From: Leuctra nigra
Taxonomy: Eukaryota; Arthropoda; Insecta; Plecoptera; Leuctridae
Assembly: GCA_934045905.1 (NCBI GenBank)
Contig: OW203768.1
Span: forward strand, 7,592,316 to 7,656,315
Direction of reading: 5' to 3'
DNA length: 64,000 nucleotides
Within the stretch, counting starts at the first letter, position 1. Every line of letters begins with the position of its first letter. The translations under genes were made by a program, and so were the position numbers. Below the pieces are notes generated by a model. The model was not told the origin of the DNA and made no database searches. It worked only from the letters and a program-made list of their open reading frames with translations. This document shows, piece by piece, positions 1-64,000 of this stretch.

Positions 1-178
1 GACGCTTTAAGTTATTTTGATGAATTTGGTAAAACTTTGTTTTTGAAACATTTCCTTTCCTCTATAACTGTTTTAAAATTAGTGTTAGATTAACCTGTCT
101 TTGTTCTTAGATTCTAGTAAAACCAATATTCTACATGTTGATGACGTCAACACTAATTGCTACACTCATTTGTTTCAG

Positions 179-684
179 GGTCACATGACTGGTATCTTCC
201 AGCCGAGGCTCCAGCTGTTGCACCCTTATGGCGATGCGAGCAATGCAACAAGCCGTTCAAAATACTGTCACATTTACACGTTCATGTCCGACATGAGTGC
301 GGTAAAGTTCTGCGTTGCGAGCAGTGCAAGAAGACGTTCAGAAACATTACGACTCTTACTACTCATGTTAAACATGAGTGCGGGAAAGATTTGCGGTGTG
401 GCCAATGTAAGAAAGGATACACATTCTTGGGAGACCTAACTCGTCATGTTAAATATGAGTGCGGTAAAGTTCTGCGATGTGAGCAATGTAAGAAGGAGTT
501 CAGAAATATGACGACGCTTACTACTCATGTTAAACATGAGTGTGGTAAAGTTCTTCTGTGTCCGAAATGTAATACGCGATTCACAATGAAAAGCAATCGT
601 CGTAGGCACATGAAATGTACGGCTTTTATATTTTTTTTGAATTATTCTAGGAAAATCATTATATGTGGTTGTATACTGGTCTAA
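179..684 (+). CDS. lola: lola-type alternative 3' exon, tandem C2HC fingers (damaged last finger)
   Basis: The exon begins after a TTTCAG acceptor; two bases complete a split codon, then SHDWYLP follows. It carries four good C2HC fingers (C-x2-C-x12-H-x4-C) joined by ECGKV/ECGKD linkers, and a fifth that is damaged. The near-identical exon at 3858-4318 shows what changed: six bases encoding two glycines are missing, so the last finger has H-x2-C spacing, a leucine in it has become arginine, and the old stop is lost. The frame runs on into an AT-rich tail and ends at TAA 682-684, which is the target-site duplication of a MITE. AATAAA lies at 998-1003. The fingers probably bind DNA in a BTB-ZF isoform. 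Whether this copy is functional is uncertain. Confidence 0.7.
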
Positions 685-874
685 AGCCCCATTTACACGG
701 TGCAATTTCTTGAACAACTTCTGTGTCACATTCCCATTTTTCATACAATTTTGCATGTACACGACGCAACTTTCTGTCACAGAACTTAAACATGTCCTAA
801 TTTCCATTCAAAAAGTGTGACACAGAAGTGTGGTACAGAAGTTGTACAAGAAATTGCACCGTGTAAATGGGGCT
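685..874. mobile_element. Harbinger-like MITE, copy A
   Basis: Long terminal inverted repeats begin AGCCCCATTTACACGGTGCA and pair with the far end. The element is flanked by TAA at 682-684 and 875-877, as PIF/Harbinger elements usually are. Related copies are at 8133-8344 and 47259-47417. This one sits in the 3' part of the first exon unit and supplies its stop codon. Confidence 0.8.
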
Positions 875-1418
875 TAACACATATTTACAATATTTAATAT
901 TTTTACAATATTTTCGATATTTTCGATATTTTTATATTTAATTATTTGGTATAAGTTATATTATTTGTATAATACATAGATGTATCTAAGTATGTGCAAT
1001 AAATATTTATTTGAAACACATAGCTTCTGTATTTATTGTACTTAAATAATGTCTCATTGTTCCTTTTTACCAAGTGTTATATTTACTAATTTAGTATTAG
1101 TTCTATTATTTGTGTTTTTTTATGTATATATTTCACAGCTCAGATGTGCAGCGTCTACTGCTGTAGACGTGTGGCTTAGCTCTGAACCCCTTACCATAAC
1201 CCAGTATCCAGTCCCTTATCCGGTTGATTAACTTTGCTTCCTTTAAAATAAACACATCTTTGTGCATGAAAGTCATTTTTTTAACATTTCTAACTCTAAC
1301 CTTATTGCCAATTTTAATAAATTTTATAATAACTTGTCCTTCTTCTTAGATAATCGTAGGTGATATATTATATGTGATTTCTTTGTCAACACTAATTGTA
1401 ATAATGTCTATGTTTCAG

Positions 1419-2044
1419 TGTCGCAATATGACGAGTGTTTTCCAGTCGCATCAACGTCAACCGCAACTCCTCATTCTGCTGCTGCTCCTGCTGCAACGTC
1501 TGCTGCTGTTGAAGATGTTGTAGATGATGTATTTCAATGTGACAAATGCAAATCTGAATTCAGCGATCGAAGCAGACTTCTAAAGCACATTATAGACGTT
1601 TGCTATCGAGATCCTGTGGTTGTACCCGTGTCGGTCAAACCATTCCAATGCTCTACTTGCAAGAAGTTTTATAGCAAGAAGGCTCTACTGACCTATCATG
1701 TTAAACATGAATGTGGTAAGGTTCTGGGATGTGGGAAATGTAAGAAAGTGTTCAAATACCTGACACATCTAACTACTCATGTGAAACATGAGTGTGGTAA
1801 AGTTATGCGATGTGGGAAATGTAAGAAGGAGTTCACATATATGTCCGACCTAACTCGTCATGTTAAACATGAGTGTGGTAAAGTTATGCGATGTGGGAGA
1901 TGTAAGAAGGAGTTCAAGAACATGTCGACACTGACTACTCATGTTAAACATGAGTGTGGTAAAGTTCTGCGTTGTGGGAAATGTAAGAAGGAGTTCACGC
2001 ACATGACTAACGTAACTCGTCATGTTAAACATGAGTGTGGTTAG
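1419..2044 (+). CDS. lola: lola-type alternative 3' exon, six tandem C2HC fingers, truncated
   Basis: After a TTTCAG acceptor in phase 1 comes an acidic and Ala/Ser/Thr-rich stretch of about 40 residues, then six fingers of the form C-x2-C-x12-H-x4-C. The first two match the opening fingers of the exon at 7070. The last four are near copies of one another, joined by HVKHECGKV. The frame stops at TAG 2042-2044 exactly where paralogues continue with a linker lysine. The missing terminal finger is still readable in the same frame down to TAA 2126-2128, although it is one residue short. This looks like a recent nonsense change that trims the protein by one finger. AATAAA is at 2505-2510. Confidence 0.75.
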
Positions 2045-2128
2045 AATCTTCTTTGTCCAAATTGCACAGCGTTCACAATGAAGAGTACTTTTCTCAAACA
2101 CAAAAAGTTTCGATGCGAGGCTCTTTAA
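2045..2128 (+). pseudogene. Orphaned last finger of the preceding exon
   Basis: In the same frame, directly after the premature TAG, the DNA encodes LLCPNC, an FTMKS core, and a His/Cys end like the terminal finger of the sister exons, ending in TAA. It is one residue short between the second Cys and the Phe. Without read-through it is untranslated. Confidence 0.6.
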
Positions 2129-3672
2129 TGTCATTGCAATTTTCATGCAATTGCTTATCTGAATAGTATTGATGTGGATCAGTCAACAATTCACAGTTCT
2201 ATGTGTCAAATGTTTTATGCTATGGTATTCTAAGTATTCATATTGCATGGTGTCCTCCTGCCGATTTTGTACTCATTTTCTTGCTTTGGCTTTTTGAGAG
2301 ATTATACACTTATATTTATGAAGCTGCAATTTCGTCAGTTTGGTCTGAATTTTCTTCCATTTTGAAATTTTAGTAATAATTATTGTATCAAGTTAATGTC
2401 ATAAATTATTTCTATAAATCCCTTGGTTTCCCAGTTAGTAGCTAGGAACTAGAAAGAACTTTCGTGGTCGGTTTACACATCGCTTGTGTTTTATCTGTTC
2501 GATGAATAAACAAAAGGCAGGCACAGTACCCGTTCACAGGATTAATTGATCTGTACGCAGACGCAAGTATCTAGGCTTAGAGGATGGGCTTTCAAGAAGA
2601 TCAGATTTGTTGTTATAATTATGTTCAAATATAAAAAATATAACTTTTTCACATGATCGTCAAATTATGAATAACTCAATAGGGTATAGTACCCATTTTG
2701 GAGGGATTGATAAAGTTCGTTCACGATTAGAATAGCAAGCCCGTGTACTACTGTAGTCAAGCGAGCATTTGTAAACCTACACCTGTAAATATCAATTATC
2801 AAAGAATATGTACAAGACGACTGTTGACAAAGATAAATCAATTTTATTGAAGCTTTCTAATATTTTCTACTATAAAAAAGTGTTTTTTTCACATACTTTA
2901 TACAATTTCAATAATACAAAGAAGATAGTCTTGCCATTGACAGGGCAGTGTTCATGTGACCGACCAATGAACGACGTGATCGACTTCAATCGTCTTGCTA
3001 TTCTAATCGTGAATGAACTTTACTTCTTTTTGTGCTATTTTCACATGAAATTTGGCAAATTTTGGGGAAAATCAATATTTATATCCTGACTATCATGATT
3101 ATTTTAACATCATCAACTTACAATAAAATTGGTTGGGGTTTTGTAAATAGTGTTTTTTGCAAGGAAGTGTATACGAAGCGGAGTGTAATTTGAATTATTT
3201 TTTATTAACAGAGTATTTTTAGTTTTTGTACTTGATTGGGCAATAATCCTTTGTACCAAATTACGTTGTTTAATTTGTACCAACATATTATGTTTCGTTT
3301 ACTTTTCAGAAGTGTGAAATTCCATTTAAATTTAATTTTTATAATGTTTTGGTCTATCAAACACTTTACATTAACTTCTAAGCATTTCCTCAGGCGAATA
3401 AAATAAATTACAACTTACATGTTTATGAAACCTTATATTCATATTAAATGATGCCGATCTACGGTTGCAATTCATTAAACATTGGGTTTGTTTTCAGTTC
3501 CTCTTCCACTCATCTTGGTTTTCCTTCACATGCCAACCTATACGACTTGAATTGGACTGATGTTTCTATGATTTGTTTAAAATTGAAATAATTCTATAGA
3601 CGTAAACATTTTAAACGCACATGGCACCCTGGCAATTAAGATTTTGGTCGTTCCTCTAATAGACTAGTAAAA
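2129..3672. other. AT-rich spacer without recognised gene
   Basis: This stretch holds the likely poly(A) signal of the previous exon (2505-2510) and AT-rich sequence. I see no finger-coding stretch and no clear transposon. An open frame at 2808-3089 has no acceptor or family features. Confidence 0.5.
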
Positions 3673-4330
3673 ATGTTGACGTTTGAAGTTATTTTGATGA
3701 ATTTGGTAAAACTTTATTTTTGAAACATTTCCTTTTCTCTAACCGTATTTAAATTATTTTTTGATTATAACCTGTCTTTGTTCTTAGATTCTAGTAAAAC
3801 AAATATTCTATACATGTTGATGACGTCAACACTAATTGCTACACTCATTTGTTTCAGGGTCACATGACTGGTATCTTCCAGCCGAGGCTCCAGCTGTTGC
3901 ACCCTTATGGCGATGCGAGCAATGCAACAAGCCGTTCAAAATACTGTCACATTTACACGTTCATGTCCGACATGAGTGCGGTAAAGTTCTGCGTTGCGAG
4001 CAGTGCAAGAAGACGTTCAGAAACATTACGACTCTTACTACTCATGTAAAACATGAGTGCGGGAAAGATTTGCGGTGTGGCCAATGTAAGAAAGGATACA
4101 CATTCTTGGGAGACCTAACTCGTCATGTTAAATATGAGTGTGGTAAAGTTCTGCGATGTGAGCAATGTAAGAAGGAATTCAGAAATATGACGACGCTAAC
4201 TACTCATGTTAAACATGAGTGTGGTAAAGTTCTTCTTTGTCCGAAATGTAATACGCGATTTACAATGAAGAGCAATCTTCGTAGGCACATGAAAGGTGGA
4301 TGCACGGCTTTTACCTAATTTTGAAGTATT
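3673..4330 (+). repeat. Segmental duplicate of window bases 1 to about 640
   Basis: Both copies share the upstream intron segment (GAATTTGGTAAAACTTT, CCTGTCTTTGTTCTTAGATT), the acceptor and the whole finger exon with few changes. The 3' flank around TGTATCT(A/T)AGTATGTGCAA is also shared (about 981-1000 and 4548-4567). The MITE at 685-874 is absent from this copy, so it inserted after the duplication or was lost here. Confidence 0.8.
3858..4318 (+). CDS. lola: lola-type alternative 3' exon, five C2HC fingers (intact copy)
   Basis: This is the intact sister of the first exon. A GTTTCAG acceptor leads in phase 1 into SHDWYLPAEAP, then five fingers of the C-x2-C-x12-H-x4-C type joined by ECGK linkers. 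The last ends HMKGGC and is followed by TAFT and TAA. No conventional C2H2 finger is present, unlike standard two-finger lola exons, so all five zinc sites would use a final cysteine. An AATAAA lies at 4826-4831. Its intact terminal finger makes it the likelier functional copy of the pair. Confidence 0.8.
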
Positions 4331-5523
4331 CTATTTTTTTTTTAAATCACAGCATACTTTATTATATAGAAAGCACCTTTCCAAACATTTTATGGAGTAG
4401 GATAAATTTCGTAACATTATTATAGGCCATGAAATTCATCATTAAATTACTACGTGGTTGTAAATCGTAATAATTACTTTGAAGCTGTAAACAGCTTTCA
4501 TACAGCTTTCAAACTACAAACTTGTAGTATGATAAATAGATGTCTAGATGTATCTTAGTATGTGCAAGAAATATATTTGAAATTCATTACTTCTGCATTT
4601 CTTGTATTAAAAATATGGTTTATTGTTCCTTTTTACCAAGTTGCTATATTTTCTATTTTTTGTATTTTTTGTATGTATTTATTTCACAACTTCAATGTTT
4701 ACAACCGGTGTAACTATTTTAGAGCATACATTTTTTCGAGTGTGTTATTCTTAGTAATTCAACATCTTTTTTTCCCATTTTTCATTCAAATTTATTTACT
4801 ATAACTCCCATATTATATGTCAACAAATAAAATGATTTACATTTGACTCTGATTATCATAATTCCAAGATATTTTCAATTTTCTTAAGAACTCAAAATAT
4901 ATTTTATTTCTTGTGCTCCACTCTTTACAGTTCATGGCACAATGGTATTAATAATTAGCTGAATGTTGAGTGGTGTGTCGTGTGTTGTAATGAACATTTG
5001 TAAAATAAATACATGAGTCAATTAACATTTCTGTTCTAAATCGATATTCAAAGTTGATGATGTAGTCTTAGGTTGTCATTCGAAATACCTTCGTAATTGT
5101 ACAGTTTCACTTACACTCAACGTGGATATCTCGCCAATTGTGAAGTACACTTGTTGAAATGCAATTGAGTTTTCAAGCATTAATAATCACTGAAAGGTCA
5201 TATTAAATACTGGTGTGGAGTTCCTTTACGATGTAAGTGTCATCATTGTGCTCTTCATGATGAAATGAATGTTAAAAGAAATGTTAATTACGAATGTTAT
5301 GAAGAACCGAACAGTTGTGACTCCCTGTAGATTCTTTAGCATATTTGCAAATAATAAAAACTGTATTCACGTGACTGTCTGTTTATATTGCTGGATAGTG
5401 TAATTTTTCACTCGATGTCAACTGTCCTGGTCTATCCTTCCTGTCCTCTTTCTTGTACACTTCATCAGAGTAATCTCCCTTGTTTATGTCGACACTATAA
5501 TTATTATAATTAATATGTTGCAG
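4319..5523. other. AT-rich spacer
   Basis: It contains the 3' flank shared with the first exon unit, then unassigned AT-rich sequence. I see no finger exon and no clear mobile element. Confidence 0.5.
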
Positions 5524-5956
5524 TGTCGAAGGAAGACGAGTATCCTCCCGTCGCCACAACTTCTGTTGTTTCTGAACATATTGCACATGTGGTCTTCCAA
5601 TGTGCTGAGTGTTTAAACTCAATTCAGAGATCGCAGCGAATTTCTAAAGCACTTTACACACTTTTGCCGTCGAGATCCTGCGGTTGTGAATATTTCCGCC
5701 GAACGTTTTCAGTTGCTTTAATTGTAAGAAGTTTTATAACAGGAAGAATAATTTGAACTACCACGTCAATAATGAGTGTGGTAAAGTCCATCAATGTAAG
5801 AAATGTAAGAAGGAGTTCAAAACCTTGTCGGCACTATGCACTCATATGAATCATAATTGCGGTAAAGCTTTCCTCTGTGTGAAATGTAATACGCTTTTCA
5901 CTGCGCAAAGTAGTTTTGTTAGGCACATGAAAGTAAGGTGCTTTGCTGATTCATAA
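5524..5956 (+). pseudogene. lola: Broken multi-finger lola exon with two frameshifts
   Basis: The phase-1 acceptor (TGTTGCAG) and the start SKEDEYPPVATTS match the exon at 7070. After the first CxxC of finger 1 the frame shifts by one base near 5611-5622. A second one-base shift follows near 5711-5715, just before the second finger. The remaining fingers read cleanly in the third frame to TAA at 5956. From the acceptor, translation reads the wrong frame and stops at 5756. The exon encodes at most a finger-less tail and is best seen as a decayed duplicate. AATAAA is at 6038-6043. Confidence 0.75.
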
Positions 5957-6797
5957 TCATTTTGCATTTAAAACTTTCATACGACACTATTTGTTTACTT
6001 TGAAACTTTTCGTAGTTTAGCTATGTGTGATTGTGCAAATAAATAAGTTTGAAAAGGAATATTTGAATGCTGTGATTAAATGCATAGCTACATACATAGC
6101 TACTGTTCACCTTCATTTGTTGATTCACTTGTCCTATAATGTCAATTATATTTTGATAATTTGTGTTATACTATTTTGATAAATATTTTCATCAGATCGT
6201 AGTTCAAATTACGAACACTCGTAAGTATTAGATTATGAGGCAAGAAAGAGACTTATTTGTATTTGGAGTAGATTATGGTAATTTCTAATATGTTAACTAT
6301 AACACAAAGATGTCCGTGAATGTGAATTGACGGAAATATGAGAATAATAAGAATACTTCTTATTAATCTAGACAAAGCATGCAGTTTATTTTACCGGAAT
6401 CTAAAGTTGTTAAATATCCCAATTACCTAAAGCTCCGAATGCTATTATTATAAAACAAATGTGATTCAAAGGTCTTCTGCTCTTATTATGTATGTAAAGA
6501 TGTAAGAAATGTATGGAAGAATGTCTTAGAATGCGAACACTTATGTATTCCATGCTACATCTGGGATGCTGCTGATATCTTCCATTAATATTCTTACGTG
6601 TGAAATATAATCTGATATCATCAATGTTCTTTGGGAGCTCACATCGAATACGAGCTTGAAGTTTTCCACAGCAGCTTTGCTCTGTTTGAGCTAAATAGTG
6701 TAAACTACAGTCCGTCGAGTTTGTTTCTTCCAGACATATTTAAAAGCTCTTGGGTTACTGTTTAAAACATGAAAGTAATATTTTATTTTTATAACAC
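5957..6797. other. AT-rich spacer
   Basis: No supported gene is seen between the broken finger exon and the MITE at 6801. The poly(A) signal of the former is at 6038-6043. Confidence 0.5.
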
Positions 6798-6800
6798 TTA

Positions 6801-6942
6801 GGGCCGGTTTTTATTGTTCTGCTAAACCAGTAGTTAAGTTTAAAGCGGTCATTCAAGGATTGTCATTGGTTGTTGACATAGCAAAAATATATAGTAGCTA
6901 ATTGACTGTTTAAATGTTAGCAAGGCATTGAAAAATTGACCC
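6801..6942. mobile_element. MITE with TTA target duplication
   Basis: The ends GGGCCGGTTTTT and AAAAATTGACCC are imperfect inverted repeats, flanked by TTA at 6798-6800 and 6943-6945. A diverged copy with the same interior (AAACCAGTAGTTA, TTCAAGGA, CATTGGTTGTT) is at 38058-38194. Confidence 0.65.
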
Positions 6943-7069
6943 TTAGTGTCGAACCTTCTCTGAAGTAATGTGTCCATTAACATGCCCTTCGGCTTCATAT
7001 TTCTCGTCAATGTATCATTCCTATGAACGACCTATCAACACTAATCTTATATTGATCAATATGTTTCAG

Positions 7070-7578
7070 TGTCGAAGCAAGAAGAGTTTCCTCCCGTCGC
7101 CACAACTTCTGCTGCTGTTGAAGATATTGCACATGTTGTCTTCCAATGTGCTGAGTGCTCATCTGAATTCAGATATCGCAGCGAACTTCGAGAACATGTT
7201 ACAAACGTTTGCTGTCGAGAGCCTGCGGTTGTGACTGACTCGATCAACCCATTGCAATGTTCTAACTGCAAGAAGTTTTATAACATGAAGAAATATTTGA
7301 ACTATCATGTTAAACATGAGTGTGGTAAAGTTATGCGATGTGGGCAATGTAAGAAGGAGTTCAAACACATGTCGCAGCTTACTGATCATGTTAATCATGA
7401 ATGTGGTAAAGTTCTGCGATGTGGGCAATGTAAGAAGGAGTTTAAGTACATGAGAGACCTAACTCGTCATGTTAAACATGAGTGTGGTAAAGTTCTGCTT
7501 TGTCCGAAATGTAAGGCGAGTTTCACAAGGAAATGTAGTCTACTAAGTCACATGAAATTTCGATGCAATGCCGTTTGA
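7070..7578 (+). CDS. lola: lola-type alternative 3' exon, five tandem C2HC fingers
   Basis: An ATGTTTCAG acceptor in phase 1 leads into SKQEEFPPVATTS and an Ala/Val-rich linker, then five fingers. All have C-x2-C-x12-H-x4-C spacing, and the final one ends HMKFRC. The internal fingers are near copies (HVKHECGKV linkers), which suggests growth by duplication of the C2HC first finger. This is the undamaged member of the group that includes the exons at 1419 and 5524. AATAAA lies at 7850-7855. The expected role is sequence-specific DNA binding in a nuclear BTB-ZF isoform; the poly-C2HC layout is unlike the usual finger pair. Confidence 0.8.
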
Positions 7579-8132
7579 GAATACGGAATTATCAAATGCG
7601 AATTCAATATTCCTTTTCATGTTGATTTTTACATTAATATTTATGTGAAGATTGTATGCTCTATACTGAGTTTTTTAAATCCACAATATGTGTTCAATTG
7701 TGTACCAATTATGTCTCATATAGCTGCATTTTTACTATATTTTGGGACTACTATATTATATTGTGTGGGCTTTTGTGGGGAACGTATTTATTGAAATATT
7801 TCTTCTATTGCACAATTAGTTTAATTTATAACTACTACCTATTAACCGAAATAAAAGTTTTTTTGTAAACACAACAAGCTTTTTGTTTTTCAAACATAAA
7901 ATCTTGAAGACTGATTAGTCGACATATTTGAACTTGAATGAATGTTGTCATTTCATTTTCATAACAATTCATTATTTTATGACAAACGTACAATTATCTT
8001 CAAAATTCTTCCATTTTTTGGAGTTTTATTATGTGATTGTAAAGTACTTCAGACAAATAAATAGATGTCAGGCACTAAACAACTTTGTTACAAATATTCA
8101 GTTTAATTCGTATTAGGTATCTCCGGTTATTA

Positions 8133-8344
8133 AGCCCGATTTACATGGTACAATTTCTTGTTCAACTTCTGTGCCACACTTCTTTGTCACATTCTTGATA
8201 GAAATAAGTGCATGTTTCTCAAAGATATAAAAGTTGAGCTCAAGTTCTGTGACAAGAAGTTGCTTTGTGTAAATACAAAATTGTATGAAAAGTGCCAATG
8301 CGACACAGAAGTTGTTCAAGAATTTGTACCGTGTAATTCATGCT
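8133..8344. mobile_element. Harbinger-like MITE, copy B
   Basis: It is a diverged relative of the elements at 685 and 47259, with the same end and subterminal motifs (TACAATTTCTTG, TTCAACTTCTGTG and their complements). Flanks are TTA/TAA-like but not a clean duplication. Confidence 0.65.
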
Positions 8345-9184
8345 TAATTCATTGCAATTTAAATAGTTTTCAGGTCTACTTGCACTCACCACGGACATAC
8401 ATATTTTTATTTATTTTCATATTACATCTAACAACAGTGAATGATATCACATTTCCATTTTCAATCACGCTTTTACCTATCATTCCTTCCTGGGCTTGTT
8501 GAAATTGAAATGTTTGTTCGAGTCACCAATGTGCAATGTTAATGCATACCGTATTTATCATCAAAACGACCTGATATCCCTATACTTTAACATTGTCACG
8601 TGATAATGTGGGCATGACCTTGAGTCGAATCATGGTCAAATTAATGAAAATACATGGATCACAACGCCCAGGCTTTTGAGTTGAGGCACAGGTTTGAGCT
8701 CATTTGTTGACGCTGTACGTTTGTTAACGCGGTAAGTTTGAAAGCATGTGGAGACGTCACACGCCCAACTCGCCCCATTACGGAATGCATCCATTACTTC
8801 GTTCTGCTTTGAAGGGCTGGTTTCCTTTCGATCTTCTCCACCAGAACTTTATTCTGTCGTTTATTTATGAAAACATATTGGATCTTATGTAATAGGTACT
8901 TCACATTAATCTTTTATTGGGAGTCTGTATTAAATAGTGTTGTGGATGTAGTTTAATAAGTTTTATAAGGAACAATGTTTATCAATGACTGTCTTTTATA
9001 ATTACAATGTAATTCACAAATGACAATAAAAAATACTGAATACTGAATACTGAATTTAGTTGAAAATTCTACTAGTCCAGAAGTTCTTACGCATGTCTCA
9101 ACTAAATAACAGTGGAAAACTTCCATTGGCGTCAGAATGAAATTAAGTGTTGTGAACACCAAATGAATGTCTTCTCTGTTTCAG
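8345..9184. other. Spacer upstream of the 9185 exon
   Basis: No gene is recognised. A short tandem run of TACTGAA units is near 9030-9055. The last bases are the polypyrimidine tract and acceptor of the next exon. Confidence 0.45.
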
Positions 9185-9399
9185 CGTGGATGCAGCGGAA
9201 AACTGCGGATCTCAAGTTCCCGTGCTCCACGTGTGATCGAGTGTTCAAACATCAGCGATCTCTGAGAGGCCACGTCAAGTACGAGTGTGGAATTCCTCCG
9301 CGATTCACGTGTCTGCTCTGTCCTTATCGTGCTCAGCGAGAATGTTATCTGAATAGACATATGAAACGGATGCATAGTTTTAATAAATTACAACTTTGA
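9185..9399 (+). CDS. lola: lola-type two-finger alternative 3' exon
   Basis: After TTCTCTGTTTCAG two bases complete a codon, then WMQRKTADLKFPC opens finger 1 at about residue 14. Finger 1 is C2HC (FKHQRSL core, KYECG end). Finger 2 is C2H2 (CLLC, YRAQRECYLNRHMKRMH). An AATAAA at 9382-9387 overlaps the last codons before TGA, and another is at 9496-9501. This is the first exon of the classic two-finger layout in the window. Confidence 0.85.
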
Positions 9400-9787
9400 A
9401 AAATACACGGTATTCTTTGACTGTTTTCAGACACCTTGTTTCAAAGGACAATAATATTTGTTTTGTTTGCAACAATTTTGTAATTTTCTATTGTTAATAA
9501 ACAACTCGAAATGCACGGTGATTTTTAATTGCGTGTGCATCTTGTTTTTCCATTGTTAAATATTATCCCTAAGTTTTTCTTATTGTGCTTTTGAATAAAG
9601 ATATATTTCAATTTTAAAATACAAATTTCAGGATTTTTGACTTGATAATCAAGTCATGTCTTCGTTTTACGAATTCAAAATGATTTAGGTATTCTATATT
9701 ATGTAATATTCGTAATTGATGGAAATATTAAATTCGTTAATTCGTGTATGTTTTTTTTTAGTAAAGAATATATTTATTCTTTTCCAG

Positions 9788-10020
9788 TTGAGCAACAATT
9801 TCCGCCCACATTTTGGCCGCGCAAGATGAAGCAAGTTACCCTGTCACGTTATTCATGCAGCAAGTGCAGTAAACTGTTCAAGTATCAACAATGATTGTAC
9901 AACCACACGAGGTTTGAATGTGGAATTGAACCACAATTTCAGTGTCCTAACTGCAATTATCGTTCGAAAAGGGACTGTAATTTAATTCGACACATAAGGA
10001 CTGTACACAGTGATGAATAA
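9788..10020 (+). pseudogene. lola: Two-finger lola exon with one in-frame TGA
   Basis: A TTTTCCAG acceptor in the family phase leads into an open reading of about 34 residues, the first CxxC of finger 1 (CSKC) and an FKYQQ core. A TGA at 9892-9894 then falls where related exons have the Ser of 'QSL'. After it both fingers read on intact (NHTRFECG; CPNCNYRSKRDCNLIRHIRTVH) to TAA at 10020. AATAAA overlaps that stop. One base (TCA to TGA) explains the defect, so the loss is recent, or the stop is read through, or it is a sequencing error. As drawn it gives a finger-less tail. Confidence 0.75.
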
Positions 10021-10233
10021 ATACAAGCTGTAATATTTACGTATTTATTCAATCTTGCCATTGATAGTGCCATTGAACGTAATACTCGTATTTTTCACTT
10101 ATCATTTTATCACTTTTGTACATACGGACATACCTATTAATAGGACTAAATAAATTTCCTACGATTATTTATGATCAGTACTTTTTGTTTTCTTAGTAAC
10201 TTTCTTTAGTTCTATCTATTCGTGTAATATGTA

Positions 10234-10603
10234 CCATAAAAAACACTCCGTGTAAAAATACCAGCCAAGTCTCTTCAACTAAAAAAAAAATAGAAGAAAT
10301 CTAAAAATTCAGCACTGAAAAGTAGTGATATCAAAAAAAGGCCAAGTCAAAACTTTTAAAAATTACTTGGCGCATCGTGCATATAAATAGTATAGAAGTA
10401 GGTCGGTAATCAAATATACTCATCTATACATAAAATATATCTATAATCCCATAGAAAAACGATGCGCCAAGTAATTTTTAAAAGTTTTGACTTGGCCTTT
10501 TTTTGATATCACTACTTTTCAGTGCTGAATTTTTAGATTTCTTCTATTTTTTTTTTAGTTGAAGAGACTTGGCTGGTATTTTTACACGGAGTGTTTTTTA
10601 TGG
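10234..10603. mobile_element. Foldback element, arms of about 143 bp
   Basis: Left arm (from CCATAAAAAACACTCCGTG to CTTGGCGCATCGT) and right arm are nearly perfect inverse copies around a spacer of about 80 bp. The same arms occur at 41812-43092 and, degenerate, at 16081-16316. Confidence 0.85.
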
Positions 10604-11540
10604 GATATCATTCCTTTTTTCAGTTTATTCTTACAATTTGTAGCATATATTGTGGAACCAAAGACTATAATTCCTTAAAAAAAATACGCCTTTTTGATTT
10701 GGTTGCTAAGAAAAGTTGTGCTTGTTACTATGTATATGCCATAAATGATATGCTATAAAGTATAGCGCAAGTTTCGTTCCAATCGGTCCAGCCGTTCTCG
10801 AGTTATGGCATCACTTCCGGTTTTCAAAATGGCGGCTGACTTCACTGCCACCTAAAATTTGTGTCTTTAAATGCTATGTAACATTATAAGCCTTCTGAAT
10901 ATGTAGTTATTGTTATAAGAGATGATTTCATTCAAATTTGGCATTTTTATGACGTCATTTCCGGTTTCGGTAAAAGTACATTTCTATTTTGACTATTGAT
11001 ATTTCATTGAGAAGACCATCCGAATCGTTTGGCGCTAGTTTCGTCCCAATTGGTCCATCAGTTTTTAAGATATGACGTCACTTCCGGTTTCAAAATGGTG
11101 GCACAAAAAATTCGTAAGGACAAGGTATCATCAGACGCCAAAAGTGCATATATGGTAAAAATTTCAGATCGATCGGCTCAGCCGTTTAGGCTGTGGCGCT
11201 GTCAACAGTGTTTCCTGATATCATCAGAATCATCATCTTCAGAATCAGAAAGTGGTGTAATTTTACATATTTCACGGCCCTCTAGCACGAAAATGACATA
11301 CCCTATTGTTCCCAAATTCGGTATATGGGGTGGGGTGGGCCATAGCTCGAAATTAAGATATTTTGCAACAATGTGAGATTTTCCAATTTTAAGATCCAGT
11401 AGGCCGAAAATGCCATGTTGTTGCTTACAGTAAAAGTGGTTGGTCTGCTCCTCAGTTTATTAGGCATTTACGGTATGTTGAGTGAGTGTGAGTGTACGGT
11501 ACGACTTGGCTGGGTGGAGCGACCGCTCCACTAGATGTAT
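10604..11540. mobile_element. Body of composite repeat with CRE/ETS/ATGGCGGC-like sites
   Basis: It follows directly on the foldback arms and is homologous to 43093-44766. It holds CACTTCCGGTTTTCAAAATGGCGGC-like blocks at about 10808 and 11071, the phrase AGATCCAGTAGGCCGAAAATG, and ends with an ACTTGGCTGG / CGACCGCTCCACTAGAT motif. I see no transposase. Confidence 0.7.
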
Positions 11541-11713
11541 ACATACTCGTGTAGTTTATAAATACGATACAAATTTATTCTGTACAATCGTTTGAAGATT
11601 ATTGATTTTTACTAAGATGTTTTTCTGTAGCAAACTTTAGCATTTATTTTTGCATGTATAACTTTATCAGTCGCCTGGAATTATTGTTAAAACCTACTTT
11701 TCTGTTGTTACAG

Positions 11714-11940
11714 AATTGAATGATCTGCACCATCTTCTTCAAGTCCAGCCTGCGAAAGTGTCTCAGCGTGTATATGCATGCAATAATTGTCACAAAGTGT
11801 ACAAACACAGACAATCTTTGCATACTCACAGAAAGTTCGAATGTGGCGTCCAAGCAACATATCAATGTCCTCATTGTATGTACTGTGCTAAACGGGCCGA
11901 TCATTTAAGTGGACATATTTTGTCTAAACATTGTCAATAA
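11714..11940 (+). CDS. lola: lola-type two-finger alternative 3' exon
   Basis: A TGTTGTTACAG acceptor leads into a 22-residue linker, then finger 1 (C2HC, VYKHRQSL, HRKFECG) at about residue 23. Finger 2 (CPHCMYCAKRADHLSGHILSKH) is C2H2. TAA ends the frame and AATAAA is at 11947-11952, only seven bases on. The closest relative by eye is the exon at 16573, which has KVYRHRQSL. Both lie just downstream of a copy of the same composite repeat. Confidence 0.85.
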
Positions 11941-11952
11941 TGTAGTAATAAA

Positions 11953-12592
11953 GAAGCTCGTAATATTATTATCTTGATGCGTTTACTTGCTTCCATATCC
12001 CACAGCTGTAACGTCGACGTCCAAATGTTCAGTTCTCTGCTCTCATATGATCATACTTCTGACAGTTTTTAAACATCGAGGATGGGTCATACAGATTGTA
12101 TATTTCCATTTATAGGTTACGCAGAGTGTGTTTCGTACTTTAGTAAGATATTTTAATTAATATATAACATAACTTATTGTAAAAAGAAATGATTCCTGAA
12201 TATGTAGGTATATTGTGCGCCATTAGAAAAGAAAATATAGAATCAAAATAAATTGGCTCCCTTTCCGTGTTACTTTATTCCAATTTTTAAATTGTGCTTT
12301 GAGCTTACCTGACTTTCCAGTGAACTTTTGATACCTAAACGCTGTTAACACCTTAAAATACTGCAAATAATATTAATTATGGCTTTTCCTTAGGTGGTTG
12401 TGAATAAATACCAACTGCAAGATGAAAAGATTTTCCTCCTCCGTGATTCGAATCCGGCTCCTCTGAATTTCTAGTTTAGTGTTACCAACTGAGCTAAGGA
12501 ATTTCACTGCAAATAATGTTGTCCTTTGTGTAGGTTCTATCAATTCCTCGTCGTACAGTAGTATCAAGGACTGACTTGAGATCTTGTTGCAG
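11953..12592. other. Spacer
   Basis: This is AT-rich sequence with no supported gene, between the 11714 exon and the acceptor of the 12593 exon. Confidence 0.45.
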
Positions 12593-12813
12593 GCTGGTAC
12601 CGTGCGCAGCCAGTGGGTCAACGACATCCGTGCAAGAAGTGTGGTAAAATCTACAAACATTCTCAGTCGCTCTGGAATCACACGACGTACGAATGTGGAA
12701 TGGAACCGCAGTTTCACTGTCGGCTATGTGGCTTTCGCACGAAACGTGTCGGCACTCTAAACCAACATATGAGATCTTTGCATATGCCACTCAACCAAGA
12801 GGGTGATTCATAG
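12593..12813 (+). CDS. lola: lola-type two-finger alternative 3' exon
   Basis: The acceptor is ATCTTGTTGCAG. The exon reads WYRAQPVGQRHPC, with finger 1 from about residue 14 (C2HC, IYKHSQSL, TYECG) and finger 2 C2H2 (CRLCGFRTKRVGTLNQHMRSLH). It ends with a short acidic tail and TAG; AATAAA is at 12912-12917. The acceptor is less pyrimidine-rich than its neighbours, but the phase and fingers are unambiguous. Confidence 0.83.
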
Positions 12814-13137
12814 GAAATATTATGTTTTACCACCTACTCGATTTCCCCATGAGGCCCGACTTGTGTGCCTGTACCTGCGTACCTTTACCTGTAATATGCA
12901 AGGAGTGCCCAAATAAACAATTTTGCAACGACTTTTTTGTGGTTCGGTGTCCTCCTAACAACATGCGGATCCGGGGGCGCAGCCCCAAATATGTTTTGAA
13001 CTTCAGTTATACTTTTAGTGCGCTATTTGGGGTTTTGGTCTTTTACTCAAGCAGCTTGGTTTATATCATGGAGGACAGTGAATATTTAGTCGAAAAAATG
13101 TATATTCCCAAGACATATAATTTTCTGTTAATCTTAA

Positions 13138-13195
13138 TTGAGCGAGCGTAGCGAGCGTCACCACGGTACTCTTATGGCACTTTCTCTGTGTGTGT

Positions 13196-13229
<34 letters not shown>

Positions 13230-15101
13230 TGGTCACAGCCCAGGTCAAACCGCTCAAGCAATCGATCTGAAATTTTGTACACATACTAACGTACTCTATG
13301 CGGTCCCTGGGATCGTTTTTGAATGGGCTCCCGTGATTGGTTCAAATTTAAAAAAAAATATCTTTCGATTGGTTGCTTCGATCAATTTGAAATTTAGCAA
13401 AAACATTGCAACCAACATTGTACCCAATCATAAAAAGTTTCACCCAAATCCTCCTATTGGTTCAAATTTAAAACCATTTTTCATGTGATTTTTGACATTT
13501 AAACTAGAACAGATTGACCGATCAACTTAAAACTTCGCGTGGTCATTGGTACCAACATTTTAGGTATTTTTGCCAATTTTCAGTCTAATCTGTCGTTATT
13601 TTCAAAAGTTTTGTCATTTTAAGGTCATTTTATTCCATAATCTTGAAAAATGTTTACTAAATTGTCATCCCTGCCTTCTTTAAGCTTCTGTTCCAAGGCA
13701 AGGCCTGTAGAGCAGCCAAGCTATTCACATTGTACAGTAAAATGAAAGCATTTTTGAGCTAGCGCATAAAATCGGATGCAGTACGAAGGCCAAATCCTCT
13801 AATTGGTTTAAGTTTAAATAATGTCTTCTGATTGGTCGACAATAAAAATGTTCACATTAAGTTCAAATTTTGCATGGTGATCAAGACCAACTTAATATTA
13901 AATTTTACATATTGTTAGCCGAATCAGTCAAGTATTAATTGTAATTTTACGAGTTTAATATGGGATGTCACAAGAGATTTCTGGAGAAGATATGTAGGTA
14001 AGACTTCACGACACAATGGATCTGTTATTCATCCAGAGTATTATGGAGATTGAAAAATTGCAGAGAAAATCGTCTTGTGCCGTGTCGTGTATCTTTACTA
14101 TGGGGATGTTGCATGTTCTGTGCTCGCTCATCAACGCGTTACACTGAGCGTTTTCCTAGTAATCAGCGTATCAATTTATTTAACTAGGAAAACGCTCTGT
14201 GTAACGCGTTGATGAGCGAGCACGGACAGGCGCAACACCTCGAACCGAAATTATGTCTATCGAAAATATCATTAAAAGCCAATAATTTTTGAATTTCGTC
14301 AGACTCAAGTATAAAAATCTCAAAATTGTCCTAAAACATTAGTCCCAATAACCATGCAAAGCTTGAACCTTTTGAACCTTTCTGATTGAACTGTTCCTCG
14401 TTAATATTCAAAAATCACAAGATCTCTTAAAAAAAATACACCTGGGACCACTTATATGATAAAAGTGTGTGTACTTACACAATATTAGATCGATCTGTTG
14501 AATGGTTGAATATCAGTTTCATACGTTTGAAAGTTTCTACTCTTAACTACCTTGGAACTATAAAGAGTCGAAGTAGCCGTGATCAACATTTTCGAGATAT
14601 TTGACAGCCAACACGCAAAATGTCCGTAAAACGTCAATAACTTTTGGATTTAAACAAAGATTAGTCTGAAAATTGTCAAAAATGCAGATAATGTTAGTCC
14701 CAATGACCATGCAAAGTTTTAAGTTGATCAGTCATACGGTTCAAGTTTAAATTTAAAAAATGACATAAAAGATTTTTTTAAATTTTAACCAATGGGAGGA
14801 TTTAGCTGAAACTTTGTAAGATTGGGTACAATGTTGGTCGCCATGACTTGTCAAAATTTCAAATTGATCGGAACTACCAATCAAAAGATATTTTTTTTTA
14901 AATTTGAACCAATCACATGAGCCCGTTCAAAAACGATCCCAGGGACCGCATAGATTACGTTAGTATATGTGCAAAATTTCAGATCGATTGGTTGTGCCGT
15001 TTGACCTGGGCAGTGAACACAAAAAAAAAAAAAAAAAAAAAAAAAACACACAGAGAAAGTGCCGTAAGAGTACCGTGGTGACGCTCGCTACGCTCGCTCA
15101 A
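13138..15101. mobile_element. Giant foldback transposon (about 2 kb palindrome)
   Basis: The ends TTGAGCGAGCG and CGCTCGCTCAA are inverted and flanked by TAA at 13135-13137 and 15102-15104. The two arms, about 13138-14165 and 14193-15101, are inverse copies over most of their length, each with a long poly-T/poly-A run near its end (13199-13227 on the left). They meet at a short hinge between two copies of the AACGCGTTGATGAGCGAGC block. No transposase frame is visible. One arm-like half copy is at 34733-35636. Confidence 0.85.
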
Positions 15102-15620
15102 TAACTTTAAACATGGATTCTACAATATCGCAATGTACCTGGAAGAGAAATGTATGTTCAGAAGACTAGAAGGAATTAACAATTGAAATAAAACAGAGTC
15201 AACAGCAGAACAAAAATATTTGTTCTCCGAAAATGCAATGTGAACGTTGTTAAATTTTCACAACATACCTAAACAGAGGTCAAATTTGGTTCTGAATTGG
15301 GTATTCAAATGTTGGTTTCAGTGGTTCGTGCTGTCGAACGTTGGCGTGTGTGAGAGGTGAGGAACAGGGTGAGATTACGCAGATTTTGGTTTCTACGCTT
15401 CCTTTCCTACATTATATTTAAACATATTTTCTGTGCTTTTCCTCTTTCGTCGATGCTCAATTAATTTTTGTTCCAATACAAACCGCGTGCATTTTTTTTC
15501 TTCTGTATTGGTTGGAAGATTAATTGGTATCATTGATTCCTTATTTATATTATCCATTGATTATTTGTTTATGTGCATTATACTTTTTATGTTATGATTC
15601 ACCATTTCTATTTCTGAAAC

Positions 15621-15739
15621 CCAATTCACACTAGTAACTTTTCGTTGATCAACTTGGTTCTGCCAATTCGTCACCAAAGTGGTACTACACACTAGCAGAA
15701 CCAAGTGTTGCTCAACCGCAAGTTGATGGTGTGGATTGG
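15621..15739. mobile_element. Small inverted-repeat element
   Basis: CCAATTCACACTAGTAACTT near the left end pairs imperfectly with the AAGTTGATGGTGTGGATTGG end. The interior repeats GAACCAAG in both orientations. It is likely a short MITE. Confidence 0.5.
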
Positions 15740-16080
15740 ACTTTATATATTTTCATCCGGAGTCAAACTCCGTCAAGATGCTTTGTGCAAGCGATGTTTT
15801 GTTTATATGCTTCATTGTATTTTCATAAAATAAATAAACCACAAATTATGATTATATTTTTAATTGAATTCAAAACTTATTTTCCTTGCCATACGCATCC
15901 TATCCAAGGATCATCATAGATAATCCAAATGTTCCTGGCTTTGTTATGATTCGAATATTATTTCTTGTTTTGCAGTCACGATTGATTTTATGACGTTAAA
16001 ATAAGAACCAAAATTAGAATCATAACAATAAAATCACATTTCAGACGCTGCCTTCTATCATTAAATTTGCGATGATTAAT

Positions 16081-16526
16081 ACCCCATAAAAACACTCCGT
16101 GTAAAAATACCAGCCAAGTCCCTTCAACTTAAAAAAGTCGCACTGAAAAATAATGATATCAAATTTCGAAGTCAATATTTTATTTTTAAAATCAAAAACA
16201 AATACGGTGCATAGTTTAAACACTAAAAACGATGCTTCAAGTATTTTTTTAATTCTAAAATGAAGTTTTTTACTTAGCCATTTTTTTATAACACTTCTTT
16301 TCAGTGCTCAATTCGTCACAATTAATACATGTTTCTCAATATTTTTCACTGAAATCTCACAATATCAGATTTCCCATTTTTATACAGTTGACCGAAAATG
16401 TCACTTTGATGCTTGGTATAATTTTGTATCTCCCCAGCCTTTTTACATCAGAGTTTTGCATTTACACGGTATGTTGTGTGTGAGTGTGTATGCACCGTCC
16501 GATACTTGGCTGGCGTCTCCACTAGA
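16081..16526. mobile_element. Degenerate copy of the composite foldback repeat
   Basis: It opens CCCATAAAAACACTCCGTG with the CAGCCAAGTC motif, contains the GATGCTTCAAG remnant, and ends ACTTGGCTGGCGTCTCCACTAGAT. It lacks most of the body seen at 10604 and 43093. It stops 47 bases before the next exon. Confidence 0.65.
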
Positions 16527-16572
16527 TGATGTTCCATCGAAACATCAGTAACATGTGACTCTTCTGTTGCAG

Positions 16573-16790
16573 TGGATACATGTTGGCTCGGTCTTCGGCA
16601 ATGCGGAGGAAGAAAGAAGTTCCATCCTTGTAATAACTGCAGTAAAGTCTACAGACACAGACAGTCTCTGAACAATCATACAAAGTTTGAGTGTGGAATG
16701 GAACCGAAGTTTAAATGCCATCTCTGTATGTATCGAACTAAACGCGCTTGTTCTTTGAATCAGCATTACAAGCTAGTTCACAAGAGATAA
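16573..16790 (+). CDS. lola: lola-type two-finger alternative 3' exon
   Basis: A CTTCTGTTGCAG acceptor leads into DTCWLGLRQCGGRKKF, then finger 1 from about residue 20 (C2HC; VYRHRQSL, KFECG) and finger 2 (C2H2; CHLCMYRTKRACSLNQHYKLVH). TAA is the stop and AATAAA is at 17107-17112. The linker carries two cysteines outside the fingers. The acceptor lies 47 bases after the end of a repeat copy. Confidence 0.85.
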
Positions 16791-16978
16791 GTATTGTAAG
16801 TAGTGTGATCCAGGCAGGAGAGAAAGTTGTTAGATGGAAAAAACACTTTTTTTTATGAAAAAGTCCAGCCCATGAAGATTTTGACTGGTGTTTTGAGTGG
16901 AAATGGTTTACGATGTAACCTACGTATTGCGAGAATTGTTGATCAAAATGTTTTTAAAAAACTTATGGCACATTATCT

Positions 16979-17003
16979 GTTTGTTTGTTTGTTTGTTTGT
17001 TTA
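16979..17003. repeat. (TTTG)n microsatellite
   Basis: Six consecutive TGTT/TTTG units lie in the 3' flank of the preceding exon. Confidence 0.9.
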
Positions 17004-17339
17004 CTGTGTGTACACATTGTTTGTTTACACATAATTACCTTAAAACTTACATACATTGGACTTGGAGTATTATAGAAGCTGTATTTTCAGTATTCCATAT
17101 ACCTAAAATAAAATTTTGTTTTTAACTGTATTTTTTTCATTCTTACCTATGTTATTGTCCCCTTAGTGCCCTTGTATCCTTTCTGTATATGCCAATTGTG
17201 ATATATTATTTTTCCATTTGCTACATATATCACACAATCGTCATCTTCCACTCATTGGGAACTCATACGGTGTGATGTATTCTTCTCCCTCAGTGACGTC
17301 AGAGCTCTTGAAACTAACCAATCGGCTTCTCTGTTTCAG

Positions 17340-17560
17340 GACGACGTCGAGCCTACCGCTCCCTGATGTCAAAATCTCCCGGCGAGAACGTGTGGTCGTG
17401 CTCGAACTGCAAGAAGAGTTACGCCTTTAAGACAAGTCTCCTGCGTCATGAAAAATACGAGTGCGGAAAAGATCCGCAGTTTAAATGTTCTGTGTGCAAT
17501 TTTCGTACGAAACATATGGCTAATTTGAGAAGCCATTTGATATATCGTCATTCCAAATGA
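17340..17560 (+). CDS. lola: lola-type two-finger alternative 3' exon
   Basis: The acceptor is CTCTGTTTCAG. A basic start (RRRAYRSLMSK) precedes finger 1 at about residue 21 (C2HC; KSYAFKTSL, KYECGKDPQF) and finger 2 (C2H2; CSVCNFRTKHMANLRSHLIYRH). It stops at TGA after SK, with AATAAA at 17664-17669. The run of arginines right after the junction could extend DNA contacts or serve in nuclear import; this is inference. Confidence 0.85.
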
Positions 17561-17669
17561 AAGCAATGTAATGTATATACTCATTTAGGACTTATATTAT
17601 TATTACTCTTCAACGGTCTATTTGATACATTTTTATTTTACATGCCGTTTGAAGTTTTATGTTAATAAA

Positions 17670-18129
17670 AGAACGACCTTTCCATATATTAAAAAATGGT
17701 TTGTTATGATCTAGAAATTCTTAGAAAAGTAATGGCGTAAGTGGCTTACATAATAAAGTCTGATATTTTATATTTGATCGCTGTATTTATGAAACAAATC
17801 CTAGTTTTCCTCTTTCCCATCTATAATGTGATGTCAATTCCATAGATATCGATCGAGAACTGTTATGTAATGTGAACTTTGACTCGAGATTGTAGTCGAT
17901 TAGGCTAAGAACGTTTCCGATAACTAATTTCTTCAATTGATTCTCCCTTTTCAGATCTTGTCTTCACGTCACCATTTGTCTACTGCATGACACCATCTAC
18001 TGCATGACAACAAAATAGCAAAGAAATTGAAAATCAATTGATGAAATGATCCTTGGAGTCACCTTGCATGTTGTAATTTTGGTCCCAATCAACTCCTTGT
18101 AATAACATTGTACTTTGTTTTTGTTTCAG
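17670..18129. other. Spacer
   Basis: AT-rich sequence with a short direct repeat of CTACTGCATGACA near 17982-18009. No gene is recognised. Confidence 0.45.
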
Positions 18130-18386
18130 AATTGTTTCCTTGGATTCAAGAGACCGTGAGGCCGGACCTGAGGTCCGCTGCGTCTTCTGAAAAGTGGCAG
18201 TGTCCCGACTGTCCCAAATGTTACACGTTTCAATCGAACCTCTGTCGCCACATGAAGAATGAGTGCAGACAAGGTCCGAAGTTCGTGTGCCCAATCTGCC
18301 CGTTCAGATGTAAACAAAAGCATTATCTGAAATGTCATATGTTAAATGTTCATAAAATCACAACAAACAAAGATACTAGTATGTGA
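18130..18386 (+). CDS. lola: lola-type two-finger alternative 3' exon
   Basis: After TTTTTGTTTCAG the frame reads LFPWIQETVRPDL, then finger 1 at about residue 25 (C2HC; CPDC, CYTFQSNL, KNEC) and finger 2 (C2H2; CPICPFRCKQKHYLKCHMLNVH), with a 12-residue polar tail to TGA. The glycine normally after the finger-1 cysteine is replaced by arginine (ECRQGPKF). No close AATAAA is seen; the nearest is at 18840-18845. Confidence 0.84.
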
Positions 18387-18391
18387 ACGGG

Positions 18392-18580
18392 AATGTAGGT
18401 TTCTTTGGAAAACTTCCATGGAGTCAGGATGATATGAAGGGATGTGTGTTGTGAAAAATATCCGACCGAACCGGGGCTCGAACCCGGGACCTCTCACTTG
18501 CCGGGCGAGAGCTCTACCAACTGAGGTACCCGATCGGACGGACGGACATTAGACACAACACACTGATGAGGCTTAATTGG
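18392..18580 (-). repeat. tRNA-like repeat cassette, copy 1 (minus orientation)
   Basis: On the minus strand it has a tRNA-like body with an A box (TACCTCAGTTGG; TAGCTCAGTTGG in the other copy) and a B box (GGGTTCGAGCCCC), and it can be folded as a cloverleaf with G-U pairs. Position 33 would be C rather than U, so a working tRNA is doubtful. Outer flank GTTTCTTTGGAAAACTTCC is shared with 42211-42405, where the inner cassette is in the opposite orientation. Confidence 0.65.
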
Positions 18581-19078
18581 TTTTTATATTTACAATTTAA
18601 ATTGGTCTGTAGGATAAAGCTACTAGTAGCTTTATATGTCATTGGTAAGGTTATTTATTATATTTTAATGCTTTTTGCCTGAACCAAACTGGTCACCATT
18701 TGTTACGAATATTACAATACATTTTCTGGAAACTATATAAATTGTGTGTGTATTTTCGCATGCATTCCCTTATTCCTTTTTCCTGGATTCCAAGCAATTT
18801 GTCCACTATAAGTTGAACAGAAATGAATAAGTTGTTGCTAATAAATCTTCCATTTTTACTATACATTCTCGCATGAAAAATGCTATTTCCATGCTAACCC
18901 TGAATTGTCAAACATGCGCTTATTGGCAAGCTGAGCACTGAAAATAATACCACACATCTGCTTCGTTGTTTTCTGACATCTCTATTTTTCTAATAGTTTC
19001 TGCTTACAAACAGGAAAACTGATAAAAACATTACTTAATATTAAACATGTTTATTAAATATTCATGCCTATTATTATT

Positions 19079-19276
19079 AAAGCAATTCAAAGTTTTGGGA
19101 TATTTCGTCATGTTTTTTTGTGAAATTATTTATTTTTGTCAACAGTTTTGTTTTTTAAAATATGTTTAGTTATTGTCATGATGAAGATTTTAATATGAAA
19201 ATCAAAACTGTTGACAAAAATAAATAATTTCACAAAAAAATCATGACGAAATATCCCAAAATTTTGAATTGCTTTA
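19079..19276. mobile_element. MITE with about 85-bp inverted arms
   Basis: AAGCAATTCAAAGTTTTGGG and the following bases pair with the complementary end at about 19276. Arms run to AACAGTTTTG / CAAAACTGTT around a spacer of about 50 bp. The flanks are TTA-rich. Confidence 0.75.
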
Positions 19277-19399
19277 ATTACTTTCGATTGCTTACATTTC
19301 GAAAAGTTTTTTTTCTAAAATGTCAATATTTAATGCATTGTCGGTATTTATAAGTGTTATCTAAATGTTGTGTGTAATTAATCTTAATTTTATTTTCAG

Positions 19400-19656
19400 C
19401 CCAGCTTCTGGACGGTCTGCACCCGCGGTACATCCGAAGCATGATCCGACCGTATCAATGTGTCAAGTGTGGTCGTTGCTACAAACACAAACAGTCCCTT
19501 GTGAAGCACGCGAGATACGAGTGCGGCAGATTGCGTCAGTTCCCGTGTCCCCAGTGCGAATATGTATCTGCCCTCAAGGAGAACCTCAAGGCACACATTC
19601 GACGAATACATCAGCCGGCTGAGCAGCAACCTGTTGAGCCGGCTGAGCAACCGTAG
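19400..19656 (+). CDS. lola: lola-type two-finger exon, VSALKE family
   Basis: The acceptor is TTTTATTTTCAG. The linker QLLDGLHPRYIRSMIRP leads to finger 1 at about residue 21 (C2HC; CYKHKQSL, RYECG) and finger 2 (C2H2; CPQCEYVSALKENLKAHIRRIH). The tail is Gln/Pro/Glu rich, with the direct repeat EQQPVEPAEQP. With the exons at 20796 and 22406 it forms a set sharing finger 2 almost residue for residue, so the three probably bind related half-sites. It stops at TAG. Confidence 0.87.
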
Positions 19657-20795
19657 CGACATTGGGGAAACATTACTGGAAAAGAATCAGAAAAATTTCA
19701 ACTGAAAGTTTTTTTTTACTAAGAAGCACATTTTTCAGTGAAATTTTTGTGGTGATATTTTTCATATATGTAATTTTTTTTTTATATCAATTAATTAACA
19801 ATTAATTATACCCCATCCAACTAAAGTCGGGTTGGGGGGTGGAGGTAGCTCCACCTTCTTCTAGGGCCTCCTGGGATGCCGAAGTCGGCCGGCCATTCCA
19901 ATATATTAATATATTAATATATTAATATATTATATTCCAATATTATGTAATATGAAAAAAATTCTCCCTTCAAACGGTACTGACATTTTTATCGTTCAGT
20001 TGCAAAATGCACTTGTAAATGAAAAATAAGACTTACCTACAGCCTGTTAATAGCTTGACTATATTTTATATTTTTACTGAATAATTTTACAGATTGAGGC
20101 AAATTTGTATGAAAGTTGGATTTATATTGCTTTAATTGTACAAAGATTCTGCATTATTAGGTATTATGTACGAGTAGCTAGTGCATATCGGATTTAATTT
20201 TATTAATTACAGTTTGAAGGTGCAATATATTGGTTTTATAACTAATTGCTGCTTAATAAATGTCATTATTAATAAATCACTTCTTGGAATCTTAATTCTG
20301 TATACATTTCGACAATATTTATATTCGTAGTTTTTGAACTTTTTGTTTACTTCGACGATATGACCTTTGATATTACTCATTATTTCCGACAACAATTGTT
20401 TACTGATAAAAGAACATTATGATCATTTGCTTCATTCCCTACGACGTATCCCAATCCTTAAATTTTGTTGCTGCCATTAAAGTTGACTTTAAAGTTTAAG
20501 TAACACTAATGTTGTACTTATTTACAGAAAATAACTAATTCACTGAACTTTTAAGGACATTTAATTTTATATATTTTATTTTATCCACAGAAGTTTCGTT
20601 TTTGTGAGTGATGAAACATTACAGGACAAACTGTAATCCGCAGCGATCATTATATTATGTAGGATCGTCTAAATATTTTTTCTTTATCGAAATGCTGTAA
20701 ATTTAAACGCATTAAAATCGGATTTCTAATTGACACAACTCAAACACTACATTTTCTTTAATCCATTTCAATAACACATTCTCTATTTGTTTCAG
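19657..20795. other. AT-rich spacer
   Basis: It includes poly-T runs and a (TATTAATA)n tract near 19902-19932. No supported gene or transposon is seen before the next acceptor. Confidence 0.45.
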
Positions 20796-21013
20796 GTACG
20801 CTTGAAACTCGCAGCAAAGCGCGACCATTTGAGTGTCAGAAATGCAAGCGACGCTACATCCACAATCAGTCTCTCTTCAAACACGTCAAGTTCGTGTGTG
20901 GAAAAGTCAGACAATTTCCGTGTCCACATTGCTCCTATGTCTCGGCTCTGAAGGAGTGTTTGAAGTCGCATATCAGGAGGATTCATCCAGCACAATATGA
21001 TCCGCAGTTTTAA
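20796..21013 (+). CDS. lola: lola-type two-finger exon, VSALKE family
   Basis: An open frame without a start codon follows CTCTATTTGTTTCAG: TLETRSKARPFEC, finger 1 from about residue 14 (C2HC; RYIHNQSL, KFVCGKVRQF) and finger 2 (C2H2; CPHCSYVSALKECLKSHIRRIH), tail PAQYDPQF, TAA. The usual Glu before the finger-1 cysteine is Val. It would be missed by any search that demands an ATG. AATAAA is at 21369-21374. Confidence 0.85.
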
Positions 21014-22405
21014 CACTTCAATCACGAAGGATGCAATATAAAACATTACGCTTATAATTACTTACGTGTATTAATACTAATGCCAAAATATTACAGTGCT
21101 GTCAAGTTTAACCACAATGAATTTTAAAAGTTTTAAGAAATCCCAAAGAAAGTCACATTGCCATAGTTATCAGATTATTCTTCGAGAAAAAGTTGGGCTA
21201 CCATTTTTCATGACATTTTTTTTGAATTGCCCTTTATGTGTAATTAACTTCCTTTATTTTCCTTATACAATCTTGATTGTCTAACAATTAATATCGTCGT
21301 TGTGTAACATATTTTAAATCATACATATTGCACACAAATAATTGTTTTGTTGATACTATGTTGCACAAAATAAAGAAAACTGTTGTATAATTGAATTTTG
21401 TATTTCCATTATTTTTAGGAATAGATTATGTTATTTCCTTGGGCGACTTTGTTGGGCGATCACAAAATTCCCGTTCCTAACGCAAATGTATTCAGTTCTG
21501 TTGGTTGTTTTCTCTTCTTTGTGCCACCTGTTGCTTGCTCCTTTAAGTAGCATGTAAGCCACTAGAACGCGCAGACTCGTGCTCTAGTGGCTCACACACT
21601 ACTTAATCACAAACATTGTTCTGCTCTGTAGTTGCACAGTCTAGATGCTCAACGACCTTTTTCACAATTCTAGTAATCATTAAATATATTTGTTGTATAC
21701 TGTATTTCGTTAAATTAATCGGCGTTAAATAATTAATTTGAAAGATGTGCTCATGATTTCAAAAATATCTAGAGAAGTTGACGACATATGTTAATTTATA
21801 ACCATTCAGCCGCGATTTGCCCAAATAATTTTTGAAACTATATTTTTTTGCAATGTCAATCAATAACGCACTGGAACCACTAGCAAAAGTTTAAGCTATA
21901 TGGAGAAATAGCGGTTGAATTGCGATGTATAGAATATATTGTATCACCAACTTACTTCTATCGCTGCCTATAATATTCTGTCTTATAATTAAAATTGATC
22001 GTTCAATAAATCTGATTGACTGAAAAATGGATCACATCATCAGAAGTGAGCCCAAGCAATCTCCTTGTCTCACTCTAGTAAGTGACCTAACATTTCAATA
22101 ACAATAACAAACTTTGATTGTTATGGAACATGACCAGCAGTCATTCAAATTTGTTCACCGATCAACTTTTGTTGTGCTGAGTATACTAACATTTGTAGAT
22201 ATTTTTCCTGTACCCCTATTCTGTAACTGCCTTCACTTGACATTTCACCTGAAACATACTCACCACCATAAGAATATCATAGTAGTGAAGTGGCAATACT
22301 GAGAGAATAGTTACAGAATAGGGCTCATTCTTTGTAGTGGGATTTGTAATCTGATTGCTTCTTTGTTCGTGATGTCGAACTAATCTGTAATGACCTGTGT
22401 TCCAG
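21014..22405. other. AT-rich spacer
   Basis: It holds a small palindrome at 21543-21606 and otherwise unassigned sequence. Short open frames have no family features. Confidence 0.45.
21543..21606. repeat. 64-bp palindrome
   Basis: TTAAGTAG, AGCCACTAGA and their complements (TCTAGTGGCT, CTACTTAA) face each other around a 12-base loop. It is either a hairpin or a very small foldback element. Confidence 0.6.
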
Positions 22406-22761
22406 GAGACGTGCACATGGTCCGCAACATCCATCCTCGCTACATCAAGAGCAGCATCCGGCCGTTCCAATGCAACACCTGCTTCCGCAGCTACAAGCAC
22501 AAGACATCCTTGGCCAAGCACGCCAAGTACGAGTGCGGCAAACCCCGCCAGTTTCCGTGCCCCCAGTGCGAGTATGTATCGGCGTTGAAAGAGAACCTTA
22601 AGGCGCATTTCAAGCGCATCCATGCCCCGCTGCCGGGGGACGCCGGTGAGGCGGCAGGAGGGGGTGGGTCGCCGGGCCCGGGAGCGTCGCCGGTGTCACA
22701 GGAGGCGCCGGAGTATACGCTCGTGCCCATATCAGCACCTCCAGAGAGTAACAAAAATTAA
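22406..22761 (+). CDS. lola: lola-type two-finger exon, VSALKE family, GC-rich with Gly/Pro tail
   Basis: After GTGTTCCAG the frame gives DVHMVRNIHPRYIKSSIRP, finger 1 at about residue 23 (C2HC; CFRSYKHKTSL, KYECGKPRQF) and finger 2 (C2H2; CPQCEYVSALKENLKAHFKRIH). A tail of about 50 residues rich in Gly, Pro and Ala ends at TAA. Codon third positions are strongly G/C, unlike neighbouring exons, and the tail has CpG-dense DNA. This pattern suggests strong selection or older origin; it looks to me like the most conserved-type isoform of the set. A poly(A) signal is at 23045-23050. Confidence 0.87.
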
Positions 22762-24110
22762 AATTTTGTTTTTTATTTTTTTAAATTTGGATCAAAGAAA
22801 TTTAGTGTAATGAGCGATTTCTTTGGTTTTATTAAGAGTAATTTGGTAGATATTGTCATTAGCGGGAAATTTGGGTGCTCCCATAAAAAGGCTACATTCC
22901 TGGCGCCGTCTTTTGTCATTGGGTTAGCTGTTTGTGACATAACTTAATAACTTGTTACAATCATCTTTAGCGTATTGTAAGTTGTGAAATATTAACATCT
23001 TATAGGTCCAAGATTATTACGAAAATTTTCGTCCAATTGAGATAAATAAAATCGATTATATGTCAAACATGTTTATAAATTATAATTATGTTAACTTAGG
23101 TCGGGCATTTCCAATTAAAAAGTAATTGTGAGAAACACCAATGATTTGGGGGAAGTTAAGTCTAACATTTGGTCCTAAAGTTGGTAATATACCTGATCTA
23201 GTGTTTTAAATTAATTGTATTATGTAATTTATTAAGATACTTTTACAGTATTCGCTGTAATTTTGTATCTTATTTCTTTAGTATGCTATTATTGGTTAAT
23301 TTATGGAAAAGTTGGAGAAAGTCCAGACAATAGATTCTCTGATCCCCATGTTCTTTCTTTCATTTTCCTAATATACAGCTTGGTCATTAGCATATTTAGT
23401 TTCAATCTTTAAGATATTTAGTTAGTTTCAGAACAGCTTGTAATAGTTTCTGCTTTACCACATTAGGTATATTAGTGCAATGATTATAGCTAAATGCCAA
23501 TCATTCCAATGCTTGTTGAATAGACATAGACTGTAGTAGCGGGTACGGTATTATGAATAGGTATAATGTGTAATAATGTGTCCATAGAGTAGTTGCTTTA
23601 TAATTAGATTAAGAAATCTATCATTATACTAGTTGAATACAGAATACGGATTCATGTTGAAGTAGATGTTATACGACCATGTATAATTTCTTTGGGAAAA
23701 ATAAAAGGCATTTCTTCTAAACTGAATTTAATTTCTTTGAGAATGACTTTTCCTGTACATGTATATCTATATTTTGTATTTTTCTCCACTATACAACAGG
23801 TACAAATGTGCAAATTAATTTAGTCTAAAACAATTTAACTTGAGCCGCACACCCAACTCATTGCTTAAATTTTCAAGTTCAACATAATTTTTTATATGTA
23901 CTACATTAATGTAGCAAATTTCATATTATAGGTAAACTTACTACAAATTTTATTCCAGTAAACTATGAATAGAATAGAATTTCTCTCCATCAAATTTTTG
24001 ACATAGTATCGAGTTAACAATTTTTATTAAATGGAATTAAAATGATCTCTGTTGTAACGCAAGGATTATGAAACTGTAACCTTTAACTTGCTAATTTCTT
24101 CTGTTTTCAG
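22762..24110. other. AT-rich spacer
   Basis: Contains likely poly(A) signals at 23045-23050 and 23700-23705. No gene or clear transposon is seen. Confidence 0.45.
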
Positions 24111-24343
24111 GCGACACCTCGTGGATATCCTACAATGCCGAGCGCAACCACCGAGGCCCTCCTTACACATGCCAGACTTGTGGCAAGAGCTACAGACACT
24201 CGTCCTCTCTTTGCAACCACACGAAATACGAGTGCGGGAAAGAGCCCAGTTTTCTGTGTACAGTGTGTCCGTACAGAGCTAAAAGAAAGTCTGCTCTGCA
24301 AAATCATATTGCTTCTTTCAAACATAACCCTGAACCAATGTAA
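24111..24343 (+). CDS. lola: lola-type two-finger alternative 3' exon
   Basis: A TTCTGTTTTCAG acceptor opens GDTSWISYNAERNHRGPPYTC in phase 1. Finger 1 starts at about residue 21 (C2HC; KSYRHSSSL, KYECGKEPSF). Finger 2 has CxxC and YRAKRKSALQNH, but the last His comes after five residues (H-x5-H). The frame stops at TAA 24341-24343, and AATAAA follows at 24349-24354. It is related to the pair at 24748 and 25777. Confidence 0.83.
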
Positions 24344-24747
24344 TTTTAAATAAATACAATTTCTTTTGGCAAATCTTGTATAATAAATTAAAAAATACAT
24401 TCTTATTTACGACTATTTCTGAACTGATTTTGCAACCAGCTACTACTTTCCTTGTGTACGTCAATTCTTGTCTGTAACATGTTATTTTCTGTATCGCCTT
24501 AGACATTGGGCGCATGCAAACCCTCTTAACGTGTAATTGTAGGTATGTTCAAGGTATTATTGCATGCATCAGTTTGTTTGGATGCCATTAATATACCAAA
24601 TATGTGATCGTAACAAATACTCTGGATAATACGTTATTTGGAACTGTGTTTTTATTAAAGTGAAGTACCACTCCAAACAAATTGTCCTATATCACCGCCA
24701 AATGTTTGTAATGTAATAAATCTAATTAATGTGTCTCTATTTTCCAG

Positions 24748-24998
24748 GTATTATTGGAACAATGGTTGGGGATCTTGTCTCATCGTGGACGGGGACAAAA
24801 GGTCCGCCATATTTCTGCGAAACTTGTGGAAAATCTTACAAACACCTCTCGTCTTTGTACAACCACGAGAAGTTTGAATGCGGCCAAGAGCCACGCTTCT
24901 CTTGTCACATGTGCAACTATAAAGCTAAACGACGATGGTCGCTGAAATCTCATATTCTCTTGACACATAAATATGAAACTACTAATTTGATGCCATGA
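24748..24998 (+). CDS. lola: lola-type two-finger alternative 3' exon
   Basis: The acceptor is TATTTTCCAG. The linker GIIGTMVGDLVSSW leads to finger 1 at about residue 24 (C2HC; KSYKHLSSL, KFECGQEPRF) and finger 2 (C2H2; CHMCNYKAKRRWSLKSHILLTH), with tail KYETTNLMP and TGA. AATAAA is at 25019-25024. The exon at 25777 is a tandem duplicate by linker, fingers and 3' flank. Confidence 0.86.
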
Positions 24999-25451
24999 CT
25001 CTGTAATTCGACTGTGACAATAAAGAGCTTGATATGAATTGGGTGGGTTACTCGTATGCTTATTTTTATAATCAAGTGTTTGCTGCCAATAGTTCTACAT
25101 TTTATGTTATGTTTAATTGATAAAAGTAAAAATTACAAAACGGCTGAGGTTACAAAAACTGGACCTAAGAAGAATGGAGAATACGCAAATACAGTGCATG
25201 AAGTGCTATGTACAATAATCGAAATAATCATGGTGAGGTTCACAGTTAATATCTAAGATCTCATATGTAAATGTATAATGTCTAAATTTCACAAACGAGA
25301 TGGGAATTGCTGTGGAAAAGAAGCAAAAATGTTTATTAGTGGTAATGGCAGAGTTTGAATTCTAAGTTATGATTGCTCAATTCAACATGTCACTAGACGT
25401 TTGCAACAATCGTCTATGTTTTTTTAGACATCTATGGTTTGTAACAAGGTA

Positions 25452-25658
25452 CACTCCTGGACACTGAAATTGGTCCGCGGTCAATGTTTAAGTGACACTA
25501 CGGTTAGAATTTAACATTTATTTTAATGTAATTTTTTGGCACATAGACCGGATGACTAGTGTGAGTTTAGGGCCGAAAATTACTTTAAATAAATAATAAA
25601 TACTAGCCTAGGAGTCAAGTGAATATTGACTGCGGACCATTTTCCGTGTCCAGGAGTG
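25452..25658. mobile_element. Mariner-like MITE with TA duplication and paralogous empty site
   Basis: Inverted ends begin CACTCCTGGACAC and pair with the complementary end. TA flanks it at 25450-25451 and 25659-25660. The duplicate locus near 26094-26125 shows the uninterrupted site: CAAGGTA joined to CCCGAACG. Confidence 0.85.
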
Positions 25659-25776
25659 TACCTGAACGCGATTCTTGGTGGTTGGTTACTAACTATGCTT
25701 ATTGTGGACCTTGCTCTGACATGACTCGGACATTCCCTAGCGATTCAATCTAATATAATGTGCATGTATTTTCCAG

Positions 25777-26003
25777 GTACATTTGGAGCAATGTTTGGAG
25801 ATCGTTTCTCTTCAGTAAAGTCTACTAATAGCCCGTCATTTGTCTGCCAAGTGTGTGGAAAGTCTTACAAACACATCCAGTCTTTACGCAACCATGAGAC
25901 CTTCGAGTGCCTTCAAGAACGGCGTTTCCCTTGTAATTTGTGCAATTATAGAGCTAAAAGACCATGTACACTGAAATTGCATGTTCAAAGAATGCACAAA
26001 TAA
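25777..26003 (+). CDS. lola: lola-type two-finger alternative 3' exon, duplicate of the 24748 exon
   Basis: A TGTATTTTCCAG acceptor leads into [14 protein letters not shown], parallel to the preceding exon, then finger 1 at about residue 24 (C2[21 protein letters not shown]) and finger 2 (C2H2; [22 protein letters not shown]). The glycine after the finger-1 cysteine is leucine here. TAA is the stop and AATAAA is at 26053-26058. The 3' flank is duplicated too. Confidence 0.86.
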
Positions 26004-26566
26004 AACGACCTATTTGTTGCTACTCTTATTTGTACGTACGTCCAAAGTTAACAATAAAGAACTGCGTTTTATTTTAAATGTTGTGGTTTGTAGCAAGGTA
26101 CCCGAACGTGACTCATGGTGGTTACTATTATTTCCTTATTTATGATGATGTATGCCTGAACTACTAGTATAGATGTTCTCGGGTTTTATTGGCAATTATG
26201 GAAATACCTTCATGGTGGATGTTTCAATTAAATTGCATACTATTTTAACAGATTTAAGTTAAGCATCACAAAGGAAAATGCGAAGTCCAGTTGATCGTTA
26301 CCTTCACATTCATATCTTTGATAGATTACATCATTTTGTCTTGTTGTTTATTTTCCTACTTTCCTTTTTTGTAGAGTGAACAAAGTCACAATTTGCATTT
26401 ATGAACTTTCAGTTTATATCTTATCTGTGTTTGCATTTTATCGACACCATCTTAATTGGAAGTGGGGTTCCTATTTAGAACTTCTTTGTTGGGATATTTT
26501 CTTATTTTTAAAGCAGGACATAGTGACATACTAGCGCCTACCTGGCGACAAGCGAGACTCAGCACA

Positions 26567-26696
26567 TGGATCGTGTAACTTTTGTCAACAGTCGATCGAC
26601 AACTCTTCTGGGAGCATAACATTGGCACGTCATAGGGAGTCAATGCTAATCTCTCATAAGAGTCGTCGATCGTTAGTCGAGCAAAGTTATACGATC
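26567..26696. repeat. Imperfect inverted repeat
   Basis: TCGTGTAACTTTTGTCAACA with GATCGACAACTCT pairs with AGAGTCGTCGATCG and AAAGTTATACGA downstream. It may be the core of a small MITE just upstream of the 26759 exon. Confidence 0.5.
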
Positions 26697-26758
26697 GCAG
26701 TGCCAGAGTCTGCTACATCATAGTGTCCTCCACTAACACCTCTTCTGTTTGCTTCCAG

Positions 26759-26979
26759 TTCCGTGGGGTTCTTACATATCTGCGCGCACCCGCAGGTTTT
26801 CAGTCAGTTGCGCCGACTGTAATCGACTCTACACACACTCGGGCGCTCTGCGGAGTCACAGACTCTACGAGTGCGGGAAAGAACCGACGTGGCAATGTCC
26901 GCATTGCGAGTACCGAGCGCACAGACAGTGCTCGTTGCAGAGACATATCGCCCGCATGCATGCGAAGAGCGGCAAATAG
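26759..26979 (+). CDS. lola: lola-type two-finger alternative 3' exon
   Basis: The acceptor is GTTTGCTTCCAG. It reads PWGSYISARTRRFSVSC; finger 1 starts at about residue 18 (C2HC; RLYTHSGAL, RLYECGKEPTW), finger 2 is C2H2 (CPHCEYRAHRQCSLQRHIARMH), and a basic tail AKSGK precedes TAG. It pairs with the exon at 28659 (shared RLYECGKEPT and CPHC.YRA.R.C). No AATAAA is seen nearby. Confidence 0.86.
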
Positions 26980-28658
26980 GGTAGTGTCACTCATCTTAGA
27001 ACCACAGCGAATGTACGGCAACTGAACAGTTAATGAACGTATTCCATCATCATCTCCCCCATCCCCGATTGGACAGCATCTCCCCCACCCCTCTTTAGTC
27101 CGTTAGTCCGTGCAGACCCCTTGACTCCGTCTTCCTTCTTGACTCTCACATCCGTATCAAACAAAAGGGTAGAAATATATTTGCAGATATATTTTAGTAA
27201 ATATTGTTTAAGCGGATCTAAAGCCGTCACTTGACAGTTAGCACTCGGAGACTTCCACCTATTCCTCCATCTTAAGAAATTTCTCTGTTCAGCGTTTTGA
27301 TGACGATGATGAAGTGCAAAATGAAGCTACAAAATCTAATGACGCTTGTCGGCTGATGTCTCGATAATAGTGTAGAAAATTGTGCCGCGCATCTTAAAGT
27401 GCCTCAATGATTGTGGATACTGTATTGATAAATGGTTTGAATTTAGAATTTGATTAAAATATCTATTTCAAATATATTCCGTTGCCTTCTTTTAACATCC
27501 TAACTGAAATTACTTCCCGAAGAGCCCTAGCACTTTATTCTTGTCACGGTCATAATACGAGTAGATTAGGGTGCTGCAAGACAAAAGAGTATGCCTCAGA
27601 CTACTAGAACCCACCGGGGCAAACGTTCCATGAAGTTTAGCAACAGCCAGCGGAAGTTCGTGAGCTGGCCGTTAAAAAGGCGCTTCGAGGCTGAAGCGAA
27701 CTGACCAGCGCTGAGAGCTTAGAGGAATAAGTGGTGCCCAACTTATTCCTCTAAGCTGAAAGCCCCGGACATTCTCTTAACTAAGACAACGCTCAGTGAT
27801 ATACGTTAATAAGCTAACCATTTTCGAGCACGTATGTACTGCTCATTTACTCTTCAGATGCGGGTTTGCACCTTACCAGTCGTGTTGACTGTCTCATTCA
27901 CGTGTGATTTCCAGTGGAGCTTGGAGTCAAGAGTGACACCGAGATAGACGTTGATCAGCGACCACGTGATCAGGCACCATCTTGGTGGATCTTCGGACGT
28001 GTTTGCGTCCTGCTCTGGATGAAGATGAAGATCTGTGGAGGGTTGATGACTATTCGATTGCTACCAAATAACCTTATTTCATTGTAAGCATATTGTATCG
28101 AGCTGCTGTGGGATGCAAGATGTACAAATGATACATGTGTAGAGATGTAATTCGGTAATATTATTGTGGTATTACGGTAATTTTACCAAGCAATTTTACG
28201 GTTTATTACATTTTTTTGTATTACCCAGTAGGTACCTACATTTTGTATTTTAAACTTGGAAGGATCATGCAAATGTAGTCAAATATCTGATAAAAGTGCA
28301 CGGAAATTCGTATTAGTCGTTTACACTCCTAGTAGGTAGAGAAGTAAATAGCTCGGAAATTAACCATGATCGATTTATACCCGAAACTCACATTTTTCCA
28401 AATATTACCAATTTTACCAGATTTTTGTAATATTACCGGTAAAATAACTGGTAATATTAAAAAATTTTAAACTACCGGTAATTTTACATCATTTTACATC
28501 TTTTACATCTTGACCTGTGTTATCCGCACACAAATCAAGCTCGGTATTTGTATTACAATGAGAATGTCGTTTGAAAGGGGTGAATTGTGGAAGGTGCTCA
28601 ATGTCAACCGTTCGCTTTATCACGTCCTCCACTAACTCCGTGTTATGTTTCCTTTCAG
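26980..28658. other. Spacer with hairpin and low-complexity tract
   Basis: A hairpin lies at 27717-27757. The stretch at 28150-28510 repeats GTAATATTAC/TTTTACC motifs. No gene is supported. Confidence 0.45.
27717..27757. repeat. Perfect-stem hairpin
   Basis: AGCTTAGAGGAATAAGT faces its exact complement ACTTATTCCTCTAAGCT over a loop of about 7 bases. Role unknown. Confidence 0.75.
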
Positions 28659-28873
28659 TCTCGTGGACTGCGAACGGATTGAACGGAAGCGACGAGTTTC
28701 CTTGTCCCGACTGTACTCGAAGCTACAAGCACTCGAGCTCTCTGCGCAACCACAGACTCTACGAGTGCGGGAAAGAACCGACGTTTCAATGTCCTCATTG
28801 TGCGTACCGAGCGCAGAGAAGATGCTATTTGAAGCGACATGTCGTGCGCAAGCATTCGACATACGACATATAG
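28659..28873 (+). CDS. lola: lola-type two-finger alternative 3' exon
   Basis: A TGTTTCCTTTCAG acceptor leads into SWTANGLNGSDEFPC. Finger 1 starts at about residue 16 (C2HC; RSYKHSSSL, RLYECGKEPTF); finger 2 is C2H2 (CPHCAYRAQRRCYLKRHVVRKH); the short tail STYDI ends at TAG. AATAAA is at 29221-29226. It is the closest relative of the 26759 exon, including the linker between fingers. Confidence 0.86.
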
Positions 28874-29869
28874 AGTCAGTCCGTCTGTAGTCCACGCACG
28901 GCCATATTCTTCACAGGAGCAATTACTCAATGGATTGTGAAATCTTTACTCGAAGCCTCCTTTTGAACAAAACTGTTGTGACCTTGTGGCAACCGTTTTT
29001 AAAGGCATATTTAACTTCTCTCTAAATACTTTTTTTTAGCAATGTCCCTTGCTTGGCTGTCATGTCAATTTCTCAAACACGAAAGTATTACCGTTTTTAA
29101 GTCTTAAAATATTGATATATTGATATATTGGTTTTGAATCTATCCTTGATAAAAAAAAAATGCGAATTAATTGTTATGTTATTGAAAAACGACCAATCGT
29201 TCGTTCATTTCGCTTATTAAAATAAAAGTTCTTGTGATTCATCTAGATGGAGCTTTCCCTAAAATAGAAGCACACGACTATTTCTTGTTAATACCAAGTA
29301 CATATTTAATACTCTGTATTATTTTGAATTACTATTAAAAGTTTTCCCGTTGACGTTTTCAAACTGAAATGTGTATAACTTATTTTAGATGTTATTATTA
29401 TGATTTCATGTTCCAGACTTTTCCGCTAGGCGTATACATTTTATCGATGACCCAATTCCTCGTAGTCTCGTTAATTTCAAAAAATCTGAAATTCAATCAT
29501 TCTTGATGGTGAAGGTTTCGCCGGTTTTGGTTTCAACCTCTTGATCTCTTTATCATTTCCAATGCTAATCCATTTAGTGTTTTCTAATCTAATAATACCG
29601 CTCAGATTAGTTTTAATACAACGAAACCGTGTGTATGGGCGACAAAAGTTTGTCAGCTATTACACTTTTGCACTATGAAGATGGAACATGTCTTTAATTT
29701 GCTTTAACAAAATATTTGGTTTTTTGTTCTAATTCTTCCGATTGTTGTATCAATCTGAATAAATTGTACATAACATGAGGGACACCACATGATATTTTTT
29801 GAGTTTTTTTGAAAGGGGGTTCGGTATTCTTTCTATTATGTTCACGCAAATATATTTATTCAGTTTGAG
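28874..29869. other. AT-rich spacer
   Basis: No finger exon is seen. A phase-compatible frame after a TTCCAG at about 29417 is only about 43 codons long, with no Cys/His pattern. Confidence 0.4.
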
Positions 29870-30196
29870 CAGGCGCGTAGGAAGGGGGGGGGGGGATGGA
29901 GGGAAAATCCCCCCCTCTGATTCAATTCCCCTCCCTATGTTCTTATACATTTATGTGTCAAGAAAAAAATTTGCTTAAAAAATGTTAAAATCGCGTAGAA
30001 ATGCACCAAATTAATGTCTGAAATTCAAAAAAAATCCGGGGCTGTGCGCCCGGACTCGCATTTTGCTGGGAGGCCCTCCCCCCAGGCTCCCCACTGTCTT
30101 CGCGGACACTAGTATCTCCATCTCAATATTATTGAGAATATTATTTACAATATTATTCCCCCCCCCCCCTTTGCAAATTTAGTTCCTACGCGCCTG
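29870..30196. mobile_element. hAT-like MITE with 8-bp duplication
   Basis: Ends CAGGCGCGTAGGAA and TTCCTACGCGCCTG are exact inverses, flanked by AGTTTGAG at 29862-29869 and 30197-30204. The interior has G and C runs. It ends about 106 bases before the next exon. Confidence 0.88.
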
Positions 30197-30302
30197 AGTT
30201 TGAGAATCATGGTCTGAGAACTGACACGCCCGGCCACCAGTTTGTCTGCTGTGGACTCTAAAGATGAATGTTCCTCCAGATGACTGTGTGTTCGTGTTAC
30301 AG

Positions 30303-30586
30303 AGATCATCACGTATCCCGACTACGTGCAGCTGCGACGCGAAGGCAACGGCGAGCGCAGATTCAAGTGCGCCTCGTGCTGCAAGAGTTACAAGGAGAAG
30401 AAGACGTTGAACAGCCACATCAAGTACGAATGCGGCAAACCACCGCAGTTCAGCTGTCCGCATTGTCCATATCGCTCCAAACAGAAGTCGCCGATCAAAA
30501 CTCATTTGAAGAAGTGGCACGGAATAATTACTATAGGAAATATTTCAACTGTGACAAATTCTGAACATTTTACGAATACAATTTGA
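30303..30586 (+). CDS. lola: lola-type two-finger alternative 3' exon
   Basis: The acceptor is GTTCGTGTTACAG. The linker IITYPDYVQLRREGNGERR leads to finger 1 at about residue 23 (C2HC; KSYKEKKTL, KYECGKPPQF) and finger 2 (C2H2; CPHCPYRSKQKSPIKTHLKKWH). The last part, GIITIGNISTVTNSEHFTNTI, is AT-rich and hydroxyl-rich, unlike other tails, and may be recruited 3' sequence. TGA ends the frame. Confidence 0.85.
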
Positions 30587-31182
30587 TAAAATTTATTAAG
30601 TAACATATATGCACACTATGTGAGCTTTTTGTGAATTATATATTAACGTCACTTTTGTCGCCATGACTTAAAACAAGCAATTTTCATCGAACAAGGATTT
30701 ATTCAATGTATACGAAATCTTAATACAAATTGTATTTTAGTAAACCTCGGGTATTATGCGGTGTGAAAAATCGTAGTTACAACAAAATATCATGATATTA
30801 TTATTAGTATTGGCAAAATATTGGGTATTTACTGTATATTTATTTTTATGAAAACTGTCGAGTTATTCGTATTATTAGTTAACGACTGTAAAAGCTCATG
30901 CACTTTGATAAAATATAGTGATTAACTTGACTTACCTTGTACGTTGATCTTAATTAATACCTCAAATTTAATACCTTTAGGCTACGGAGCAAAAGTTCGT
31001 TGAATTTGTAATTTTGTTTATGTATTCAGTGCTGAGCTGGGTGGAACCTGGTCTTCATTCTAGGAGAAACCCTGGGAGGTCATTCACGAAACTTTTTGAC
31101 GGTGTTACCAGGGGCGGCCAATGTTATTTCTTATGGGACTACAAGCTAACCCAAAGCTAACCCCGCTTCGTGAATGAGGCCT
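30587..31182. other. AT-rich spacer
   Basis: No gene or clear element is seen between the 30303 exon and the SINE copy at 31183. Confidence 0.4.
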
Positions 31183-31450
31183 CTGGCTTAACGTCGCACT
31201 GTTCTGCAGCGAGGCTAATGGCGACGGATGAATGATTATGAGGATGATTGGGAGATGATGGTGAAGATTAGGTAAGGATGGAAGGTGGGAAGGAGGCGGT
31301 CGTGGCCTTTTAGTAGGGTACCTTCCCAGCATTTGCCTGTCGACTGAGGGAAAACCACGAAAAAACCCCAGTCAGGAAGGACGGCCGCGGGAATCGAACC
31401 CGGGCCTCCGGAGTATAATATGCCTCGGGGCAAACAGAGAACCACAGCAC
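31183..31450 (-). mobile_element. tRNA-derived SINE, minus copy
   Basis: Read on the minus strand it contains the B box GGGTTCGATTCCC (about 31391-31403), then TTCCTGACTGGGG, GGCAAATGCTGGGAAGGTAC and the 3' motif CAGAACAGTGCGACGTTAAG. It matches 36855-37136 along its length. Confidence 0.85.
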
Positions 31451-31630
31451 TGTATGACAAGATATAGCGGAAGGGAAGGGGGATCCATCGGCATGCGGAA
31501 GTTTGTCTCGGAATAATTTCAAACCCCCGCGTATCTGTTTTGCACAAGTTCATTGCTATATGTTTACATTTGTACTTTCTCCAGGCTACAAAAACAATTC
31601 GTTCTAATATAGTGTTTCTTCTTGTTCCAG

Positions 31631-31959
31631 ACAGTTACATGATCATACCTCTTTCCTCTGGCAGCACTCGGTACGGCCAGAAGCGCTCTTTCCTCTGCGC
31701 CAATTGCAGCTCCACATTCCTGCACAAATCAACTCTTAACGTCCACCTCAAGTACTGCGGGAAACAATTAAAATTCCAGTGTCCAGTGTGTAAGAAGGTC
31801 TACAATCGAAAAGATAATCTGAACACGCATATCAGAAAGTCATGTGGACAGGAATATACTTGTCCTTACTGTGAGTTTCGTGCTAAGGAGAAGAAGCAGG
31901 TGGATAATCACTGTAAAAGCTATCATTTGGAACTTTACCTGAAGAATCGCTATAAATAA
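31631..31959 (+). CDS. lola: lola-type exon with three fingers
   Basis: A TCTTGTTCCAG acceptor leads into DSYMIIPLSSGSTRYGQKRSF. Finger 1 is C2HC with H-x3-C (STFLHKSTL, HLKYCGK). Finger 2 is also C2HC (CPVCKKVYNRKDNLNTH, H-x4-C, SCGQ). Finger 3 is C2H2 (CPYCEFRAKEKKQVDNHCKSYH). A short basic tail ends at TAA. Most exons here have only two fingers, so a duplication of the C2HC finger within the exon is likely. Confidence 0.85.
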
Positions 31960-32730
31960 TAATATGTATCATACAAGTGTTGTATCAATATGTATTCGAT
32001 GTGATTGCACAATCAAACGAGGTGTAATTGAAATAATTTAAAAGTTAAATACACCAAGATTAACTAATATCCTCCCGACATTTCGTAGTTATGATGTTTC
32101 ATCTCGATACACTTTTCAGTTGGCGTCTATCATGGCAGGGAATTATGTCTGATACTGACACTGTGAAATAAGTGGCTTGTTTCTCAAGAAATGTTGGCCA
32201 TTAGTACTGTATTCACGAATGTGACTACTTATAATGAACGATGTATTGATAATGTATACTATATTTTAAATAAATGCAAGGAAAATGATATTACTTACAT
32301 ACCTGAGTGATTTATGTAGATTTTAATAACAACACAAGTAGTTCGTAGTATGTAGATGTGGTATCTCTCATTTGAATGCAATTTAGAAAGGTACAAGCGA
32401 TGGGTTGGGGATCTTCAGTCAATCACAATGGAGAACAATAATTTTGCATTTTTTATGTACTTGCTAGAAATGTACTCTCCAAAGTGACTGAAACCATAGA
32501 AAGATTAAAATAAAACAAATGTTATACATCCTCTTCCCAGTGGTGAGCACCGCCCCAACTCACCAAATGGTAGTTGCCCCTCAAGAATACTTCAAATACT
32601 CAAATATAATGTCCTGTTAGCTTTTGTATTGTCCTACTGTGTATTGTAGTAAATAACTTGTGTTGTGCGAAGTTGCTTTTCTACACCACCAACAATCTAT
32701 TAATACTAACTAATATCTTATTATTTTCAG
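31960..32730. other. AT-rich spacer
   Basis: No supported gene. A poly(A)-like AATAAA is near 32270. Confidence 0.4.
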
Positions 32731-32954
32731 TGATTTACGCTGTTGGTTCCTCATGGCCTCGGGGCCCGACCGGTTCCGGACGATTCACTTGCACTGCTTG
32801 TCACCGTAGCTACAGTCAAATGACCAACCTCAAGACGCACATCAAGAACTTCTGTGGCAAAGAGCCGAGGTTTCAGTGTCCACATTGTCCGCACCGCGCC
32901 AAGCTCAAGACAGATATGATGCGTCATATCGATAGGAAGCATATTGACATTTAA
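32731..32954 (+). CDS. lola: lola-type two-finger alternative 3' exon
   Basis: The acceptor is TTATTATTTTCAG. A Gly/Pro/Ser linker (IYAVGSSWPRGPTGSGRF) precedes finger 1 (C2HC; RSYSQMTNL, KNFCGKEPRF) and finger 2 (C2H2; CPHCPHRAKLKTDMMRHIDRKH), then DI and TAA. Finger 1 ends F-C-G rather than E-C-G, the form that dominates downstream. It is the last finger exon before the non-finger module. Confidence 0.86.
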
Positions 32955-33082
32955 CAGCACTTGTTTTTAAATAGCTGGTAGAATGATGGTCATTTTGTAT
33001 ATTTCTTGACGATTGTTGGCGTGTAGTGCCGATGAATTAGTGTAGGTTCTAGTGCAAGTACATCATCACTTGTTTTGACTAT

Positions 33083-33137
33083 AAGCCGGTAGCGAGGCAC
33101 ATGTGTTACGGGGCTTGCCCTATACTCGCTACCGGTA
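33083..33137. repeat. Short inverted repeat
   Basis: AGCCGGTAGCGAG pairs with CTCGCTACCGG about 30 bases on, in the 3' flank of the preceding exon. Confidence 0.5.
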
Positions 33138-33690
33138 AGTGTACCTCTGTATGTATGTACATTTTAAAATAAATAATAATAATAATTTTCAGGAATTAGT
33201 AGATCGTCTTTCTTATTTTCTATAATTTTTCGATATTTCACGATGTGAGAGAAAGTAAAAGCCGAAAATAAGTATACGAATAAGAATAATAAGAATTAGT
33301 TTAAAGAATAATATATTTCGTAGAAGAAATAATGTGCATTGGAAATATTGACGTCAACCAAAAATAAATTATTTTAGATGGTTATCTGGTATGTTTTTTT
33401 TTTGCTAAAAACCATTTTATTGGAATTTCCTATTTTCTTTTCCGTGCTTGTGGAGGTGTTCTTTGGGGGGGAGGGGGAGGGGGGGTCTATTTTAAATGTA
33501 ATTTATATAAAGTTTGATTTGTTTTTAGCTCAATATGGCAGGTTTTGTCAGGTCTTTGAGCTTTTTTAATATTATAATATGATTGTATGTGTATTATTAC
33601 GATTGTCTCGGGGTACCTACTTATGAGTGATTCTAAAAAAAATCTGTGTATTGGCTGCTCTATTTTCTTTTAACAATGTTATTTTTCCAG

Positions 33691-33785
33691 GCTTCTATCA
33701 CACGGAAACGGTATACGTTCGCGAAGAAGCTTCGAGCAATCCTCTACCTTCCCAACCTATTGAAACTGAGAACTCCAACGCAAAT
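33691..33785 (+). CDS. Module exon 1
   Basis: The acceptor ATTTTTCCAG leaves two bases (GC) to complete the split codon. It encodes FYHTETVYVREEASS and a Pro/Ser/Glu-rich segment, then a GTACGT donor in phase 0. It contains no methionine. Confidence 0.7.
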
Positions 33786-36700
33786 GTACGTTCAATTCAA
33801 TTAAGAGTATCAATAAAATAGCATGCTTGGGTGCTACTCGGTGAATTTATCTAGTATTGACGCTTATAATTGTTGTAATTTTGCAGGAATTACGAATGCT
33901 GTTAAAAAGCCAACTTCCAATCCTTTCGAAGGCCACAGCTCTCACTGCGCCATTACGTCACAAGTTATGTAGCTGCATCGCCACTCATTTGTTAAAAGAT
34001 GATGCCCAAAGAACGTAAGTACCCACGTGACATGAATCCACTGGATTTTGATGTTTTGCTACTCGCATCGTATTATTAACTGTGATCATTTTAATCACTA
34101 GAATTGGAGAAAACGAGTACAGCCGGTGGACAGACGCCATTGTGACATTATTCCCAAGTGAAATTAAGGAAACTTATTTCATTCGATACAGAAAGGGACC
34201 TCCAAAAATCTCTGCAAAAGGAAAACTAGTAAATAGAGTCAATACTATAAAACGTTATCGAAAGGCTGATGACGCTGAAATGAATGCAGGTAAATCACTC
34301 CATCTGGAGGTCTATTCTAGAACGATTTTCCAATTCCATTCTGATGGAATTCAGTCACGGCCATAAGGATTAACATTGGATGGAATTGAATTCTAGTGGA
34401 ATTGGGAATTTAAAAGTTCTAGATTAGGGCCCCTGATTTTTCAAGTAATATGTTGCCTATTACAATTTCAATAAATAAATTTTTCCTCAATTTTTGTAGA
34501 AATTGAAGGACAGGCCAACGAATCGTGTTCCACTGAGAACATCTTGCCCGAGATAGATACAGATGGTTTCGTCTCCTTCCTGCTAACTGACTTTGAGCCT
34601 TGGCAGAAGGTTATCAAGTACTGGTCCATCACGTCAGCTTCTAGAAGAGATGTTGACAAAAACTTGACCGTTGCTGAAGTCTGTAACAAATATCCGGCCT
34701 TGCAACAGCATCTAGGATATACCTTGGTAGGTTACTAGGAAAACGCTCTGAGTAACGCGTTGATGAGCGAGCACGGATACGCGCAACACCTCGAACCGAA
34801 ATTATGTTTATCGAAAATGTCCTTAAAAGCCAATAATTCTTGAATTTCGTCACAGACTTGTATGAAAATCTCCAACAATTCCTAAAATATTGGTCCCAAT
34901 AACCACGCAAAGTTTTAAGTTGATCGATTGAACCTTTATGATTGAACGATTCCTTGTTAATTTCCAAAAATCACAGGATATCGTTCAAAAAAATGTTAAA
35001 CGGTCATATCAGTTTCATAATACGTTTGAAAGTTTCTGCTCTTACAACCTTGAAGTGAAGATTCGAAGATTCCGTGAAATATGAAATTCGAGAAATATGA
35101 TAGCCAACACGCAAAATATCCGTAAACTGTCGATAACTTTTGAATTTAAACACAGTTTAGTCTGAAAATTGTCAAAAATACAGATAATGTTGGACCCGAT
35201 GACCATACAAAATTTTAAGTTGATCGGTCAAACGGTTCTGGATGAAATTTCAAAAAGCACATGAAATATTTTTTTAAATTTTAACCAATGGGAGGATTTG
35301 GCTGAAAATTTGTAAAATAAGAGACAATGTTGGTCCTAATGACCATGCAAAATATAAGGTCGATCACATTTGTCGAAGTCCATTTTCATTTTTCAGCCTA
35401 TCAGGAGATGTTTAATTAAATTTCAACCAATAAATGGATTTCAAAAAAATTTGGGTCTGCAAACAGAGAAGGTTGGTTTTACATGTGTGCAAAATTTCAG
35501 ATCGATCGGTGAAACGGTGCGACCTGTGTATCGGCTATTAGCAGCCAAACAAAAAACAAAAACAAAAACAAAACAAAAAAAAAACAGAGGTCCGTGCCAA
35601 AAGAGCCAAAAGGAGACGCTCGCTTCGCTCGCTCAATCACCGTGGATATCATCTGTAATAAATGAACCTTACATTCTGATAATTATTCAAGTCATAATAT
35701 AGTTCAGAGATGATGAATGGAAACTGTTGAATGATTACATAGACAATCTCTTGGGGTTTGTTTGGACATTTATGTCTTCCTTCCTGAATATGGCCAAGAG
35801 CCTGTAAGAACCCCACCACAAATTTAATTTGTCAATAAAAAATATGATTTAAATGTCATTTACTTTTACCCACGCCATGTTAAGATGTATTTTATATTTC
35901 AGCTTGAGCTTGATTTCGAATCTCTATACGCGGATCGCGGAAACCGGCTTCTGGCTGAATGGCCCAAACTGGCGCCGGCTGTACTCACCTTGGCCAAAGC
36001 CAGACGCAGGAATCCTCAGCTTCAGACTCTTTTGAACAACTTTGCAAATATTCGTAAGTTCATTTTTGTAGAATTTAAAATTATTTGTACTCTCTAAAAT
36101 AATAAAAAAAAAATATATAGGTATTGGTTCCATCGTTCAAATGGAAACACTAATGGCCCATGCATAATTGACGCAGACGCAGTCACGTTCATCTGTGGCC
36201 ATCACAGTGAATTAATTTTCGTGCACGTCCATTGTGCCTGTGAATTTACCCTTCACAGTGTCAAACTATGTGCCCATCGCTTTGTGAAAAGAAACATTTG
36301 TAGAAGTTTCAAGTCCTCTTCCCATCATGATCGTGTAAGTGTTGTTTCGCAGTGGACAGCGACGTCCTGGCGTTCATCGTCCTGCCCTACATGTTCCCGG
36401 TGATCACGTTGAAGAGGTACACGACGACGCAAGGCGCAGAAGCGGAGACCACAACGTCGGCGTGGCGGCCGAGCCAACTGGAGTCACAGGAGGGCTTCGT
36501 CATTCATCTCCACGTGAGTTTATACAATGCTGTTCATACGGATTCACGGCCCCTGACGTCAGACGAAACAATGTAATAAACTGACGTTGCAGATTGAATG
36601 CTATTTAATTCCGAAGGACGTCACTTTGACGTCACGCTCGATTATACGAGCACTCGAACTATCTCAAAAATACGAGTCCCGAATGCTGGATTCGATCTCA

Positions 36701-37727
36701 TGCCAGTTGGTTTACGGGCGTTTTTCCACATTTGACATGTCTTTTTCATTATATCCGGACATTTTCACTAGCTGTTCCCACCATTCTCTATATAGACTCT
36801 CTCTATTCTCTCTATAAAGAGAGTGCTCTCTTATAGCTCTCATAGTCTGTTTACGGAACAGGTTGGGTGAGTGGTAACGCTCTCAACTTGTATTCCGGAG
36901 GCCCGGGTTCGATTCCCGCGGCCGTTCTTCCTGACTGGGTTTTTTTCGGGGTTTTCCCTCTGTCTATCGATAGGCAAATGCTGGGAAGGTACCCTACTAA
37001 TAGGCCACGACCGCCTCCTTCCCACCTTCCATCCTTACCTACTATTCACCATCATCTCCCAAACATCATCATAATCATTCATCCGTCGCCATTAGCGTCG
37101 CTGCAGAACAGTGCGACGTTAAGCCCCTGACAAAAAAATAGTCTGTTTTCCGGGCCCTTTCACTTGTTTATACGGCTTTTTAGCCCAAAGTCCACCTCTG
37201 AAAGTTGTATATCTCTTAGAACCCCCAAAAAACACTGTATATAAATATTAGCTTTTCTCTGTCCGAAAAAATCGACACCGAAAGGTCCGGGGATTATAGC
37301 ATCATAATTCTGCCTAAGTCAATAAGCAATGCAACACTTAGAAAATGTATGTAGGTATACGAAGAGTTTCGATTGATTTCAGACTGCGGAGGAACTGCAA
37401 ACTCGTTTGGATGAGAGGCAAGAGAAGTTCCGAAGTCTTCAGCGAACCATCCAACCTTACGTCGTCGCTGTTGGGAACAAAGGATGCAGTTCTTTCTACG
37501 CCGTCATCGACAAGACCGTGTACAAGCTGGACTCCATCGCCAGAGCTGTGGACATCTGTTTCAAATCAATCTTTGCACTTCAAACAACATTTCCTCCTGA
37601 GTCCAAGATGGTCTGGTTCTGGATTCAGAAATACATCTATAAGATCAGTACAGTGAATGATGTCCAGTATTCTTCTGCCAACTCTCTTTCCTCTGATATT
37701 GAAAGTATACTGCAAAATCAAGTTTAA
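33691..37727 (+). CDS. Seven-exon non-zinc-finger alternative C-terminal module in the lola array
   Basis: Exons are 33691-33785, 33887-34014, 34102-34289, 34500-34726, 35903-36053, 36353-36513 and 37383-37727. All junctions are GT-AG and every phase matches, giving about 431 residues with no stop until TAA 37725-37727. Exon 1 enters through a phase-1 acceptor, like the finger exons, and starts FYHTETV, echoing the FYG start of three downstream finger exons. It has no ATG, so an upstream exon must supply the start. The protein has no C2H2 or C2HC finger. It has a basic stretch in exon 3 (YRKGPPKISAKGKLVNRV), a segment LTVAEVCNKYPALQQHLGYT, and a C-terminal block with QPYVVAVG, VIDKTVYKLDS, DICFKSIFALQ and PPESKMVWFWIQKYIYKI. 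From memory this resembles a family of uncharacterised animal proteins, but I cannot verify that. Function unknown. It could instead be a nested gene with an unseen first exon. Confidence 0.72.
33887..34014 (+). CDS. Module exon 2
   Basis: Acceptor TAATTTTGCAG. It encodes ELRMLLKSQLPILSK, TAPLRHKLCSCIATHLLK and DDAQR, and ends in phase 2 at a GTAAGT donor. The helical pattern and basic residues suggest a small folded unit. Confidence 0.75.
34102..34289 (+). CDS. Module exon 3
   Basis: Acceptor TTTTAATCACTAG. It encodes IGENEYSRWTDAIVTLFPSE, a KETYFIRYRKGPPK motif and a Lys/Arg-rich end. The donor GTAAAT follows one base into a codon (phase 1). Confidence 0.78.
34307..34432. mobile_element. 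MITE, copy 1, in the module's third intron
   Basis: Ends GGTCTATTCTAGAACG and the approximate inverse GTTCTAGATTAGGGC surround GGCCATAAGGATTAA. A close copy is at 37889-38012. Confidence 0.7.
34500..34726 (+). CDS. Module exon 4
   Basis: Acceptor TTTTTGTAG. It encodes an acidic start, DTDGFVSFLLTDFEPWQKVI, KYWSITSASRRDVDKN and LTVAEVCNKYPALQQHLGYT. The donor GTAGGT is in phase 0. A foldback half-element starts about six bases inside the intron. Confidence 0.78.
34733..35636. mobile_element. Half copy of the giant foldback transposon
   Basis: It matches 14193-15101 from ACTAGGAAAACGCTCT to CGCTCGCTTCGCTCGCTCAA. It sits in the module's fourth intron, starting about six bases after the exon 4 donor. 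Confidence 0.8.
35903..36053 (+). CDS. Module exon 5
   Basis: Acceptor TTATATTTCAG, phase 0. It encodes LELDFESLYADRGNRLLAEW, PKLAPAVLTLAKARRR and LLNNFAN. Donor GTAAGT in phase 1. Confidence 0.78.
36353..36513 (+). CDS. Module exon 6
   Basis: Acceptor GTTGTTTCGCAG. It encodes DSDVLAFIVLPYMFPVITLK, a Thr/Ala-rich loop and QEGFVIHLH. Donor GTGAGT in phase 0. The DNA is GC-richer than its flanks. Confidence 0.78.
36855..37136 (+). mobile_element. tRNA-derived SINE, plus copy
   Basis: A tRNA-like head (GGTTGGGTGAGTGGTAACGC, B box GGGTTCGATTCCC at about 36904-36916) is followed by the family body and a CAGTGCGACGTTAAG 3' end with an A-rich tail. It lies in the module's sixth intron. Confidence 0.85.
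37383..37727 (+). CDS. Module exon 7 (terminal)
   Basis: Acceptor GATTGATTTCAG, phase 0. It encodes TAEELQTRLDERQEKFRSLQ, QPYVVAVGNKGCSSFYAVID, the aromatic C-terminal block (VWFWIQKYIYKI) and a Ser-rich end, stopping at TAA. It carries the strongest family-like pattern of the module. Confidence 0.8.
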   Translation, partial: TAEELQTRLDERQEKFRSLQRTIQPYVVAVGNKGCSSFYAVIDKTVYKLDSIARAVDICFKSIFALQTTFPPESKMVWFWIQKYIYKISTVNDVQYSSANSLSSDIESILQNQV

Positions 37728-37888
37728 AGTAGCTCGACATTTTTGCAATTGCGAACAAAATGTAGGAACTAGCAGTGTAGAAGTGTACTATTATACCTAC
37801 TTTTGAATCTAGTAATTTGATCACTAGATAATTATTAGGCACATAAGGTGCCTTGATTCTGTCAAACTCAAGTTTGTAAACCATCAGG

Positions 37889-38012
37889 AGGTCTATTCTA
37901 GAACGATTTCCCAATTCCATTCTGATGGAATTCGGTCACGGCCATAAGGATTAAAATTGCATGGAATCGAATTCCATCAGAATTGGGAAGGTAAATGTTA
38001 TAGAATATGGCT
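37889..38012. mobile_element. MITE, copy 2, just downstream of the module
   Basis: Nearly the same as 34307-34432, including GGCCATAAGGATTAA. The two bracket the 3' half of the module. Confidence 0.7.
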
Positions 38013-38057
38013 CCAGCCGTGTTAAATCTTATCTTAACTTGTCATCAATAATTCTTA

Positions 38058-38194
38058 GGACCGGGTTTTCAAAACCCCTGTTAAACCAGTAGTTATAAGT
38101 TTAAGCGATCGTTCAAGGAATATCATTGGTTGTTTACATGGTAATATAGTCCTAATCAACTGTTTAAAATTTAGCAGAGGATTGAAAACTGGCT
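38058..38194. mobile_element. Diverged copy of the 6801 MITE
   Basis: It shares GACCGGGTTTTC-like ends, TTAAACCAGTAGTTA and ATCATTGGTTGTT with 6801-6942. Confidence 0.6.
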
Positions 38195-38922
38195 ATATGA
38201 CATAAGTTTTTATGAATTGATAAATATTTAATTACTAATTTTTGTAATGGGTATTTTTTTAATTTCGTTAAGTGTAGTTCATTGGTCATGGTATCAAGTG
38301 CAGTGTCTTAACATGTTCAATGTTAATTACTTCCCATAGTATTTTAATTAAGATTTGTCATAGACACTAAAATAATATGTATATATTATTCCAAGTTAAT
38401 TAATATTTATGTATGTGTAAAAGTGTCGATGAAATCATGTAACGTAACACTAATAAAATAATAAAGTTTATAGCAGTATAGTTTTATTGAGCATATATAC
38501 AAATATATTGAATAGTTAATCTTCCATACATCCATTTCTCTTCTTCATCTTATTCATCCGTGTGTTTTTCTGTTCCAAACACTCAATTTCTTGGGTTATT
38601 CAGCTGTGTATTACACTGTACAATTAATTTGAAGCCTTTAGCATGAGTTCAACGATTAAAGTTTCAACATTACACACCTTCAACACTTAAACTGCTTGAG
38701 AGCAATCATGAACCGTCTATTTCGAGCGTATTTTAGTAAACAATTGTACAATAATGAGCATGTTTAGATTTTCAGAGCAGTCTTTCGCCCAAGGGTGTCT
38801 AGCGTAGTGTATACTTAGTCCGCCTAAACGTTATCCAATCTCTGCATTTTGTGTGTGTGGTAAACACTTTGATGTGTTGAAATCATTTTCTGCAGAGTTT
38901 TAAGAATATTTTTCTTTTTCAG

Positions 38923-39143
38923 GTTCGTTTGGTCACGTTCGGCTTTCCGGAAAGGAGCGTTTTTACTGTCCGCAATGCAACGCAAGTTACAGTAATTATT
39001 TCAACATGACAACACATGTGAGACTTTACTGTGGCAAACCGCCTCGGTTTAAATGTCCACTTTGCAGCTACGGCAGCAAACTGAAGACTGATCTTCATCG
39101 ACATATTGCTCGGTGGCATTGCGAACTTTTGGAAACATCTTAG
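38923..39143 (+). CDS. lola: lola-type two-finger alternative 3' exon
   Basis: After TTCTTTTTCAG the frame reads GSFGHVRLSGKERFYC. Finger 1 is C2HC (ASYSNYFNM, RLYCGKPPRF); finger 2 is C2H2 (CPLCSYGSKLKTDLHRHIARWH). The tail CELLETS ends at TAG. There is no start codon near the acceptor, so ATG-based searches would miss it. It is the first exon of the 'ERFYCPxC' type, which dominates downstream. Confidence 0.85.
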
Positions 39144-39757
39144 AACAATTGAAGTGTTGCGAGGAAACCAGGACGCATGCGGTTCTAGAAAGATTTTCTT
39201 TTCAAATTTGTCATCATATTAATAAATTTTATAAATCAAACACTAGCCCACAATTTAATAGTCACTGGAGTATATTTATGCCGTTCCATACCATATCCTT
39301 GAAGTCAACCACAGAGTTAGGTACTTATATAAATAAGTACGCTTTCATATAATTTTATTTAGGCGGTAGGTATGTACCTTTAATTATCTTTGATGGCACA
39401 ATTGAATATATTTCTTGACTCCAATTTCCTGATTTTCTTGAATGTATCATTCAAAATAATATATTTTCTTAATTTTCAGATACGCCATGCTTAACGATAA
39501 CGATATGTCAACTTATGATGTTCTTATTGTATTTATAAATAATATGTTCGATGAATTTCGTATATGAAAGAAAGAACTTACTTAAACGTTTTGAAATCAT
39601 TTCGATTGGTTATTACAGGATTAGGTAATATTAGTAGGTATGATTTTGTATTGTCCACAAGTATCGCATTTTTCCTTTTAAAATGTGAAAGAAAATGTTT
39701 ATTTTAGCTTTCATGAAGCTGTTTTCAATAGTGCAATCAAAAAGCAGCAAGCTCGAC

Positions 39758-40243
39758 AGTGGGTGTGTTTGATAAGTATTTTCAGCTTGCGATCTGTGAC
39801 GTCAGCAGATTGTTCGGCGCGCGCTCGAAAATGTGGACTTATCAAACAAACTTTGCTGGCGGCGCGCTTGAACCTTTGAACAGACCGCGATATTTTAAAT
39901 GGCGGCCATCAACCTAACCTCATATAATGCATAATTAATCATAAATACCTATTATAGGTGTAGGTAATATTTTAAAAATTACGAGATTCAACTGAATGCT
40001 CATTCATGTGTGTTACTACAACATTAGGCTCTGTAGAAGTAAATTGAAACATGTCATCCGCCATGTTTTCCAGAGTGCAATCTGTCCCTTGCTGGATTTT
40101 TACCGCGCGATTGGATTGCGCTCCGCCAGTACCGCGCGGAGTTATCAAACACTCCAGAGCGCAAGCCAAAAGAGTTACCAAACCAAAAAGAGCAGATCGC
40201 GCGCTGGCCGAGTGCTCGGAATGAGTTATCAAACACACCCACT
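39758..40243. mobile_element. Element with 18-bp inverted ends
   Basis: AGTGGGTGTGTTTGATAA at the left is the exact inverse of TTATCAAACACACCCACT at the right. The interior is GC-richer than the surroundings and repeats TTATCAAAC. Confidence 0.75.
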
Positions 40244-40427
40244 AATGTGCAAATATTGGCCACGTACAGTAAGACGGCGTAACATTTTATTCAAAACTTA
40301 TAGCACCTCTGTTTTTGTTTGTTTTAAAAATAGAAGTACCTTGATGAAACTACATGTAGTTTCAAGAAGGCTCATGTAGAAAAATGTTTCCAATAATGCC
40401 TATCACATTGTTTTCTGTTTCGATCAG

Positions 40428-40493
40428 ACTCAGTAAGTCTGATCAGATCAGACTCACTCATTGATCAGGATGCCGTCAAGAAGATGATGCGAG
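40428..40493 (+). CDS. Candidate exon A of a finger-less tail
   Basis: TTGTTTTCTGTTTCGATCAG is a good acceptor, and the two bases after it complete a codon in the array's phase. The frame gives SVSLIRSDSLIDQDAVKKMM and R, then a GTATGT donor in phase 1. A second in-phase acceptor lies 24 bases downstream (AG at 40450-40451). It is short, so it could be chance; the joined frame with exon B is the main support. Confidence 0.4.
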
Positions 40494-41049
40494 GTATGTA
40501 AACATTATTATGTAATAAACATGATGATGATGAATTCAATCTGTTGATATCTCGAGCCGAATTCACTGTTATAAATTACATCCATGGAGTTGGCTCAGGC
40601 GGTAATGCACTAGGAACACTATAGCAACTAGACCTTCAACTTTTTTATGTTAGGTACAATGCAAACGTAAAAGTTTTCAAAACATGTACATAACTGCCGT
40701 ACCCATGCAGCACCCAAGTGAAATTTTTGAAATTATGTAGTTCTTTATCGTTTGAATTAGCAGTCATTTTCTATCTATTGTGCTCGATAGTAATGCCCTA
40801 AGTCCACATTTTGTACCTAAGTAAAAACGTATGTTTGAGTTATGACTTTAACCAATGACAAAGCAGAGATAGTAACACTTTGGCGAGAGTTGGGTGCTTT
40901 ATGGTTTCTAGTACATAATATTCCACGACCGCTTTCCCCCTTCCATATTACCATCTTCTTCATCATTCACCTCACAATCATTCACCGAATGCGAAATGAC
41001 CTAACTGCCACGTTGTCTGTGACATTTTAATATATATTTTCCATTGCAG

Positions 41050-41147
41050 ATGCAGTTCGACAGAATTTTACTTTTAAATCCACTACAACGACTCCGCGAT
41101 TTACACCCGCTGCAGGGATTGACTTCAGAATGCGTTTGCCCGATTAG
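41050..41147 (+). CDS. Candidate exon B (terminal) of a finger-less tail
   Basis: TATTTTCCATTGCAG is followed in matching phase by AVRQNFTFKSTTTTPRFTPA, then AGIDFRMRLPD and TAG. With exon A it gives a tail of about 54 residues without fingers. Codon choice looks coherent, and an AATAAA lies near 41250. It could also join directly to the upstream common exon, since its own acceptor phase also fits. Confidence 0.42.
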
Positions 41148-41811
41148 CAGCGAGAAAAGAGCGTGCACGCAAAACCAATTTAGTTTTACTTTTGACAATT
41201 TTAAGTTTTTTTTAATAGCCTTTTCATATATTTATTAGCTAATTCGACAAATAAATACACTTGTGTTTCATTACGTTTGGTATGTATTGTTAATGACAGT
41301 TATTATTTAAATCACTTATTTTTTATATTTAGGTATCGACAGTAATTTATCGAAGTTTAGCAATTAATTTGTATTTTGTTTGTAATATCTTCATATTATT
41401 ATTATTGTAATAAATCTTGATTTTAGCTAACAAACTGAGTTTAGTACTGCGCCTCCATATGTTGATCTTCTTTCTAAAATATGTTGGTATGTTTCTATTA
41501 GTTTGTCAGTACTTATTAAACCGATAATTGTTTTATTGGGACCGTGATCATCCATCCATAAACCATATCCGCTCCCTGTCTAGAAAACGTTTGTGTAAAG
41601 TTTGTCTGCGTAAAAAAATCCGTAAAAAAAATCAAATAGTACACATAGTCTTATTGTTTTTTTACGGACAATTTACTTTACTGTTAGTTGCTATATTTGT
41701 AATAAAACGTTTACATGGTAGACATTGACATTTGGCTTCCTCTTCTGAAGCATCACCATCATTAAATCTTTCACAGAAGCGACATGGCCTAACTTTCGAG
41801 TAGTCAGTAAA

Positions 41812-43092
41812 CCCAGAAAAAAACACTCCGTGTAAAAAAGGCAGCCAAGTCTCTTTACTTTAAAAAAATTCAACACCGAAAAGGAGTGATATCAAAAAAG
41901 GAGCCAAGTCAATGACATTTCCAAATATTTAATCGTATCTTTGAAATAAAAGTATAAACACCGAGAAATACTTTACAAAAGGACTTGGCGCATCGTTTTT
42001 TTAAAGACATCATTCTATCCTAAAAGTGGAAAGAAATTTACAAGTAGGTACATTTTCCTCTTTCTATTAGAGCCAGAATCTATGAATCAAGCTACTTTTA
42101 GTAATGACTATTTTATAGTTTTGTCAATGGCGATAGAAGCATGATTTTATGCTGTAATATATAAGTAATATAAGGGTGAAAGAATTACATAACAATTGGA
42201 AGTGGTGAGAATGTAGGTTTCTTTGGAAAACTTCCATGGAGTCAGGAGTCAGGATCCTCATCAGTGTGTTGTGTCTAATGTCCGCCCGTCCGATCGGGTA
42301 GCTCAGTTGGTAGAGCTCTCGCCCGGCAAGTGAGAGGTCCCAAGTTCGTGCCCCGGTTCGGTCGGATATTTTTCACAACACACATCCCTTCATATCAATT
42401 GGAAGTGGGCTCATACATATTCTTGCAGTACTGTTAATATGGCGATATTAGACTGGTATCTTTTCATAATTTGATCTTGACTGAAGGAAATCATGAAACG
42501 TTGTCAAATAATTACTAACTAATGGAACACAATTATATATTTTTGAAGTGTCAAGTGTATAAAGTTAAATTTTTTAATAGAAATTCAACATGACTGTCTT
42601 CTTTGTGAAATGTATTTTTATAAAATGTGTATTAATAGAAATTGTTACATGATGTGAAGGTATAACGCATGATGAGACTTAATTATATTCACCACGAAAC
42701 AATATTACGAAGATAACTATTGTGTATATTTATAGAAAGCATAGACAACAAGTTTCATAGCGTATATATTCATATAGAAAATATTTTACAGAAGGTATGT
42801 ATAATATGTACCTAATTGAAAGATGTTTCCCTATTATTCTAAACATTCAAAATGACGGTTGTATATAAATGGCACATGCTTATGAATAGAAAAATGTCTT
42901 TAAAAAAACGATGCGCCAAGTCCTTTTGTAAAGTATTTCTCGGTGTTTATACTTTTATTTCAAAGATACGATTAAATATTTGGAAATGTCATTGACTTGG
43001 CTCCTTTTTTGATATCACTCCTTTTCGGTGTTGAATTTTTTTAAAGTAAAGAGACTTGGCTGCCTTTTTTACACGGAGTGTTTTTTTCTGGG
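41812..43092. mobile_element. Foldback element with about 190-bp arms
   Basis: Arms 41812-42003 and 42902-43092 are near-perfect inverses (CCCAGAAAAAAACACTCCG end, CTTGGCGCATCGTTTTTTTA inner end). They enclose about 900 bp, including a tRNA-like cassette. Confidence 0.85.
42211..42405 (+). repeat. tRNA-like repeat cassette, copy 2 (plus orientation)
   Basis: The body has TAGCTCAGTTGGTAGAGC and GGTCCCAAGTTCGTGCCCC, with the same left flank as 18392-18580 but the inner cassette flipped. The B box is changed from GGGTTCGAGCC to AAGTTCGTGCC, so a functional tRNA is unlikely. Confidence 0.65.
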
Positions 43093-44766
43093 ATATCACT
43101 TCTTTTGTTAGTTTATTCATACAGCTTGTAGCACAGCTTGTGTCCGTGCAAGAACTTATTTCTTTAAAAAAATACGCCTATGCCGATTTGGATACTTAGA
43201 AAAGTTGCGTTTGGTATATAAGATTAAAATAATTATCCAAGAAGAATAGCTTTAAGTTTCGTTACAATCGGTCCAGCCGTTTTCGATATATGACGTCACT
43301 TCCGGTTTTAGCAATGGCGGCCGAAAATAATGTCGTCTTGAATTCATAATTATTACTCCTACACATTTCCAAAATTTGGTTGCAATCGGTACAGCCGTTT
43401 TTGATATATGACGTCACTTCCGGTTTTAACAATGGCGGCCGAAAATAATGTCGTCTTGAATTCATAATTATTAGTACAACACATTTCCAAAATTTGGTTG
43501 CAATCGGTACAGCCATTTTCGATATATGACGTCACTTCCGGTTTTAACAATGGCGGCCGAAAATAATGTCGTCTTGAATTCATAATTATTAGTACAACAC
43601 ATTTCCAAAATTTGATTGCAATCGGTACAGCCATTTTCGATATTTGACGTCACTTCCGGTTTTAACAATGGCGGCCGAAAATAATGTCGTCTTGAATTCA
43701 TAATTATTAGTCCAACACATTTCCAAACTTAGGTTGCAATCGGTACAACCGTTTACGATATATGACGTCACTTCCGGTTTTAAAAATGGCCGCCGAGAAC
43801 ACTGCAACCTTGAATTTATAATTATTTACAAAGTACGTTTACTTATATCTGTTTTAAAGTATAAAGTGGTGAATTTAGCGTCATTTAGCATATTTATGAC
43901 GTCATTTCCGGTATAGGTCATAAAATGTGTGACGTCATTTCCGGTTTCGATATTTGAATCATCAAATATTACTGATTACATAAAGTTGACCGTCTAAATC
44001 GTTTAGCGCTGGTTTTGTTCTAATCTGTTTAGCCGTTTTTGAGACATGATGTCACTTCCGGTTTCAAAATGGCGGCTTCCGGTTGGTTTTATAACAAGTC
44101 AAATGAAATATCAAAAGTACAAACGTTACATAAATATCAAGACAATCGGATCAACAGTTGTTGCTGAAATGCAAATCGATGTATTTCAAATTTCATGACG
44201 TCATTTCCGGTTTATTTAAGATAATGTTCAGTCTTTTGATATTGATAATCCATATAGATGACCGTCTGAAACGATTGGCGCAAATTTCGTTCCGATCGGT
44301 CCAACCGTTGACGAGATATGACGTCACTTCCGGTTTCAAAATGGCGGCACAAAAAATTCATGGGGACAAGGTTAAATCAGACGCCAAAAGTGCACACGTG
44401 GTAAAAATGTGAGATCAATCGGTTCAGCCGTTTAGGCTGTGGCCTGTTTACCGGATTTTAGCTCCAGCCTACTACTACTACTAAGATTATTATTATGAAA
44501 ACCGCCCTAAAACACTGTTTTCACGGCCCTCTAGCGCGCAAAGGGCGTAAACTATTGTTCCCAAATTTGGTATATGTTGTAGGGTGGGCCATAGCTCGAA
44601 ATTAAGATATTTCGCAACAATGTGAGATTTCTCAATTTTAAGATCCAGTAGGCCGAAAATGCCACTTTGATGCTTACAGTAAAAGTGGGTTTGCTCCAGC
44701 CTTTATATGAGAGTGTGCGCGCGCCGTACGACTTGGCTGGCGTGGAGCGACCGCTCCACTAGATAC
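43093..44766. mobile_element. Body of composite repeat, long copy
   Basis: Homologous to 10604-11540, but longer because of the minisatellite. It contains repeated ATGACGTCA-CTTCCGG-ATGGCGGC blocks and ends GACTTGGCTGGCGTGGAGCG / CGCTCCACTAGAT, 72 bases before the next exon. Confidence 0.75.
43260..43800. repeat. 118-bp minisatellite, five units
   Basis: CAATCGGT occurs at 43265, 43383, 43501, 43619 and 43737, a period of exactly 118 each time. Each unit carries TGACGTCACTTCCGGTTTTA and AATGGC(G/C)GCCG; the last is more diverged. Units shadow as long open frames on the minus strand. Confidence 0.93.
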
Positions 44767-44837
44767 AATTGAAAAAGTTTTGTTTCGTGTCTTGGTAATA
44801 GTTTGATTTATAACTGACTGTGTCTCCTTGTTTTCAG

Positions 44838-45136
44838 ACTTGGTTGGTACTTGGTCGCATGTTCGATCCCCGCCTACTGGAAACAAGCGCTACAAGTGTT
44901 CGAACTGTAGATCGAGCTACTGCAGCAAATACAGCTTGAGCTATCACATGAAACACGCTTGTGGAGTAGACCCGAAGTTCAAGTGTCCGAACTGTTCCTA
45001 CTGCAGCAAGCGCAAGGCGGATCTGGCGAGACATTTCAAGAAGATCGGCGGATGCAACTCGACCGGGGCAGATTGTCCCAAGCAAATACACCCTGAAGAT
45101 CCCAGGTTTGATTCTCGCGTCACGCCTGACTACTGA
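44838..45136 (+). CDS. lola: lola-type two-finger exon with SINE-derived tail
   Basis: The acceptor is TCCTTGTTTTCAG. The linker LVGTWSHVRSPPTGNKRYKC leads to finger 1 (C2HC; SSYCSKYSL, KHACGVDPKF) and finger 2 (CPNCSYCSKRKADLARHFKK, then IGGC), whose last ligand would be Cys at H-x6-C rather than His. The last dozen or so codons (about DPRFDSRVTPDY and the TGA) lie in DNA resembling the SINE at 36855 around its B box and TTCCTGACTGGG motif. So part of this C-terminus seems to be an exonised SINE. AATAAA is at 45411-45416. Confidence 0.83.
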
Positions 45137-45180
45137 CGTTTTCGATGGTTTCCTTCAGTAAAGAGTGTTTTAAACACATT
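45095..45180 (+). mobile_element. Diverged SINE fragment overlapping a coding tail
   Basis: CCCAGGTTTGATTCTCGCG, then GCCTGACTACTGACGTTTTC and GGTTTCCTTCAGT, aligns by eye with the SINE's B box, CCTGACTGGGG-TTTT and GTTTTCCCTCAGT segments. Confidence 0.55.
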
Positions 45181-45648
45181 TCGACTGAGCTGAATGCATC
45201 TAAAAAAAACATACTGAACACTTTACATTTATTAATTATTTGGCACTCGAGCTCATTTTTTATTTTATTTAGTGTATGCTTCAACTCTTTATTTTAGTTG
45301 GAGATCGATTTCCGTTGTGCCATGAACTTGTTACAACCTATTTTCATGTGACTTTTGTATGACGTGACGGTGGTATTAATAATATTTGTATGCTTTTGTA
45401 ATTTCGTTTCAATAAAACCATGTCGATTGTTCACGCCATGTTTTAATAATTCTGCTCACAGATACCATTCTCCATTCCTCATGTGTGTATTGTTGTCATT
45501 ATAATACCGTCGGTGGTTGCTCAGACACTCATTGGTGAATTTTAATCAGTGCTGTTTTACAGAGTTGAGTATGTGCTTATGATATAGTACACTCCCCTTC
45601 CTCTCCACTTCTCTGTTTGTGACAACCGCCATGTTGTTTATGTTTCAG

Positions 45649-45863
45649 ACCACTTCTCGATGTTGGTTGCCGCTAGGAACGCTGATCGACCATACAAGTG
45701 TCCTTCTTGCACCTCGAGCTACAAGGACATGAGCAATCTGAGGACGCACATCCGTCTTTACTGCGGCAAAGCTCCTCGATTCTCTTGTCCAAATTGCTCG
45801 CACAGATTCAAGCGAAAACACGACTTGAAGCGACATCTGTTTAGAAGTCATGAAACTGTGTAA
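45649..45863 (+). CDS. lola: lola-type two-finger alternative 3' exon
   Basis: TTTATGTTTCAG opens DHFSMLVAARNADRPYKC. Finger 1 is C2HC (SSYKDMSNL, RLYCGKAPRF); finger 2 is C2H2 (CPNCSHRFKRKHDLKRHLFRSH). The tail ETV ends at TAA 45861-45863. A SINE begins within a few bases of that stop, so the 3' UTR is SINE sequence. AATAAA is at 46088-46093. Confidence 0.86.
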
Positions 45864-45865
45864 CT

Positions 45866-46012
45866 TCCGGGTTCGATTCCCGTGGCCGACCTTCCTGGTT
45901 TTCTCTCAGGAGGTAAATGGCGGGAAGGGTTTCTGCTTATAGACCGCCTTCGCACCTTCACCATTCATCCGTCGCGTTCGCTTAGTTGAAGAACAGTGCG
46001 ACGAACACCACT
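45866..46012 (+). mobile_element. SINE fragment abutting a stop codon
   Basis: CCGGGTTCGATTCCCGTGGC, CCTTCCTGGTTTTCTCTC, and the 3' motif GAACAGTGCGACG place it in the 31183/36855 family, with internal deletions. Confidence 0.75.
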
Positions 46013-46780
46013 GGAATGTATTTTAATGTGTAACTGTGAGCATGGGCAAATTGTTAATGAGTCAAAAATTTTAACGATGTGTTAATGAATAAAACGTATG
46101 CGCAGTTTCATACAATATACGATGTTTTTGTACGATGGTCAACAATAAAAATACCAAGATTTAAGTTAATAAAATCTCGCGTTTTATTCCTTATTCCATA
46201 CATTTTATTTAGGTTACTGTATGCACAGCTGTAGACTATCTCTAACATTAATGTTTGCTATTAACACTATAAGCAATATATTAGCGCCACTGTTGTTTAA
46301 ACATAATTTCCGAAATTAACCGTTACATTTTTAGTTTCGGAACTCGCATTACGATCAGCTAATTTGTAAATATTTAGTAGGCTTTGAAATCTTTTTTTCT
46401 TCCAATCAGGATTCAGGTCAGGATTTTGCGCCAGGAGGCATTTTTGAGTTTTCACGATTTACATTTTTCGCGCGTTTTCATTGTTTTGAAAAAGTTGACA
46501 ACTGGGCTGTAGCCTTCAACCTTTTCAAGTGTTATGCAATACAAACGTAAAATGGTTTCAAAACGTGAATCTGAAGAATTGGTCTCTAGGGCCTACAAAC
46601 ACAACCTGCCGTTTATATCATCGTTTTCTGCTCCTACTCTGTCCACCAATCTTCACACAACTCTTCACAAGTCGCTTTCTCCTCAAACATCCACTGCTCT
46701 CCTCTCGCCCTTCCTCTACCAAACAAACTCAAGCCACCAATTTAGATAATATTCCTTACAAATAAACTTTGATGTTTCAG

Positions 46781-47013
46781 ATACGATTCCTAATCTTGAA
46801 GCCTCGGTATCGGATTTGGATGCTGGAAGAGAGAGATTCAAATGCTTGAACTGCCACAGCAACTATAACAGGAAGCATACTTTGAATGCTCACGTCAAGT
46901 ATTACTGTGATAAACCACCGCAGAGCTGTCCCTTGTGTCCATTTACAGCCACCAGGAAATATGGATTGAAAAAGCATATGGAACGCCATATCAAAAACCA
47001 TGTCCGGTTTTAG
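46781..47013 (+). CDS. lola: lola-type two-finger exon with shortened inter-finger linker
   Basis: A TTTGATGTTTCAG acceptor leads into DTIPNLEASVSDLDAGRERF. Finger 1 is C2HC (SNYNRKHTL, KYYCDKPPQ). Instead of the usual two residues (Phe plus one) before the next cysteine there is only Ser (PPQSCPLC), so finger 2 (C2H2; FTATRKYGLKKHMERHIKNH) lacks its leading aromatic residue. Asp replaces the Gly after the finger-1 cysteine. Candidate last histidines give H-x3-H or longer. TAA is the stop and AATAAA is at 47113-47118. Confidence 0.82.
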
Positions 47014-47186
47014 TGCATCTTTGTGCAACATGAAATTGTTATCGTTTTTGAACTGTTTCAAAAATAATTATCAGTATTTACGATTTATGAATGTATCAAT
47101 TTTTTAGTTATTAATAAAGATTCACTAGTTCTTGGATTTTTTAATAGTTTAAAATTTTTTGAATGTAATTTGTTGAATGTTTTCAG

Positions 47187-47562
47187 ATTTTTCTGCTCAC
47201 GATTTATGTTCACATTCAATGTTGTGAGAATATACTGTTGTCCGAAATGTTATTCTAAAGCCCCATTTACACGGTGCAATTTCTTGAACAACTTCTGTGT
47301 CACAGAAGTTCTGCACATGTGCAGATTCCCTTTATCATCTCAAAAGAGATACTGCGCACGAGCAGAACCTCTGTAGCACAGAAGTTGTTCAAGAAATTGC
47401 ACCGTGTAAATGGGGCTTAACTATAGCAAGATGAGAAGTTTATCTCCACGTACCAAACATCATTGCGGAAAACCACCTAAATTCAAGTGCCACATTTGTT
47501 CTTAAATTTCGAAATTCAAGAGTGACTTAAAACGTCATCTGGTTCATGCAATCGGAATATAA
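47187..47562 (+). pseudogene. lola: Zinc-finger exon split by a MITE, with frameshift and stop
   Basis: A TTTTCAG acceptor is present. The finger frame (IYCCPKCYS) is out of phase with it by one base. The MITE at 47259-47417 then cuts finger 1 between the CPKC knuckle and a SKMRSLSPR core. After the element the frame resumes with KHHCGKPPKFKCHIC, meets TAA at 47503-47505 in finger 2, and continues with KFKSDLKRHLVH to TAA at 47562. So there are three separate defects. The upstream and downstream halves join exactly at the TAA duplication. Confidence 0.85.
47259..47417. mobile_element. Harbinger-like MITE, copy C, inside a finger exon
   Basis: Ends match the 685-874 copy (AGCCCCATTTACACGGTGCA). 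TAA flanks it at 47256-47258 and 47418-47420. Its interior is its own; only the arms are shared. Confidence 0.85.
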
Positions 47563-48145
47563 TTCATTTTTCCACTCTCATTTACTCATCCATACTCATC
47601 CACTCGCAATAATAAAACAATTCATTAATATTGTTTTTACATAAAATCTACTGCCAATATAACAGCATCGATTTTATAATATTGTGCATTTTTATAATTG
47701 TTATCAATTTACATCCTTGTTTACAAAATCCGAATTAGTAATCCTAAGTTTCAAAGAAAAAACATTTTTCTTGGTACAGCTCACAAACTATATTTATTTT
47801 ATCACATAATCTCAATATTTTGGCTAATTTCTGCGACCTTCATCAGATGAAATATCAAAAATGAACCCAAACTCCACGAAGAAATCCAAACTAAAGAAGA
47901 AAAGCGACAATAAATGTCTTAAATCCTAATTTTGTTCATATTGCGTTAATGTTCATAAAATTATAAAATATTATTAAAATGTCATACATTTGACACGTTT
48001 TTTGAAATATTATCTCTGTTCGATGATAATACTTTATACTGAAACTTGAATATTATGTCATAAAAATGAATGATTATGTTGAATAATATTTGTCGAGTGC
48101 TGCTATCTGTAAGATTCCTGTATTTACTCCTGCCCCTTGTTGCAG
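47563..48145. other. AT-rich spacer
   Basis: No gene is supported between the broken exon and the acceptor of the 48146 exon. Confidence 0.4.
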
Positions 48146-48366
48146 GATTCGTCCATGTAATGAACCTGGAGCCAGAAGCCGCGCAGCCTCAGAGCTTCAA
48201 ATGTCCCATGTGCTCGGCCATCTACAACAACAAGTACAACTTTAACAGGCACATGAAACATTATTGTGGTAAACCACCCAAGTTTCAGTGTCCTTACTGT
48301 ACATTCTGCAGCAAGCGCAAGAGCGGCCTTAATGTGCATATAGTCAGACGTCATACTAAGAAGTAA
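48146..48366 (+). CDS. lola: lola-type two-finger alternative 3' exon
   Basis: CCCCTTGTTGCAG opens GFVHVMNLEPEAAQPQSFKC. Finger 1 is C2HC (AIYNNKYNFNRHMKHYCG); finger 2 is C2H2 (CPYCTFCSKRKSGLNVHIVRRH); TKK and TAA follow. AATAAA is at 48388-48393. The next exon at 49078 is a close relative (same YNNKYNFNRH core), so the two arose by tandem duplication. Confidence 0.87.
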
Positions 48367-48844
48367 CTCACATGTACGACGCTTCAAAATAAATAGTTTT
48401 TACAATGTTATATTATAATTGCTTTTTATGACGGTCCCAATCTGTTTCCCTTTCGGATTATATATCCAACTTCCTCATAATCAAGGAAAGAAAGTCGTCC
48501 CAAGTGACAGACGAGTATATTTTATTGTGCGTTGATTGGTACAGTTACGTGGCTACTTATTATAGTAACAGCAGAAAGTATTATTGGAGGTTGTGTCGAA
48601 GGATTGCAGTTTGAAGAGATTTGCTGGTGCGAAAGTTCATATTTTATTGTATGTAATTTTTGTTTACTTCTAAATGTAATTTGATGGATTATGGTGAAGC
48701 ATGTTTTCCTTGCCAACAAAAATGTATATATAATCTATATGGATTCATACGTTATAACATGCCCTTGAAATGAATAGTCAAGGTTTTGAAAAGTAATAAT
48801 TTGTCTAAATAGGTTCAATGAAATGTATTTTAAATTAAAAAATA

Positions 48845-49027
48845 ACACAAGTCGTTGGACTTGGCACAAACCTTTATGTTTTTATTACCTACAGCATTAT
48901 TTCGTTTATATTTCAATAAACTTCCTCAGGCTGAAATATTAAATAAATATTGAATATATATTAAAATATAAACGAAACATTGCTGTTATAAAAACATTAA
49001 GGTTTGCGAAAGTCCAACGACTTGTGT
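48845..49027. mobile_element. MITE ending 50 bases before a splice acceptor
   Basis: ACACAAGTCGTTGGACTT at the left pairs with its complement at the right. The arms extend to TCGTTTATA/TATAAACGA. The T-run just past the right end may help the acceptor of the 49078 exon. Confidence 0.75.
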
Positions 49028-49077
49028 TTTTTTTTAACCTAAGAACTGAATTTTCTAAGAAATGTATTTTGTTTCAG

Positions 49078-49307
49078 CCTATTATCTCAGCGCCTTGACG
49101 ACATTTGCTGCGGCGCCTGAGCGCTTCCAATGTCCGACATGCTCTGCGAGTTACAACAACAAATACAACTTCAACAGACACGTGAAACATTACTGCGGCA
49201 AACCGCCCAAGTTTCACTGTCCATATTGTTCCTTTTGCACGAAACTCAAATGTGATTTGAAAATGCACATCGCAAGACGGCATGTGAATTTGTCTAATGT
49301 CATGTGA
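49078..49307 (+). CDS. lola: lola-type two-finger alternative 3' exon
   Basis: GTATTTTGTTTCAG opens AYYLSALTTFAAAPERFQC. Finger 1 is C2HC (ASYNNKYNFNRHVKHYCG); finger 2 is C2H2 (CPYCSFCTKLKCDLKMHIARRH); VNLSNVM and TGA follow. It is the duplicate of the 48146 exon; the linkers differ while the fingers are conserved. Confidence 0.87.
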
Positions 49308-50472
49308 GATTTTACTTTGATTGTCTTGCTATGTTGTTAACTTTGAAGAAAGATCTAGAAATTCAAAATTGAAAGTGCTCCAGAGTAAGGAATGAATGTT
49401 TTAAACTTGTGTGTGTGTTCTTATACAAAGTCTACTAATTAAAGTTGACTTGTTGATGTCAATTGTCATTATCAATATTATTATTGAAGGCGATATTATT
49501 GACTTTTCAGTGCTAACTGCGCCTCATAAAGTAAAAATTCTAATGTTCTGTTTTTGGTGGGTCTCAAAATTCAAAATCAACTGTTAGATCAATTCAGTCA
49601 TTACGTTTCTTTCAACATATCCTGGTTCTAACTTTTTTCGATCAGGAGGTAAACAAATAATGTACGGGCCGGACAAGAAATGCTCAAATTGCTATTTTTC
49701 ATCTTCAGTCTCTCCATCCTTCCTCTTTTCTATCTATGGAGACGATCAAAGATCAATGATATTAACATATTATTAAGATATTATTTATACTTATAAGTGA
49801 TATACTCTTTTCTGTTGATTATGTAAAATATTATGTTTAATATGTTTGCAAACATATTACGAGGCCCAAAACCGACGTGGGCCGACACCCTCCTTGGCCG
49901 AGCAGTGGTATTGCTATTCGTCATTCATCTGTATTCATATTAATGATGTTTATTAAATTATTTCATCATCTTCAATATCATATTTCTTTCAGTTATATTT
50001 AAATGTATTTATTAATATTAGGTACCTATATATGTTCTGCCCCCGTGAATTGTATTACAAATCGGATCAATAAAAACATACCATACCAATGTAGAATGCA
50101 ATATAAAATTTGTTATTCAAATAATTATCTGCATATTTTAATTTAACATTTTCTACTTTTGTATACAATTTTCTTGTTGTGTGTCGACAATACTTTCATA
50201 TATTACAACGACCTTGTCGAATGAGTTGTATGTTATTTTTGTATTTCAATAATACTAGAATAAGGCATCCGTTACTTCAGCCATTAATCCATCTAAATTA
50301 AATAAATATAAGGAATTATGCAGGATGCTCAATTTCGAACAAATTCCTTTCTACTCCTTATCCCGAACCTAATCTCGGCTCTACATTATACGCTTTTAGT
50401 ACCCGAGTAAGTTAAATACTCATTTTGTTGAATATACAACAAAGTAACCGCTTCAATTTCTTTCTGTTTCAG
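49308..50472. other. AT-rich spacer
   Basis: No gene or clear element is seen. Confidence 0.4.
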
Positions 50473-50735
50473 TTTTCTATGGAGCAAACCGTGATGCCTG
50501 CACATCTTCATTCTCAAGTGCAGATGAATCTGAGCGCTTCTACTGCCCGAACTGCAACACTGCATACAAGAGCAAATACAGCATGACTCATCACCTCAAG
50601 ATGTTCTGTGGAAAACTTCCACAATATCGCTGTCACTTCTGTCATTATACGAGCAAACTGAAGACCAATGTCCAACGCCATATGAGTCGGCGTCATAAGT
50701 CAACTCTTGATGGATCAATGAGTTCATTATTTTAG
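50473..50735 (+). CDS. lola: lola-type two-finger exon, FYG family
   Basis: TTTCTTTCTGTTTCAG opens VFYGANRDACTSSF and an acidic linker to ERFYC. Finger 1 is C2HC (TAYKSKYSM, KMFCGKLPQY); finger 2 is C2H2 (CHFCHYTSKLKTNVQRHMSRRH). A Ser-rich tail (KSTLDGSMSSLF) ends at TAG 50733-50735. It begins FYG like the exons at 51063 and 51899, with which it forms a tandem trio. Confidence 0.86.
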
Positions 50736-51062
50736 TACCAAAGACTAGATTTCATACAAAAATGCGGTGACATTTATATGGTAGAAGTGACATTTTGAAG
50801 GCAATACTTTGGTAGCATTTTGCTCGCTACGTTGTAATTATTGTTTGAAATATTATCTTATTGTTAATAATATGTTATGAAAGTTATTAATCTAGAAATT
50901 TTATGATCATATTAAATAACTTTAGTACGGAAAATGGAGTTTCTGTTACTTAATTGTGACCAAATCATATCCATATTTGAACCCCATTTACTATTAAATT
51001 ATCATGTCTTGAAAATGTCGTAATATATTACACTAAATTACGAACACATTTTTCTTTTCCAG

Positions 51063-51280
51063 GTTTCTATGGAATCTCAGGTTCATCAGAAAATGGCCGA
51101 TTTTACTGTCCGAAGTGCAATGTTGGATACAAGACCAAGAAGAACATGACTCGGCATTTGAAGGACTTTTGTGGGAAACCACCGCGGTTTCAGTGTCATC
51201 TTTGTCCTTATGAAAGCAAACTGAAGACAAATCTTTATCGTCATATTAATGTGCGCCATCCGCATCAAAATGTCTACTGA
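51063..51280 (+). CDS. lola: lola-type two-finger exon, FYG family
   Basis: TTTTTCTTTTCCAG opens GFYGISGSSENGRFYC. Finger 1 is C2HC (VGYKTKKNM, KDFCGKPPRF); finger 2 is C2H2 (CHLCPYESKLKTNLYRHINVRH); PHQNVY and TGA follow. It is the middle member of the FYG trio. It has no ATG near the acceptor. Confidence 0.86.
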
Positions 51281-51898
51281 CTTACATAATTTGTTACTTT
51301 TTATATTATACATTTTGTTTGAGTGATAATATGTGACAGGAATATCAAAAATGCATAATAATTTTTTGTGTGAAATTCAATTTATAAATGGTGCATTACC
51401 AAATTATTATTCAATTATAATAATGTTACAGATATATCATTTCTTCTCTTTATTGAGCAAGAGCTACTCTTGATTGTTTTTTTCTTGGAACCACACAGGC
51501 CACTGATTCCTATCAATCTGAAATTTTACACACACCATGTCTTAGGGCAGTAGAAAAACATATTCTATGTATAGTAGAAAAAATCTATACTAATTAAGTA
51601 TACAGTCAGACTGATCATGTAAATATTTTATCAGAGGTCCACCAATTTATGGAACATTTATTTCACATTTTGGTTCTTAATATTGATAATTTTGTTGTTA
51701 GACGTTTTCATAGTATCGATGTTTGATACTTCTGTTGAAGAAATATGTTTGATACTCAAAATAAAAATCGTTGCTCGTCGGAAATAAAGTTATATTTGTT
51801 AAATTTAACCTTTTATTCCTATTGTCAAAACCACACATTACCAAATACGCTTCAAAACATCCTCACTAATTGTACTAAAGATTCTCTTTATGTTTCAG
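51281..51898. other. AT-rich spacer
   Basis: No gene; ends with the acceptor of the next exon. Confidence 0.4.
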
Positions 51899-52137
51899 GT
51901 TTCTACGGAGCTATTCAAGATGCCAGCACACCTGTAATATCATGCTCATGGGAAGCCCAGCGATTTTACTGTCCGAACTGCAGTGCCGGCTACAAGAGCA
52001 AGAAGAACATGAACTATCATCTGAAGATGTTTTGCGGCAAAGTACCAGGGTTTCGCTGTCAGTTCTGTTTGTATGGAAGTAAACTCAAACACAATCTTCA
52101 AAGACATATGAGTCGATGTCATCCAACTCTTGTCTGA
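51899..52137 (+). CDS. lola: lola-type two-finger exon, FYG family
   Basis: TTTATGTTTCAG opens GFYGAIQDASTPVISCSWEA and QRFYC. Finger 1 is C2HC (AGYKSKKNM, KMFCGKVPGF); finger 2 is C2H2 (CQFCLYGSKLKHNLQRHMSRCH); PTLV and TGA follow. AATAAA is at 52257-52262. It is the third FYG member; finger 1 is nearest to the 50473 exon. Confidence 0.87.
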
Positions 52138-52333
52138 CTCAGTTACATATTGTTTGTTTGAAGTTAAAATGTTACTCGAAACTCAATAAGTATTGTTTTA
52201 TCGTTCAAATGTCCGTGTACGAAAATGTATGGAACTCTGAAACGGCTTGACGCTGTAATAAATGTATACTAACGAATTTTGTTTTAATTTGATGAATCCC
52301 ACAATAACTAGTTTATAATATACTATAATAATA

Positions 52334-52883
52334 TTAAGGTAGCACAACTGATATCTCATATCTTCCAAATAAGCCTATTTTTGGCAGAGGTATCGATAAT
52401 CACTATTTACACGATACTGTGAAATATGAACAACTTCTCGTGTCTAGATTTTGAGATATTGTAGTTTTAAATTCCTATTTTTACCATGTAGTCTTATGGG
52501 GGCCATTAAAATCATGACGATTTCCATGCTATTTTTGAGTTTTGAATTTTACTGAGGTTCAACGTTTTTCAAAAATCTGATTTCTAGATAGATAGTTGGA
52601 CATTCTATTAGGAAAAAAAATTGAAAACAATACCAACGTGTGCTATTTTAAAAGTTATCAGCCAAAAACTAAATGATTTCCCTATACCTCCTGTGTTACA
52701 GTTTTGTTCATTCTCGGAAGGCAATAAATTGAAACCTCGCTATACGACAGGGGTTGCAAGTTAAATGACATTTTATGATTCATTTATTCTTAAATATAGT
52801 TGAAATGTAGAAAAACGTTTTCTGAACTTGTAATTTCAAGATTTTTTTTATTTTGTATATGTATAATGAAGGTACTACCTTAA
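52334..52883 (+). mobile_element. Dispersed element with TTAAGGTAG ends, copy 1
   Basis: Ends TTAAGGTAG and CTACCTTAA are inverses. Internal text (AACTTGTAATTTCAAGA, GTTGAAATGTAG, AATAGCAC-like blocks) recurs inverted at 59513-60042. Confidence 0.7.
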
Positions 52884-53361
52884 TAACTAGTTTTCTAGTA
52901 ATGTTCGTTTTGCCATGATATGCGTGCTTACGCATTATGAGAGGTTACTGTTTCATGTCATTGGTGATTTTTGAAACTATGCTAGTTGGATAAAGATTTT
53001 TTCACGTTAAAAACGTATTTTGATTTTATGAATTAATCTGACATAAAATAAAGATTTTAAAGTAGCTTAAAGTTTGTTTTATTTGGTTCTTTTACTCCTG
53101 TCCATGTGTTTTCATTGACAGAGTATGATTTATTCAGTCTTATTTCATATCATTGAGCCGTGTATGTCATTTTATTATCAGTCTAAAATAATATGCCAAT
53201 CGATTATAATTTTGTTCAAAACGAAACTATTTCGTTGCGTTGCAGTTTCAATGTTTTTGTTTGGATGATGAAATAGTTTGTGTTGTCGCCATGGTCAATA
53301 CTCAAATAATATACGATCACGTGAAACTTATATTTACACCGTGTATTTTATGTGTTTTCAG

Positions 53362-53552
53362 ATTGGTCGCGAAGTGAGCGCTTCTATTGTCCGAACTGTA
53401 ACGCAAACTACAAGCACATCTACTATTTGAATGCTCACATGAAACGGTTTTGCGGAAAAGAACGTCCGTTTAAGTGTCCATATTGTGCCTTTTCTAGTAA
53501 ACTAAAGACTGATCTTAAAAGACATGTAGATCGAATGCATGGTGTTAAATGA
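53362..53552 (+). CDS. lola: lola-type two-finger exon with very short linker
   Basis: TTATGTGTTTTCAG opens DWSRSERFYC, so the fingers begin only about ten residues after the junction. Finger 1 is C2HC (ANYKHIYYL, KRFCGKERPF); finger 2 is C2H2 (CPYCAFSSKLKTDLKRHVDRMH); GVK and TGA follow. AATAAA is at 53584-53589. Confidence 0.87.
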
Positions 53553-53808
53553 TAAAGTAATTGTTATTTTATTCGTAATACAAAATAAAAACAATGAAAA
53601 GCGTTTATATGAACTTATTTGATATCGATGTTGAATTAACAGAACCTGATAACAAACTTTCTGCACTGAAGGAAAAATAAAATAGCATTCATTCCGAAGG
53701 CAAATTAAGAATGTTGTGTATGTCATAGATCTCGGTACTTGAATATTTTACTTTGTTCCAATATCTGTATAAAATAATGACAATAATTTTCTTCATCTGT
53801 TGTTTCAG

Positions 53809-54041
53809 ATTTCGTATATATCCCTGCAGTTTCTGAAGACGGTCGATTCCATTGCCCGAACTGCGATGCGAATTATAATCAGTTGAACAATCTGAGGAAC
53901 CACCTGAGATTCGACTGTGGATTGACACCTCGGTTCCAGTGTCCACATTGTCCGTATCGTAGCAGGCGCAGAGCAAACATCAACAGACATCTAAATGGAA
54001 GCGGCTGTCAGAAAGTAGCCGAGGGATTGTTGTTTGTTTGA
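53809..54041 (+). CDS. lola: lola-type two-finger exon, second finger ends in Cys
   Basis: CTGTTGTTTCAG opens DFVYIPAVSEDGRFHC. Finger 1 is C2HC (ANYNQLNNL, RFDCGLTPRF). Finger 2 (CPHCPYRSRRRANINRHLNG, then SGC) has H-x5-C instead of a closing His, like the 44838 exon. A tail QKVAEGLLFV ends at TGA. AATAAA is at 54057-54062. The Asp before the finger-1 Cys is a variant of the E-C-G form. Confidence 0.85.
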
Positions 54042-54062
54042 AATGTGTGTTGGTTGAATAAA

Positions 54063-55002
54063 TACTTTCTTCTTTCATTGTGACACGTATGTGACTTATA
54101 TTAGTACGTTGGTTTCTGCAGTTTCAATCTAGAATACGTATTTTCGAATATCCAAAATGATTATTTGTACTCCACAAATTTAATTTTTGTATGAACACTT
54201 GGTCAAAGTAAAAATTGTGTTTCGAAAGAATAGATTGGGTGATAAAGATTTGATGGCTTCTTCCGATGAAGTCTATGCTCATCTAGCTTGTGAGCTATAA
54301 TGTCATTGATATTAACAAGGATTGTCAAGGGACGTGACCAGCAGCCAATCCGTTTCAATTAAATACCATTTATCCTTTGACCAAGTGTACACTGCGTATA
54401 AACTGCTTATTATTTTTAAAAAATCCAACTATGTCACCATTTGTGAAATAGATATCCCACCACAAGTCACCATTTGTAATATTCAAATCCTTACAACAAT
54501 GTACCTACTAAATACGCGTATTCTTTTCAATACTTCTATTAAATATTTTATGAAAATAACCATTGTAATTTTAAATTTTGCTATTCACATTTATATACTA
54601 TTTTTTGCTTCTACATGCTAAATTATAAACCATGCATTGTTAATAAATCTACCTCTACTTAATGTATTCTATTGATATGTATTCTTTTCCTTTCCTTGCC
54701 TACTTTACTATTTTCACTCACAGACTAACTTAGACGTTAGTAACAAATTCTTCCTTCGGTACCATAACAAAGAAACGAGTGAACCGTTTTGATCTTTGGC
54801 CAAATTATAAAACAAATAACGGATCTGTGCAAGTATGATGTATGCATCTGTGAATAATTATTACATATTATTTGTATACACCATGAACTGCTCAAGGTCA
54901 GTTCTTATAATAATTGAATGGTTTGATTTATTTCGATTGCCTCTTGGAGTAACAATTGTTTTTCATGCATGTTTATTATTAAGACGGCTGGATAGTGAGT
55001 TT
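54063..55002. other. AT-rich spacer
   Basis: No gene is recognised; open frames at 54322 and 54835 are AT-rich with no family features. Confidence 0.4.
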
Positions 55003-55343
55003 GACCTTAAAGAGTTTTTTAATCGATTTTTATCAATATCTTTTACCAATGTAATTGTTAACAAAATAGGACTTTGTACGCGTCTTCAGAACTGTTCAAT
55101 GAAAATAATTTCATAGCTTGGAATGGTTTATCAGATTTATTTTGTCCTACAGACGTTTAGTGCCTGAAAATTAGTAAAAATATGGTACTGAACATCTGTT
55201 ACACAAAATAAAACTAATAACTTATTCCAAACTATGAAATTATTTTCATTGAACTGTTCTGAATACGCCTACAAAGCCCTATTTTGTTAACAAACCATTG
55301 GTAAAAGATATTGATAAAAATCGATTAAAAATCTCTTCAAGGC
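55003..55343. repeat. Long inverted repeat, arms of about 120 bp
   Basis: GACCTTAAAGAG and TTTTTAATCGATTTTTATCA at the left match the inverse at 55310-55343. The inner arms end at TAGCTTGGAAT / ATTCCAAACTA around about 100 bp. It lies just upstream of the 55411 exon. Confidence 0.75.
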
Positions 55344-55410
55344 CGTTCTCTTAATGAATGCATCACCAAAGTGTTCAACATGTTCTGACTGATTCTTGTA
55401 TTTCTTTCAG

Positions 55411-55640
55411 CCTATAAGTACTGGCTGACGGACCCTAGCAGAAAGCGCTACACATGCGACAAGTGCCAGTGCAGCTACACGCGACGCGCCAACTTGAACA
55501 CTCACATGAAGTATCTGTGTGGCAAACCACCGCGCTTCCACTGCTCGTGTTGTCCGTACGTCACCAAACTCAAGGCCGACCTCAAGAAGCACGTGTTGCG
55601 GAGACATCCAGCAGATTCACAGATGCAACCCTCTACGTAG
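55411..55640 (+). CDS. lola: lola-type two-finger alternative 3' exon
   Basis: TGTATTTCTTTCAG opens AYKYWLTDPSRKRYTC. Finger 1 is C2HC (CSYTRRANL, KYLCGKPPRF); finger 2 is C2H2 (CSCCPYVTKLKADLKKHVLRRH); PADSQMQPST and TAG follow. GC content is above that of its flanks. There is no ATG at the start, so it must be reached by splicing. Confidence 0.86.
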
Positions 55641-55815
55641 TGCGTGTTGATTGGAAGTTCGTAATTGTCAAGGAAGGTAGTAAAAAGTAAGATGGCGTGT
55701 CATTGTCTATTTTGTTCATGAACTATTGTAGATCAACAGCAATTTTTGGGATTGTAAACGTCACTTTGACGATTGACTATGTTGAAGTAAACGAATTGCT
55801 CGTTGAATTCTGTTA

Positions 55816-55964
55816 AGTGGGTATTACACTATACAATTCAAGTTGGGCAATTTGAAATTCTAGCCAATGAAATATTGTTTTGCATGAAACTCTGAAATCC
55901 AATTGGCTTATGATTAAAATTGTCCAATCAATTGTCTATACAATTGTATAGTGTAATACCCACT
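55816..55964. mobile_element. MITE with TTA duplication
   Basis: AGTGGGTATTACACTATACA pairs with the far end, and TTA flanks both sides (55813-55815, 55965-55967). The interior has further CAATTGGCTT / AGCCAATGAA symmetry. Confidence 0.85.
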
Positions 55965-56271
55965 TTATAAACTTATTAGAATTTATTCGTCTTTCAACGG
56001 TAGATTTCAAGGGACAATTTGCTTAATGCAACCTTATCGCTTCAAAGTTCAACATTATAATTTATCGCCATCAAGAGGATTACAATCCCCATGAGGTGTT
56101 TTGGAGGATGATCCTTCATTAGTCTTTTAATCAACCTAAAAACGTCTGGTACATTATTCTGATATACTTTGTTCACTTTACTGGACTCTATACAGTCCCG
56201 GAATATGTTTAATTGAGCATCAAAATGTGTATTCATTAATTTTTGAAATGTATTTATGTTTGAACTTTCAG

Positions 56272-56510
56272 GTTTTCGTGCCAAACACTCATGCTTGTCC
56301 AATTATAGTTTAGTTACTATACGATGTCGCTGCCTCAACAAAATGTACAAAATGATACGCAATAATAAATGCTTTGAACGCTTTAAGGTCGAGTTTATTA
56401 CCTGGATCCTTCATCAAACAGATTTTACATTCTTTTACGTTTCATTTTGTAGGTATTTTGTAATAATAATTATTAATTTCAGACATTTGTACTGTAACAA
56501 TACTATTTAG
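56272..56510 (+). pseudogene. Possible decayed exon
   Basis: A TTTGAACTTTCAG in the array phase opens a frame of about 79 codons. A stretch CRCLNKMYKMIRNN, later FKVEF, faintly recalls finger 1 (C..C, KMYK, F/H..K.E) but lacks the needed Cys and His. It may be a relic or chance. Confidence 0.22.
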
Positions 56511-56535
56511 TATTAACGATTTCCGTTATTTCCAG

Positions 56536-56765
56536 GTTTGTTCGTGTTCGGTCACCCGAACAGAAGAGTCGGCGTGATTCCAAGGTTCCACTGCACGACC
56601 TGCAAGCGCAGTTACGCGTGCAAGGAAACTCTCAAGCGACACGTGACCTACGAGTGTGGTCTGACTCGACAGTTTCAATGTCCGGAATGTCCGTACAGCT
56701 CCTATCACAAACACATTTTAAAACGACATGTTGTGGGAAAACATACTCTCTTGCCATCTGAATGA
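56536..56765 (+). CDS. lola: lola-type two-finger alternative 3' exon
   Basis: CCGTTATTTCCAG opens GLFVFGHPNRRVGVIPRFHC. Finger 1 is C2HC (RSYACKETL, TYECGLTRQF); finger 2 is C2H2 (CPECPYSSYHKHILKRHVVGKH); TLLPSE and TGA follow. AATAAA is at 56838-56843. Finger 1 returns to the E-C-G form. The YSSYHKH core is shared in style with the 58966 (YRSYHRAH) and 60461 (YRSYHHY) exons. Confidence 0.87.
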
Positions 56766-57090
56766 TTTTAATATTGTATTTGTATCGTTCTACTTTTGAT
56801 TATAGCTTTTAATGTGTGTATTTATATAATGTGTGTCAATAAACATGAGTTTGAAATTATGTTACTCGTATACCGATATTACCCGTATATTTCTATGCGG
56901 ATTGTGACTTCGTGATTTACAGCAAGATCGGTCCATTGGTTTCATTGGACATTGGATTTACGTGGTTTAGGTATCATTACCATAGCAACGAAATGTTTTA
57001 CGAAAGTTTATAAAATACATATTGAACCTTGATCACTGCAAATGTCTGTAGTACTTCCTGGAGACAGTGACATTAGTTTTCAAAATTGAC

Positions 57091-57330
57091 AATAGACCAT
57101 TTTAAATATTATCTCGGTGGCTCTAGAGAGCCTATATATAGGAAGTGATATATATAGGCTCTCTAGGTGGCTCTGCTTTCTAGGAAAAATCGTATGCAGT
57201 ATTATTTCCAGACACCTTAGTCCCTGTTTTACCTATTGTTGAAACAGGGACTGAGGTGTCTGGAAATCAAACTGCATATGATTTTTCTTAGAAAGCAGAG
57301 CCACGGAGATAATATTTAAAATGGTCTATT
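57091..57330. mobile_element. Nested foldback element
   Basis: AATAGACCATTTTAAATATT pairs with its complement at 57311-57330. The arms run through GTGGCTCT, TTTCTAGGAAAAATC and CCAGACACCT to AAACAGGGACT / AGTCCCTGTTT. A second, near-perfect hairpin (AGAGAGCCTATATATA) is inserted in the left arm. Confidence 0.8.
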
Positions 57331-57449
57331 CGTATTTGACATTGACTGAAGAAAACCTGAACTCTTTTCTGTGATTATGCAAGTGATTAATCTACCTGGG
57401 ATTTTTACGGAATTTAGGTTAGATCATGCTTAGATGTTCTGCACATACC

Positions 57450-57492
57450 AGTGCTCGCTTATCAACGCGTTACACCGAGCGTTTTCAAATTA
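57450..57492. repeat. Fragment of the giant foldback end
   Basis: CAGTGCTCGCTTATCAACGC and CACCGAGCGTTTTC match the hinge block at about 14117-14158. Confidence 0.6.
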
Positions 57493-57862
57493 AGTGTTTG
57501 GGGTTCTTTTGTATTTTAGAGTTTCGAATTCGCAGCCCACATATTTTCTTATAGTGATTTATTAGTGGAATTGATTTTCTAATCATAAATAAAACATACA
57601 ACATAGGTACCTACTTAGTAGAATCTATTGTCATTCTTCTAAAATCTGTCAATAGCCTAGGTATTTATATTGTTATTATTTTTGGTGTAAGTGTGTGTTT
57701 TCGTGTATTATTTTGAATGTTCTTATTGTGCACTAATTTGAATGGTGCTGATAACCCCGCCGTTGAGCACCAAAAATTCAAAGGAAAGTTTAATGTAGGT
57801 ATGTCTTTCGATATTCTCCGCACATGTAATTTATTTTGTCACTAATCTAATTTCTCTTTCAG

Positions 57863-58101
57863 ATCCCGGCTCCTGGCGGTCTACTAGTGATGAAAGACTG
57901 TTCGTCTGTGTGGCTTGCGGGAACTCTTACAAGACTCGTGGGAGTCTGAGTCGACACTTGAAGTATGAGTGTGGCCTTGAACCGCAGTTCCCCTGTCTCA
58001 TCTGTTCTTACCGCTCCAAGCATCATTCGCATCTGGAGAGACATGTCAAGACTGTACACAAGATGACAATGTCGGAGGTCAATCTAGGGGAAGGCATGTG
58101 A
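57863..58101 (+). CDS. lola: lola-type two-finger alternative 3' exon
   Basis: TAATTTCTCTTTCAG opens DPGSWRSTSDERLFVC. Finger 1 is C2HC (NSYKTRGSL, KYECGLEPQF); finger 2 is C2H2 (CLICSYRSKHHSHLERHVKTVH). An acidic tail (KMTMSEVNLGEGM) ends at TGA. The linker between fingers (ECGLEPQF) is the classic form. Confidence 0.87.
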
Positions 58102-58965
58102 AGTACGCCATCAGCAGTTTGATGTTTTTATTTTTGAAATGTTTTACTTGCAAATTCTGATTGTTGAGACTCTTAACTTGTCACACTTTGATTAGATTTT
58201 GGTCTAGTTTTACAAAGTTCCCAATAAGTTCCCGATATCTTCTTATATCCAGGTCAGTATTTTATATGTATTATCTTACAATCAGGATGTTAACCTAGCT
58301 ATAATATTCCTATGTGTGTATTTCATGTGGGAATTATGACAATTGTGACTGAATATACTTTCGGATCAGCCGAAGAGCGTCGATCCAAACACCAACACCG
58401 TTTCTAAGAAATATCAAATTTATTTTAGCACTGTATATTATTTATTACAGCATTAAAATTAATCTGCACATGACTCTAATTTTTTCACTTCCTTATGGAC
58501 ATATACTGATTTTTTTCTGCTCTAATTGTGTTTTACTTGTTATTATGATAATAAGATCATTAAAGATTATTTTCAGTCGAAAATAAATTGAAGACACGTT
58601 TGATTGAAATGAATGCAAACATTTGGTATACGCAATGGTATTCTTGGAAATGTCAACACTTCTCCTCTCAAACTCAAAATATTTTCCTTCAAACTGGTGG
58701 ACTGAACACAATACAACTAAACAACAGGCCTATGTTGTAATATCAAATGTTCCTATTGGACTTTTGGGATTCGTTGGTAATAACTTTCAAATTCTCCTTA
58801 GAGTAGGCAATATTTAATAATTGGTCCTAAAACCGGAAAATCCAATGTTCCTTTATTCTACAAAACTTCGGAAATATTCGAATCTCCTTGCCTTTCTGTC
58901 GCTGAACCCTTGCTTATACCGAGTATTTGAAATCGCTAATTGATATGCCAATCTTTTAGTTACAG
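58102..58965. other. AT-rich spacer
   Basis: No supported gene or clear element. Confidence 0.4.
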
Positions 58966-59207
58966 ATTGGAGACTGGTCCCAAAGCGTTCAATAAAAGCG
59001 GTGAAGAAACCCAAAGCAGAAGTACCTTCCTACATGTGTGGGACGTGCAATAAGACCTACAAGAACTCTTGCAGCATGAAGCGTCACATGAACTGGGAGT
59101 GCAACAAGGAACCTCGATTCAATTGCCATCTGTGTTATTACCGGTCCTATCACCGTGCACATATAGAGAGTCACATGAAACATAGGCACAAGGACGAATA
59201 TTGTTGA
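58966..59207 (+). CDS. lola: lola-type two-finger exon with basic linker
   Basis: CTTTTAGTTACAG opens DWRLVPKRSIKAVKKPKAEV and PSYMC. The Lys/Arg-rich linker is distinctive and could be a nuclear import signal (inference). Finger 1 is C2HC (KTYKNSCSM, NWECNKEPRF); finger 2 is C2H2 (CHLCYYRSYHRAHIESHMKHRH); KDEYC and TGA follow. Asn replaces Gly after the finger-1 cysteine. Confidence 0.86.
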
Positions 59208-59512
59208 AGTCCAGCTCGCGCTTTTCATCGGAGAGTACATTTGAAATATTTGTTATTACAATGAAAATTTTATTTTATGTGAAATTAAAAGGTTTAAAAT
59301 AGGTATTCAATTATATTAAAAATGTTGTAATAGTCCCATTGTACGTGACGAACTTTTATATTATGTGATACAAATTCTGTACATGAACCTTCTCAAGCTA
59401 ACATGTTGCTATAACGTGTGCAATCTCCATCCGCAGTTTCCATGTACAAAAAGCAATAATTAATAACCGATTCCTCTAATGCCAGCAATTTAAGGGGGAG
59501 CAATCGATCGAC

Positions 59513-60042
59513 ATATACAAAAAAAAATATTCTTGAAATTACAAGTTCAAAAAACGTTTTCCTACATTTCAACTATATTTAAGTACAACAGACTCATTTA
59601 ATGTTCTGTAGTTTGCAACTCCAGTCCAACAATGAGTTTTCAATTTTATGTTATCAGAGCATAATCAGAGGATGAACAAAACTTTAACATGGGAGGTATA
59701 GGAAAATCATTTCGAATTTGGTATTTAACTTTTAAAATAGCACACGTTGGTATTGTTTTCAATTTTTTTCCTGATAGTATGTCCATATGTCTACCATAAA
59801 AAAAGTTTTTTGCTCAAATCTATCGAGACAAAAAAAAAGATCTTCATTTTAGCCTAAAAATGACACGATTTTCTTTATCCGCCATAAGATAACATGGTGG
59901 AGACAAATCAATTTATCTCAGAAACTGGACACGAGAAGTGTTTCATTTTTTCATAGATTGTGTATTGCATGATTATCAATAAGTCACCAAAATTTCAAGT
60001 AAATCGGAAACATTGAGGTTATGGTGGTTCTACCACATTAAT
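59513..60042 (-). mobile_element. Dispersed element, copy 2 (inverted)
   Basis: It is the reverse complement of much of 52334-52883 (TTCTTGAAATTACAAGTTC, ACATTTCAACTATATTTAAG). The two copies face each other across 53-59 kb. Confidence 0.7.
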
Positions 60043-60460
60043 GATATGTTGCTTTTTAAATCAATACTCGTGAGGTAATAGATTGCGATAGAATAAAATG
60101 AGATCACAATTCAACGAATTATATTTTACACGCATTTGTTACTTATAAGTATTGTTCTATTCCAAGTCCAAGTAGTTTTAATTGCCCGCCATACTATTAC
60201 GTACCGCTGTATGACGATTGTACTCTAAATATCGTATACTAACTCAAATGTTTTCTCTAACGTTGTTTTATATTTTTTGATATTATTCTTATTTACTTGA
60301 ATGTAAATTAAAAATCACTATATATTTAATTAAATATGTATGTGAGAAATTGAATAGATTTTTTATTTCCCCGTGGAACACACCTTTTCATATTATCAGA
60401 AAATATTTCAACATACTTTCACGATTGCACTCTTCGTAATCAGTTTTACTTTTATTTCAG
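60043..60460. other. AT-rich spacer
   Basis: No gene; ends with the acceptor of the 60461 exon. Confidence 0.4.
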
Positions 60461-60744
60461 AATTAGACGATTGGGCGCCAGTTATAACTGATCTCTACTC
60501 TAAGAATCTTCCGGACCGTATGAAAGACGAACATAATTCGAAGGAACTGCATCTGAACACATCATAAGCATATCGCTGCACATTCTGCACGCTAAGTTAC
60601 TCTCGCAAGGATTCGATCGTGAGACATTTGAAATATGAGTGTAGCCAAATGCCTCGGTTTCCATGTCCTAGTTGTCCGTATCGCTCATACCACCACTACA
60701 CTTTGCAACGGCATATCTTGCGGAGACATACTGTTAGCAGATAA
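60461..60744 (+). pseudogene. lola: Two-finger lola exon with a stop just before the fingers
   Basis: TTTTATTTCAG opens ELDDWAPVITDLYSK and a charged linker of about 35 residues, then TAA at 60565-60567. In the same frame right after it comes AYRC and an otherwise perfect finger pair: finger 1 C2HC (LSYSRKDSI, KYECSQMPRF), finger 2 C2H2 (CPSCPYRSYHHYTLQRHILRRH), TVSR and TAA. The stop's last base and the next base form an AG (60567-60568). Splicing there would enter the finger frame in the array's own phase, but the tract upstream is not pyrimidine-rich. As drawn the normal acceptor gives a finger-less tail. Confidence 0.75.
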
Positions 60745-61540
60745 TTGAGATGAAAATATTATAAACAGAGGAGATTATGGACATAAAAGTAAATCAGTTA
60801 TTTGCTTTTTTCTTGATGTATTTTTTACACACTACAAGTAGATGCAAGACGTGTCAACGATAAAGATCAAGTAGCTCCAGATGCAGAGTGTCAAATTTGG
60901 GAAATTTGTAATGTATGCATTTGCCTCTGTACAAAGATGAAAATATGTAATTGCAAATGCGTTTGACATGGAGTATGCAGCGCCTGAGGTCAAATGTCAG
61001 AATAAAACGATTTTGCTCCTCTTTTGTTATATTGGAAGGAAGAGGTTGTCCCGGGACAATTGCCAAAATACGCGTGCAAAGTGGGAATTACGAACTAAAA
61101 ATATCTTCTGGTTGCTGCATATACCTGTCCAAACGCACTATACACACCTATAGGTAGTGTTCGTAAAATTATTTATAATACAAAAACTCGAAGAGAAAAC
61201 TATTTTTGACTTAGTGTCCAGAAATAATAAATATATGAAGATTACGTTATTGTTCTTCTTCTCTTCTTCTTTAACTTACTAGGATATAATCCTGTTCGTA
61301 ACCAATTTAAAATATCGTTATTTATGCTAATGCGTGTCTGCCTTTGTTTTTCCACTTTTCCTGTGTTGGCTATAAATGTGCGTGGTGTCTTTTAATGCAT
61401 CATTTATGGCGCAATGTGTTGTTTTATTGACCAGCACTCCTCATTACCCACACGCTTCAAGTGCCCAGTGTAACAATTCTAGACCTCACCTCCGAATTTC
61501 CCATTGTTTGCATATTAATAATGTTGTATTTCTGTTTCAG
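60745..61540. other. AT-rich spacer
   Basis: No supported gene; overlapping open frames at 60951-61157 lack family features. Confidence 0.4.
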
Positions 61541-62031
61541 GAGACAACTGGATTCCAGTCATCAAATCAGTCTCCAGTTCTCAAGGTATTTCGCGGTTCT
61601 TCTGCGAGCGATGTGGTTCCGATTTCCACTGCGAATATCTCCTGAAGAAACATCTGAAAGAGAATCACAGCATCGAAGAAGAGATCGACGATCCACACGA
61701 CAAGATCCTATTCCGTCAGTTGATGATGCCGCCTGATAACAGGAAGAAGCACAACTGCATCAATTGTAATACAAAGTTCAAACACATCGGTTCGCTGAAT
61801 TACCATTTGCGTCATGAATGTGGCAAGGAATTGGTCTGTCGACAGTGCAAGAAGGTTTTTAAGTACCACACCCATTTGGTGTCACACGAGAAGTATAAGT
61901 GTGATAAAATACATCAGTGTCCCCATTGTGAGGAGGTTTTCATTGGTAGACGGATCCTGAAGGCTCATGTTAGATTGTGTCGTGTACAGTGGCCGAAAGT
62001 GCCGATTAAGATTGAAGAGCCATTGGGTTAG
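61541..62031 (+). CDS. lola: lola-type exon with four fingers in unusual order
   Basis: GTATTTCTGTTTCAG opens GDNWIPVIKSVSSSQGISRF. Finger 1 is C2H2 (CERCGSDFHCEYLLKKHLKENH). After an acidic linker (SIEEEIDDPHDK) come C2HC fingers: CINCNTKFKHIGSLNYH ending RHEC, CRQCKKVFKYHTHLVSH ending YKC, and CPHCEEVFIGRRILKAH with H-x3-C. The tail VQWPKVPIKIEEPLG contains IKIEE, which looks like a sumoylation consensus (psi-K-x-E). TAG ends it; AATAAA is at 62342-62347. It is the last exon seen. Confidence 0.86.
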
Positions 62032-64000
62032 AAACAGGTGTTGTAGTTTCAGGGAAGTTCTAAATGAACACCATGCTTGATATTGAGAAAGTTGTAGAAA
62101 TTCATTTTTATTTTGAACTTAGATGCGGTGGATCTGCTATTTTGCGAGCTGCTGCCATGAAAATGTGATGTTATTTTAAACGAAACTTGGTAACTAAGAA
62201 TTGTAAGAATACCGATTTCGTTCAAATTAGACGTGGAAATGACGTAAATTCTCTTGGTGTCAGCTTCAAACGAACTCGATTATTGGCCCATCGTAGAAAT
62301 GTGTGTGTTTTGTTTATTTCTGATGTTTTCTTTAGATTTAGAATAAATAATTATAAATATTATTAACTATAGTTACGGGTTTTCTTCCATGAACTCGAAT
62401 GCAGGAGCGTTGCGAAATCGCGCTCATGGAAGACAGACTTCATTCTTTACTATAATGCGCATTATTCACCAACATTTTGGCATTTCGAGCCAAAGCAAAT
62501 AGAAGAGTTCCTACGTACAGATAATCAGTACATTTTATTCAAGGTTTGGAGTAGTAGTCTTTGCGTAGTGCAGTCGCGTAGAAACACGATTCGATCGAAG
62601 AAAATGAATTATGTAAGGAGAAATAATTTTTTTGTTTATTCATCAGCAATAACTAGGTTGGTACCTATGCAAATAAATATTCCACTGTAATTTTTAGAAG
62701 GTAACGTCATCGACATTGATTCCGACAACACACCAATGTTGTAGTAATATTAACCTATCCCTATTCTCGAAACAGTTCACGTCATAACTCCAATCTAGGA
62801 AATCATTATGAGGTTGTCCTATCTCACGACATGTTAATAGCGTACGTTTCGAATCTAAATTTAGAAATGGCGCTCGCCACTCTCCTAGCGGCCACTGGGT
62901 GAACCGCGAAATTGTGGACAAGAGTTCTGAAAATAATGGCCGCCACGTTGTGTTCTTATGGCCATTGCCGCAGTGATTTTCGTCATTATTTAGAAAAATG
63001 TGCGTTGGGTTTGATAAGTTCGAGATTCCCGAGCCTATATAAACATATTGTGAAGTGAGAAACGTTGTGTTAGGCCGTTGGGGAGCCATGGATTTAACTG
63101 AATCAGTTAAAGAAAACTGCGCCTATTTGTGCAACAAGTGCTGTGCTAACGGCACTTGCAACAGTGAATTTCTCGTTATTATTGTAGAAATCATGTATGC
63201 AAATGTTGTATTTGACCCAAAGAAACATATTTTAAAGTGAGGAAAGTGAGTTAGGTCGTGTGTGAACCGAGGATTTACCGAAATCATGTTAAAAATGACA
63301 GGCCGATTTGTCACGTAAACGTCAGTGGGCGTATTTTGAATTACATCCTTTTTTGTAATTATAACATACAATAAAACTCAAAGATATACTGAATGATGAT
63401 ATTAAACATTATTTATTACACAATTACATTGATAAACATCCATTAATCACGATTTATTCCATTTTACCTATGCCGATTCCCAGCTGTCACTTGTATTTTA
63501 TCTGCCATACTACAATATCAAATCATGCCAGGAATTGTCTCTAGTACTGCTCTAAGGTCAAGTATAATGAGTTAATGCAAAATAGCACTTCTTTAGGGCC
63601 AAGTTTAATGACCACAATGTCAGAATTAACTTCGTTTTATACAGTAAACCAAATGGGCATGTGACAAGAATGTCCGTACTTTTGACTGGATGCGCGCGCA
63701 CCCAGAGCTGTGACGTCACGACCAGGCTATTCGAAACGTACGCTATAGGTATTATAATTTTCGTCATCATAACTTAATATGTCGGAATGACTTATTCGAG
63801 AATATGGTCCTTGCCAATACCAATTTCATTTATATTTTTTTGCTGGTACAACGTATTATTTTTAAATTTCATCCATGTTATGTACCTAACTCTGCTTCTA
63901 AGCTCACAGTTTCAATCATAGATATGTGTGTATGTTTATAATATGTTGACCAGACCTGTTTAAAGATCATATGTACACCCAAAGTGTAACTCGTGGTTTC
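62032..64000. other. Terminal region without recognised exon
   Basis: After the poly(A) signal at 62342-62347 I find no finger exon. A minus-strand frame of 131 codons at 62694-63089 is unrecognised and overlaps the TIR-bounded element below. Confidence 0.45.
62837..63746. mobile_element. Possible non-autonomous element with 18-bp inverted ends
   Basis: ATAGCGTACGTTTCGAAT at the left and its exact inverse at 63729-63746. No transposase or clear target duplication is seen. Confidence 0.5.

Follow-up and report, generated by a model that had tools for sequence, protein, structure and literature searches.

The locus described here raises the question whether an array of alternative lola 3' endings in Leuctra nigra has acquired one of its endings from an unrelated gene. 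We analysed a stretch of 64 kb (the window), in which seven plus-strand exons at 33691-37727, chained by GT-AG ends and phase in a reading of the sequence, give 431 open residues. This chain (the module) is as the first-pass annotation had described it, with seven GT-AG exons, matching phases, about 431 residues and no zinc finger. All 12 intron ends fit GT-AG, the phases run 1|0, 0|2, 2|1, 1|0, 0|1, 1|0 and 0|stop, and a zinc finger is absent from the 431 residues both by sequence and by Pfam. Exon 1 (33691..33785; phase 1 in, 0 out) lacks an ATG and is entered in phase 1 through an acceptor of the array type, again as first annotated; it encodes the linker GFYHTETVYVREEASSNPLPSQPIETENSNAN, whose first G is shared with the donor exon. 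Exon 2 (33887..34014) is homologous to an exon of a paralog on contig C2, and the intron that follows it has the same position and phase there. Exon 3 (34102..34289) matches the aphid protein P0001 (hypothetical protein ACI65C_006435; E 0.002 for the exon alone) and the C2 paralog, exon 4 (34500..34726) matches P0001 and the paralogs on C2 and C6, and exons 5 (35903..36053) and 6 (36353..36513) match the C2 and C6 paralogs. Exon 7 (37383..37727), which ends in a TAA stop at 37725-37727, is the best-matching part (41% identity to the C2 copy, E 2.5e-24; E 1e-10 against P0001). The module is flanked by two plus-strand array exons (32731..32951 and 38923..39140), each with two fingers and a phase-1 acceptor. 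Between its stop and the acceptor at 38923 lie two plus-strand AATAAA words (38452..38465, starting at 38452 and 38460), which as sequence matches are putative poly(A) signals; ATTAAA words also occur at 37950 and 38655. No second copy of the module was found in the 64-kb window.

The first-pass annotation had regarded the C-terminal pattern of the module as that of a real conserved family, and relatives were indeed found in the aphid and at other loci of the same genome. The nearest relative listed is the C2 paralog, with 145 of 404 residues identical (36%; E 4e-87 in a two-sequence comparison). All five in-domain intron phases are common to the two copies; four intron positions agree exactly, and the fifth differs by three columns, in a linker with gaps. 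Because of this identity and the same intron phases, exons 2-7 are not a chance reading. Aphid P0001 has the same domain, with 29% identity on the alignment used, in which exons 5-6 of the module fall into a gap. P0001 also has an N-terminal SAM domain (Pfam E 1.5e-5), a partner known from this one aphid protein. Upstream of the C2 copy there is a weak SAM-like match (E 0.05) and no SAM by Pfam, and an N-terminal SAM is perhaps not shared by the whole family. The domain may resemble the C-terminal region of SAMD3-like proteins of vertebrates. In Pfam, one below-cut-off match was obtained for the module (E 0.17) and two matches far below cut-off for the C2 copy (E 0.033 and 0.083). NCBIfam gave no match, a PDB sequence search gave none with the module and two weak matches with the C2 copy (E 0.7 and 0.87), and AlphaFold2 on exon 7 with two sequences gave no usable fold (mean pLDDT 52.9). 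There was no sign in Pfam of a transposase identity for the domain. A viral origin was rejected, as 83 pattern matches in viral contigs included no relative by tblastn. The family is intron-rich and has further loci in the Leuctra nigra genome besides C2, one of which, a related stretch at C13:49.25 Mb, contains stops. These stops would fit the view that the module too is a silent or decaying paralog, unused in the array, with exon 1 (which has no homolog) as a chance reading. We consider this improbable, the least probable of the readings weighed here: all seven exons are open and all their intron ends intact although the nearest listed kin is only 36% identical, the module retains 30 of 39 invariant columns (C2 copy 30/38, C6 copy 30/39), and its maximum-likelihood branch is shorter than that of the C2 copy (0.63 versus 0.81). 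Since conserved residues are kept as in the relatives and the branch is the shorter one, these comparisons suggest that the module is still used.

The preferred reading is capture into the lola array. The assignment of the array to lola held up: lola BTB exons lie at 7.293-7.295 Mb on the plus strand of C7, upstream of the module on the same contig and strand, which supports lola as the host. The two BTB parts are 67% and 80% identical to a fly lola BTB reference sequence, and the Pfam BTB match in the lola common part has an E of 7.6e-25. No other plus-strand BTB was found in the part of C7 analysed, 304 kb (a further 76 kb lies outside this scope). The only other BTB exon in those 304 kb is on the opposite strand, beside lola. 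With a loose finger pattern, 45 plus-strand and 11 minus-strand ORFs were obtained in the window; 39 of the 45 were taken as the array set, and six were left out as short, off-frame or acceptor-less. One of the six, at 9895, does resemble a finger. A usable phase-1 acceptor is present in 37 of the 39 array exons, so the earlier statement that all 41 finger exons share it came close but was too broad, as the exon at 5690 has no phase-1 AG and that at 60568 only a poor one. The same 304 kb hold 205 finger ORFs on the plus strand and one on the minus strand; 166 phase-1 finger exons were counted there, and the locus offers well over a hundred array-type acceptors besides that of the module. The common part ends in ...GGEGSSSQ G|GTAACT, a phase-1 donor that fits the phase-1 acceptor at 33691 over a distance of 331 kb (298 kb to the start of the window). 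Among the features of a lola ending, an upstream BTB on the same strand and the fit of donor and acceptor phases are thus found, and C2H2 fingers, which are usual but not universal, are missing. If the common part of lola, made up of the BTB and a linker, were spliced in cis or in trans to the acceptor at 33691, a finger-less protein with a predicted length of 740 residues would result. The proposed BTB-fused isoform is therefore permitted by the splice grammar, whereas its RNA and protein stay predicted. As a sub-case of capture, the module could have its own promoter and receive the lola BTB by trans-splicing alone. PMC12692577 describes every mod(mdg4) mRNA as a product of trans-splicing, with independent promoters for the 3' exons, and fly lola is described in PMC1947980 as using both cis- and trans-splicing. 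But the nearly uniform orientation of the finger ORFs also fits cis-splicing, and we regard exclusive trans-splicing as possible but doubtful.

Exon 1 would be the link between the captured domain and the array. Its acceptor is the best-scoring one in 32960-33886, from the preceding finger exon to exon 2, and stands at the array median (21 of 38 array sites score at least 10.7, with one tied; leave-one-out scoring). It is within the top 1.34% of 2981 AGs and scores above all six internal acceptors of the module. When 3000 positions were drawn at random, none had a phase-matched first exon of equal quality at most 900 nt upstream; under a less strict acceptor cut, a matching first exon was present for 3.5% of 1500 such positions. 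The coding score of exon 1 was equalled or beaten in 21% of 8324 open noncoding stretches, and another of its frames scores higher; its support comes from its splice sites. The resemblance of its FYHTE start to the FYG exons was real, since an FY start recurs in the array (GFYG at 51063 and 51899, VFYG at 50473), and its acceptor region is closest to that of the FYG exon at 51063. An in-frame ATG is present in exon 2 at 33896, from which an independent gene nested in lola, with its own promoter and neither SAM nor BTB, could start, and the family does have relatives outside lola. Such a gene would have no use for exon 1, which nevertheless possesses an array-type acceptor and fits in phase on both sides. 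In a tblastn search of the 64-kb window with P0001, no SAM part was detected, and the product of the nested gene would lack an N-terminal assembly domain. A nested gene is therefore unlikely, if slightly less so than a silent copy.

Taken together, we consider it quite probable that a module captured into the lola array serves as a selectable, BTB-fused C-terminus of a predicted isoform, likely as an adaptor. Genomic DNA with the last six exons and the introns of a SAM-partnered family gene would have entered the 3' array, and an array-type phase-1 acceptor with a short linker exon in front would have made the module selectable as a lola ending. The intron phases and positions that the module has in common with the C2 copy point to copying at the DNA level, and on the same grounds we rejected a retrocopy. 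The earlier claim of gene capture was thus upheld as regards homology to another gene family, introns included, but the direction and means of capture are our inference. A repeat pair (34300-34433 and 37881-38014, 87%) was rejected as the vehicle, as it leaves exons 1-3 unenclosed. In the fusion, the N-terminal assembly domain would be the BTB, in the position held by SAM in the aphid protein. TTK-type BTB domains, including that of LOLA, form hexamers and interact widely within their group, according to PMC11426971, and for the three finger-less fly Lola isoforms heteromers with other isoforms are called possible in theory in PMC1947980. An adaptor role seems most likely: through its BTB the fusion would assemble into mixed oligomers with Lola isoforms that bear fingers, and the captured domain would contribute a partner or effector activity of its own at the sites which those isoforms select. 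Searches of protein databases, in which the source species may lie outside coverage, found P0001 but no protein joining BTB and the module domain; one query was imperfect, as it included filler and lacked the last 13 residues. Besides this result, we counted against the fusion the coding score of exon 1, the outcome with the looser cut, the ATG in exon 2, the donor-acceptor distance, the competing acceptors and the single source of the SAM partner. The wider claim, that a BTB locus captured several intron-bearing exons of an unrelated gene as a selectively kept ending and so exchanged a SAM partner for BTB, we hold to be somewhat more probable than its opposite.

Among insect loci that obtain many proteins from exchangeable endings, lola and mod(mdg4) are to our knowledge the best documented. 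An intact foreign multi-exon ending would show a second route by which such loci grow, gene capture besides duplication. Arrays of alternative exons would then be landing sites for new fusion proteins, with the old ones retained, and the module would supply a Lola isoform that lacks DNA-binding fingers and can be put to the test. Even apart from the module, a locus with so many finger endings in the part read would represent extreme transcription-factor diversity from one gene. Among the literature matches listed, no title names a foreign domain in lola.

In Drosophila lola, 17 of 20 isoforms carry C2H2 fingers (PMC11426971) and three have none (PMC1947980). As here, one BTB common part is spliced to one of many 3' ends. 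The Leuctra nigra array is far larger, with its 166 phase-1 finger exons in 304 kb, and, as a probable further difference, one of its endings spans seven exons with homology to another gene family. In mod(mdg4) of D. melanogaster, FLYWCH is found in 26 of 31 endings, which arose by duplication (PMC4667647). That locus likewise joins a BTB part to a large set of alternative 3' ends, not all of which carry the usual domain, whereas here an intron-bearing piece of another gene occupies the slot. Compared with SAM-partnered P0001, the module lacks the SAM and would gain a BTB. In host fusions that arose by transposase capture, a foreign domain is joined to a host regulator via phase-matched splicing. 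The present case would be alike in combining a foreign domain and a regulator with matching splice phases, but differs in that the module kept its introns and enters a pre-existing array of alternatives.

The first-pass annotation had described seven + strand exons, which was confirmed: exons 1 (33691-33785), 2 (33887-34014), 3 (34102-34289), 4 (34500-34726), 5 (35903-36053), 6 (36353-36513) and 7 (37383-37727) have GT-AG ends and matching phases and join into 431 open residues, followed by a TAA stop. No in-frame ATG lies upstream of exon 2, and these residues contain no zinc finger, as had also been claimed. A Pfam search with the module gave no match above the Pfam cut-offs, and searches of NCBIfam and of PDB sequences gave none. 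AATAAA words are located at 38452 and 38460, ahead of the next finger exon (38923). Some repeats of the window reach into the module: 36888-37125 (~93% identical to 31185-31418) and 34734-35637 (70-84% identical to 13137-14847) have their partners outside it, and the pair 34300-34433/37881-38014 (87% identical) lies within and after it.

The window corresponds to C7:7592316-7656315, and the surrounding lola array lies in the ~7.299-7.663 Mb region of this contig (stretches L013-L032 and L010-L012 and the window). Searching the window with a loose finger pattern yields 45 ORFs on the + strand and 11 on the - strand. We used 39 of the 45 + strand ORFs as the array set, and 37 of the 39 have a usable phase-1 acceptor; the ORF at 5690 has no phase-1 AG, and the acceptor of that at 60568 is poor. 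Of C7, 304 kb were read (all but the 76 kb from 7.496 to 7.572 Mb), and they hold 205 finger-pattern ORFs on the + strand and one on the - strand. An array-type acceptor precedes 174 of the 205, in phase 1 for 166 of the 174. At C7:7493597-7494643 (L032), a finger exon is followed by its last finger repeated seven times in tandem, every copy ending in a stop (MFECGILPQFPC...).

We scored the acceptor of exon 1 with a weight matrix built from the array's own acceptors, array sites being scored leave-one-out. With 10.7, the acceptor at 33691 belongs to the top 1.34% of 2981 AGs and is the best AG within 32960-33886. It ranks mid-array, its score being equalled or exceeded at 21 of 38 array sites (one a tie); two sites in the set are near-identical duplicates, whose leave-one-out scores are flattered. 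The other six module acceptors score -8.3 to 9.8. In a rebuilt 37-site matrix it scores 9.6, a value reached by 36 of the 37 array sites, here without leave-one-out, and by 17 non-array AGs of the window, the exon 5 acceptor among them. Of 3000 random positions, none had an equally good first exon of matching phase in the 900 nt before it; with a looser acceptor cut, 3.5% of 1500 had a matching one. The exon 1 acceptor region is closest to that of the FYG exon at 51063, with a score of 29 (equal to the highest among 995 random AGs); for array acceptors the median best-partner score is 28, and a score of 29 or more occurs in 2.1% of 666 array pairs. A point against exon 1 as an array ending is its codon score, which is equalled by 21% of 8324 open noncoding stretches and exceeded in another of its frames; this measure is weak, however, because the scores of exons 2 and 3 are similarly low.

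On the + strand of C7, ~298 kb before the window starts, are two lola BTB exons, with 67% and 80% identity to a fly lola BTB (54 residues each). The common part assembled from them, whose intron was seen, comprises 310 residues including the split last codon (Pfam BTB, 7.6e-25). Apart from these two, the 304 kb contain a single BTB exon, likewise of this type, immediately upstream of lola on the opposite strand (L009 4799-4996, -). The common part ends in a phase-1 donor (...GGEGSSSQ G/GTAACT), 331 kb from 33691. A fusion of lola BTB to the module is predicted, which would have the junction ...GGEGSSSQ-GFYHTETVY and 309 + 431 = 740 residues.

The sole relative in the protein search was a hypothetical protein of the aphid Semiaphis heraclei (P0001; E 1.7e-11), which carries a SAM domain at its N-terminus; a profile search gained only P0002, a 193-residue fragment near-identical to part of P0001. 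In the Leuctra genome, 35 matches were listed at E up to 1, six being the module itself; the remaining 29 represent ~25 places, and individual matches with E above ~0.05 are doubtful. The 536-Mb genome has 144 contigs, and the BTB and module matches listed are all on C1-C13. The best of the 29 lies on C2 (1.264-1.308 Mb, - strand), and this copy, when spliced, aligns with the module along 404 residues at 36% identity (E 4e-87). All five introns within the domain agree in phase, four in the same alignment column and the fifth displaced by three columns within a gapped linker; the linker/domain intron is in phase 0 in both, as read here. In a gene on C6, introns of matching phase occur at three of these five sites (two at the exact position, one shifted by two columns); a further intron in the linker is shifted by 19 columns, and one is peculiar to this gene. 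Upstream of the C2 copy, a SAM-like stretch matches weakly (E 0.05) and was not picked up by Pfam. After the stops of the C2 gene (L033, ~1264.28 kb, -) and the C6 gene (L035 2783-2901), new frames with a C2H2-like start begin (MPSCYICGSK... and MYFCYYCKRT...), both open ~25-70 bases past the stop and with Pfam finger matches below the cut-off; they are perhaps tandem genes or two-frame units.

The earlier proposal of a captured foreign domain is well supported by the identity to the C2 copy and the matching introns. To judge from the introns common to the module, the C2 copy and the C6 gene, the module looks like a copied piece of genomic DNA, and an mRNA-derived copy was rejected. Since no copy closer than that on C2 was found among the own-genome matches listed, the capture would not be recent, unless its source has been lost. 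Modest evidence suggests that the module is not decaying: it keeps 30/39 of the columns that do not vary among three or more relatives (C2 copy, 30/38; C6, 30/39), and its branch measures 0.63 against 0.81 for the C2 copy in a maximum-likelihood tree, where C6 and P0001 group apart (support 99). The tree comprises four sequences, of which one is missing a quarter of the domain. A related stretch at C13:49.25 Mb has stops. Six matches of near-equal score lie on C5, C9 and C13, perhaps through a recent spread of the family; in the one that was read (L040), parts of exons 4, 5 and 6 are preserved, separated by introns.

An AlphaFold2 prediction of the module domain, run on exon 7 with two sequences, yielded no usable fold (mean pLDDT 52.9). 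TTK-type BTB domains, LOLA included, form hexamers and interact widely within the group (excerpt of PMC11426971), and three finger-less fly Lola isoforms could in theory join mixed complexes (excerpt of PMC1947980). In P0001 the domain follows the SAM domain, whose place BTB would fill in lola. Because of these three points, the module isoform would most likely act as an adaptor, which would join Lola complexes, contribute no finger to them and bring in the captured domain's own partner.

Among the paper titles listed, with most subscription journals outside coverage, none described the capture of a foreign module by a locus with alternative endings. Of the known systems of this kind, lola and mod(mdg4) with their alternative endings come closest. 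The FLYWCH endings of mod(mdg4) spread via duplication, according to an excerpt of PMC4667647. The lola array of Drosophila is smaller by far than that of Leuctra nigra, with its 205 + strand finger ORFs in 304 kb.
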